Source: Acrocarpospora catenulata
GTDB taxonomy: Bacteria; Actinomycetota; Actinomycetes; Streptosporangiales; Streptosporangiaceae
Assembly (NCBI RefSeq): GCF_018476525.1
Contig: NZ_JAHCST010000082.1
Span: 1 to 34,624 of the forward strand
Reading direction: 5' to 3'
DNA: 34,624 bases
This document shows positions 1 to 34,624 of this stretch, in pieces. The translations under genes were made by a program, and so were the position numbers. Position 1 is the stretch's first letter; the number at the start of each line of letters is the position of its first letter. Below the pieces are notes generated by a model. The model saw only the letters and a list, made by a program, of their open reading frames with translations, did not search any database and had not been told where the DNA came from.

Positions 1-30
1 CCAAATCCGGCCGAAGGCCATAATGGGTGG

Positions 31-49
31 GCGGGTGGGGAGAACCCGC
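31..49. repeat. Hairpin repeat, copy 1
   Basis: GCGGGT and ACCCGC arms enclose a GGGGAGA loop. The identical 20-base sequence recurs at 14,245-14,264. Both copies lie beside decayed genes. It may be a terminator or a small dispersed palindromic repeat. Confidence 0.5.
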
Positions 50-50
50 T

Positions 51-280
51 AGGGCCTGTCTCAAAGACAGGTCAGCCAGTCGTTGATCATGGCGATCTGG
101 AGAAGAGCCTCGTAGCGGACGGCGAGCTTGTCATACCTGGTGGCCACCGCGCGATGGCGTTTGAGCCGGTTGATGCCGCACTCGACGGCATGGCGCCGCC
201 GGTAGTCGACCGCGCAGAATGTGGGTGGCCGGCCGCCCCGGCTGCCCCTGTTCCTGCGGTGACGGATCTGGTCGGCACGG
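51..280 (-). pseudogene. IS5-type transposase, C-terminal fragment
   Basis: Minus-strand reading gives a run with [10 protein letters not shown], then [20 protein letters not shown] and [15 protein letters not shown], ending at the stop at 61. This is the familiar C-terminal end of IS5-superfamily DDE transposases in actinomycetes, including the Y-x-R-R-x-x-x-E-x-x-I-N-R-L-K helix that holds the last catalytic acid. Only about 70 codons remain. The N-terminal part with the two Asp residues is missing, because at about position 280 the sequence changes into an unrelated gene on the other strand. The end of the element is probably near 51, where a GGGCCTGTCTCAAAGACAGG stretch resembles an IS terminus. 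It cannot be active. Confidence 0.7.
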
Positions 281-1315
281 GTGCTCCTCGCGGGGGACCT
301 CGACCACGCGGATCTGGCGGTCGTCGAGCTCGGCCAGGACGTCCCCGCAGACATCGTGCTGCTACCGCGGATCGGGTTCGCGCGGGTCGCCGACCGCACC
401 GCGTACCTGGAGGTGGTCGAGGGCTGCGGCGCGGTCGGGTTCCGCCGCTTCATGGAGCGCGGCGAGGGCCGGGACACAGTCCGCCATCCCGCGCAGGTCA
501 GCGGTCAGATCCCCGTTTCGCAGCGGTCGGGGCCTGGCCTTCTCACCCTGCAAACCCACCACCACCCCGACCACCGGCTGCCGCCGGCAGGAACGACACT
601 GACCGGCACAGCTTGGGCGGGCATGTCCGGCGCTGCGGTGCTGGTCGGCGATCGGGTCGTCGGAGTGGTGTCCGAACATGCTCCCCGCCAGGGCGCCTCT
701 GATCTCACCTTCGTGCCGATCACCTTGATCGACCGACTTCCCGACAGCACCGCCTGGTGGACCCTCCTGGGCACCACCCTCGATCGCCTGCCCATCCTGC
801 CAGGACCAGGCACCCGGCAGGCTCCCGGCCCGCAGCCGCCCGGCCGACTCTTGGAGACGTTCACCGACCCGTTCGTCCTGGAAGTCCACCGCCCCATTCG
901 CCTCGACGACCATCCCGGCCTGCCCCCGTTACCGCCGTACGTGCCACGCGCCCACGACCAGCAGCTCGCCGCGGCCGCCGAACGCGCCCTCGGCGGGCAG
1001 AGCGCGCTGGCGGTGCTGGTGGGCGGATCCTCCACCGGTAAGACCCGCGCCTGCTGGGAAGCCCTCGCCTCCCTGCGGGAGTCGGGACACAGCTGGCGGC
1101 TGTGGCACCCGATCGACCCCACCCGCCCCGATGCCGCCCTGGCCGCACTCGCCCACGTCGGGCCGCGCACAGTGGTGTGGCTGAACGAGGCCCAGTTCTA
1201 CCTCGACACCCCGCTGGGCGAGCAGATCTCGGCCGGGCTACGCGAACTTCTCCGCACCCCGGCCCTCGCTCGCCGCATCCACCTCCGCAGTATGACTGAC
1301 GCGCTCCCTGTTTGA
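281..1315 (+). pseudogene. Truncated trypsin-like protease / P-loop NTPase fusion
   Basis: The reading frame (344 codons) keeps the C-terminal part of a trypsin-like domain: GMSGAAVLVGDRVVGVVSEH, with Ser about 116 in the G-x-S-G nucleophile motif. A linker rich in Pro follows, then an NTPase start with a clear Walker A, GGSSTGKTR (about residues 248-256). Full-length proteins of this design in actinomycetes run to well over 700 residues. This one has lost its N-terminus, including the catalytic His and Asp, to the IS remnant, and its C-terminus at about 1262-1290, where the NTPase frame ends in unrelated residues. Proteins with this protease-NTPase layout are often suspected signalling or defence proteins, but no function can remain here. 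The true start is lost; the coordinate given is the first Met codon in the surviving frame. Confidence 0.6.
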
Positions 1316-1827
1316 CCCGCAGAGAACATGGTCGGGCCGCCTCGGTCCCGATGGGGTTGAGGAATGCAGGAACAGCCATTAGCGCTGAGACGGATCTTGA
1401 TGGTTGGTCACGGGCGGTACGGGCCAGCCTGGCTCGGCACGAGTTACGGTCCGGGCGCGCGGGGATAAGTCGGGCGCTGGGTCAGCCTGACGGGGGTCAG
1501 GTGATGTTCAGGACGAGCGCCAGTGGGGATTCCGGCGGTAGTTCCAGGAGCAGGTGGTGAGCGGTGCCATCGGGGCTTGGGTCCACGCTGAGGATCGTGC
1601 ATCCGTGGGCGTGGGCGGGCCAGTCCAGCGGGTAGCGGTCAGCGGGGCCAACAAATCGGCAGGGTCGATGCCGCCGCGCACGGCCCGGGTTAACTGCGCC
1701 GGCCAGATCCACCGATGCGAGAACGGCAAGATCGTCCGCTGGTCGTAGCAGTGACTTCCTGACCTGGGCTGGGTGGATGCCTTGCTCCCACCCGGTGACG
1801 GGGGTCGACCAGCATCGGAACGCGAGA
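1316..1827. other. Decayed region with no intact gene
   Basis: No frame here looks like a complete gene. The best trace is a minus-strand frame ending at 1497 (upstream limit about 1712), with a coherent patch DWPAHAHGCTILSVDPSPDG followed by a Leu/Pro-rich tail. It may be the C-terminal end of a lost gene, but I do not recognise the family. The rest holds only short shadow frames. The block separates the IS-damaged edge from the regulator. Confidence 0.4.
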
Positions 1828-2478
1828 TCATGGGTTGGGGGTGAGAGTGGCGCGCTGGGATTCGTGGCGGTCGTGGAGGTGGCGGCGCATGAGGAGGGCG
1901 GCCATCTCGGCGTCGGCCTCCAGGACGGCGCGGATCACGCGGGCGTGCTCCGACCACGAGTCCTCGGGGGAGGTGACGAGGCCGCCGACGAGGTGGTGCG
2001 CCTGGTTGCGCACGGAGCGGAGCAGGGCGACGAGCACTCGTGAGCCGGTGCCGCCGGCCAGCAGTTCGTGGAAGTCGCCGTTGAGCCGCTTGAGCGCGGA
2101 CTGGTCTCCCGCCTCGGCCGCCTGGGAGCCGGCGAGGAGCACGCGCTCCAGCTCGTTCATGGTCTCGGAGTCGCGCCGCTCGGCGGTCTTGCGCACCGCG
2201 ATGAGCTCCAGCGCGAGCCTGATCTCCTGGATGGTGGCCAGCTCTTCCTGGTCGAACACCGCCACCCGCACGCCGCGCCGCGGGGCCGTCTGAACCAGGC
2301 CCTCGGCCTCCAGCCGGCGGAACGCCTCGCGCACCGGCAGCCGGGACACGCCCAGCCGCTCGGAGATGGCCCCCTCACCCAGGCGGCTGCCCGGCGCGAG
2401 GGTGCCGTCGAGTATCCAGCTGCGGAGCTGGTCGGCGACCTCGTCACGGAGTGCCCGATGCGACTCGCCGATCGACAT
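1828..2478 (-). CDS. GntR-family regulator, FadR/FCD subfamily
   Basis: A 216-residue transcription factor. Residues 1-70 form the GntR winged helix (ALRDEVADQLRSWILDGTL, then ISERLGVSRLPVREAFRRLE and the wing GLVQTAPRRGVRVAVF). Residues 75-210 form the all-helical FCD ligand domain, with Asp and His residues (GDFHELL, LMRRHLHDRH) that in FCD proteins often hold a metal and a carboxylate ligand. I prefer the ATG at 2478 because AGGAGGGGG lies about 6 bases upstream; an in-frame start at 2499 lacks this site. The gene is divergent from the molybdenum hydroxylase operon and has a palindrome in its own promoter, so it probably controls itself and the cluster, most likely as a repressor released by a pathway acid. 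Confidence 0.9.
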   Translation of the reverse strand: MSIGESHRALRDEVADQLRSWILDGTLAPGSRLGEGAISERLGVSRLPVREAFRRLEAEGLVQTAPRRGVRVAVFDQEELATIQEIRLALELIAVRKTAERRDSETMNELERVLLAGSQAAEAGDQSALKRLNGDFHELLAGGTGSRVLVALLRSVRNQAHHLVGGLVTSPEDSWSEHARVIRAVLEADAEMAALLMRRHLHDRHESQRATLTPNP

Positions 2479-2502
2479 GACGCCCCCTCCTCTTGACAAT
2501 CC

Positions 2503-2518
2503 TGCATACAGTATCGCA
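2503..2518. promoter_or_regulatory. Operator candidate O1 (regulator promoter)
   Basis: TGCATACAGTATCGCA contains the perfect palindrome ATACAGTAT (2506-2514). It lies 25 bases upstream of the regulator start and resembles the three other sites at 2637, 6115 and 6266. FCD-type GntR proteins commonly bind ATAC-n-GTAT-like palindromes. Binding is inferred. Confidence 0.55.
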
Positions 2519-2617
2519 GACAGCCGGGAAAGACGATCGTCACGCCCTCACTGCCCGGACCACGCGTTTATGCGAATTATCACACGAGTGAGCCGCTGGA
2601 GGTGCTGCCTTCGACCA

Positions 2618-2652
2618 TTGTCAACCCACCCATTTCGGATACAATATCCGCC
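2618..2652 (+). promoter_or_regulatory. Promoter of molybdenum hydroxylase operon, probably leaderless
   Basis: TTGTCA (2618-2623), a 16-base spacer and TACAAT (2640-2645) make a good sigma-70/HrdB-type promoter. The -10 box ends 7 bases before the ATG at 2653, so the transcript should begin at or next to the start codon and carry no Shine-Dalgarno site. Leaderless mRNAs are common in actinomycetes. Confidence 0.7.
2637..2649. promoter_or_regulatory. Operator candidate O2 over the -10 box
   Basis: GGATACAATATCC is an inverted repeat (GGATA, 3-base centre, TATCC) that fully covers the -10 hexamer of the hydroxylase promoter. A protein bound here would block RNA polymerase, so the natural reading is repression by the divergent GntR regulator. 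Confidence 0.6.
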
Positions 2653-4851
2653 ATGTCATTGCCCTCGGGGGTGGGAGCCTCTCCGGTGCGCCCCGACGCC
2701 GTCGCCAAGCTGACCGGCGAGTTCAGGTACGCGACCGAGCTGCACGCCCCCGGCGAGCTGCACGGCGCGACCGTACGCAGCCCCGTCGCCGCCGCCGACC
2801 TGCTCGGCGTCGAGACGGCGGAGGCGATGCGCGTGCGCGGCGCGTACCGGGTGCTGACCATCGCCGACGTGCCCGGCGCGCGGCGCGTCGGGGTGAAGAC
2901 CCCCGACCAGCCCGTGCTCGCCGACGGCCGCGTCCGCCACCACGGCGAGCCGATCGCCTTCGCGCTCGCCGACACCGCCGAGGCGGCCCGCCGCATGGCA
3001 CTGCTGGTGCGCCCGATCCTGCGCCCGCACCCCGCCCTGCTCGACCCCGAGCGCGCGCTCGACGCCGACGCCCCCCGTGTCGGGCCGGACGGGAGCAACC
3101 TGGTCCATCGGCTGCGGCTCGCGCACGGGACCGCCCGCCGGGGCGCGATCGGCGTACGCCGCCGGTGGCGGACCGGGCGGCAGGACGCGGCGTTCCTGGC
3201 CCCTGAGGCCGGTCTTGCGTTCCCCGACGGCGCGGGCGGGATCGTGCTGCGCGTGGCGACCCAGGACCTGCACCACGACCGGGCGCAGATCGCGGCGGCG
3301 CTCGGCCTGCCCGAGGAGCGCGTGCGCGTGGAGCTGGCCGGTGTCGGCGGCGCGTTCGGCGGGCGCGAGGACATCACCGTGCACGTGCACCTCTGCCTCG
3401 CCGCCCTGCTCAGCGGCCGCCCCGTGCGCGCGCTCTACTCGCGGGCCGAGTCCTTCGGCGCCCACCCGAGCAGGCACCCGGCGATCATGACGTACGAGCT
3501 GACCGCCGACCCCGACGGCACGTTCGTCTCGCTCGCCGCCGACCTGCTGTTCGACGGCGGCGCGTACGCCAGCACGTCCAAGGCCGTCGTCGGCGTCGCG
3601 CACTACTTCGCCGCAGGGCCCTACCGGATCCCGCGCGTCGAGATCGCCACCCGCGCCGTCTACACCAACAACCCGGTGGCCGGGGCGCTGCGCGGGTTCG
3701 GCGCGACGCAGGTGTGTTTCGCCATGGAGTCCACCGTCGACGCGCTCGCCGCCGAGCTGAGCCTCGACCCCGCCGACGTACGCCGCCGCAACCTGCTCGA
3801 ACCGGGCGAGGCGCTGGCCACCAGCGGGCAGGCGCTGGAGGGCGTCGCCGCACCCGCGAGCCTCCTCGACGCGCTCGACGCCGTGCCGCCGCCGGCGGCC
3901 GCGCCCGCGCCCGGCCTCCGGCGCGGGGTGGGCGTGGCCGTCGGGATCAAGAGCGCCGGGCTCGGCGACGGACGGGCCGAGGGCGCGGGCATCGTGCTGC
4001 GCGCCGACCGCCACGGCGTCGAGATCGCCACCGCCGCCCCCGAGGTGGGCCAGGGCGTACGCGCGGTGCTGGCGCAGATCGTCACCGAATGCCTCGGCCC
4101 GGTGCCGATCACGTTCGCGGACTCCACCTCGACGCTGCCGGCCAGCGGCGGCAGCAAGGCGAGCCGGCAGACCATGGCCTCAGGTGGCGCCGCGCTCCGC
4201 GCCGCGACCCGTCTCAGGCAGCGACTCGGCGGCGCCTTCCCCGTGGATCTCGCGGCGCTGGGCGACGGGACCTCGATCGTGGTCGAGGAGCGGTACGACG
4301 CGCCGCCCACCGCCGCGCCCGATCCGCGCACCGGGCGCGGCGACCCGCACCTCGCCTTCCAGCTCACCGCGCACCGCGCCGTCGTGGACGTGGACCCCGC
4401 CCTCGGCACGGCCCAGGTGGTGCAGCTCGTCGCGGCCCAGGACGTGGGCCGGGCGCTGAACCCGGCGCTGGTACGCGGCCAGCTCGCCGGCGGCACCGTC
4501 CAGGGCGCGGGGTTCGCGCTGCTGGAGGAGATCCCGGTGGACGCGGACGGGCGGGGCGGCGCGGCCGGGTTCGGCACGTACCTGCTGCCCGCGGCGGTGG
4601 ACGTGCCCGAGGTGATCCCGGTGATCGTCGAGTCCGGCGACCCGCGGCTGCCGTTCGGCGCCAAGGGCGTCGGCGAAGGCCCGCTGATCTCCTCCCCCGC
4701 CGCCGTGGCCGCCGCACTCCGTGCCGCCACGGGCCGCCCGGTCGCCCGCATCCCCGCCCACCCCGAGGACCTCGCCACCTCCCACGACCCCGCTGCCGCC
4801 GCAGCGGCGGCAGCGCCTCGGACGGAAGAATCCGCGGCGGTGGATGGCTGA
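2653..4851 (+). CDS. Molybdenum hydroxylase, molybdopterin-binding large subunit
   Basis: A 732-residue member of the xanthine dehydrogenase / CO dehydrogenase large-subunit family. It opens with the a/b-hammerhead domain (SPVRPDAVAKLTGEFRYATE), then the Mo-cofactor domains: GGAFGGREDITVHVHLC, RGFGATQVCFAMES, GQGVRAVLAQIVTECLG and GGSKASRQT. PFGAKGVGEGPL near the end holds the likely catalytic Glu675. The cysteine loop of true CO dehydrogenases (AYRCSFR type) is absent; GALRGFGATQ stands in its place, so the substrate is more likely a heteroaromatic ring or aldehyde. I chose the ATG at 2653 because the -10 box is 7 bases away; an upstream GTG at 2602 would lie before the promoter. The stop overlaps the next start by one base. 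The subunit order large-medium-small differs from the medium-small-large order of cox operons. Confidence 0.9.
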   Translation: MSLPSGVGASPVRPDAVAKLTGEFRYATELHAPGELHGATVRSPVAAADLLGVETAEAMRVRGAYRVLTIADVPGARRVGVKTPDQPVLADGRVRHHGEPIAFALADTAEAARRMALLVRPILRPHPALLDPERALDADAPRVGPDGSNLVHRLRLAHGTARRGAIGVRRRWRTGRQDAAFLAPEAGLAFPDGAGGIVLRVATQDLHHDRAQIAAALGLPEERVRVELAGVGGAFGGREDITVHVHLCLAALLSGRPVRALYSRAESFGAHPSRHPAIMTYELTADPDGTFVSLAADLLFDGGAYASTSKAVVGVAHYFAAGPYRIPRVEIATRAVYTNNPVAGALRGFGATQVCFAMESTVDALAAELSLDPADVRRRNLLEPGEALATSGQALEGVAAPASLLDALDAVPPPAAAPAPGLRRGVGVAVGIKSAGLGDGRAEGAGIVLRADRHGVEIATAAPEVGQGVRAVLAQIVTECLGPVPITFADSTSTLPASGGSKASRQTMASGGAALRAATRLRQRLGGAFPVDLAALGDGTSIVVEERYDAPPTAAPDPRTGRGDPHLAFQLTAHRAVVDVDPALGTAQVVQLVAAQDVGRALNPALVRGQLAGGTVQGAGFALLEEIPVDADGRGGAAGFGTYLLPAAVDVPEVIPVIVESGDPRLPFGAKGVGEGPLISSPAAVAAALRAATGRPVARIPAHPEDLATSHDPAAAAAAAAPRTEESAAVDG

Positions 4852-5648
4852 TGGCGTACCTGCGGCCGGCCACGATCGCGTCCGCGCTGGCGGCGCGGGC
4901 CGAGCTGCCGCGCGCCCTCGTGTGCGGCGGCGGCACCGCCGTCCAGCCCGCGATGAACGCCGGGCTGCTGCGGCCCGCCGACGTGCTCGACCTGGGCGGG
5001 CTCCGCGACGGCGCGGCGATCGACGCCTGCGGGGACCGGGTCAGGCTCGGCCCTGTCGTACGCGTCGCCGCGGCCGCCCGCGCCCACGCCCTCGGCGCCG
5101 GGGTGCTGGACGGGCTGCTGCGCGGGTTCGCCACGCCCGCCGTGCGCGAACGCGCCACGCTGACCGGCAACCTGTTCCAGGCCCCCGCCGACCTCGCGGT
5201 GGTGCTGACCGCGCTGGACGGCTCGCTGATCGCCGCCGCCGCGCGCTCCCGGGGCGAGCGGAGGCTGCCGGTGACCACAGCGGACGCGCTCGAGCCGGAC
5301 GAGCTGGCCATCGGGCTGGATCTCGCGGTGCCGGCGGCCTTCGCCTACGAGCGGCTCGCGGTCCGCGAGGTCGCGGCCCCTACGCTCGCCGCCGTGGCGG
5401 CGGCCCTGCTGGCCGGCGGCCCGCGCGCCGCCGTAACCGGATACCGGACCGGAACCGCCGTCCCCTGCCCCGGCGCGGTCCCGCACCTGGCCGACCCGGC
5501 CGGGGCGGACGGTTTCGCGGCGGAGGTCGTGGCCGCCGCCGCTCCCCCGACCCCGTACGCCCGCCGCTCCGTGGCCGCCCTGGCTCGCCGCTGCCACCGC
5601 CGCATCCACCGTGGAGACGCCCGTGGAGACGCCGATGTCCGGCGATGA
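4851..5648 (+). CDS. Molybdenum hydroxylase, FAD-binding medium subunit
   Basis: 265 residues. The N-terminal FAD_binding_5-type domain shows VCGGGTAVQPAMNAGLLRPA (about 21-40), where family members have the G-G-G-T-x-L flavin loop, and later ATLTGNLFQAPADLAVVLTA, matching the usual T-x-G-G-N-x-x-x-x-x-P-x-x-D segment. The C-terminal CO_deh_flav_C-like part is short and Ala-rich, and the protein is some 20 residues shorter than typical members. In the family this subunit passes electrons from the 2Fe-2S clusters to FAD and on to an acceptor. Its ATG overlaps the TGA of the large-subunit gene, so translation is probably coupled. Confidence 0.87.
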   Translation: MAYLRPATIASALAARAELPRALVCGGGTAVQPAMNAGLLRPADVLDLGGLRDGAAIDACGDRVRLGPVVRVAAAARAHALGAGVLDGLLRGFATPAVRERATLTGNLFQAPADLAVVLTALDGSLIAAAARSRGERRLPVTTADALEPDELAIGLDLAVPAAFAYERLAVREVAAPTLAAVAAALLAGGPRAAVTGYRTGTAVPCPGAVPHLADPAGADGFAAEVVAAAAPPTPYARRSVAALARRCHRRIHRGDARGDADVRR

Positions 5649-6099
5649 CCTGGTGGAGGTGCGCGGGACGCTGGACGGCGAGCCGTACCACGCCGAGGTG
5701 CCGGTGTGGGCCTCGCTGCTCGACGCCCTGGAGGCGGCGGGACGCCCGCTCCCGGCCGGGTGCCGGGGCGGCCAGTGCGGAAGCTGCACGGTGTCGCTCG
5801 ACGGGGTGCCGACGCCGGCGTGCGTCGTGCCCGCGGGCGCGGCGGCCGGCGCGGTGGTGGAGACCGCTCGGCGGGCCGCCCTGCCCGTGCTGGTGGCGGA
5901 GCTGGCGGCGGCCGGCGCCACCCAGTGCGGCTACTGCTCCCCCGGCCTGGTGGTCGCGCTCTCGCACCTGCTGAGCACGAGCCCCTCCCTCGACGCCCCG
6001 GCCGTCCGCGAGGCGCTCACCGGTCACCTGTGCCGTTGCACCGGCTACGAGGCCATCGTGACCGCCACGCTCGCCGCCGCGGCCCGCCTGACCTCCTAG
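5635..6099 (+). CDS. Molybdenum hydroxylase, [2Fe-2S] small subunit
   Basis: 154 residues when started at ATG 5635. The plant-type ferredoxin domain has Cys43, Cys48, Cys51 and Cys63 (C-x4-C-x2-C-x11-C). The helical domain has Cys98/Cys101 (CGYC) and Cys133/Cys135 (HLCRCTGYE). This is the complete eight-cysteine set of the family, so the enzyme should be functional. A GTG start at 5611 in the same frame is possible; the stretch between holds a 12-base tandem repeat (CGTGGAGACGCC twice). The gene overlaps the FAD-subunit gene by 14 bases and ends the operon. A weak hairpin ATCTC/GAGAT followed by TTT lies just after the stop. Confidence 0.9.
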   Translation: MSGDDLVEVRGTLDGEPYHAEVPVWASLLDALEAAGRPLPAGCRGGQCGSCTVSLDGVPTPACVVPAGAAAGAVVETARRAALPVLVAELAAAGATQCGYCSPGLVVALSHLLSTSPSLDAPAVREALTGHLCRCTGYEAIVTATLAAAARLTS

Positions 6100-6114
6100 A
6101 TCTCGATGATCTGA

Positions 6115-6127
6115 GATTTTGTATCCC
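6115..6127 (-). promoter_or_regulatory. Operator candidate O3
   Basis: GATTTTGTATCCC is the exact reverse complement of O4 (GGGATACAAAATC). It lies 15 bases after the end of the first operon. The inverted pair spaced about 150 bases apart could allow looping by a dimeric regulator. Confidence 0.55.
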
Positions 6128-6265
6128 ATAATTGCGGCTGGGCTCATGGCGCGATGCCGCGGATACATGACCACGCAACCGCAGGTCCATACGCATCCAC
6201 ACGCCCCGCACCGCGGTCCAGGTAACGTGGCATTAACCAGATTATCGGCTAGCCGCAACAAAATC

Positions 6266-6278
6266 GGGATACAAAATC
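6266..6278 (+). promoter_or_regulatory. Operator candidate O4 over the -10 box
   Basis: GGGATACAAAATC overlaps the presumed -10 TACAAA and ends 4 bases before the ATG at 6283. It closely matches O2 at the same distance from a start codon, which argues for shared control of both operons. Confidence 0.55.
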
Positions 6279-6282
6279 CTTC

Positions 6283-6738
6283 ATGACAAGCGTTTCGCAA
6301 GCCGCGCGGCCACTGGTCAGCGTGCGCGGGCTCGACCACATCGTCCTGCATGTCGCCGATCCGCTGCGCTCCCTCGACTGGTACACCGCCAAGCTCGGCA
6401 TGCGCCCGCTGCGCGTCGCGGAGTTCCGCACGGGCAAGGCGCCGTTCCCCTCGGTCGAGGTGACACCCGGCGTGATCATCGATCTGGACCCGAGGGGCAA
6501 GCGCACCGGCGAGAACCTCGCGCACTTCTGCATCGAGGTGGACACGATCGACCTCAAGGAACTGGCGGGGTCCGGGGCCTTCGGCAAGGTGGCCGGGCCG
6601 TTCCGGCGCTGGGGCGCACGCGGCGAGGCCGACCTCGTCTACATCACCGACCCCGACGGGAACGTGATCGAGCTGCGCCACTACGGCCCCAGCCAGGTCA
6701 ACGACTACGGCCCGAACCGGGCGGTACGGCCGGAATGA
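6283..6738 (+). CDS. VOC-family (glyoxalase/extradiol dioxygenase fold) protein
   Basis: 151 residues, one vicinal-oxygen-chelate module. GLDHIVLHVADPLRSLDWYT opens it, with His19; NLAHFCIEV carries His81; DPDGNVIELRHY carries Glu130. These are the usual metal-ligand positions, so a metal-dependent lyase, isomerase or ring-cleaving dioxygenase is possible. Most single-module family members of this size act as dimers. It is the first gene of the second operon and its stop overlaps the next ATG (ATGA). In a cluster with a molybdenum hydroxylase and a Rieske oxygenase, ring cleavage or handling of an unstable product is plausible, but the substrate cannot be read from sequence. Confidence 0.85.
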   Translation: MTSVSQAARPLVSVRGLDHIVLHVADPLRSLDWYTAKLGMRPLRVAEFRTGKAPFPSVEVTPGVIIDLDPRGKRTGENLAHFCIEVDTIDLKELAGSGAFGKVAGPFRRWGARGEADLVYITDPDGNVIELRHYGPSQVNDYGPNRAVRPE

Positions 6739-8051
6739 CCGCCACCGCCGTCCTGGCCGCCAACGCGGTGGCGCACGGCTCCCTCGGCGTCGTCGGCGCG
6801 GGCGCGCGCACCGCGGCGGCGATCGGCGCCGCCGCCCTGCTCGACGGCGGCAACGCCTTCGACGCCGTGATCGCGGCCGGGCTGGCGGAGACCGTGCTGC
6901 TGCCGCCCAAGTGCGGTCTCGCCGGTGACGTGGTCGCCCTGGTCCTGCCGGCGGGCCGGTCCGCGCCGCGCGCGCTGCTGTCGATCGGGGCCGCCGCCCG
7001 GCGGCTCCCCAAGGCGCTGGCCACCCGCCCGCTCCCCCGCGACGGCGGACTTTCCGTCGGCGTGCCGGGGGCGCCCGGCGGGTACGCGGCGCTGGCCGAT
7101 CTTGGCCGGCTGGGTCTGGATCGGCTCGCCCGGCCCGCGATCGAGCTGGCGCGGCGCGGGATCGTCTGGCCGGAGCTGTGCGCGGCGCTCGCGCGGGAGG
7201 CGGACGACCTGCTCGCCTACCATCAGCCCGCCGGCTGCCGGTACCGGCCGGCGGCGGGCCCGCTCCAGGCCGGGACCCTGCTCCGCCTTCCAGGGCTCGC
7301 GCTGCTGCTGGGCGAGTTCGCCGAGCGCGGGGCCGGTCTGTTCCACGGCCCGGCGGGCGCCGTACTCGCCGAGCGGGTCGCGGCGGCGGGCGGCGTGGTC
7401 GGCCGCGACGACCTGGCCGCCCCGACTGCCGAATGGGCGGAGCCGGTCAGACAGGACGCGATCTGGGCGACGCCCGCGCCGACGCGCGGACCGGCGCTGC
7501 TCGCCGCGCTCGCGGGCGAACGAGCGCTCGTGGGCGGGCCGATCGGCGAAGGCACGTCGGTGGTCGCGGCGGCGGATAACGAAGGAAACGCGGTGGTGAT
7601 GGTGCACTCGAACTCGCATCCGCAGTTCGGCAGCGGCCTGGTGGCCGAGCCTTACGACCTGGTGCTGTCCAACCGGGCCGGGCGCGGCTTCCACCCCGAT
7701 CCCGGCCACCCGGACGGGCCCGCGCCGGGCCGCAGGCCGCCGACCACGTTGCACGCCTGGGCGCTGGACACCCGCGGCACCGGCAGGCCCGACGTGTTCG
7801 GCGCCACGCCGGGCGGCGAGCAGCAGGTGCCGTGGAACGCGCAGGTGCTCGGCGACCTCATGACCACGGGTCCTGACGATCTCGGCGCCATCCTGACCGG
7901 TCCACGCTGGTCCCTCCAGGACGGCACGCGGGTGCCGGTGGAGGAGTCCGCGTCGGCCGTACGCCCGGCGCACGTCCTCCTGCGCGTCACCGGCGCCGGC
8001 CTGACCGCCGCCGCCGATCCCCGTATCGGCGCCATCGCGCTGGGCGTGTGA
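6735..8051 (+). CDS. Gamma-glutamyltransferase-like Ntn hydrolase (short form)
   Basis: 438 residues against about 550 for classical gamma-glutamyltransferases. Recognisable parts: AAALLDGGNAFDAVIAAGLA (G-G-N-A-x-D-A), VGVPGAPGGYAALADLGRLG, FHGPAGAVLAERVAAAGGVV, then the self-cleavage region with Thr274 in GEGTSVVAAADNEGNAVVMV, HPQFGSGL and the C-terminal ATPGGEQQVPWNAQVL. In the family the Thr becomes the N-terminal nucleophile of the small subunit after autoproteolysis. No signal peptide is seen, so it should act in the cytoplasm, unlike glutathione-degrading relatives. The segment before the nucleophile is shortened and the usual D-T-T-H context is not kept. It may cleave an amide in the pathway compound; glutathione turnover is less likely. 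It is coupled by ATGA to the VOC gene. Confidence 0.78.
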   Translation: MTATAVLAANAVAHGSLGVVGAGARTAAAIGAAALLDGGNAFDAVIAAGLAETVLLPPKCGLAGDVVALVLPAGRSAPRALLSIGAAARRLPKALATRPLPRDGGLSVGVPGAPGGYAALADLGRLGLDRLARPAIELARRGIVWPELCAALAREADDLLAYHQPAGCRYRPAAGPLQAGTLLRLPGLALLLGEFAERGAGLFHGPAGAVLAERVAAAGGVVGRDDLAAPTAEWAEPVRQDAIWATPAPTRGPALLAALAGERALVGGPIGEGTSVVAAADNEGNAVVMVHSNSHPQFGSGLVAEPYDLVLSNRAGRGFHPDPGHPDGPAPGRRPPTTLHAWALDTRGTGRPDVFGATPGGEQQVPWNAQVLGDLMTTGPDDLGAILTGPRWSLQDGTRVPVEESASAVRPAHVLLRVTGAGLTAAADPRIGAIALGV

Positions 8052-8052
8052 G

Positions 8053-8814
8053 ATGCGCGTATCGCTGCTCGGCACCGGCGGGATCGGCGGCACGCTGCGC
8101 GACCTGCTCGCGGCGGGGCGCGTGGCCGGATGCGTGACCGGCGCCGCCGTCGGCTCGCGCTTCCCCGCCGGGGCGGTGGTGGCCGAGCTGACCGGGAGCG
8201 GGGATGTGGTGGTCGAGGCGGCGGGCGGCGCGGCGGTGCGCGCCTACGGCGCGCGGGTGCTGGCCGCGGGCCGCGACCTGGTCGTGTGCAGCGCGGGCGC
8301 GCTGGCCGACGACGCCGTGCACGCCGCGCTCGACGCCGCCGCGCTGGCCGGGGGCGCCCGCTGGACGGTGCCGCCGGGCGCGATCGGCGGCCTGGACCTG
8401 CTGGCCGCCGCCATCCGCGCGGACGGCGCCGCGGAGGTCACCCTCACGACCGTCAAGACGCCCGGCGCGCTGGGCGTGGCGGGCGCGGGGATCGTGTTCG
8501 AGGGCACGGCGCGCGAGGCGGCGCTGCGGTTCCCGAAGACGGCGAACGTCGCGGTCACCCTCGGGCTGGCCACCACCGGCATCGACCGGGTGCGCGTGGT
8601 GGTGACCGCGGACCCCGCGGCGCGGCGCACCCGGCATGAGATCGCGGCCCGGACAGCCGTCGGCGAGTACCGGTTCGCGCTGGTCAACGACACGCTCGCC
8701 GCCTCAGGGGGGCGGACGTCGGCGATCACGGTGTGGTCGGTCGTCCGTGCGCTCGAGGAACTCGCCGCACGGGGGCGAACTCCCCTTCCGCTCAAGAAAG
8801 GAGCGCCATCATGA
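8053..8814 (+). CDS. Aspartate dehydrogenase-like NAD(P)-dependent enzyme
   Basis: 253 residues. The N-terminal Rossmann motif is LLGTGGIGGTLRDLL (residues 5-19). The C-terminal catalytic domain shows VPPGAIGGLDLLAAAI and FPKTANVAVTLGLATTGIDR, both typical of the aspartate dehydrogenase (NadX-type) family, which interconverts an amino acid and its imino/oxo acid. No NAD-biosynthesis genes are near, so a role in NAD synthesis is unlikely; oxidation or reduction of a pathway amino or imino acid fits the cluster better. The start lies one base after the preceding stop, and the stop overlaps the ABC ATPase start (ATGA). Confidence 0.82.
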   Translation: MRVSLLGTGGIGGTLRDLLAAGRVAGCVTGAAVGSRFPAGAVVAELTGSGDVVVEAAGGAAVRAYGARVLAAGRDLVVCSAGALADDAVHAALDAAALAGGARWTVPPGAIGGLDLLAAAIRADGAAEVTLTTVKTPGALGVAGAGIVFEGTAREAALRFPKTANVAVTLGLATTGIDRVRVVVTADPAARRTRHEIAARTAVGEYRFALVNDTLAASGGRTSAITVWSVVRALEELAARGRTPLPLKKGAPS

Positions 8815-9593
8815 CCGAGGGCGCGACGACCGTCGCCGTACGGCCCAAGGAGGGTGCCCCGCGCGGCCTGCTGGCCTTCCGCGGGGTGGAGATGGTCTTC
8901 CCCAACGGGGTGCACGCGGTGCACACGGTCGACATGGACATCGCCCCCGGCGAGTTCGTCTCCGTGGTGGGCCCGTCCGGCTGCGGTAAGAGCACGCTGC
9001 TGCGGATCGCGTCGGGCCTGGCGCGGCCGACGGCGGGCGAGGTGGTGCTGAACACCGGCCACATCGCCTACGTGTTCCAGGATCCGACGCTGCTCCCGTG
9101 GCGTACGGTGCGGCAGAACGTCGAGCTGTGCACCCAGCTCAAGAAGCTGCCCAAAGCCGAGCGGGCGGAGAAGGCGCGGCAGGCGATCGAGATGGTGGGC
9201 CTGGCCGGGTTCGAGAACCGCCATCCGAACCAGCTCTCCGGCGGCATGCGGATGCGGGCCAGCCTGGCTCGGGCGCTGACGCTGGAACCCGAGGTGTTCC
9301 TGTTCGACGAGCCGTTCGGCGCGATCGACGAGATCACCAGAGAGCGGCTCAACAGCGAGCTGCTGCGCATCTTCCGGGCCCGCGCGTTCGCCGGGGTGTT
9401 CGTCACGCACTCGATCGCGGAGGCGGTGTTCCTGTCCACCCGGGTGGCGGTGATGTGCGCCCGGCCAGGCCGGATCATCGGCGAGTTCGAGGTGCCCTTC
9501 CCCTACCCGCGCGAGCCCGAGCTGCGCTCGACGCCGGAGTTCGCCGCACTCACCGGCGAGATCGGCCGCTGCCTGAGGAGTGGTGCCCAGTGA
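8811..9593 (+). CDS. ABC importer, ATP-binding subunit (nitrate/taurine type)
   Basis: 260 residues with a full ABC ATPase set: Walker A GPSGCGKST (54-62), Q-loop YVFQDPTLLPWRTV, signature LSGGMRMRASLARAL, Walker B VFLFDEPFGAID, and H-switch VFVTHSIAEAV. The layout matches the NrtD/SsuB/TauB/ThiZ subfamily, which powers uptake of small organic anions or heterocycles. AAAGGAG lies 9 bases before the ATG. The neighbours are its permease and binding protein, so the transporter is complete. Confidence 0.93.
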   Translation: MTEGATTVAVRPKEGAPRGLLAFRGVEMVFPNGVHAVHTVDMDIAPGEFVSVVGPSGCGKSTLLRIASGLARPTAGEVVLNTGHIAYVFQDPTLLPWRTVRQNVELCTQLKKLPKAERAEKARQAIEMVGLAGFENRHPNQLSGGMRMRASLARALTLEPEVFLFDEPFGAIDEITRERLNSELLRIFRARAFAGVFVTHSIAEAVFLSTRVAVMCARPGRIIGEFEVPFPYPREPELRSTPEFAALTGEIGRCLRSGAQ

Positions 9594-10459
9594 TATCAAC
9601 CATGGCGCCCGGCGTGCCGGCGGCGTCCACCGCCGAGCCGGTCACGTCCGCCGGACAGGCCCGGATGCGCGGGTATGTCACCATGGGCGGGCCGCCGCTG
9701 ATCGTCTTCGCCCTGTTCGTGGCGGTCTGGTACCTGATCTCGTACGGCCTGCTCAGCGAACGCCGCCGTTTCCTGCTGCCTCCCCCGCACGACGTGGTGT
9801 CCGTCGGCTTCCTGGACTGGCACAACTTCGCGGAGATCCTGGCCGGTCTGAGCTCGACCGCCGCGATCTCACTCGCCGGATTCGCGATCGCCGGGACGAT
9901 CGGGTTCACGCTGGCCGTGGTCATGTCGCAGTCGGTCGCGATGGAGCGATCCTTCTACCCGTACGCGGTGGCGCTGCAGACGCTGCCCGTGCTGGCCATG
10001 ACGCCGCTGGTCGGGCTCTGGTTCGGGTTCGACACCTTCAGCCGGATCCTGATCTGCTCGATCCTGGCGTTGTTCCCGATCATCACCAACACCCTGTTCG
10101 GCCTGAAGTCGGTCGAGCCGTCGCAGCGCGACCTGTTCGACCTGATGAAGGCCGGCCGGTGGACGCGGCTGTGGCGGCTGGAGATCCCGGCGGCGCTGCC
10201 CAACATCCTCACCGGGCTGCGCATCTCCGGCGGCCTTTCGGTCATCGGCGCGATCGTGGCCGACTTCTTCTTCCGGCAGGGCGATCCGGGCATCGGGCGC
10301 CTGCTGGACATCTACCGGGCGTCCCTGGAGACCGAGCGGCTGTACGCCGCGATCATCTGCTCCTCGCTGCTCGGCCTGGCCCTCTTCCTGACCAACACCC
10401 TGATCAGCCGGCACGTGCTGCGGAACTGGCATGCCTCGGCGCACTCGAAGTCAAGCTGA
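9590..10459 (+). CDS. ABC importer, permease subunit
   Basis: 289 residues from a GTG that overlaps the ATPase stop (GTGA), with GAGGAG 9 bases upstream; an ATG at 9602 is an alternative. About six membrane segments can be seen, the first at PPLIVFALFVAVWYLISYG. The EAA-type coupling loop is DLFDLMKAGRWTRLWRLEIP followed by AALPNILTGLRIS. It belongs to the SsuC/TauC/NrtB-like BPD_transp_1 family. It forms the membrane channel of the importer with the genes on either side. Confidence 0.93.
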   Translation: MISTMAPGVPAASTAEPVTSAGQARMRGYVTMGGPPLIVFALFVAVWYLISYGLLSERRRFLLPPPHDVVSVGFLDWHNFAEILAGLSSTAAISLAGFAIAGTIGFTLAVVMSQSVAMERSFYPYAVALQTLPVLAMTPLVGLWFGFDTFSRILICSILALFPIITNTLFGLKSVEPSQRDLFDLMKAGRWTRLWRLEIPAALPNILTGLRISGGLSVIGAIVADFFFRQGDPGIGRLLDIYRASLETERLYAAIICSSLLGLALFLTNTLISRHVLRNWHASAHSKSS

Positions 10460-10474
10460 AATGCGAGCCACGAT

Positions 10475-11611
10475 ATGAAATCCATTCGCACGCTGGCCGC
10501 GGCCGGCCTCCTCACCCTGACCGCCGCCTGCGGCGGGGACACCACCGAGGCGGCGGCCCCGCAGGCCGCGCCGACGGTGACCACGGGCGTCTCGCTCAAG
10601 GGCGTCTGCCCCGACACGATCTCCATCCAGCTGAGCTGGTTCCCCGAAGCCGAGTACGGCGGGATGTACCAGCTCATCGGCCCCGGCGGCACCCTCGACG
10701 CCAAGACCGGCGTGTACCGGGGCCCGCTGGCCGACACCGGGGTGAACGTGGAGGTGCGGGCGGGCGGCCCGCTCACCGGCAACGACCAGGTGACCGCGCA
10801 GCTGTACAAGGACGACTCGCTGTTCATGGGCATGCTGGCCACCGACGAGGCGATCCAGAACTCCCGGGAGCAGCCGACCGTCGCGGTCATGAGCTACTTC
10901 GACAAGGATCCGCAGATCCTGATGTACAACCCGGAGAAGTTCGACTTCAAGTCGATCGCGGACATCGGCAAGACGGACACGCCGGTGCTGTACTTCGAGG
11001 GCTCGACCTACATGGAGTATCTGGTCGGCTCAGGCCAGCTCAAGAAGAGCCAGGTGGACGGGTCCTACCAGGGCAGCGCCGACCGGTGGGTGGCCTCCGA
11101 CGGCGGGGTGGTGCAGTCGGGGCTGGCCAGCGCCGAGCCGTACAAGTACGGCAGCGAGACCCGCGGCTGGAACAAGCCGGTCAGCACGCTGCTCGTGTAC
11201 GACGCCGGCTACGTGAACTACGCCAGCTCGCTGTCGATGCGGCCGGAGCTGGTGACGCGGTACGACGCCTGCCTCAAGGAGTTCGTGCCGATGATGCAGC
11301 GGGCGTGGGTGGACTTCCTGAAGAACCCGGGCCCCATCTCCGCCAAGATCACCGAGATGAACCGGGAGATCGGCGAGTTCTGGCAGACCAGCGAGGGCCT
11401 GAACGCCGCCGCGGTCAAGACGATCCTGGACCGGCAGCTCGCGGCCAACGACTCCACCGGCACCATCGGCCGCTTCGACGAGACCCGCGTGCAGAAGATG
11501 ATCGACATCCTGTCGCCGATCTTCGCCGCGCAGAACAAGGCGCTCAAGGACGGGCTCAAACCTTCCGACATCTACACCAACAAGTACGTCAAGGACGGCA
11601 TCGGCCTCTGA
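10475..11611 (+). CDS. ABC importer, NMT1/THI5-like substrate-binding lipoprotein
   Basis: 378 residues. A lipoprotein signal peptide starts MKSIRTLAAAGLLTLTAAC, with lipobox LTAAC and the modified Cys at 19, followed by a Pro/Ala/Thr linker. The mature part begins with ISIQLSWFPEAEYGGMYQ, a hallmark of NMT1/THI5-like binding proteins that take pyrimidine, riboflavin-like or other small heterocyclic ligands. It would be anchored outside the membrane and hand ligand to the permease. The Shine-Dalgarno site is weak and 15 bases separate it from the permease gene. The ligand is presumably the compound degraded by this cluster. Confidence 0.9.
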   Translation: MKSIRTLAAAGLLTLTAACGGDTTEAAAPQAAPTVTTGVSLKGVCPDTISIQLSWFPEAEYGGMYQLIGPGGTLDAKTGVYRGPLADTGVNVEVRAGGPLTGNDQVTAQLYKDDSLFMGMLATDEAIQNSREQPTVAVMSYFDKDPQILMYNPEKFDFKSIADIGKTDTPVLYFEGSTYMEYLVGSGQLKKSQVDGSYQGSADRWVASDGGVVQSGLASAEPYKYGSETRGWNKPVSTLLVYDAGYVNYASSLSMRPELVTRYDACLKEFVPMMQRAWVDFLKNPGPISAKITEMNREIGEFWQTSEGLNAAAVKTILDRQLAANDSTGTIGRFDETRVQKMIDILSPIFAAQNKALKDGLKPSDIYTNKYVKDGIGL

Positions 11612-11637
11612 GGCCCATCCCCAGGAAGGAGAAGCAC

Positions 11638-12870
11638 GTGGACACCGTGCTTGACGACAAGATCCGCGCCCGCGCCGCGGAGATCCTCCTCGACGTGGAG
11701 CGGTGCACCGACCCGGTGCAGTCCGCGCAGCTCCTGCCCCGCCAGGTCTACACCAGCCAGGACTTCTTCGAGTTCGAGAAGCAGGCCATCTTCGGCCGCG
11801 AGTGGCTGTGCGTCGCGCACGTCAACGAGATCCCCAGCCCCGGGGACCAGCTCCCGATGACGATCTTCGACGAGCCGATCGTGGTGCTCCGCGACCTCAG
11901 TGGCGAGATCCGGACGCTGTCCACGGTCTGCCAGCACCGCGGGCATCCGATCTTCGACGGGCTGAACGCCCGGGATGCCGAGGCGCCCTGCCTGAACGGC
12001 ACCAAGCTGGTCTGCCCGTACCACAACTGGGCGTTCGGTCTGGACGGCAAGCTGGTCGCGGCCCCGCAGATGACCGAGACCGTGCCGCTGAAGGACCTGC
12101 GCCGGTTCGTCCGGCTGCCGGCGGTGCGCACCGAGATCTTCCACGGCCTGGTGTTCGTGAACTTCGACCCGGACGCCCGCCCGCTCGCCCCCACCCTGGC
12201 CAAGCTGGACGCCGAGCTGGCCACGTTCGGGCTGGACGAGCTGGTGCCGATGCCCGCCTCGATGCGCCGCGACCTGCCGTGGAACTGGAAGATCCACCAC
12301 GACAACGCGCTGGAGCCCTACCACACCGCGTTCGTGCATAAGGGCGTGCACGAGAGCGCGCCGTCGCGGCTGGCGGAGTTCGGCGAGTTCGAGCCGGGCG
12401 ACGGGCAGATCATGCACCCGACGTACCTGGTCAGCGAGGAGGCCAGCCTCGGCGACGCGGCCGACGGCAGGCGGCGCACGCCGGGCATCCCCGGCCTGAC
12501 CGAGGAGCAGCGCAGGCGGGTGATGTTCGCGTCGGTGCCGCCGCTGATCTTCGGTATTTTCCAGCCGACGTTCGTCAGCCTGTCATTCGTGCTGCCCACC
12601 TCGGCCCGCACGATCGACCTGCGCCGGGTCAACCTGTACCCGAAGTCGGCAGTCGAGGTGCCCGGCTTCGAGGAGATCTACGCCGAGCAGCTCAAGCGCA
12701 AGGCGGTGGCGATCGAGCAGGACGCCGTCACCACCGAGGCGCTCCAGCGCGGGTACGAGTCCAGGTTCGCGCCGCGCGGGCCGCTGGCCAAGCTGGAGAC
12801 CACGATCCCGCAGATGAACGCCTGGCTGCTCACCCGCTACCAGGCCGCGCTGGGGGCCACCGGTGGGTGA
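11638..12870 (+). CDS. Rieske non-heme iron oxygenase, alpha subunit
   Basis: 410 residues from a GTG preceded by AGGAAGGAGA. The Rieske centre is Cys98-x-His100 (CQHRGH) with Cys126-x2-His129 (CPYHNW). The mononuclear iron site is in DNALEPYHTAFVH, giving His229 and His234, with Glu226 or Asp222 at the bridging position; a further Asp ligand is expected downstream. The family adds one or two oxygen atoms to an aromatic or N-methylated substrate, drawing electrons from a ferredoxin and reductase. Neither partner, nor a beta subunit, is encoded nearby, so it must use general redox partners. Length fits the alpha-only (alpha-3) type. Confidence 0.92.
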   Translation: MDTVLDDKIRARAAEILLDVERCTDPVQSAQLLPRQVYTSQDFFEFEKQAIFGREWLCVAHVNEIPSPGDQLPMTIFDEPIVVLRDLSGEIRTLSTVCQHRGHPIFDGLNARDAEAPCLNGTKLVCPYHNWAFGLDGKLVAAPQMTETVPLKDLRRFVRLPAVRTEIFHGLVFVNFDPDARPLAPTLAKLDAELATFGLDELVPMPASMRRDLPWNWKIHHDNALEPYHTAFVHKGVHESAPSRLAEFGEFEPGDGQIMHPTYLVSEEASLGDAADGRRRTPGIPGLTEEQRRRVMFASVPPLIFGIFQPTFVSLSFVLPTSARTIDLRRVNLYPKSAVEVPGFEEIYAEQLKRKAVAIEQDAVTTEALQRGYESRFAPRGPLAKLETTIPQMNAWLLTRYQAALGATGG

Positions 12871-13357
12871 GCCGGGTGAGGCGCTGCTGGCGCGGCTGGA
12901 ACTGCTGGAGTCACGGCACGAGATCGAGCAGCTCATGGTGGCGTACATGGCCGCGGCCGACCGCGAGGCGGACAAGGGCCACCATGTGAGCGTGCTGTTC
13001 ACCCAGGACGGCCGCTGGGAGAGCGTGGGCCCGCACGGCAACCCCGGCTGGGCGGCCGTCGGCCGGCCGGCGCTGGTGCGGAAGTTCGACCGCAACGTCG
13101 ACCGGATGCCGTTCGCGGCGCACTTCCTGACCAATGGCGCCGTCGAGGTGGACGGCGACGCCGCGCGCGGCCGGTGGATGTACTTCCAGGCGTGCACCTA
13201 CCGCGGCGACCAGCCGCTGTGGATCGCGGGGAGCTACGACAACGAGTTCCGCCGCGAGGACGGCCGGTGGCTCATCTCGCATCTGCGCGTGCACAACTTC
13301 TTCACCACGCCCTTCGACAAGGGCTGGGTGGCCGTTCCCCACATGGAGACCCCCTGA
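12863..13357 (+). CDS. SnoaL-like (NTF2-fold) protein
   Basis: 164 residues from a GTG that overlaps the Rieske gene by 8 bases. ESRHEIEQLMVAYMAAADRE near the N-terminus, then VSVLFTQDGRWES, AAHFLTNGAVEVDGDAARGR and a final RREDGRWLISHLRVH are the usual landmarks of the SnoaL_4 domain. Family members are small cone-shaped cyclases, isomerases or hydratases, and related folds serve as beta subunits of some ring-hydroxylating oxygenases. Its place right after the alpha subunit suggests either a stand-in beta subunit or an enzyme acting on the oxygenase product. Confidence 0.82.
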   Translation: MGEPGEALLARLELLESRHEIEQLMVAYMAAADREADKGHHVSVLFTQDGRWESVGPHGNPGWAAVGRPALVRKFDRNVDRMPFAAHFLTNGAVEVDGDAARGRWMYFQACTYRGDQPLWIAGSYDNEFRREDGRWLISHLRVHNFFTTPFDKGWVAVPHMETP

Positions 13358-13668
13358 TGAGCTATCGGCACCAGATCCTGCGCAACCTCAGATACGGTAC
13401 GTTGCCCGCGTTCATGAAGTTGCAGCGGGAGAAGAACGAGTTGTACGCGGCCGAGGGCCTCACGCCGTACCGGGTGTGGGCACCGGCGTTCGGCGGGCTG
13501 CACCACCTGGTGCTGGAGGCGGAGTTCCCGACGATGGCGGAGTTCGAGCGGCAGCACGTCACCGCCAAGAGCGTCGCCCGGGTGGCGGAGATCAACGCGG
13601 CTCAGCTCGAGTACGTCATCGAGGGTAGCGCCGAGGATCGCCTGCAACGCCTCGGCCTGGACGCGTGA
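13357..13668 (+). CDS. Small protein, possibly ferredoxin-like alpha+beta barrel
   Basis: 103 residues; its ATG shares one base with the preceding TGA. It has two beta-like stretches around a helix (LPAFMKLQREKNELYAAEGL, YRVWAPAFGGLHHLVLEAEF), then FPTMAEFERQHVTAKSVARV. This pattern resembles NIPSNAP or antibiotic-monooxygenase-like dimeric barrels that act on small pathway intermediates, but the match is by shape only. It is the last gene of the second operon. Confidence 0.65.
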   Translation: MSYRHQILRNLRYGTLPAFMKLQREKNELYAAEGLTPYRVWAPAFGGLHHLVLEAEFPTMAEFERQHVTAKSVARVAEINAAQLEYVIEGSAEDRLQRLGLDA

Positions 13669-13746
13669 CGTCGAGAGTCAACTTTCACGAACGCTGGACC
13701 AGGCAGGCGCCCCCGGCGTATGACCGTTTCCAGGCGCAGAACCCCT

Positions 13747-14196
13747 TCAGTCGCTGATCATCACCTTGACCGCCGTGGGGTCGTCGAGGGCGTAGCGGAA
13801 GGCTGCGTTGATGTCGGTGAGGGGGAACCGCCGGGAGACGGCGAAACCCAGTCGTACGGTGCCGGTGTTGGAGTCCCTGGGAATGGTCGCAGAGGTGGGT
13901 GGCGTCGTCGGCGCAGTACGGGCAGCGGCCGCACGACCGCATCGGGCGGACCATCGTCACCGTGCCGACCGGCAGGCCGGTCACCGCCTCTCCGGCCTCG
14001 GTCACGCGGGCGACGATCTCGTGGCCCAGCACCTGGTCCGGACCTGCGCCGCCGGTCCGGTACAGGGCGACGTCCGAGCCGCAGACGCCGACGCCGAGGA
14101 CGTCGAGCCGTACGTCGCGCGGCCCGAGCACCGCCGGGTGGCAGGCTCGACCACGAACGCCTCCGCTCCCGCGAGCAACGCCCGCCGCGCGCTCAC
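13747..14196 (-). pseudogene. Zinc-dependent alcohol dehydrogenase, frameshifted and deleted
   Basis: Three pieces of one medium-chain dehydrogenase are readable in different minus-strand frames. The N-terminal piece RRALLAGAEAFVVEPATRR comes first (from about 14,196). A frame change leads to VGVCGSDVALYRTGG, VLGHEIVARVTEAGEAVTG and the structural-zinc loop SCGRCPYCADDATHLCDHS. The C-terminal tail FPLTDINAAFRYALDDPTAV ends at 13,747. The Rossmann domain, about 150 residues between the last two pieces, is gone. The gene is dead; its decay marks the boundary of the metabolic cluster. Confidence 0.72.
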
Positions 14197-14244
14197 CGGT
14201 GCCCCTGCCGGAGGGCGTACCGCAGGCGGTCGATCCGTACCGAC

Positions 14245-14264
14245 GCGGGTGGGGAGAACCCGCT
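14245..14264. repeat. Hairpin repeat, copy 2
   Basis: Exact 20-base copy of the repeat at 31-50, with arms GCGGGT and ACCCGC. It lies between the dead dehydrogenase and the next gene and may act as a terminator. Confidence 0.5.
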
Positions 14265-14349
14265 GGTCCCAGCGTCACGATGACCTGGCCACCGCCGCAC
14301 GAATCCGATCGGCGAAGGCATGTCGGTGGTGAGTGTTACGGTCGCGCGT

Positions 14350-15030
14350 ATGCGAACCGATTACCTTCCGTGGTCCGATGCGGTGGAGCTGTTCGAGCGC
14401 CGGGGATTGCCGAAGGAAACGTACGAGAACCTGTACGAGGAGGAGTACATCCTGGTTCCCGGTCCTGCCTCGGTGAGCGGGGAACTTCCCCTCGACGAGC
14501 ACGACCGGACTCCCTGGCGGAAGGACACGCCCGACGGGGCGACCGGGTACGTCGTAGATGGCGACCTGACCGTCGACGGCAACATCGTCGACGTGGATGA
14601 CGGCGCCGCCGCGCTGATCGTCCTGGGGGACCTCCGGGCGAGAAACATCTACCTGGCGGGCGACACGAAGCTGATAGTGCTCGGTCATGTGACAGCGGAA
14701 ACCTTCGTCGGCGACATGACCGACAAGCTGGTGATGATCCACGGCGATGTGCGCACCACCGTGACGATCTTCTGGAACGAGTTCTGCCCCGACCTGGTCG
14801 CCGGCACTCTCCACGGCAGAACCCTCGCCCCCGCCTACCTCGACCTACCCACCGCGCCCATCGGCGGCCTGGTCGACCCCACGCCGGAAGCCCCGCTCAC
14901 CAGCCTCCTGGTCCCCGAACTACTGATCACCGACGCCCCTGACCCCGACGACTTCCCCGAGCTCGGCATCCGTGGCTCCGCCCTCCGCGAGCACCTCCTC
15001 TCCGGCCTCCCCCTCACCAGAACCCCCTGA
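14350..15030 (+). CDS. Bactofilin-like (polymer-forming) protein
   Basis: 226 residues from ATG 14,350; an in-frame upstream GTG/ATG near 14,320 is possible. The first 85 residues are helical and acidic. The middle, about 75-145, is a run of short beta repeats: VDGDLTVDGNIVDVDDGAAA, IVLGDLRARNIYLAGDTKLI, VLGHVTAETFVGDMTDKLVM, IHGDVRT. The G-D/H-V-x(10) spacing of each turn fits a right-handed beta-helix of the bactofilin / polymer-forming cytoskeletal type. The Pro-rich C-terminus ends EHLLSGLPLTRTP. It stands alone, flanked by remnants, and has no known partner here. Assignment rests on the repeat pattern. Confidence 0.6.
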   Translation: MRTDYLPWSDAVELFERRGLPKETYENLYEEEYILVPGPASVSGELPLDEHDRTPWRKDTPDGATGYVVDGDLTVDGNIVDVDDGAAALIVLGDLRARNIYLAGDTKLIVLGHVTAETFVGDMTDKLVMIHGDVRTTVTIFWNEFCPDLVAGTLHGRTLAPAYLDLPTAPIGGLVDPTPEAPLTSLLVPELLITDAPDPDDFPELGIRGSALREHLLSGLPLTRTP

Positions 15031-15066
15031 TCCGAGTGAAATTGAGCAGGGGTAGTCACCCCGCGC

Positions 15067-15255
15067 GTGCGGGGCGGATTTGCCGGTGCCCTCGCAAGAG
15101 CGGCGGAGATCCTCCCGCTCGCGATCAACCTCGCCGACCTTCCAGAGGATCTGCTCCGCAGGCTTTTTGACGCCTTCCGCCTCGAAGTCCGCTACCGCCT
15201 CGCCCGCCACGACGTGCTCATCCGCGTCACGATAAGAAGGACGGCTTGTCCATGA
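15067..15255 (+). pseudogene. Possible recombinase C-terminal remnant
   Basis: A 62-codon frame reads INLADLPEDLLRRLFDAFRL and EVRYRLARHDVLIRVTIRR. This resembles the tail of large serine recombinases, where a helix L-P-x-x-L-x-x-R-L-F-x-A-F precedes a beta-hairpin. The catalytic domain is absent. The match is weak, but a lost mobile element would fit the surrounding decay. Confidence 0.35.
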
Positions 15256-15275
15256 TTCAGGCCCTGACAAGCGAA

Positions 15276-15307
15276 ATCGCCGACCCACCCGGAGGCGGAT
15301 CGGCGAT
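15276..15307. terminator. Hairpin between remnant and secreted-protein gene
   Basis: ATCGCCGA (15,276-15,283) pairs perfectly with TCGGCGAT (15,300-15,307). It lies 43 bases beyond the stop of the minus-strand gene at 15,351 and may end its transcript. Confidence 0.5.
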
Positions 15308-15350
15308 CGAAAGGCGTTTCCTCGGTTGAGGGCACGCCAGGAGCGGTGGA

Positions 15351-15746
15351 TCAGGCTTCGATGCAGGAGGAGATCTGTTTCGGGGCTCGGGTGACCGGCG
15401 GGGATCCGGGGCTGACCATGTAGAAACCGGACGCGGTCGCGCAGAACTGCTGGAGACCTGAGGGGTTGGAGGTGTACACCACGGCTCTGCAGGACCATTC
15501 GACCACGCAGTTGTTGTAGCCCTGGAGGTACTTCGGCTTGGTCATGGTAATACGGGCGTAGATGACGTGCGCCACCTGGTTGCAGTCCATGATCTCGGTC
15601 GCCGAGACCTCATAGTTGCTCCTGTACCACTCGATCTTGTGTGTACAGCTCACCTCGGCGGCCGACGCGGGGGACTGGGCCAGCAGCCCACCGGATATCG
15701 CGAAAACCAGGGTAAGGAGCACCCGAATGAATCGCGGAACTGTCAT
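15351..15746 (-). CDS. Secreted six-cysteine protein A, family unknown
   Basis: 131 residues. A Sec signal peptide opens it (MTVPRFIRVLLTLVFAISGG), with a likely cleavage after SPASA, before AEVSC. The mature protein of about 100 residues has six cysteines that match those of the next gene upstream: VSCTH, MDCNQ, NNCVV, WSCRA, FCATA and SSCIEA at the very end. A conserved beginning (SC-x-H-x-x-E/L-x-Y) and an aromatic-rich middle point to a compact disulfide-bonded extracellular fold. GGAAG lies 5 bases before the ATG. I do not recognise the family. It lies downstream of its paralogue on the same strand, with a gap of 38 bases. Confidence 0.8.
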   Translation of the reverse strand: MTVPRFIRVLLTLVFAISGGLLAQSPASAAEVSCTHKIEWYRSNYEVSATEIMDCNQVAHVIYARITMTKPKYLQGYNNCVVEWSCRAVVYTSNPSGLQQFCATASGFYMVSPGSPPVTRAPKQISSCIEA

Positions 15747-15784
15747 TTCTTCCTTTCGTGTTTTTCAGGTGAACGGAGAGCGGC

Positions 15785-16174
15785 TCAGGCCGTCGTGCAG
15801 GCTTCGATGGGCTTGAGCGCCTGCGACGTCCCGGGAGGCAGGTCCATGTAGTCCTTGAACCATTCGCCGTGTGCTCTCGCGCAATACGTCTGGGTACCCG
15901 GCGTGTTGACCATTCCGGCGACCGACGTGCACGACCTGGCCGGCTCGCACCACTTCGACCCCTTACGGATCTCCGGCCGATAGAACTCCACCTTGGAATA
16001 GATCGCGTAAACGGAACCGTTGCAGCTCACATTCTCGAATACGCTCACTTCGTACTGGGTCTTGTAGAACTCCAGGGTGTGGCCGCAAGAAACGGCGGCG
16101 TAAGCGGGTGCAACGGTGGTGGCCGCCGCGAACGTGACCAGCACGGCGCCCATTCGGGCCATTTTCCGGAGCAT
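15785..16174 (-). CDS. Secreted six-cysteine protein B, paralogue of A
   Basis: 129 residues with a signal peptide (MLRKMARMGAVLVTFAAATT) and probable cleavage after APAYA. The mature part starts AVSCGHTLEFYKTQYEVSVF and lines up with protein A along its whole length, including all six cysteines (SC, SC, WC, SC, YC and AC four residues from the end). GAGGA lies just upstream of the ATG. The two genes form a short operon, and tandem duplication followed by divergence is the obvious origin. They could be effectors, inhibitors or surface proteins; nothing in the sequence decides. Confidence 0.8.
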   Translation of the reverse strand: MLRKMARMGAVLVTFAAATTVAPAYAAVSCGHTLEFYKTQYEVSVFENVSCNGSVYAIYSKVEFYRPEIRKGSKWCEPARSCTSVAGMVNTPGTQTYCARAHGEWFKDYMDLPPGTSQALKPIEACTTA

Positions 16175-16225
16175 TCATCGTCCTCTTCGTCGAATCGGTC
16201 CGTCTCGCTAAATTTAGGCCTCGTC

Positions 16226-16256
16226 TGTATAAGCGCCGTATATGCGACGTTGTCAG
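16226..16256 (-). promoter_or_regulatory. Possible promoter of the secreted-protein pair
   Basis: On the minus strand CTGACA (16,256-16,251) and TATACA (16,231-16,226) are 19 bases apart, in a less GC-rich stretch about 50 bases upstream of gene B. The spacing is long, so this is tentative. Confidence 0.35.
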
Positions 16257-16480
16257 GCCCCGATTCCGGCCGGCATTGCCTGCGGCAGCGGATCCGGCCG
16301 AAGGTCAACACGGGCGGGTGGGACATCCACGGTGCCCTAGGGGCGATGGCGCGAACCCGGGTTGCGTCCATGGCGGTGGCGTACGAGTTTCCGCTGGTAG
16401 CAGGCGTGGCGTCGGGAAATGAGGACGGCCATCGCGTGATCCTTCCGGTAGCGATGCCAAGATCGAAGGAGACGAACGCG

Positions 16481-16555
16481 ATGGCCGTGAACGACAGCGT
16501 GGACCCTGCCGCCTGGCTGGCACGCGAGCTAGAGACCAGCGACCCGGCTACCTGA
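16481..16555 (+). pseudogene. Possible IS256-type transposase N-terminal remnant
   Basis: After AAGGAGA, an ATG opens MAVNDSVDPAAWLARELETS and stops after 24 codons. The V-D-P-A-x-x-L-x-x-x-L-x-x-x-x-P pattern resembles the start of actinomycete Mutator/IS256 transposases. The frame then runs straight into the integrase scar, so a deletion seems to have joined two dead elements. Confidence 0.35.
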
Positions 16556-16696
16556 CTCAATGCCGGAGTGGACGCTACTGAGGTAGCCGCCCGAGCAGGC
16601 AACAGCGTGGAAGTGCTCCTCAAGCGCTACGCCAAGTGCCTTGACGGTCGCCAAGAGCAGAACAACCGCCGGATAGAGGCCGCGCTGACCGTCTGA
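16556..16696 (+). pseudogene. Tyrosine integrase C-terminal scar of an earlier element
   Basis: 46 codons before the stop read LNAGVDATEVAARAGNSVEV, then LLKRYAKCLDG and a charged tail. This matches the end of the intact AICE integrase (LNAGIPATQVAEWAGHSVEV, LLKIYAKCIDG), including the catalytic Tyr. The catalytic His of GHS is Asn here. The scar lies 120 bases to the left of attL and is followed by its own terminator, the same layout as at the right end of the present element. It is best read as the int-proximal end of an older element inserted at the same tRNA gene. Confidence 0.8.
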
Positions 16697-16729
16697 GATT
16701 TGGTCCACCACCAGCGAGCATCAACGAGA

Positions 16730-16769
16730 ACGGGCGGGACTCCATGAGACTGGAGACCCGCCCGTTTCT
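16730..16769 (+). terminator. Terminator behind the integrase scar
   Basis: ACGGGCGGGACTCC (16,730-16,743) pairs with GGAGACCCGCCCGT (16,752-16,765) with one mismatch and is followed by TTT. Confidence 0.7.
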
Positions 16770-16815
16770 ACGTTGTTCGCCCTGGTCATCGGCCGATTCC
16801 GCTGACCATGGTCTT

Positions 16816-16860
16816 GTGCCCCCTGCAGGATTCGAACCTGCGCACCCGGCTCCGGAGGCC
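16816..16860. repeat. attL of the AICE (tRNA-Arg 3' end copy)
   Basis: A 45-base sequence identical to 34,437-34,481. It corresponds to the tRNA-Arg(CCG) gene from the anticodon stem-loop to the 3' end. Identity stops abruptly at both edges, as expected for site-specific integration. This copy has no 5' half and is not a tRNA gene. Confidence 0.93.
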
Positions 16861-16984
16861 AGCCACGATCACGGCTCTGACCTTGGGGAATACGACGCAG
16901 GTGGCGTGATCTGTACGGCCACAGTACGCGAGAGCGGTGCTGAGCCCTTTGAAAGTCAGTCGCTACCAGCACTAGGCCGCATGC

Positions 16985-17293
16985 CTAAACGGCCTGTCCA
17001 AGGAGGAGCTTCTCCCATAGCTCCTGTCCTTGAGCGGCGAACAGGCGCGGGGACTCGGTGACTTCGTCGCCCTCGAAGCGACGAATGAACGTCAGTCCTC
17101 CGGACACGATCAGCTCGTAACGGACCCGCCTGCATGAGCACGTGCGGCCACGCTCCCGCTCGGTGCCACTACGGGCGTACGCCGGCCGCCACAGGATCGC
17201 TTCGGGCGCCGCAGTCGGAGGCGACACGTGCCGGTCGTGATGGCTCGGGAGGGAAGTCACTGGCACGAACACCATGCTAAGCAGCTTCACCAT
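16985..17293 (-). CDS. Conserved small AICE protein, function unknown
   Basis: Up to 102 residues. The conserved core is CSCRRVRYELIVSGGLTFIR followed by a region ending LWEKLLLGQAV. Short proteins with an R-Y-E-L-x-x-x-G-G-x-x-F-I-R-R strand pair occur widely in actinomycete genomes and integrated elements; no function is known to me. The start is uncertain: ATG 17,293 lacks a clear ribosome site, and later starts would give a protein closer to the usual 60-80 residues. It is divergent from the mini-GntR gene and shares its control region. Confidence 0.6.
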   Translation of the reverse strand: MVKLLSMVFVPVTSLPSHHDRHVSPPTAAPEAILWRPAYARSGTERERGRTCSCRRVRYELIVSGGLTFIRRFEGDEVTESPRLFAAQGQELWEKLLLGQAV

Positions 17294-17309
17294 ACTTCAC
17301 CATAGTGAA
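17285..17309. promoter_or_regulatory. Operator candidate between divergent genes
   Basis: CTTCACCATA occurs twice in tandem (17,285-17,294 and 17,295-17,304). The second copy runs into GTGAA, forming the inverted repeat TTCAC-CATA-GTGAA. A likely target of the mini-GntR protein encoded 55 bases to the right. Confidence 0.5.
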
Positions 17310-17363
17310 CCTTGGCCGAGTGTGGGTATCCGCAGGTCGGCGGGGGTGCTTACGGTTCAACGC

Positions 17364-17609
17364 ATGATTGAGTGGCGGGGGAACGTGCCCAAGTCAGACC
17401 AGATCGCCGACGCAATCCGGGCACGCATCGCCGACGGCACGTACGAGCCCGACAAACGGGTACCCAGCGAACACGAACTCGTCACCGAATTCGACGTGGC
17501 ACGCGGCACCGCGCGGAAAGCGCTGGAGAAACTACGCGCCACAGGCGACATTTACAGTGTGCGCGGCCTGGGACATTTCGTGTCGCCGCCGGGACAGCTT
17601 GCGCAATGA
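17364..17609 (+). CDS. Mini-GntR regulator (winged helix only)
   Basis: 81 residues from ATG 17,364; the frame is open further upstream but the conserved domain begins here. DQIADAIRARIADGTYEPDK, VPSEHELVTEFDVARGTARK and ALEKLRATGDIYSVRGLGHF form a complete GntR winged helix. Nothing follows it, so there is no ligand domain. Such mini-GntR proteins occur on actinomycete plasmids and AICEs as simple repressors. No Shine-Dalgarno site is evident; TACGGT about 10 bases upstream could be a -10 box of a leaderless transcript. It converges with the larger GntR gene, with 18 bases between their stops. Confidence 0.82.
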   Translation: MIEWRGNVPKSDQIADAIRARIADGTYEPDKRVPSEHELVTEFDVARGTARKALEKLRATGDIYSVRGLGHFVSPPGQLAQ

Positions 17610-17627
17610 AGCCTCGCCAACGCGCAA

Positions 17628-18365
17628 TCAGTCGAGTGCGTACTCGGCAGACAGTTCGCGGCCAAGCCCTAGGAAGTCCACGGCATACTCAGTAACGTCT
17701 CCGTTTTGGTCCCAGTACGTGTTGGCCATTGTTAGCACGGGTGCATCAGGGCTGAGTCCAATCAGAGACGCGATGTCCTCAGGAACAGAACGAATGGCAA
17801 CAACGTCACGGCGCCGAACTGCCCGCCGTCCAGTTCGTTCTTCGACTAGCCCGAAGGTCATTTTCGGCAGCGGATCTGTTCCAAGCAATTCCGGCGCGGC
17901 ATCCGCGAAGTCTTCGGGTAGCCATGACGTGGAGAGAGCTACTATTCCCTCATCATCGAGGTAGCGTCGCCGTCGCTGGATTACCCTAGCTGCTTCGCTC
18001 ACGCCTAGGACCTCTGCGACCCCTGCGGGCACTGAGATCAACCCAGCTGACACGATTTCCGCGCGTTCTCCGGGACGGTACCCATTGCCAGTCGCACGGA
18101 GCATTTGAAGCCGGTCCGGCCCCGTTGTCTGCTTTCGCGAGATAGATACGAACGTCCCCTGATTTGAGCTTCTCACATATCCCTCTGAGCGAAGCTGTGT
18201 CAGAGCCTTAGCTGCCGTGGCCGTAGCGACCCCCCAGTCACGGGCAATCTCAGCCACGGATGGCAGCTTATGTCCTTCAGTCAAGACACCTTCGAGAATC
18301 TCGCGCCGAAAGTGCTCAGTGATCTGCACATAAGGCGGGGCTGGCCGTTGGAGCCGAGGCGACAC
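17628..18365 (-). CDS. KorSA-like GntR/HutC-family repressor
   Basis: 245 residues. The N-terminal GntR winged helix is YVQITEHFRREILEGVLTEG, then LPSVAEIARDWGVATATAAK and ALTQLRSEGYVRSSNQGTFV. The C-terminal UTRA domain (about 85-240) includes VIQRRRRYLDDEGIVALSTS and VLTMANTYWDQNGDVTEYAV. Size and layout match KorSA of pSAM2 and related transfer regulators, which keep replication and transfer genes silent. It points away from the train of small AICE genes, and the region upstream of its start holds repeated motifs suited to autoregulation and control of the rightward genes. Confidence 0.85.
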   Translation of the reverse strand: MSPRLQRPAPPYVQITEHFRREILEGVLTEGHKLPSVAEIARDWGVATATAAKALTQLRSEGYVRSSNQGTFVSISRKQTTGPDRLQMLRATGNGYRPGERAEIVSAGLISVPAGVAEVLGVSEAARVIQRRRRYLDDEGIVALSTSWLPEDFADAAPELLGTDPLPKMTFGLVEERTGRRAVRRRDVVAIRSVPEDIASLIGLSPDAPVLTMANTYWDQNGDVTEYAVDFLGLGRELSAEYALD

Positions 18366-18480
18366 CTGAGACCCCCTTCCAGGGCTGCGTTCTAGTTCGC
18401 GTACCTAGTCTACCCGTCTGCCTTCGCCACCCCAAGGTTGGGCTGACCGGAGGCTCTCTGCGGCACCGCCTTGCATCTGT

Positions 18481-18516
18481 GTGCTAGTTCGCGTATACAT
18501 GTTCGTGAGCTAGCAC
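18481..18516. promoter_or_regulatory. Operator candidate of the KorSA-like repressor
   Basis: GTGCTAG (18,481-18,487) and CTAGCAC (18,510-18,516) are perfect inverted arms around a 22-base centre containing CGTATACATG. GTATAC fits the G-T-n-T-A-n-A-C core described for HutC-type regulators. The left arm continues into CTAGTTCGCGTA, repeated 92 bases to the left, next to the repressor gene. Confidence 0.5.
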
Positions 18517-18770
18517 GCGAAGTGCACCCCAAAGCGCATTGCTCTGGGCGGCTTGAGGTTGCAGCCGGAAGACCTGGAAGGCGGCACAGACGTGTGTCGC
18601 ACGCCGGCCGGTTGCTGCACTACCGACGGGTGGGCGCACCTGCTACCTGACAACTTCATCCGGGCTTTGGGCCGCCTCCCACTGAAAAGGCTGCCCCCGC
18701 GCAGGTCACGATCCTGCGCGCCTGACCGGGGCACGGGTGCTGACCCGTCTCCCTCATCACGAATCGACAC

Positions 18771-18787
18771 GACCGAAGGGTTCGGTC
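18771..18787 (+). promoter_or_regulatory. Hairpin holding the ribosome site of the next ORF
   Basis: GACCGAA-GGG-TTCGGTC ends one base before ATG 18,789. The only Shine-Dalgarno-like sequence, GAAGGG (18,775-18,780), lies in the left arm and loop, so folding would hide it. Confidence 0.45.
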
Positions 18788-18788
18788 C

Positions 18789-18977
18789 ATGAAGCGACGT
18801 AAGGCCGTCCAGTTCTACAGCTCGGACGGCGGCGAGACCTACACGGGCGATTGCCCGAGGTGGATCGCCACCACGAGATATTTCCGCCCTGACTTGGGTG
18901 AGCGCACGGTCATCGTCTACGGCAAGGGCCCGTGGCCCTGCGCCTGCTCTCGTCATTGCCGTGGCGAACTGCGCTGA
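18789..18977 (+). CDS. Small AICE protein, unknown
   Basis: 62 residues, basic at the N-terminus (MKRRKAVQFYSSDGGETYTG), with Cys residues in GDCPRW and PWPCACSRHCRGELR at the end. The four Cys and one His could bind a metal, but no known motif is complete. It is the first of a series of tiny rightward ORFs. Its start follows a hairpin that may mask the ribosome site. Coding status rests on position and the clean frame. Confidence 0.5.
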   Translation: MKRRKAVQFYSSDGGETYTGDCPRWIATTRYFRPDLGERTVIVYGKGPWPCACSRHCRGELR

Positions 18978-19067
18978 CTCTCAACAGCCCTGATGGTCGA
19001 AAGGCGGGGTTCGACTCCCCGCCGGGGCACTGCCGGCCAACCGGCCCGGTACCCCGTCAACCCCAGA

Positions 19068-19103
19068 GGGCAGCCCCCCATCGGCCAAGACATGGGGCTG
19101 CCC
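19068..19103 (+). other. Intercistronic hairpin H4
   Basis: GGGCAGCCCC (19,068-19,077) pairs perfectly with GGGGCTGCCC (19,094-19,103). AAGGAG and the ATG at 19,129 follow closely. Confidence 0.65.
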
Positions 19104-19128
19104 TACTCCAGCAAGGAGCTTCATCATC

Positions 19129-19287
19129 ATGCCCCAGAACTCCATCCCTCAGGGCAGGCCGTACGGCCAGCCCCCGGCCGCGCCCACCCCGCTGAGGGGA
19201 GCCGCTCGTCTGGACTGGGCTTCGTGCACGGACCCGAAGTGCACGGACCCGAAGTGCACGTGCGCCGTGCGGAGCGTCCAGCGGTGA
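19129..19287 (+). CDS. 52-residue protein with CTDPK repeats, coupled to WhiB-like gene
   Basis: Starts MPQNSIPQGRPYGQPPAAPT after AAGGAG at 8-10 bases spacing. Its end carries SCTDPKCTDPKCTCAVRSVQ: Cys33, Cys38, Cys43 and Cys45, produced by a 15-base tandem repeat at 19,225-19,254. The regular cysteine spacing could hold zinc or an iron-sulfur cluster. The TGA overlaps the GTG of the WhiB-like gene (GTGA), so the two are probably translated together and may act together. I know no matching family. Confidence 0.65.
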   Translation: MPQNSIPQGRPYGQPPAAPTPLRGAARLDWASCTDPKCTDPKCTCAVRSVQR

Positions 19288-19643
19288 GCGCCCCGCGGCT
19301 GGCGTACGTCCACCCGGTGGTCAACCTGCTTGACGCGCTCACCGGCGAGTTGCCGGAGGAGCTGGCCGACGGCGCGGCGTGCGGGCTGGACCCGGAGCTG
19401 CACACCGGCCCTGACCTGTTCGGTGAGGAGTCGGCCGAGGAGCGGGCGGCCCGGGAGGACGTGGCCAAGAGCGTGTGCGCCGAGTGTCCGGTGCGGCTGC
19501 GCTGCCTGGCCACGGCCCTGCTCATCCGGCCCGAGACCGGAGTCTGGGCGGGATATCCCGCTGAGGAGCTGGCCCGGCCGCTGGTCCGGACTTATGCGGT
19601 TGCGACCGTGTGCCTGGCCCACCGGGACGGGGTGGCGTCGTGA
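19284..19643 (+). CDS. WhiB-like iron-sulfur transcription factor
   Basis: 119 residues from the overlapping GTG. Four cysteines in the WhiB arrangement (Cys33, Cys65, Cys68, Cys74) appear in AACGLDPELH, SVCAECPVRLRC, and TGVWAGYPAEEL supplies the G-V/I-W-x-G turn. The basic DNA-binding tail usual in WhiB proteins is weak here; the end is ARPLVRTYAVATVCLAHRDG. Wbl proteins bind a [4Fe-4S] cluster and usually work with the primary sigma factor. Element-encoded versions may link transfer to the redox state or growth stage of the host. Confidence 0.85.
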   Translation: MSAPRLAYVHPVVNLLDALTGELPEELADGAACGLDPELHTGPDLFGEESAEERAAREDVAKSVCAECPVRLRCLATALLIRPETGVWAGYPAEELARPLVRTYAVATVCLAHRDGVAS

Positions 19644-19786
19644 GCCGCTACCAGTGCCCGCTCTGCCACCGCATGCACCCGACCGCGGCCCGCCCCACGT
19701 GTCCGGTGCACGGGACCGGCCACAGCACCAGGTGCGACGGCTGCCGGACGGCTGCCCAGAATCCCCCGTGCGGGGGTGGCCGATGA
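19640..19786 (+). CDS. Tiny Cys-rich (zinc-ribbon-like) protein
   Basis: 48 residues from a GTG overlapping the WhiB-like stop. MSRYQCPLCHRMHPT supplies Cys6 and Cys9, then Cys21, RCDGCRT supplies Cys32 and Cys35, and Cys44 is near the end. Two C-x2-C pairs suggest a zinc ribbon. The stop overlaps the next ATG. It lies too tightly between two genes to have its own promoter. Confidence 0.6.
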   Translation: MSRYQCPLCHRMHPTAARPTCPVHGTGHSTRCDGCRTAAQNPPCGGGR

Positions 19787-19890
19787 GCCGCCGCGGCGTG
19801 CAGGGCTACGCGCTGCCCAAGCCGTCCAAGCCGGTGCCGGCCCCGCCGGTCCTTCTCCCGGCAAGGCCGCCCGCCAAACCCCGGCGGTGA
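19783..19890 (+). CDS. Tiny Pro-rich basic peptide
   Basis: 35 residues, MSRRGVQGYALPKPSKPVPA and a Pro/Arg-rich end. It starts at an ATGA overlap, and its stop lies inside the left arm of a long hairpin. No family is known; it could be a leader peptide or a by-product of coupling. Confidence 0.4.
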   Translation: MSRRGVQGYALPKPSKPVPAPPVLLPARPPAKPRR

Positions 19891-19913
19891 TCCTCCGCGT
19901 CACCGCCGGGGTT
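19877..19913 (+). terminator. Intercistronic hairpin H5, 14-bp perfect stem
   Basis: AACCCCGGCGGTGA (19,877-19,890) pairs perfectly with TCACCGCCGGGGTT (19,900-19,913). It covers the stop codon of the tiny Pro-rich ORF and ends the first small-ORF group. Confidence 0.7.
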
Positions 19914-20000
19914 CCCGCACACCCCCATCCCGCTCCCTCCCGGGTCGCTTCGCCCCGGTCTTCCGGGCGAGGAACGCCCCCGCACGAGAGGCAAACCATC

Positions 20001-20330
20001 ATGGCCCTTTCCCTCACCACGCCCATGCTCCAGACGCAGCAGGCCAGCGTCCTGGCGCTGGGACAACTCCTCACCCACACGGACATGCCCTTGGTCAGCT
20101 GGCATATCGACGCCGTCTACGGCGGCCTCGACGGCCAGATCGGCATCTGGGCTGGCACCCGCGACGAACGGCGCGAGCTGCTTTCCCGGTGGGCCGATGT
20201 GCTCGGCGCCGATATCTACATCGGCCATGCCGGTACGGAGGCCGAACACTTCGCCATCCGCGCCGGGGTCGCCGGTGCCGAGGTGCGGATCTGGACCACC
20301 GCCACCGAAGAGCCGCCGGACCGCCGCTGA
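20001..20330 (+). CDS. Small AICE protein, unknown
   Basis: 109 residues with GAGAGG 9 bases upstream. It has a helical start (MALSLTTPMLQTQQASVLAL), then PLVSWHIDAVYGGLDGQIGI, and LSRWADVLGADIYIG, a beta-alpha-beta-like order that suggests a compact globular domain. No motif identifies it. Similar small proteins are common cargo between the regulator and transfer modules of actinomycete elements. Confidence 0.65.
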   Translation: MALSLTTPMLQTQQASVLALGQLLTHTDMPLVSWHIDAVYGGLDGQIGIWAGTRDERRELLSRWADVLGADIYIGHAGTEAEHFAIRAGVAGAEVRIWTTATEEPPDRR

Positions 20331-20356
20331 CATCGCGTGTTCTGCCCGGCTGTTGC

Positions 20357-20395
20357 GGGTGCCCGCCCGGCCTTGTGCGGGTCGGGCGGGTGCCC
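20357..20395 (+). other. Intercistronic hairpin H6
   Basis: GGGTGCCCGCCCG (20,357-20,369) pairs with CGGGCGGGTGCCC (20,383-20,395) over 13 positions, two of them G-U. AAGGAGG and the next ATG follow. Confidence 0.65.
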
Positions 20396-20439
20396 GGAGC
20401 GACCGGCTCCACCTCACCCGCCAAGGAGGAAAGCAGCCC

Positions 20440-20586
20440 ATGAGCACCGACCGGAGGACGCAGACCGATCACGAGCGGGACATGGAACGCCTCGCCACCC
20501 GCCTCGTGCAGATGAACCGCAGGGATGCCGCGGTCACCGGCTCCGACCCGCGCAACGACACCGGCAAGCAGACCGGCACGAAGTGA
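20440..20586 (+). CDS. 48-residue charged protein, unknown
   Basis: Starts at ATG 20,440 after a strong AAGGAGG (20,423-20,429). MSTDRRTQTDHERDMERLAT begins a charged, helix-prone chain; the end is rich in Asp, Lys and Thr. It stands alone between two large hairpins. The good ribosome site is the main reason to call it. Confidence 0.55.
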   Translation: MSTDRRTQTDHERDMERLATRLVQMNRRDAAVTGSDPRNDTGKQTGTK

Positions 20587-20602
20587 GCCCGGCCGCTGTC
20601 CG

Positions 20603-20637
20603 GGGTGCCCGCCCGGCCAGGCGCCGGGCGGGCACCC
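20603..20637 (+). terminator. Intercistronic hairpin H7, 15-bp perfect stem
   Basis: GGGTGCCCGCCCGGC (20,603-20,617) pairs perfectly with GCCGGGCGGGCACCC (20,623-20,637). The left arm repeats the left arm of H6, so the two hairpins share an origin. Confidence 0.7.
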
Positions 20638-20685
20638 GAAACAGCCGCTCAACCCCCTCTCCATCCCCCCTGAAGGAGTCGACAC

Positions 20686-20922
20686 GTGAGAAGCCGTATG
20701 ACGCCCGAGCAGTTGGCCGCGCTGAAGGGCCGGGCCGCTAAGGCCGACGAACTCAACGATCTGGCCTTGCTGGCCACCGGGATGTCCAGCACCCGGGTGG
20801 AGGCACGCCGCGCCGACGCCGAACTGGAGCGGCGTGTGGGCAGGCGCCGGGCGGCCCGCCTGAAGGAGGACATCAAGGTCCAGGCCGGTGCCAGGTCGAA
20901 GGGGCTACGCCGGTGGCTGTGA
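20686..20922 (+). CDS. Small basic helical protein, unknown
   Basis: 78 residues from a GTG with GAAGGAG 7 bases upstream. MTPEQLAALKGRAAKADELN and ARRADAELERRVGRRRAARL are strongly helical and rich in Ala, Arg and Glu, so a coiled coil or nucleic-acid binding is possible. Its stop overlaps the next start. Confidence 0.6.
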   Translation: MRSRMTPEQLAALKGRAAKADELNDLALLATGMSSTRVEARRADAELERRVGRRRAARLKEDIKVQAGARSKGLRRWL

Positions 20923-21119
20923 AGCTGTTCAAGACCCGAGAGCAGGCACTGAGGCAGCAGGGTGAGGCCAGCGTCCGCCTGCTGCGGGAGGCCTCTGAGG
21001 CCCGCGCCTGCGGCGACCACGCGACAGCCGCGCACAAGGTCGCGCTGGCCAAGGATCTCGACTCGGTGGCCGCGCAGATCGAGCGTGGCGACCTGGACGA
21101 CCTGATCGAGCTCCCGTAG
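20919..21119 (+). CDS. Small helical protein, unknown
   Basis: 66 residues if read from the GTG at 20,919 that overlaps the previous stop (GTGA); a GTG at 20,913 adds two residues. VKLFKTREQALRQQGEASVR and DHATAAHKVALAKDLDSVAA suggest two or three helices. It forms a pair with the upstream gene. Confidence 0.6.
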   Translation: MKLFKTREQALRQQGEASVRLLREASEARACGDHATAAHKVALAKDLDSVAAQIERGDLDDLIELP

Positions 21120-21127
21120 AAGCGGCT

Positions 21128-21175
21128 GACGCTGCGGATCCTCACCGGACCCGTGCCGGTGAGGTTTCCGGGGCG
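21128..21175 (+). repeat. 48-base structured leader repeat, copy 1
   Basis: Shares 44 of 48 bases with 21,560-21,607. The inner stem is CCTCACCGG/CCGGTGAGG (21,140-21,148 with 21,156-21,164). In this copy an outer stem GCTGACGC/GCGTCAGC (21,125-21,132 with 21,173-21,180) closes the whole. The loop differs between copies but the stem does not, a sign that structure is conserved. It precedes a ribosome site and start codon. Confidence 0.7.
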
Positions 21176-21197
21176 TCAGCCCCAGAGAGGAGATCAC

Positions 21198-21386
21198 ATG
21201 CTCGGCAGGAAGAAGATCACGCACATCATCAGCACCCCGCCGAAGCCGGAGGCCAGCCTGGCCGACCACATCAGGGGCGGCCCGATCGCGGTGTACGGGC
21301 GGAAGGACCTGAAGGCCCGGCGCAAGGCCGCCGAGGAGGCCGGTGTTGAGCTGACCGTCCGAAAGCTCAGGAGGGGGGAGCGGTGA
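21198..21386 (+). CDS. Small basic protein, unknown
   Basis: 62 residues, MLGRKKITHIISTPPKPEAS, then YGRKDLKARRKAAEEAGVEL. GAGAGGAG lies 5 bases before the ATG. The second half is a basic helix. Its stop overlaps the start of the next tiny ORF. Confidence 0.6.
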   Translation: MLGRKKITHIISTPPKPEASLADHIRGGPIAVYGRKDLKARRKAAEEAGVELTVRKLRRGER

Positions 21387-21499
21387 CCGTCTGCCCTTCC
21401 ACCAGCAGCACTTTCTACGAGAACGGCACCGTGGAGGTCTGTGACCTCTGCGTGGAAGTCCTATGGGAGGCACCCCCACCTGATTCACCGGTCCAGTGA
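21383..21499 (+). CDS. 38-residue acidic peptide
   Basis: GTG overlapping the previous TGA, with GGAGGGGGGAG just upstream. MTVCPSTSSTFYENGTVEVC is followed by DLCVEVLWEAPPP; Cys4, Cys20 and Cys23 include a C-x2-C pair. Coupling and ribosome site support translation; the role is unknown. Confidence 0.5.
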   Translation: MTVCPSTSSTFYENGTVEVCDLCVEVLWEAPPPDSPVQ

Positions 21500-21559
21500 C
21501 GGCGCCCGTGCCATCCGGGTACCCGGAGGCGCTCTGATCAGCGAACCCCCTAGGTAGCC

Positions 21560-21607
21560 GACGCTGCGGATCCTCACCGGCCCTGTTCCGGTGAGGTGTC
21601 CGGGGCG
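21560..21607 (+). repeat. 48-base structured leader repeat, copy 2
   Basis: Second copy of the element at 21,128. Stem CCTCACCGG/CCGGTGAGG at 21,572-21,580 and 21,588-21,596 is unchanged; the outer stem is lost and replaced by a GGGGC/GCCCC hairpin (21,602-21,615). Confidence 0.7.
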
Positions 21608-21654
21608 CCCGCCCCCTGAAAGAAACGGCAACGGCCAGCGACAGGAACAGGATC

Positions 21655-21957
21655 ATGGGAATCTTTCGCAAGCGTCCCCAGCAGGCGACCCCGGGGAACA
21701 CCGACCTACCTCCCCCGATCAACGCTCGTGAGCAGCGCGTGGACCGGTGGAGGAAGGAACGTCTGGAGAAGGCGGGCCTTCTGGATAAGGCCCGCAAGGC
21801 TCACGCGGGAGCACAGGGGATCTACAACATGTACGCCCCTGGAAGCCAAAAGGACAAGGCGGGGGCCCAGCTCAACGCCGCGGCCGACGCCCTGCGTGAC
21901 GCCCAGGCAGCGTTTGAAGCCGTGAACCAATACTCCGACTGGGACAAGGCGAACTAG
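21655..21957 (+). CDS. Small AICE protein, unknown
   Basis: 100 residues. Basic start MGIFRKRPQQATPGNTDLPP, then helices INAREQRVDRWRKERLEKAG and KAGAQLNAAADALRDAQAAF, ending VNQYSDWDKAN. The heptad-like spacing of Ala and Leu suggests a coiled coil. AGGA lies about 10 bases upstream. It precedes the zinc-protein pair with a 14-base gap. Confidence 0.65.
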   Translation: MGIFRKRPQQATPGNTDLPPPINAREQRVDRWRKERLEKAGLLDKARKAHAGAQGIYNMYAPGSQKDKAGAQLNAAADALRDAQAAFEAVNQYSDWDKAN

Positions 21958-21971
21958 AAGGAACCCCGCCC

Positions 21972-22367
21972 ATGTCTCGCATCCGCTCCGCGTTCTTCGA
22001 CCCGACCGGCGCCCGGTACGGCATCCCCACCTACCCGTGGCGGATCGCGCCGCCGCACCTGATGACGCTGCGCCAGCTGGCCGCCCGGGGTTTGCGTCCC
22101 GGCGGGCAGGATGTTCAGGCACAGGTGATGTGGCGCTCTCGCCGCTACGGCGCTCCAGGGGTGCGGGTCGCCTTCCTCTACGACGTGCGGTTCGCGCTGC
22201 CGAAGCGGACCGCCACCGCGCGGCAGCTGGAAGCGCTGGCCAAGGCCAACGCCGCCCGCCGCACCTGCCCGCAATGCCGAACCGATGCCGGGTACGTGCT
22301 GCCCCGCCATCTGGGCATCTGCCTGGACTGCGCCCGCAGTTCCGCAGGGACGCAGGTGGCCGCGTGA
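21972..22367 (+). CDS. RRQRL-motif zinc-binding protein
   Basis: 131 residues. The N-terminal half has PHLMTLRQLAARGLRPGGQD and VQAQVMWR; the second half has KRTATARQLEALAKANAARR, then a zinc ribbon RTCPQCRTDAGYV with LGICLDCAR. This is the pattern of the small zinc proteins, named after an R-R-Q-R-L-like helix, that occur on many actinomycete plasmids and AICEs just before the spread genes. Function is unknown; nucleic-acid binding is likely. Confidence 0.75.
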   Translation: MSRIRSAFFDPTGARYGIPTYPWRIAPPHLMTLRQLAARGLRPGGQDVQAQVMWRSRRYGAPGVRVAFLYDVRFALPKRTATARQLEALAKANAARRTCPQCRTDAGYVLPRHLGICLDCARSSAGTQVAA

Positions 22368-22564
22368 CCGGCCGCCGCTTCTGCGTCACCCGCACCGCCG
22401 GGCGTGCCAAGCCCGGGTTCATCCCGGCGCATGAGCCCGGCCCCGATCATCCGAACGCCCCCGGCCCCGGCACGGTCACGTGCTGGTGGTGCAACGGGGA
22501 CGGCTGCCGATCCTGCGCGGGCTCCGGGCTGCTGCCTGATGACATCCCCGACGCCGACACCTGA
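22364..22564 (+). CDS. Small DnaJ-type zinc-finger protein
   Basis: 66 residues from a GTG overlapping the previous stop (GTGA). CWWCNGDGCRSCAGSG gives two C-x2-C-x-G-x-G units, the spacing of the DnaJ central zinc domain. The N-terminal part is basic and Pro-rich. It follows the RRQRL-type gene and may act with it. Confidence 0.65.
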   Translation: MTGRRFCVTRTAGRAKPGFIPAHEPGPDHPNAPGPGTVTCWWCNGDGCRSCAGSGLLPDDIPDADT

Positions 22565-22582
22565 AGAATCCGAGGACCGTTG

Positions 22583-23632
22583 ATGACCACCATCACCCCA
22601 TCCCCCGACCCGGGGGATCCCTACATCGCCGACGGCCTGGCCGCGCTGCAAGACCATCTGACCCAGGCGGCCCGCCCCGCGCCCACCGCTACGCCCGCCG
22701 GCACCGTCGCTGTCCCGGCCGATGACGTGGTGAGCGGTGAGCCCGCCCCGGTGTCGCGCCGGGTGCGCCGGTTGCGTGCCGAGGTCGCCGAGGCGCATCA
22801 GCTGGCCGGCCTTCAGGAGGACGATGTCCCGCTGTTGCTGGACACGCCGAAGGTCCGCAAGCGGCGGCGGAAGGCCAACGAGGCCGCGCGGCTGCACGCG
22901 CTGTCCCGCGAGCCCGCTCAGCTCGCCTACTCCGCCGCCAAGGCCCGCCGGCGGATCAACATCGGCCTGACCGTGGCGCTGGTTCTGGCGCTGGGCTGGT
23001 CTACCGCGGGCGTTCAGGTCTTTGCCTCCGACGGCGCTGATGCGTGGTCGCCGGGCTGGGTCTTCGCGTGGTTCGTGGAGCCGTTCATGTCGATCGCGCT
23101 GCTGTGCTTCGTCGCAGCCAGAGCGTTCTTCGGCACCCGTGGCCAGCCGGTGAAGGATCCCGTCCTGGACCGCGTTGAGCGTCTGTTCCTGTTCCTGACG
23201 CTGGGGATGAACGCCTTCCCGTACTTGCCGGGTGTGGCTGAGGAGTTCAGCTTTCCCCGGCTTGTCCTTCACCTGCTGGGTCCGATCGTGGCCTACGCGG
23301 TGGTGACCGGCTGGCCGCGCCTGCTGGCTCAGTTCGCCGCGCTGGATCACGGCCTGCCCACCTCCGGTCCAGCAGATCCCCTTACCGGACCCCTTACCGG
23401 CCTTACGTACGGCGCAAACACCGCCGGTCCGGTAAGGGCGACGCCCAGTCCGGAGGTTGCTCGCCTGATCGAGCGGGCTCGGGAGCTCATCGCCGCCGGG
23501 GAGCTTCCGCAGGCCCCCAGCGCCTACCGGCTTCAGCGGACCCTGCGGTGCCGCATGGACGACGCCCGGATGGTCCGCGACCACCTGTCCAACCCGTCCA
23601 GCCCGCCCGACCCCGGAATGAGCCGCCCGTGA
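22583..23632 (+). CDS. Spd-like conjugative spread membrane protein
   Basis: 349 residues from ATG 22,583 with GAGGA upstream. Residues 1-130 are cytoplasmic, with a basic patch KVRKRRRKANEAARLHALSR. Four or so membrane segments follow: INIGLTVALVLALGWSTAGV, GWVFAWFVEPFMSIALLCFV, LFLFLTLGMNAFPYLPG and LHLLGPIVAYAVVTGWPRLL. The C-terminal tail ends in a helical stretch (PEVARLIERARELIAAGELP). Membrane topology and position before tra match the Spd proteins of pSAM2-like elements, which help spread the element within the recipient mycelium. Confidence 0.7.
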   Translation: MTTITPSPDPGDPYIADGLAALQDHLTQAARPAPTATPAGTVAVPADDVVSGEPAPVSRRVRRLRAEVAEAHQLAGLQEDDVPLLLDTPKVRKRRRKANEAARLHALSREPAQLAYSAAKARRRINIGLTVALVLALGWSTAGVQVFASDGADAWSPGWVFAWFVEPFMSIALLCFVAARAFFGTRGQPVKDPVLDRVERLFLFLTLGMNAFPYLPGVAEEFSFPRLVLHLLGPIVAYAVVTGWPRLLAQFAALDHGLPTSGPADPLTGPLTGLTYGANTAGPVRATPSPEVARLIERARELIAAGELPQAPSAYRLQRTLRCRMDDARMVRDHLSNPSSPPDPGMSRP

Positions 23633-23838
23633 GCACCGGCATGCCCAACCCTAACCAGATCATGCAGCAGCTTCAGGCCGCCCGCGACGCAGGTGCCGAC
23701 TGGGCCACGCTGCGGGAACTGGAGGACGCCTACGGCCGGGCCATGGATGAGGTGTCGCGGATACTCACGGCCGCGGTCGCCGAACTCAACCAGCGGGCGG
23801 CCGATCTCAAGCGGCACGGGCGGGGGAAGCGCGCATGA
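23629..23838 (+). CDS. Small helical protein of the transfer operon
   Basis: 69 residues from a GTG overlapping the Spd-like stop; an internal ATG lies four codons later. MPNPNQIMQQLQAARDAGAD and EDAYGRAMDEVSRILTAAVA are helical, and the end is basic (DLKRHGRGKRA). It is coupled on both sides, so it is made together with the transfer proteins. Confidence 0.65.
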   Translation: MSTGMPNPNQIMQQLQAARDAGADWATLRELEDAYGRAMDEVSRILTAAVAELNQRAADLKRHGRGKRA

Positions 23839-24383
23839 CACTGCACGTCACCAACGACCGGATCGCCTCCGACGTCATCGGCGAGTACGCCTTTCGCGAC
23901 GGGTCCGGCTGGCGGGTCGCCTTCACCGACCACCCGGAAGGCGCCACCCACAGCAACCTGATCACCCACAAGCAGGCGATCACCGCGCTGCGGCTGTTCG
24001 AGGCGTACGCCTCCAACCCGCACCCGCGTTCCCAGACCTGGAAGCGCATCGCCAAGTGGCGTCGCGAACTGGAGATGGAACCGGACCCCAAGTGCGACGT
24101 CCCCGGCGGCTGGCGACTGGCCGCCGGGCTGGCCGCCCTGCTGCTGACCGTCGCGATCGGGCTGCTGCTGGCCATCCCCGCCGGGCTGGCCGCACTCGAC
24201 CGCACCCCGCACGACGTTCGGTCCGGCGCCTGGCACGGCCTTGACCAGCTCTTCCCCACCGCTTTCATCCCCGCCGCCACGAGCGGCACGCAGGGCGCGA
24301 CCTCCCTTCCGCCAAGAACAGCGGTCGCGCCCTGCCACCCCGCCCACATTTCGGCAAACGGAAACGAGGTGACCTCATCATGA
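23835..24383 (+). CDS. Single-span membrane protein of the transfer operon
   Basis: 182 residues from ATGA. The N-terminal 95 residues are soluble, with EYAFRDGSGWRVAFTDHPEG and HKQAITALRLFEAYAS. A membrane helix follows at about 96-118 (RLAAGLAALLLTVAIGLLLA). The last 60 residues are Pro/Thr/Ala-rich and probably extracytoplasmic. Likely another spread protein. Confidence 0.65.
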   Translation: MTLHVTNDRIASDVIGEYAFRDGSGWRVAFTDHPEGATHSNLITHKQAITALRLFEAYASNPHPRSQTWKRIAKWRRELEMEPDPKCDVPGGWRLAAGLAALLLTVAIGLLLAIPAGLAALDRTPHDVRSGAWHGLDQLFPTAFIPAATSGTQGATSLPPRTAVAPCHPAHISANGNEVTSS

Positions 24384-24691
24384 CGCACTTCCTGCTCACC
24401 GCCGTCCTCGTGGCGGCGCTGCTGGCGCTGCTCAGCGCCCGCCCCGACACTCCCGCCGCGACCACGCCGCCCCGCGCCTGGAAGGACCTGCGCGCTGCGG
24501 GCGGCAGACGGATCGCCTGGACGATGCTGCGGGCTGTGGCCGGAGTGCTGGCCATCACCGTGGTCGCCGCGCTGCGCACCGGCCTGTACGGCACGGCCCT
24601 GACCGTCGCCGGGATCGCCTGCATGGTCGCCTCCCTGGCGGCGCTGGACCGGCGGGCCGTGCGGCTGCACCGATTGGAGGTGCGGGCATGA
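24380..24691 (+). CDS. Small membrane protein of the transfer operon
   Basis: 103 residues from ATGA. An N-terminal helix FLLTAVLVAALLALLSA and two further hydrophobic stretches (AVAGVLAITVVAALRTGL, ALTVAGIACMVASLAAL) suggest three membrane passes. It sits directly before tra, where other AICEs also carry small hydrophobic Spd proteins. Confidence 0.65.
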   Translation: MTHFLLTAVLVAALLALLSARPDTPAATTPPRAWKDLRAAGGRRIAWTMLRAVAGVLAITVVAALRTGLYGTALTVAGIACMVASLAALDRRAVRLHRLEVRA

Positions 24692-26883
24692 GCACCGCCA
24701 GCGAGCACCAGACCCTGGAGGGCGTCGTGATTCCCCTGCGCGCCGGCCAGGACGATGCCCCGCAGCAGGAGGAGAACCCGGCGGGCTGGCTGGCCCGCCA
24801 GCAGGCCCGGGACCTGCCCGAGCTGGGTCCGTGGCTGCCGACCCGGGCGCACGCGCGGCAGACCGCCGCCTGGGCGGCACAGTGGGGATGGTGGCACGCG
24901 CGTTTCCACGCCCGCCGTTCCCCCCGCTACCTGGCCCGGCTGCTGGGACGCTGCGCACGCGCCGGCGGGCGCGGCGTCCGCTGGTGGGCCGTGTGGGTCT
25001 ACGCCCCCGAGCAGGCCGCGCAGGTGAAGGCGGTGCGCCACCAGATGCGGGTGATCACCCGCGAGACCCGGCAGACCAAGAACGGGCAGGCCGCGCGTGA
25101 GGCCGCCCTGACGTTGCGCGGCATGGAGCTTCAGCTCGACGCGGCCCGTAAGCGGCTGCACGGCTGGCGGGCGGCCAAGCTCGCCTCCACCGCCCTGCTC
25201 GCCGGTGGGGCCCTGGCCGGGCTGGACGGCGCCGCCGTGGCGGTCGGCGGGTGGGTCTACCCGGCCGCCGGACTGCTGGCGGTGACGATCGGCGCGCTGA
25301 CCGGCCGCCGCGAGCAAGAGGCGCCCCTGGTGGATGCCGGTGCTCCGGCTCCGGTGCGGGTCGATCTGCGACCGGATCAGCTCAACGCGGCTTTCCGGGC
25401 GGCCGGGCTGCTCAAGGGTGAGGACGCCTCGCTGGCGCTGTCCGGGCTCGGGATCTCCCGTCTGGGCAAGGGCTGGTGCGCGGTGGTGGACCTGCCCCGC
25501 GGTGGCGGTAAGACCGCCGCCGACGCCATCGCCAAGCGCAACACCCTGGCCGCTGAGCTGGGGGTGGATGAGATTCAGCTCATCATGCAGCGGGTGCGCG
25601 CCGCCGCCGGCGGGCACGCCGGAAGGCTGTCGATCTGGGTCGCCGACGATGATCCCTACCTGGGCAAGCCGACACCGTCGCAGCTGATCGAGGCCGAGGC
25701 GTTCGATTTCTGGAAGCCGGTCCCGTTCGGGCGCGATGCTCAGGGCAACCGGATCGAGGTCGGGTTGCTGTGGCAGTCGGCGTTCTTCGGCGGCCTGCCC
25801 CGCCGGGGCAAGACCTTCTCCATGCGGCTGCTGATCGCCGCCGCCGCACTGGACGGATGGGCCCGCCTCTACCTGGCCGATGGCAAGGGCGGCGCGGACT
25901 TCCGCGCGGTCGCGCAGATCGCGCACCGCTACGTGCAGGGCGCCGATGAGTCCAAGGGCGACCTGGAGGCGTTTGAGGCCATGCTGGACGAACTGATCTC
26001 CGAGATGACCCGCCGGTTCGCGCTGTTCGCCACCCTGCCGACCTCCATGTGCCCGGAGGGCAAGCTCACTCCGGAGATCATGCGCGCGTACGGCCTGCCG
26101 CTGATCCTCATCGCGATCGACGAACTGCAGGAGTACCTGGAGGCGCTGGAGAGCGACAAGGACCGGGCGCGGGTCATCGGCAAGATGGCCCGCATCGCCC
26201 GCCGCGGCCCGGCCGCCGGGTTCATCCCGGTCTACGCCAGCCAGCGGCCGGACGCCAAGAGCGTGCCGACCAAACTCCGGGAAATCGTCTCCTACCGGTA
26301 CTGCACCCAGGTCACCGACAAGACCAGCTCCGACATGGTCCTGGGCGACGGCAAGGCCAACCAGGGCGCCGACGCCTCCGCCCTGTCGGAGGAACACGTC
26401 GGCGTCGGGGTGCTGGTCACCGGCCCCGCCTCGCACGTCACGGTCAAAGCCGACCTGATGGACAACGTGGCCTTCGAGCGCGTGTGCCAGCGTGGCCGCG
26501 TCCTGCGGGAGAAGGCCGGGACGCTGTCCGGCCACGCGACCGGCGACCTCCAGACCGCCGGTGCCGCCGGGTTCGTCATCCCGCCCATCGTGGCCGATGT
26601 CCTGGAGGTCATGGGCCAGCGCACCCGCATCTGGACCGAGGACCTGCTGTCCGGGCTGGCCAACCTGGATGAGGACACCTACGGCGACTACGACGCCGGC
26701 CAGCTGGCCGCCGAGCTGGAAGCCGCCGGGGTCAAGCGCTCCAGCAAGCAAGTCCGCATCGGCGACGCCAACCGCGCCGGCTACTACCGGCGCGACGTCG
26801 AAGGCGTGATCCCGGCCGACCTGCTCACCCGGACCGTAGAGGGGTCCCCCTCTACCCCGGCCGCCGACCCGGCCACCGCCTGA
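24688..26883 (+). CDS. FtsK/SpoIIIE-type conjugative DNA translocase (Tra)
   Basis: 731 residues from ATGA. Residues 1-160 are helical and basic; two hydrophobic segments (LASTALLAGGALAGLDGAAV, VYPAAGLLAVTIGALTG) anchor it in the membrane. The motor domain has Walker A GLPRRGKTFS (about 369-378, Lys375) and Walker B LILIAIDELQEY (about 473-484). The C-terminal 90 residues include a winged-helix-like stretch (QLAAELEAAGVKRSSKQVRI), the usual site for binding short DNA repeats in TraB-type proteins. One such hexameric motor moves double-stranded DNA to the recipient without a relaxase, so conjugation should work as in pSAM2. A short hairpin GTAGAGGGG/CCCCTCTAC lies in the last codons. Confidence 0.9.
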   Translation: MSTASEHQTLEGVVIPLRAGQDDAPQQEENPAGWLARQQARDLPELGPWLPTRAHARQTAAWAAQWGWWHARFHARRSPRYLARLLGRCARAGGRGVRWWAVWVYAPEQAAQVKAVRHQMRVITRETRQTKNGQAAREAALTLRGMELQLDAARKRLHGWRAAKLASTALLAGGALAGLDGAAVAVGGWVYPAAGLLAVTIGALTGRREQEAPLVDAGAPAPVRVDLRPDQLNAAFRAAGLLKGEDASLALSGLGISRLGKGWCAVVDLPRGGGKTAADAIAKRNTLAAELGVDEIQLIMQRVRAAAGGHAGRLSIWVADDDPYLGKPTPSQLIEAEAFDFWKPVPFGRDAQGNRIEVGLLWQSAFFGGLPRRGKTFSMRLLIAAAALDGWARLYLADGKGGADFRAVAQIAHRYVQGADESKGDLEAFEAMLDELISEMTRRFALFATLPTSMCPEGKLTPEIMRAYGLPLILIAIDELQEYLEALESDKDRARVIGKMARIARRGPAAGFIPVYASQRPDAKSVPTKLREIVSYRYCTQVTDKTSSDMVLGDGKANQGADASALSEEHVGVGVLVTGPASHVTVKADLMDNVAFERVCQRGRVLREKAGTLSGHATGDLQTAGAAGFVIPPIVADVLEVMGQRTRIWTEDLLSGLANLDEDTYGDYDAGQLAAELEAAGVKRSSKQVRIGDANRAGYYRRDVEGVIPADLLTRTVEGSPSTPAADPATA

Positions 26884-26884
26884 C

Positions 26885-26961
26885 CCCCTCTGCACCCGGG
26901 TGCGAGTGCAGAGGGGCCCCGCTACAGCCGTAGCGGGGCCCGTAGAGGGGTGTAGCCCCTC
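26885..26961 (+). terminator. Three consecutive hairpins behind tra
   Basis: CCCCTCTGCAC/GTGCAGAGGGG (26,885-26,916), GGGCCCCGCTAC/GTAGCGGGGCCC (26,914-26,941) and GAGGGG/CCCCTC (26,945-26,961) are all perfect. Stems 1 and 2 share three bases, so they compete. Together they should stop transcription from the transfer operon. They may also include binding repeats for Tra. Confidence 0.75.
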
Positions 26962-27068
26962 CTGACCTGCGGCGTAGCGGCCGTAGAGGCCACCGCCCGC
27001 CCGGTGCTGCCCGCTTGGAATCACCACTCATCAGCCATCCACTGACCACCCTGAGAGGGGATCCGACC

Positions 27069-27746
27069 ATGACCGACATCACCTACACCCACCCTGACGT
27101 CCTCACCGCGGGCATGCTCCAGGGGTGGGCCGACCCGGCGCTGGACCCCGCCGAAATCGACTGGGCGGCCCGGCAGGCCCGCGCCGCCATCCCCTTCCGC
27201 GTGATCGACGGACGCCCGCTCAACCCGTTCGCTCCGACCGGCATCCGCTACGGCCGCAACCAGCTCGGACACTGGGGTGAGGCCCTATGCGCCGACGCCA
27301 TCGTCACCGCCGAGATCGGAGACACCGAGGGTGACGACCGGTGGCTGGTCATGGTCGAACGCAGCGACGGGCACGGGTGGGCGCTGCCCGGGGGTCATGT
27401 GGACCCCGGGGAGGACCCTGCGCACGCCGCCGTCCGGGAACTGGCCGAAGAGACCGGCCTGACCCTGCACGGTGCGCACTGGCAGACCCTGCCGGCCCGG
27501 TACGTGCCCGACCCCCGGGCCAGTGACGAAGCGTGGATGGTCACCATGCCGTCGCTGACCCGCCTGCGCGTCAGCCACTGGAACGAGCTGCCGGTCCCGG
27601 TTGGCGCCGACGATGCCTGGCGTGCCGCCTGGATCATTTGTGACGACTACGCCGCCCTAGTCCGCGACCTGGCCGACATCTACGGCGGACAGGTGTTCCC
27701 CGCCCACCGCGACCTTCTCGCCGAGCTGCTGGGAACCCGCCGGTGA
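27069..27746 (+). CDS. Nudix hydrolase
   Basis: 225 residues from ATG 27,069 with GAGAGGGG upstream. The Nudix box is [18 protein letters not shown] followed by AEETGL, fitting G-x5-E-x7-R-E-U-x-E-E-x-G-U in full. The N-terminal 60 residues lack a known domain and contain [20 protein letters not shown]. Nudix enzymes split nucleoside diphosphates linked to another group. Many AICEs carry one next to their regulatory genes; its role there is not settled. Confidence 0.9.
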
Positions 27747-28144
27747 GCACAGGCCACGCCATGAGCACGGCCGCCCGCAACGCGCCGGACATCGTCATCT
27801 ACCAGGGGCAGCGCTACCGCCTCCACCAGGGGCGGATCGTGCTCGACTGGCGCGACCGCCCGTTCCGGCACCATCGGCAGGGCTGCCTGCTGTGCTGCAC
27901 CGTCCGCGTAGCCTCCCGGCCCGGAGCCCCGCTGCGCCACCCCGCCGACTGCGCCAACTGCGGCCCCGGCTGGCGCGGCACCCGCCCCGACCCATGCCAG
28001 ACCTGCGGCAAGACCGCTCACCACCTGGCCCCCAACGGACAGCCCACACACAAGGTCTGTTTCGAGCTGGCCGTCACCGCCCAGGTCCTGACCACCGCCC
28101 CCACCGCCGACCTCTTCACCGGCGCCCGGAAGGAAGCCGCATGA
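27743..28144 (+). CDS. Cys-rich protein, unknown
   Basis: 133 residues from a GTG overlapping the Nudix stop; ATG 27,761 is an alternative with no clear ribosome site. [18 protein letters not shown] and [12 protein letters not shown] give three Cys pairs, and a Cys near KVCFELA adds one more, so one or two zinc sites are likely. It is coupled to both neighbours. Confidence 0.65.
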
Positions 28145-28686
28145 CCGGCCCTGACCCGACCTCGACTGTGACCACCCCTGATGACTCGCCCCGTTACGGA
28201 CACAGCTTCCACCGAATCCAGATGATCGACGTGCACTGTGCGCTCTGCGGTGTCATCGGTTCCGACCCCTACAACAGCTACGCCAGCACCACGGGCATCC
28301 CGTACTTCTACAGTCTCGAATCCGCAGTCGAACGACTGCCGGCCCGCCACGGCTGGACCCGTGCGCCGGAGCTCGAACCCGCTGACGTCAGCCTCTACGA
28401 CCAGCGGTGGCTGTGCCCCGCCTGCACCGATACCCATCACTGCAACGTCCACGGCCACCAGCCCGAGACGACCCCCGCCCGCCGGACCCCCTCCGGCACG
28501 TGGGTGGGTCCCTGCGAGCGCTGCTCACACTGCCGCGCCTACCTCACCCGCCCGCCCCTGAAGCACCCCGGGCGTCTGATGCGCCTGTGGGTCATCCTGC
28601 GTCAGCCCCGAGCCGTGGCCCGGAGCCTGGCTCTGCGCTACCGGTTGCACCGCTACTTGCGGGAAACCCGCAACCCGTCGTTCTGA
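28141..28686 (+). CDS. Cys/His-rich protein, unknown
   Basis: 181 residues from ATGA. VHCALCGVIG and LCPACTDTHHCNVHGHQ, then GPCERCSHCRA, form several possible zinc-binding knots. The C-terminal 35 residues are basic and helical (LALRYRLHRYLRETRN). With the Nudix gene and the preceding Cys-rich gene it makes a three-gene unit after the tra hairpins. Confidence 0.65.
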   Translation: MTGPDPTSTVTTPDDSPRYGHSFHRIQMIDVHCALCGVIGSDPYNSYASTTGIPYFYSLESAVERLPARHGWTRAPELEPADVSLYDQRWLCPACTDTHHCNVHGHQPETTPARRTPSGTWVGPCERCSHCRAYLTRPPLKHPGRLMRLWVILRQPRAVARSLALRYRLHRYLRETRNPSF

Positions 28687-28732
28687 AGTGCTCGCCGCTC
28701 ACGCCATCACCAGCCCACCGGAAGGAAGCCGC

Positions 28733-28888
28733 ATGAAGATCCGCGTCATCTGCCTGCCGGACGAGGTTGACGACGTCACGCGCGTGCTCGCCGACGCCTT
28801 CGATCTGATCGAGATCTCCGCCCCGTACCCGATGCGGGGAACCAGCCGCAACGTCCGGGTCTACGCCGAAGTCCGGCTTCAACCCTAG
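28733..28888 (+). CDS. 51-residue protein, unknown
   Basis: ATG 28,733 follows GGAAGGA at good spacing. MKIRVICLPDEVDDVTRVLA, then DAFDLIEISAPYPMRG and RNVRVYAEVRLQP form a beta-alpha-beta-beta order that suggests a small ferredoxin-like fold. Short proteins starting with this strand-helix pattern are common on actinomycete plasmids; the role is unknown. Confidence 0.65.
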   Translation: MKIRVICLPDEVDDVTRVLADAFDLIEISAPYPMRGTSRNVRVYAEVRLQP

Positions 28889-29039
28889 CAACACGCTCAG
28901 CAGCCCCTACAGGCTCACTAGACGCGCATTCCTTGTATAGACATCCGGACATAGATCAAAAGCGCTCTACGGCGCTCTCAAGCCGCCCCAGACGGCTTCC
29001 GTCGCTTCGATCAATCGTCTGAAAGGACCTGGCCTCACC
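28889..29039. other. Intergenic stretch, possible promoter
   Basis: 151 bases with lower GC content than nearby genes. It contains TTGTATAGACATCCGGACAT and two copies of GCGCTCT close together. A promoter for the replication genes may lie here, but no pair of hexamers has good spacing. Confidence 0.35.
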
Positions 29040-29363
29040 ATGCCCAAGAAGATCTACAGCATCTATCCGGTCGCCCCTGGAAGCATCTGGGCCTGCCAGA
29101 GCCTCCCCGGGCGAACCATCGTGGTCGAAAGGGTGGACGGCCAGCACGCCGTCTGCACCACACTGACCAACTCCAACCAAGTGCAGCGCATCCTCGACCT
29201 CGGCGAGGCCGCCCACTCCTACACCCGCGACATGCGCGGCACCGTCTGCCGCATCCTCGTGGACTCCTTCCGTCCCACCAGTGACGGGTTCGTGTTCGTC
29301 ACCTTCACCGGCGCCCACCTGTCCAAGCTGGCCGACCCTGCTGGACATCGGCACCGCTCCTAG
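29040..29363 (+). CDS. Small AICE protein, unknown
   Basis: 107 residues, ATG 29,040 with AAAGGA upstream. MPKKIYSIYPVAPGSIWACQ, RTIVVERVDGQHAVCTTLTN and SFRPTSDGFVFVTFTG look like a small all-beta domain. It opens the replication section, before the primase remnants. No family recognised. Confidence 0.65.
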   Translation: MPKKIYSIYPVAPGSIWACQSLPGRTIVVERVDGQHAVCTTLTNSNQVQRILDLGEAAHSYTRDMRGTVCRILVDSFRPTSDGFVFVTFTGAHLSKLADPAGHRHRS

Positions 29364-29399
29364 CGCCCTGCATGCCTGGCCATTCACACCGCAGCCGTG

Positions 29400-29422
29400 G
29401 AGGGGCGGCCCTGCCGTCCCTC
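29400..29422 (+). other. Hairpin before the broken primase start
   Basis: GAGGGGCGGC pairs with GCCGTCCCTC (one G-U pair). GGAAGGAG (29,424-29,431) and GTG 29,441 follow, the same hairpin-ribosome site-start order as in the small-ORF section. Confidence 0.55.
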
Positions 29423-29440
29423 CGGAAGGAGCACCCGACC

Positions 29441-29563
29441 GTGACCACCCATCCCGTCCTGCGGTACGCCCTGGCCGCCGCCCGGCGCGGCTGGCCGGTC
29501 TTCCCGCTAGCACCGGGCGACAAAGAGCCGCTCAAAGGCTGGCCCAGGGATCGCCGTCGCTGA
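29441..29563 (+). pseudogene. Prim-Pol primase, N-terminal fragment
   Basis: After a strong ribosome site the frame reads VLRYALAAARRGWPVFPLAP, GDKEPLKGWPR, then DRRR and a stop. This is the conserved start of bifunctional primase/polymerase (Prim-Pol) domains: a helix ending A-x-R-G-W-P-V-F-P-L, followed by G-x-K-x-P. The catalytic D-x-D and His are missing. The break is near 29,545. An intact Prim-Pol with its own start follows 340 bases on, so the fragment is left over from a replaced or duplicated primase. Confidence 0.75.
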
Positions 29564-29753
29564 CCGGCTTGCGGTAGCTCGCCGGATCCGCCGTCGCGCT
29601 GGTAAATCCCGGCCTGCACAGTTCGTCGATCACGACGCCGCCGTTGCCGAATGCCAGCGTGTCGCTGTCGAGCGCCAACACGACATCGTCCAACCCGCGC
29701 TCTCGGATCAGGCAGTCGTAGTTCAACAGCGCGATGCGCGTCTCCTCTGTCAT
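29532..29753 (-). CDS. Reverse ORF inserted between two primase genes
   Basis: 73 residues from ATG 29,753; a start 21 bases earlier (MAGYRQA) is possible, and no ribosome site is clear for either. MTEETRIALLNYDCLIRERG, LDDVVLALDSDTLAFGNGGV and VIDELCRPGFTSATADPASY read as coherent protein. The final residues DPWASL come from the opposite strand of the primase fragment, so the original C-terminus has probably been lost in the junction. It runs against every other gene here. Function unknown. Confidence 0.45.
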   Translation of the reverse strand: MTEETRIALLNYDCLIRERGLDDVVLALDSDTLAFGNGGVVIDELCRPGFTSATADPASYRKPVSDGDPWASL

Positions 29754-29904
29754 GGCTTGACGGTAACCCGCCATCGTCGCCGCTGTCCCGCGCCGGATCA
29801 CAACCCCCCGCCCTTCACCCGTGCGCCTGCCCGCCGACCCGGTCAGGGCGGGTCACAGAAGAACCAGGCCAGCACCGTGCCGCCGCCGCTCAAGGAACCA
29901 GCCG

Positions 29905-30696
29905 ATGCCATCGCCTTGCGACCTCATCCACTCCGCACTCACCCACATCGCCCAGGGCATCCCGGTCCTGCCCTGCACACCCGGAGGCAAGCGACCCCTG
30001 GGCCAGCTTGTCCCGAACGGCTTCCACGGCGCGAGCGACGATTCTGAGTTGGTCTCCCGCTGGTGGCAGCACTGCCCAAACGCCAATGTCGCCATCCCCA
30101 CCGGCCAGGGCAGCTTCGATGTCCTGGATGTGGACGTCAAACCTGCCGGTAGCGGGTACGCGGCCCTGAACCAGCTCAAGGCCGCGGGCATCTTGCCGCC
30201 GCCGCTGGCGATCATCGCCACCCCGTCGGGCGGGCTGCACTGCTACTACCCCGGCACCGCCCAAACCTGCGGCTCGCTGTCCAGCCACTTCCTGGACTTC
30301 AAAGCCACCGGCGGCTACGTCCTCATCCCACCGAGCGTGGTCAACGGCACGGCCTACCGGCTCATCGCACGGCCCGAGGGCGCGGGAGACCAACTCAACT
30401 GGAGCACGGTCCGCCAGTTCCTCACCCCACCCCGACCCCGCACGGCAACCCCCACGCCGCGCGCCCGTCCAGCAACCGGTACGGGCATTCCCGGCCTGGC
30501 CGCCTGGCTGGCCACCCAGACCAAGGGCAATCGCAACCGGGGCCTGTTCTGGGCCTGCTGCCGCGCCGTCGAAAACGGCGCCACCGAAACCGACCTCGAC
30601 ACCCTGGTGGCCGCCATCGTCGCGCAAGGACTCGACCAGCGCGAGGCACGCCGCACCGCAGCCGACGCCCTGCGCATCGCCAGAAGGACCGCATGA
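29905..30696 (+). CDS. Bifunctional DNA primase/polymerase (Prim-Pol)
   Basis: 263 residues from ATG 29,905 with AAGGA 10 bases upstream. ALTHIAQGIPVLPCTPGGKR, then WWQHCPNANVAIPTGQGSFD, catalytic VLDVDVK (Asp75, Asp77), TPSGGLHCYYPG (His112) and LDFKATGGYVLIPPS make a complete Prim-Pol catalytic domain. The C-terminal 70 residues, GTGIPGLAAWLATQTKGNRN onward, are the small helical domain often fused to it. In AICEs of this class it replaces the RepSA-type initiator and works with the helicase that follows. Confidence 0.9.
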   Translation: MPSPCDLIHSALTHIAQGIPVLPCTPGGKRPLGQLVPNGFHGASDDSELVSRWWQHCPNANVAIPTGQGSFDVLDVDVKPAGSGYAALNQLKAAGILPPPLAIIATPSGGLHCYYPGTAQTCGSLSSHFLDFKATGGYVLIPPSVVNGTAYRLIARPEGAGDQLNWSTVRQFLTPPRPRTATPTPRARPATGTGIPGLAAWLATQTKGNRNRGLFWACCRAVENGATETDLDTLVAAIVAQGLDQREARRTAADALRIARRTA

Positions 30697-30749
30697 GCTC
30701 TACCGCCACGACCGAGGACACGACCGAGGAAAGGACGGCGTACCAGTGA
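30693..30749 (+). CDS. 18-residue coupling ORF
   Basis: ATGA overlap with the primase stop; MSSTATTEDTTEERTAYQ; its TGA overlaps the GTG of the helicase gene. It may serve only to carry ribosomes from primase to helicase, with GAGGAAAGG as the internal ribosome site. Confidence 0.4.
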   Translation: MSSTATTEDTTEERTAYQ

Positions 30750-32311
30750 ACGACTCCATCCCCGTGCACGTGGGGTCCGGACCCGAGACCATCAGGGTTC
30801 TCAAAGCCGCCCTGGCCGACAACCTGCTACCCGACACCTACGTGTCCGGCGGCGCGCTGGTCCACATGGAAACCGTCTCCGGCGAGCAGGCCAGCCCGGC
30901 CGCCGACGAGGACTCACCCCTTCCGGTCACCGCCAGCACGATCACCCCCGCCACCCTCGCCGGGCTGCTGGCAGAACACGCCTACGTCTACCGGCTCCGC
31001 TCCCGCAAGGACAGCAAAGGCGAGCCGGAGTTCTACGAGGAAGAGGTCACCCCGCCCCGGGAAATCCTCTCCTCCGTGCTGGCCGGCAAGACCTGGCCCA
31101 AGGTTCCGCCGCTGCGCGGCGTGATCGGCGCGCCGGTCCTGCGCCGGGACGGCACCCTGCTGCAACGCCCCGGCTACGACCCGGCCACCGGCCTGTACCT
31201 GGCCTCAAAAGTCGCGCTACCGCCGGTCCCGGACCGGCCTACCCCTGAGCAGGTGCAGGCCGCGCGGGATTTCCTGCTCAACCGGTTCCTGTGTGACTTC
31301 CCGTGGGCCAGCCCGGCCGACCGGGCCAACTACCTGGCGCTGCTGGCCACCCCGATCCTGCGGCACTTCACCCGCTCGCTGACCCCGTTCGCCCTGATCG
31401 ACGCCACCATGCCCGCCTCCGGCAAGAGCATTTTGACCGGCGGCCCCGGCATGCTCTACGGCCAGCGGGTCATGCCCTGGGCCTACGCCGATGAGGAGCT
31501 CCGCAAGAGCATCACCGCGGTACTGGCCGAACAGGTCGGCGTGGTGGTGTGGGACAACCTCGCCGAAGGCACCGTCATCGACTCGCCCACCCTCGCCTTG
31601 CTCGTCACGGCCGGCGTGTGGTCCGACCGCCAGCTGGGTGCCTCCCGCAACATCGCCACCGTCAACGACCGGCTGTGGATGGCCACCGGCAACAACCTCC
31701 AAGTCGGCGGAGACATGGCCTCCCGGACGGTCCGGGTCCACCTGGACCCCAACATGCCCCGCCCCGAACAGCGCGACCAATCCCGGTTCGGGATCCCGCA
31801 CCTGGACCAGTGGATCACCGTCCCGGCCAACCAGCTCACCGTGCTGTGGCACCTGCTGGTCCTGGTCCTGGACTGGACCAGCAAGGGCGCACCCCGAGCC
31901 GCCACCCTGTCCATGCGCCAGTTCACCCCGTGGGCGCACCACCTGGGCGGCTTCCTGGCTCACCACGGCATCGACGGTTTCCTGGCCAACGCCGCCGACG
32001 TCCGGGACATCGACGAGGACGAAACCCGCTGGCGCGGCTTCCTGGCCTGCTGGCACACCCTGCACGGCACCCAACCCAGGACCGCCGCCGAGCTACGCCG
32101 CTCCGCAGAACCGACCTCATCGGGCAGCGACGAACACGACCCGTGGGATGGCCAGTTCATCACCACTCACACCGGCCGCTTGCCCAATCCCATCTCCCTT
32201 GGCCGCCTCCTCACCGGCCAGACGGGACGGTGGCGCGGCGACTACGTCATCCGCTCAGCCAAGGACGACAGGGGGACCCGAAACGTCTTTTGGGTCGAGT
32301 GCCATGGCTAA
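30746..32311 (+). CDS. SF3-like P-loop replicative helicase
   Basis: 521 residues from a GTG within a GTGA overlap. The centre has a Walker A MPASGKSIL (Lys227) and a Walker B-like VVVWDNL (Asp270), followed by a sensor-like NDRLWMATGNNLQVGGDMAS and the arginine-bearing RTVRVHLD. The order fits D5/P4-type helicases paired with Prim-Pol primases in plasmids and AICEs. The C-terminal third, about 400-521, may bind DNA. It lies directly before the iteron region, which is the natural place for an initiator helicase to load. Confidence 0.83.
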   Translation: MNDSIPVHVGSGPETIRVLKAALADNLLPDTYVSGGALVHMETVSGEQASPAADEDSPLPVTASTITPATLAGLLAEHAYVYRLRSRKDSKGEPEFYEEEVTPPREILSSVLAGKTWPKVPPLRGVIGAPVLRRDGTLLQRPGYDPATGLYLASKVALPPVPDRPTPEQVQAARDFLLNRFLCDFPWASPADRANYLALLATPILRHFTRSLTPFALIDATMPASGKSILTGGPGMLYGQRVMPWAYADEELRKSITAVLAEQVGVVVWDNLAEGTVIDSPTLALLVTAGVWSDRQLGASRNIATVNDRLWMATGNNLQVGGDMASRTVRVHLDPNMPRPEQRDQSRFGIPHLDQWITVPANQLTVLWHLLVLVLDWTSKGAPRAATLSMRQFTPWAHHLGGFLAHHGIDGFLANAADVRDIDEDETRWRGFLACWHTLHGTQPRTAAELRRSAEPTSSGSDEHDPWDGQFITTHTGRLPNPISLGRLLTGQTGRWRGDYVIRSAKDDRGTRNVFWVECHG

Positions 32312-32325
32312 CCGGACCACAAGAA

Positions 32326-32351
32326 GGGCTGAAACATCTCTACATCCCTGC
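32326..32351 (+). repeat. Left arm of the origin inverted repeat
   Basis: 26 bases matching the reverse complement of 32,534-32,559 at 24 positions, the outer 16 without mismatch. Confidence 0.8.
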
Positions 32352-32533
32352 AACCCTGCACGATCATGTTTGACCAGCACAAACATCCGCAGAGGTAGAC
32401 CAGGTCAAGGAATACGCATCTCTGCATCCCTGCGCCGAGTGCAGAGATAACCCGGTTTTGCAGAGATGAACCAGGCCGAAGCCTCTACATCTCTGCACGC
32501 ATCTCCCCAGCTCACAGCCACTTTTGCAGAGAT

Positions 32534-32559
32534 GCAGAGATGCAGAGATGTTTCAGCCC
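32534..32559 (-). repeat. Right arm of the origin inverted repeat
   Basis: Partner of 32,326-32,351; it merges with the tandem iterons at 32,525-32,550. Confidence 0.8.
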
Positions 32560-32618
32560 CTCCCACACCACAAACACGCCGAACCCACCACCAATCACGA
32601 GCGGAAGGAGCCACTATC

Positions 32619-32849
32619 ATGACCGTCATCGACGTCCGGAAGGCCGCCAACCATCGCGGCTATTGGATGACCGTTCCCGAGATTCTCGCCGATCTCCAGA
32701 TTCCTCGCCGGACCTGGCAGCGTTGGCGCGCTCTCGGCAAGACGCCGGAATGCACGCGCTTGCCCAATGGAGACCTGCGCGTCAAGCGCCACGACTATGA
32801 TGCGTGGCTTGACTCCCTCGCCGAGGACGAGCGGAATCATCGCCGATGA
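32619..32849 (+). CDS. xis: Excisionase (Xis)
   Basis: 76 residues from ATG 32,619 after GGAAGGAG. MTVPEILADLQIPRRTWQRW followed by GKTPECTRLPNGDLRVKRHD is a complete MerR-type/helix-turn-helix-17 domain, as in AICE excisionases. Xis would tip the integrase toward excision. A longer frame starting at 32,466 would overlap the iterons and has no ribosome site, so I reject it. The stop overlaps the int start (ATGA), the usual xis-int arrangement. Confidence 0.88.
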   Translation: MTVIDVRKAANHRGYWMTVPEILADLQIPRRTWQRWRALGKTPECTRLPNGDLRVKRHDYDAWLDSLAEDERNHRR

Positions 32850-34216
32850 AGACGTACAACGTCCGATTCTGGAAGATCTCGAAGAAGAAGACCGGTGCCG
32901 CGCCATACCTCGTTCGCTGGGTCGTGGACGGCACCGTATTTCCCCGCCACTTCACCACGGCGGCACTGGCCGACAGCTTCCGTTCCGAACTCGTTCAGGC
33001 GGCCCGTCGCGGCGAGGCTTTCGACACGGACACGGGGCTTCCAGAGTCCATGACGCGCGCCAAGACCGGCATGACCTGGTATCAGCATGCGTGCGAATAC
33101 GTCAATGACCGATGGGACAAGGTCTCCGGCAAACAGCGGATCTCGATCGCGGAAACCCTTACCGCGGTAACTCCCGTACTCGTGCGGGAGCGGCGCGGCG
33201 CTCCGGATCTGGCCATTCTGCGTACTGCGTTGTACCGATGGGCCTTCAATAAGCCGCGTCGCGGCACCGACATGCCCCCTGAAGTCGCAGCTGCGCTCAA
33301 GTGGCTTGACAGGGTGTCGATCCCGGTGGCTGAGCTTGCCGAGTATGATCGCATCGCTGCCGCTCTGGAGGCATGTGCCAGAAAGCTGGACGGCAAGCCC
33401 GCGGCCGCCGGCTATTTCAGCCGCCGCCGCCGCGTGCTCTACAACATCCTCAACTACGCCGTAGTCAGGAAGCGTCTCCAGTCCAACCCGATAAACGGCC
33501 TGGACTGGAAGGCGCCCGAGGATGACGTGTGTGAGGAGGTAGACCCCGCCGCCGTTGCCTCCCCCGAGCAAGTACGCGAACTGTTGACCGCCGTCAGCTA
33601 CGCGGGATGGCGGCGCGGTCCCCGGCTCGTGGCTTTCTTCGCCTGCATGTATTTCGCGATGATGCGACCCGGTGAAGTTATCGCGCTCCGAAGGCAAGAC
33701 TGCGATCTGCCCGAGAAGGGTTGGGGGCGGCTCATGCTCGGAGACTCCCGCCCCACCGTGGGCACCGAATGGACTGACGACGGCAAGGTTCACGAGGCTC
33801 GCGGGCTCAAGGGCAGGCCTCGTAAGGCCAAGCGGCCGGTGCCCATTCCGCCCGAGTTGGTCACGATTCTGCGGAAGCACATCGCCCGGTACGGCGTGGC
33901 CGACGACGGACGGCTGTTCCGTACCGAGCGGAACGGCATGCTTCAGGCGTCGGGCTACACCCGAACATGGCGAACGGCTCGCTCACTGGCGCTGTCCCCC
34001 GCCCAGGTCGCTTCCGAGCTGGCGCGGCGACCGTACGACCTGCGGCACGCAGGGGTTTCCATGCGGCTCAACGCGGGGATTCCCGCAACCCAGGTAGCAG
34101 AGTGGGCAGGTCACAGCGTGGAAGTCCTTCTTAAGATCTACGCCAAGTGCATCGACGGACGCGACCATGTGTGGCGCGACCTCGTGGATCGCGCTCTTGA
34201 AGGCGAAGCTGGGTAG
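32846..34216 (+). CDS. int: Tyrosine site-specific integrase (Int)
   Basis: 456 residues from ATGA. The N-terminal half is the arm-binding/core-binding region. Catalytic residues: Arg274 (MMRPGEVIALR), Tyr397-Asp-Leu-Arg400-His401 (YDLRH, with Tyr where many relatives have the first His), His423 (EWAGHS) and nucleophile Tyr432 (LLKIYAKC). The length fits AICE integrases. It should cut within the 45-base att sites at 16,816 and 34,437. The gene ends 220 bases from attR and is followed by a strong terminator. Confidence 0.93.
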   Translation: MKTYNVRFWKISKKKTGAAPYLVRWVVDGTVFPRHFTTAALADSFRSELVQAARRGEAFDTDTGLPESMTRAKTGMTWYQHACEYVNDRWDKVSGKQRISIAETLTAVTPVLVRERRGAPDLAILRTALYRWAFNKPRRGTDMPPEVAAALKWLDRVSIPVAELAEYDRIAAALEACARKLDGKPAAAGYFSRRRRVLYNILNYAVVRKRLQSNPINGLDWKAPEDDVCEEVDPAAVASPEQVRELLTAVSYAGWRRGPRLVAFFACMYFAMMRPGEVIALRRQDCDLPEKGWGRLMLGDSRPTVGTEWTDDGKVHEARGLKGRPRKAKRPVPIPPELVTILRKHIARYGVADDGRLFRTERNGMLQASGYTRTWRTARSLALSPAQVASELARRPYDLRHAGVSMRLNAGIPATQVAEWAGHSVEVLLKIYAKCIDGRDHVWRDLVDRALEGEAG

Positions 34217-34244
34217 CCCCGACCTGCACACCGCCCAGTGAGAA

Positions 34245-34272
34245 GGGCGGGGACGCGCGTGCGTCCCCGCCC
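34245..34272 (+). terminator. Integrase terminator
   Basis: GGGCGGGGACGC (34,245-34,256) pairs perfectly with GCGTCCCCGCCC (34,261-34,272), loop of 4 bases. No T-run follows, as is common in actinomycetes. Confidence 0.75.
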
Positions 34273-34436
34273 CCTCCCTCGCCAACGCACGCGAGTCACC
34301 TTCGTGCAGCGGTACGCCCCTGGTACGCAACCAGTGGCACACGTTCGAATTCCACGGCATCTGATGGCATAGCCCGGAAAGCAGAACGACCCGCGTTTCC
34401 GCAGGTCGTAGCCGGGTTTCCCCTGGTAGTTCGGTA
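34273..34436. other. attR-proximal arm, possible Int arm sites
   Basis: No gene. GGTACGC occurs twice 11 bases apart (34,311-34,317 and 34,322-34,328), one helical turn, as expected of integrase arm-type sites. ACGACC/GGTCGT (34,386-34,391 with 34,404-34,409) forms a hairpin. Confidence 0.4.
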
Positions 34437-34481
34437 GTGCCCCCTGCAGGATTCGAACCTGCGCACCCGGCTCCGGAGGCC
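34437..34481. repeat. attR of the AICE
   Basis: 45 bases identical to attL at 16,816-16,860, lying within the tRNA-Arg gene from the anticodon stem-loop to the 3' end. Integration rebuilds a complete tRNA gene at this end. Confidence 0.93.
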
Positions 34482-34509
34482 GGTGCTCTATCCCCTGAGC
34501 TAAGGGGGC
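34438..34509 (-). tRNA. tRNA-Arg(CCG)
   Basis: 72 bases that fold completely. Acceptor GCCCCCT pairs with AGGGGGC, D arm GCTC/GAGC, anticodon arm CCGGC/GCCGG with loop CTCCGGA (anticodon CCG), T arm GCAGG/CCTGC with loop TTCGAAT, discriminator A. CCA is not encoded. It reads CGG codons, heavily used in such genomes, so the intact gene must be kept after integration. Its 3' part is now supplied by the element. Confidence 0.96.
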
Positions 34510-34624
34510 GCGCTCAACCGATAGTTAGATTACCAGTACTCGGGGAGCACTCTCACCGTGATTCGTGGGGGTGTTGAGGGGAGGGGGTGCACATCTGGAG
34601 AAAAGCGCGCGGCGGGTGGGTGGG
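34510..34624. other. Chromosome to the right of the tRNA gene
   Basis: 115 bases without a gene. It contains the upstream (promoter) side of the tRNA gene, with TAATCT on the minus strand as a possible -10 box. The window ends in a G-rich run. Confidence 0.3.

Follow-up and report, generated by a model that had tools for sequence, protein, structure and literature searches.

The question raised by this locus is what a short non-coding segment full of repeats does for the mobile element that carries it. The window (the whole stretch of 34,624 nucleotides analysed, from Acrocarpospora catenulata) had been predicted from its letters to hold, at 32326-32559, an iteron cluster enclosed by inverted repeats, read as a candidate AICE origin with a switch region for xis-int expression as the alternative. 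The analysis indicated that the segment very probably serves a mobile element of a soil actinomycete as its replication origin, with the element's RepA as the protein that reads it.

Analysis of the 234-bp segment bore out the architecture described in the original prediction. The inverted-repeat ends pair at 24 of 26 bases, the first 16 unbroken, and when extended they reach 38 nt with 87% pairing. At least eight iteron units had been claimed, and a search with TGCAGAGATG at ≤1 mismatch returned 9 sites in the segment, 6 of them exact, out of 10 in the whole 34.6-kb window; shuffles of the window gave a mean of 1.6 and a maximum of 4 (0/100 reached 10). The three units at 8-base steps were found at 32525-32547, units were located within both outer arms as had been stated, and the non-coding position between helicase and xis was confirmed by the stop of the helicase-like ORF at 32311 and the start of xis at 32619. 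The commonest 9-mer of the segment, counted on both strands, has 7 copies (0/1000 dinucleotide shuffles match), and its longest perfect inverted repeat, among those whose arms lie 100 or more apart, measures 16 (0/300 shuffles match); a chance origin of the repeats and inverted arms was ruled out by these shuffles. The GC content is 53.8% against 69.9% for the window, with 3 of 1720 sliding 234-bp windows equal or lower, and the single-stranded fold of the segment is -57 kcal/mol (z = -8.9; 0/200 shuffles as good). The unit number was refined, as the arrays of relatives have about 12 units and several left-hand units of the window have one or two mismatches. The features of the segment are as follows.

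32326-32559, no strand: candidate replication origin, an iteron array in roughly mirror order with inverted arms; its pWTY27 counterpart is needed for replication (PMC3583192)
32326-32351, no strand: left inverted arm, 26 bp, 24/26 pairing with 32534-32559; covaries between relatives, with thin phylogenetic support
32338-32360, minus strand: three outer left units at 32338, 32346 and 32354, one mismatch each
32371-32378, plus strand: left inner box TGACCAGC, weakly conserved on the left side
32388-32394, plus strand: single opposite unit of the left half, one mismatch
32420-32434, minus strand: inner left unit pair, the second unit with two mismatches
32440-32465, plus strand: inner right unit pair (32440-32446 and 32459-32465)
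32491-32497, minus strand: single opposite unit of the right half, with an extra one-mismatch match at 32483-32489
32505-32514, minus strand: right inner box, minus-strand TGAGCTGGGG; right-side TGACCTGC at ≤2 mismatches in 79/82 origins
32525-32547, plus strand: three exact outer right units at 8-bp steps
32534-32559, no strand: right inverted arm, 26 bp, pairing with the left arm

The surrounding DNA contained an integrated element of 17,666 bp (17.7 kb), bounded by 45-bp direct repeats and with a tRNA-Arg at one end. Its main features are listed below.

16816-16860, no strand: att repeat at the far end of the AICE, 45-bp perfect repeat
24688-26883, plus strand: FtsK/TraB-like translocase (Tra), PF01580, with a TraB match far under its cut-off
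29821-30696, plus strand: Prim-Pol, candidate primase of the replicon, PF09250
30746-32311, plus strand: RepA, helicase-like initiator of 521 aa with a modelled C-terminal winged helix (about 447-519), 36% identity to pWTY27 RepA and a PHROG primase/polymerase match
32619-32849, plus strand: xis-like HTH protein, 76 aa, HTH_17 (E 3e-05, below the curated cut-off)
32846-34216, plus strand: tyrosine integrase, PF00589 (E 8.1e-06, just below the curated cut-off)
34437-34481, no strand: att repeat, 45-bp perfect repeat, inside the tRNA-Arg gene (34437-34509, minus strand)

The element was classed as an AICE from its gene content and att repeats, with putative excision, replication and transfer. 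It is integrated in a tRNA gene between direct repeats (the 45-bp repeat in tRNA-Arg). Its genes comprise those for replication, an FtsK-type Tra, a tyrosine integrase and xis, with the integrase and HTH_17 matches scoring slightly under the Pfam cut-offs; a WhiB-like protein and a GntR-type regulator are also encoded. For replication, Prim-Pol and a RepA lacking a Pfam match were seen, the point of comparison being rolling-circle AICEs of the pSAM2 type with their RepSA-type initiator. A Nudix protein is encoded at 27015-27746, between tra and rep; in pSAM2, the Nudix protein Pif blocks redundant transfer.

RepA, encoded immediately upstream of the segment, gave no Pfam match, a further search gave just scattered weak matches, and a PDB sequence search returned no match. 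Foldseek returned nothing at E ≤ 0.001, with the SaPI5 primase-helicase and PriRep1 listed without significance. Motifs at 222, 266 and 311, which we take to be ATPase-like, were present, and the ATPase core of the structure model had low confidence; RepA would have a helicase fold and is a candidate for the AAA+/SF3 helicases. It is homologous to pWTY27 RepA (36% identity over 95%, E 2e-65). From the secondary structure of the model, a C-terminal winged helix was predicted at about residues 447-519, where a helix is followed by a strand, a turn and a second strand over residues 500-519 (pLDDT 85-87 for 501-520). Residues 509 and 511 both lie in the turn between the two strands, which was read as the wing, and their codons are given as one further feature.

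32270-32278, plus strand: codons for the wing residues 509 (Arg), 510 and 511 (Thr) of RepA; iteron base 4 is tracked by 511, and base 2 may be tracked by 509

The comparison with related elements that had been proposed for the segment was carried out through RepA. The first search yielded 61 loci, 59 of them close (72-89% identity over the best segment), and an array lay behind RepA in 58 of the 59, with the unit TGCGGAG in 49, TGCCGAG in 8 and TTCGGAG in 1 (L009), the window having TGCAGAG. Prim-Pol was upstream of RepA in all 10 relatives checked out of the 59. The wider search found matches in 34/345 genomes of the order (own included), 14/394 of the class, 58/354 of Micromonosporaceae and 6/35 of one further family. 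The final set held 177 RepA copies, plasmids included, of which 115 were unique and 84 (window included) were more than 70% identical with readable ends; the named relatives belong to Streptosporangiaceae, Thermomonosporaceae and Micromonosporaceae. Array and arms recur in 82 of these 84 close loci; L027 has no array and was counted as having no type, and in L179 no arms were detectable by the script. L063 and L064 (distant) and L178 and L168 (RepA C-terminus unreadable, hence absent from the code table) were left out, while the RepA tree includes L060, L052, L177 and L179 although their RepA bodies are long or partial.

A few loci were unusual in their own right. The origin of L012 (Herbidospora solisilvae) is partly duplicated, with 339 bp and 20 exact units. 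In L027 (Actinomadura sp. KC216), RepA is open to its end and nothing remains of the array but the start of its left arm, on a contig whose name gives a coverage of 91 against 16 for another contig of that assembly. Genome G249 carries three RepA copies on contig C1 at 1834131-1845210 (L085, L142), with equal alignment scores and exactly 4,766-bp spacing, a mobile replicon repeated in tandem; the presence of a C-type copy (L143) elsewhere in G249 implies that G-type and C-type elements, as defined below by the fourth base of the unit, can share a cell. No RepA relative was found in viral_contigs, with 6 pattern matches, and an array-pattern scan of viral_contigs gave 32 stretches, in whose available DNA no RepA relative was present. 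Further A-type or T-type arrays among the 345 genomes of the order and 354 Micromonosporaceae amounted to one pattern match (G203) and one pair (G946), neither with a RepA relative within the 3 kb fetched.

The array layout was conserved among the relatives. The commonest number of exact units in the 82 origins is 12 (35/82). The order three-one-two / two-one-three, at ≤1 mismatch, was exact in 17/82 origins and carried one extra match in another 18, some extra unit matches overlapping the inner box; with exact units only it was found in 18/82. An Actinoplanes-like group (9/82) has two-one-three / three-one-two, again six plus six with the mirror order kept. Exact mirror order with perfect units only occurred in 27/82 origins, and the mirror rule is therefore a tendency blurred by degenerate units. 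The array split 6/6 at its midpoint in 34/82 origins at one mismatch with box-overlapping matches dropped, and in 18/82 with perfect units only, part of the shortfall being a unit that sits on the midpoint. In a set of 29 distant relatives, the best heptamer, picked per sequence with no control, is present in exactly 12 exact copies in 9, while 5 lack a clear array (≤4 copies).

A second conserved element inside the outer arms is the TGA[C/G]CTG box. At ≤2 mismatches, TGACCTGC occurred on the right side in 79/82 origins versus 288/1640 shuffled sequences, and on the left side in 44/82 versus 242/1640. Of the 29 distant origins, 18 contain the box (5 of them in both orientations), where mononucleotide shuffles predict 1.5. 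Since the box is kept while the unit sequence changes, something besides the wing may read it, and the box (32505-32514 and its relatives) is a candidate priming or opening site.

The conserved arms also admit a reading in which they form a hairpin or cruciform on extruded single strands, as in the stem-loop origin of pRN1, with the iterons incidental. The strong single-stranded fold fits it, as does the covariation of arm positions 7 and 18 beyond permuted partners (0/1000 each), obtained after five out-of-register loci were dropped (77 loci, 40 unique arm pairs). Independent arm-pair support is thin, however: 1.5 of 2 supported pairs agree at position 7, 5.4 of 7 at position 18 and 2.6 of 11 at position 26, where the arms mostly do not follow each other. 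In 8/76 loci the same base stands in both arms at position 18, with the usual base in the inner units. The inner units are conserved too, and in pWTY27 the footprints fall on inner units (PMC3583192), so that the hairpin is an unlikely basis for the origin. The arms may pair, or one may be repaired from the other.

The link between the array and RepA came from the fourth base of the unit. In TGC[N]GAG, 64 relatives have G at base 4 and 18 have C, A being confined to the window, and 937 of 952 unit copies have the base 4 of their own locus. It had been anticipated that repeats varying freely between close relatives would count against an origin; the repeats do vary, but nearly all units of a locus change together, and with one RepA residue. 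Over the 84 loci, base 4 and residue 511 were combined as G with Asp in 64, C with Asn in 17, C with a deletion in 1 (L045), A with Thr in 1 (the window) and no array with Asp in 1 (L027). The scan covered every RepA column, Prim-Pol in 20/60 loci and Int in 19/60. Residue 511 alone agreed fully with base 4 among RepA columns, followed by 507 (phi 0.77), with no clear partner base, and 430 (0.36). At the DNA level, codon 511 position 1 had phi 1.0 and codon 507 position 1 had 0.75, with the rest of the top 14 at ≤0.32. The change from Asp to Asn at 511 (GAC to AAC) is a single base. The sole exception to the code is L045 (Micromonospora zingiberis), with a C-type origin and RepA residue 511 lost, which has either a non-working RepA or another solution.

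The pairing was fixed as a prediction before further genomes were added, and the new C-types had Asn in 10/10 and the new G-types Asp in 14/14; one of the 14 was a second copy inside an earlier locus, so that 23/23 strictly new loci fit, and 2 further new loci had no readable RepA end. On the RepA-body tree (residues 1-469) there were 18 type changes, and 11/11 supported independent pairs agreed (p = 0.001). On the repA 3' DNA tree without codons 507 and 511 there were 14 type changes, with 5/5 supported pairs in agreement (p = 0.06) and, over all branches, 13 pairs agreeing with residue 511. These comparisons suggest that one RepA residue (511) decides the base that the repeats must carry, and the putative recognition of the iterons by the C-terminal domain is supported by the covariation. 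For the A-Thr pair, the window is the only locus. Residue 509 probably reads base 2, a pair taken from one locus: L009 is the only one of 82 origins with base 2 changed in the consensus unit (TTCGGAG), and its RepA has the only Leu for Arg at 509 among 84. In L029, 4 arm units are TCCGGAG (base 2 changed) beside 8 normal units, yet Arg 509 is kept. Residues 509 and 511 are two apart, as are bases 2 and 4, a spacing that would fit an extended strand in the groove.

The same match would arise if the repA 3' end and the origin were simply co-inherited and residue 511 did not touch DNA, and several observations lean that way: the two lie within about 300 bp, the origin tree has few independent switches, and the repA 3' end follows the origin in the pairs L061/L046 and L086/L143, which share both. 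With the units masked, the nearest origin to a C-type origin is also C-type in 14/17, while the nearest RepA body to C-type loci is G-type in 13/17. Between L076 and L016, the last 400 bp of repA are 93-100% shared, identity falls to about 0.7 across most of the origin and is 0.97 again in the stretch just behind it before the two diverge; the L076 origin resembles that of L017 (0.78-0.90). Because masked C-type origins cluster while RepA bodies do not, and from the case of L076, L016 and L017, origins have been exchanged as blocks. The masked-origin tree (without L012 and L115) had 6 type changes, poorly supported, one forced by supported branches, and the origin types thus have fewer origins than the RepA-body tree suggests.

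The repA 3' end did not move with these blocks as a rule. The nearest repA 3' end to C-type loci, without codons 507 and 511, was C-type in 9/18, and for codons 512-520 in 5/18, compared with the 14/17 for masked origins, and linked sites other than codon 507 were weakly associated. The idea of a single cassette of repA 3' end and origin that always moves as one did not hold up, since clear movement is seen for the origin block only. Around the wing, the repA DNA mostly stays while the origin moves, with codon 511 following the origin. Codon 511 follows the origin closer than neighbouring codons do, which fits a contact, unlike plain linkage; as the repA 3' end mostly does not follow the origin, linkage was judged rather improbable.

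The regulatory switch offered at the outset, in which RepA or another protein on the array controls excision and the origin lies elsewhere, draws on the proximity of the genes, since only about 60 bp separate the end of the right arm from xis, which in turn shares 4 bp with int. The plasmid pWTY27 nevertheless keeps its array with no annotated xis-int directly behind, which makes the switch less likely as a main role; its array is also needed for replication (PMC3583192), and the residue-base match ties the array of the window to RepA. This role was accordingly considered distinctly improbable and was rejected as the main one. A clt transfer site of the kind found in Streptomyces conjugative plasmids, with the FtsK/TraB-like translocase as its reader, is very improbable and was likewise rejected on RepA tracking and the pWTY27 evidence, for although the 8-bp steps recall the 8-bp repeats reportedly read by TraB of pSVH1 (cited in PMC3583192), the units stand in both orientations and track RepA, the array is 5.4 kb from the FtsK gene, and the clt of pWTY27 adjoins tra and has different repeats (PMC3583192).

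The preferred reading is a Prim-Pol-type AICE origin with a probability of about 0.8. The AICE parts are present and the homologous pWTY27 RepA has a similar array in the same place that is needed for replication (PMC3583192), so the original proposal of an AICE origin is supported. RepA would bind the heptamers TGCAGAG through its C-terminal winged helix, with wing-tip residue 511 reading base 4 and residue 509 probably reading base 2, which would make the array and RepA a matched A/Thr pair. The units run three-one-two, then two-one-three, in roughly mirror order, and we infer that two RepA hexamers would assemble on them head to head, each on its own half of the array, melt the intervening DNA and move off in opposite directions. 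The neighbouring Prim-Pol would then lay primers, perhaps at the conserved TGA[C/G]CTG box. Only tentatively can this be extended to a full wing code (509 with base 2 and 511 with base 4: Asp-G, Asn-C, Thr-A, Arg-G and Leu-T), in which about twelve mirror sites might seat two hexamers with one subunit per site and a type change might come about when an element acquires a whole foreign origin and adapts one repA codon to it. If this were true, elements that change type may thereby avoid being incompatible with relatives present in their cell. Genomes with elements of different types do occur (L048 with L061, L016 with L017), and so do genomes with several elements of one type.

The replication genes of Prim-Pol AICEs have been described as likely "unforeseen AICE replication modules" (PMC3218068). 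The start of replication in these elements is little described, and the segment offers a precise candidate origin with its likely binding protein. It also offers a one-residue, one-base prediction that is checkable with natural variants, and a natural case of a joint shift in specificity by an initiator and about twelve sites, in which the origin is replaced as a block and a single codon of the initiator changes with it. The RepA-bound, replication-essential array was known from pWTY27 (PMC3583192); the concerted change of the units and its tracking by residue 511 are new here. In the literature searched, which was mostly the open part, no residue-base code or 6+6 order was described for these replicons.

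Among known systems, pWTY27 and pCM32 share with the window a homologous RepA and a repeat array behind it. Like the window, pWTY27 has a Prim-Pol gene, then a homologous RepA, then a mirror-order array (++ - ++ / -- + --). The pWTY27 record holds ten exact units, within 338-355, 366-372, 405-420, 487-502, 535-541 and 552-569. For pWTY27, binding of the array by RepA and the need for the array in replication were established by deletions, gel shifts and footprints, the required DNA being the 300 non-coding bp that follow repA (PMC3583192). The footprints at 405-447 and 462-509 (PMC3583192) cover the inner four units (405-420, 487-502). A 149-bp piece (record 382-530) failed to restore replication, whereas the 300-bp piece restored it (PMC3583192), and the failed piece holds the inner four units only, the six outer units being absent. 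The replicon with telomeres runs as a linear plasmid, and its authors infer bidirectional replication (PMC3583192). The window differs in that the pWTY27 unit is the unrelated GTGGGAA, the inner boxes lie on the other side of the single units, and pWTY27 is a plasmid with 10 exact units rather than a tRNA-integrated element. The available text of that report describes direct and inverted repeats and a stem-loop, and in it neither a 6+6 order nor a residue-base code is given (PMC3583192). The window thus shows a pWTY27-type array directly downstream of repA with degenerate left-hand units, and its membership in the pWTY27-type RepA/iteron replicons is supported by homology and architecture, RepA binding being predicted here. 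In pCM32 of Saccharopolyspora endophytica, RepA is 58% identical, Prim-Pol is upstream and the array lies between repA and xis-int, while the unit is AAACCCG.

More distant systems resembled the window in part. SLP1-type Prim-Pol AICEs (SCO4617/SCO4618) also have Prim-Pol and then a second replication gene (PMC3218068); the likeness is one of gene order, the accessible part of that report describing no origin for these modules (PMC3218068). The pRN1 protein ORF904 has a C-terminal winged helix beside its primase and SF3-helicase functions, and its origin lies directly downstream, but it is a single fused protein and its origin is a stem-loop without iterons (PMC4234260). In PLE RepA/ori, the DNA-binding domain of the initiator and the origin vary together and have been exchanged, although that initiator is of the RepA_N type and whole domains differ, compared with one or two residues here (PMC8263062). 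In SaPI Rep/ori and SCCmec Cch2, the C-terminal domain of an initiator helicase recognises short iterons directly downstream of its gene (PMC7581432). The window likewise has an iteron origin directly downstream of a helicase-like gene, a likeness to SaPI Rep and Cch2 in layout. From these likenesses, the segment is proposed to be a pWTY27-like origin for a self-loading helicase, SaPI-like in its action, with a wing-to-base code and two sets of six sites.
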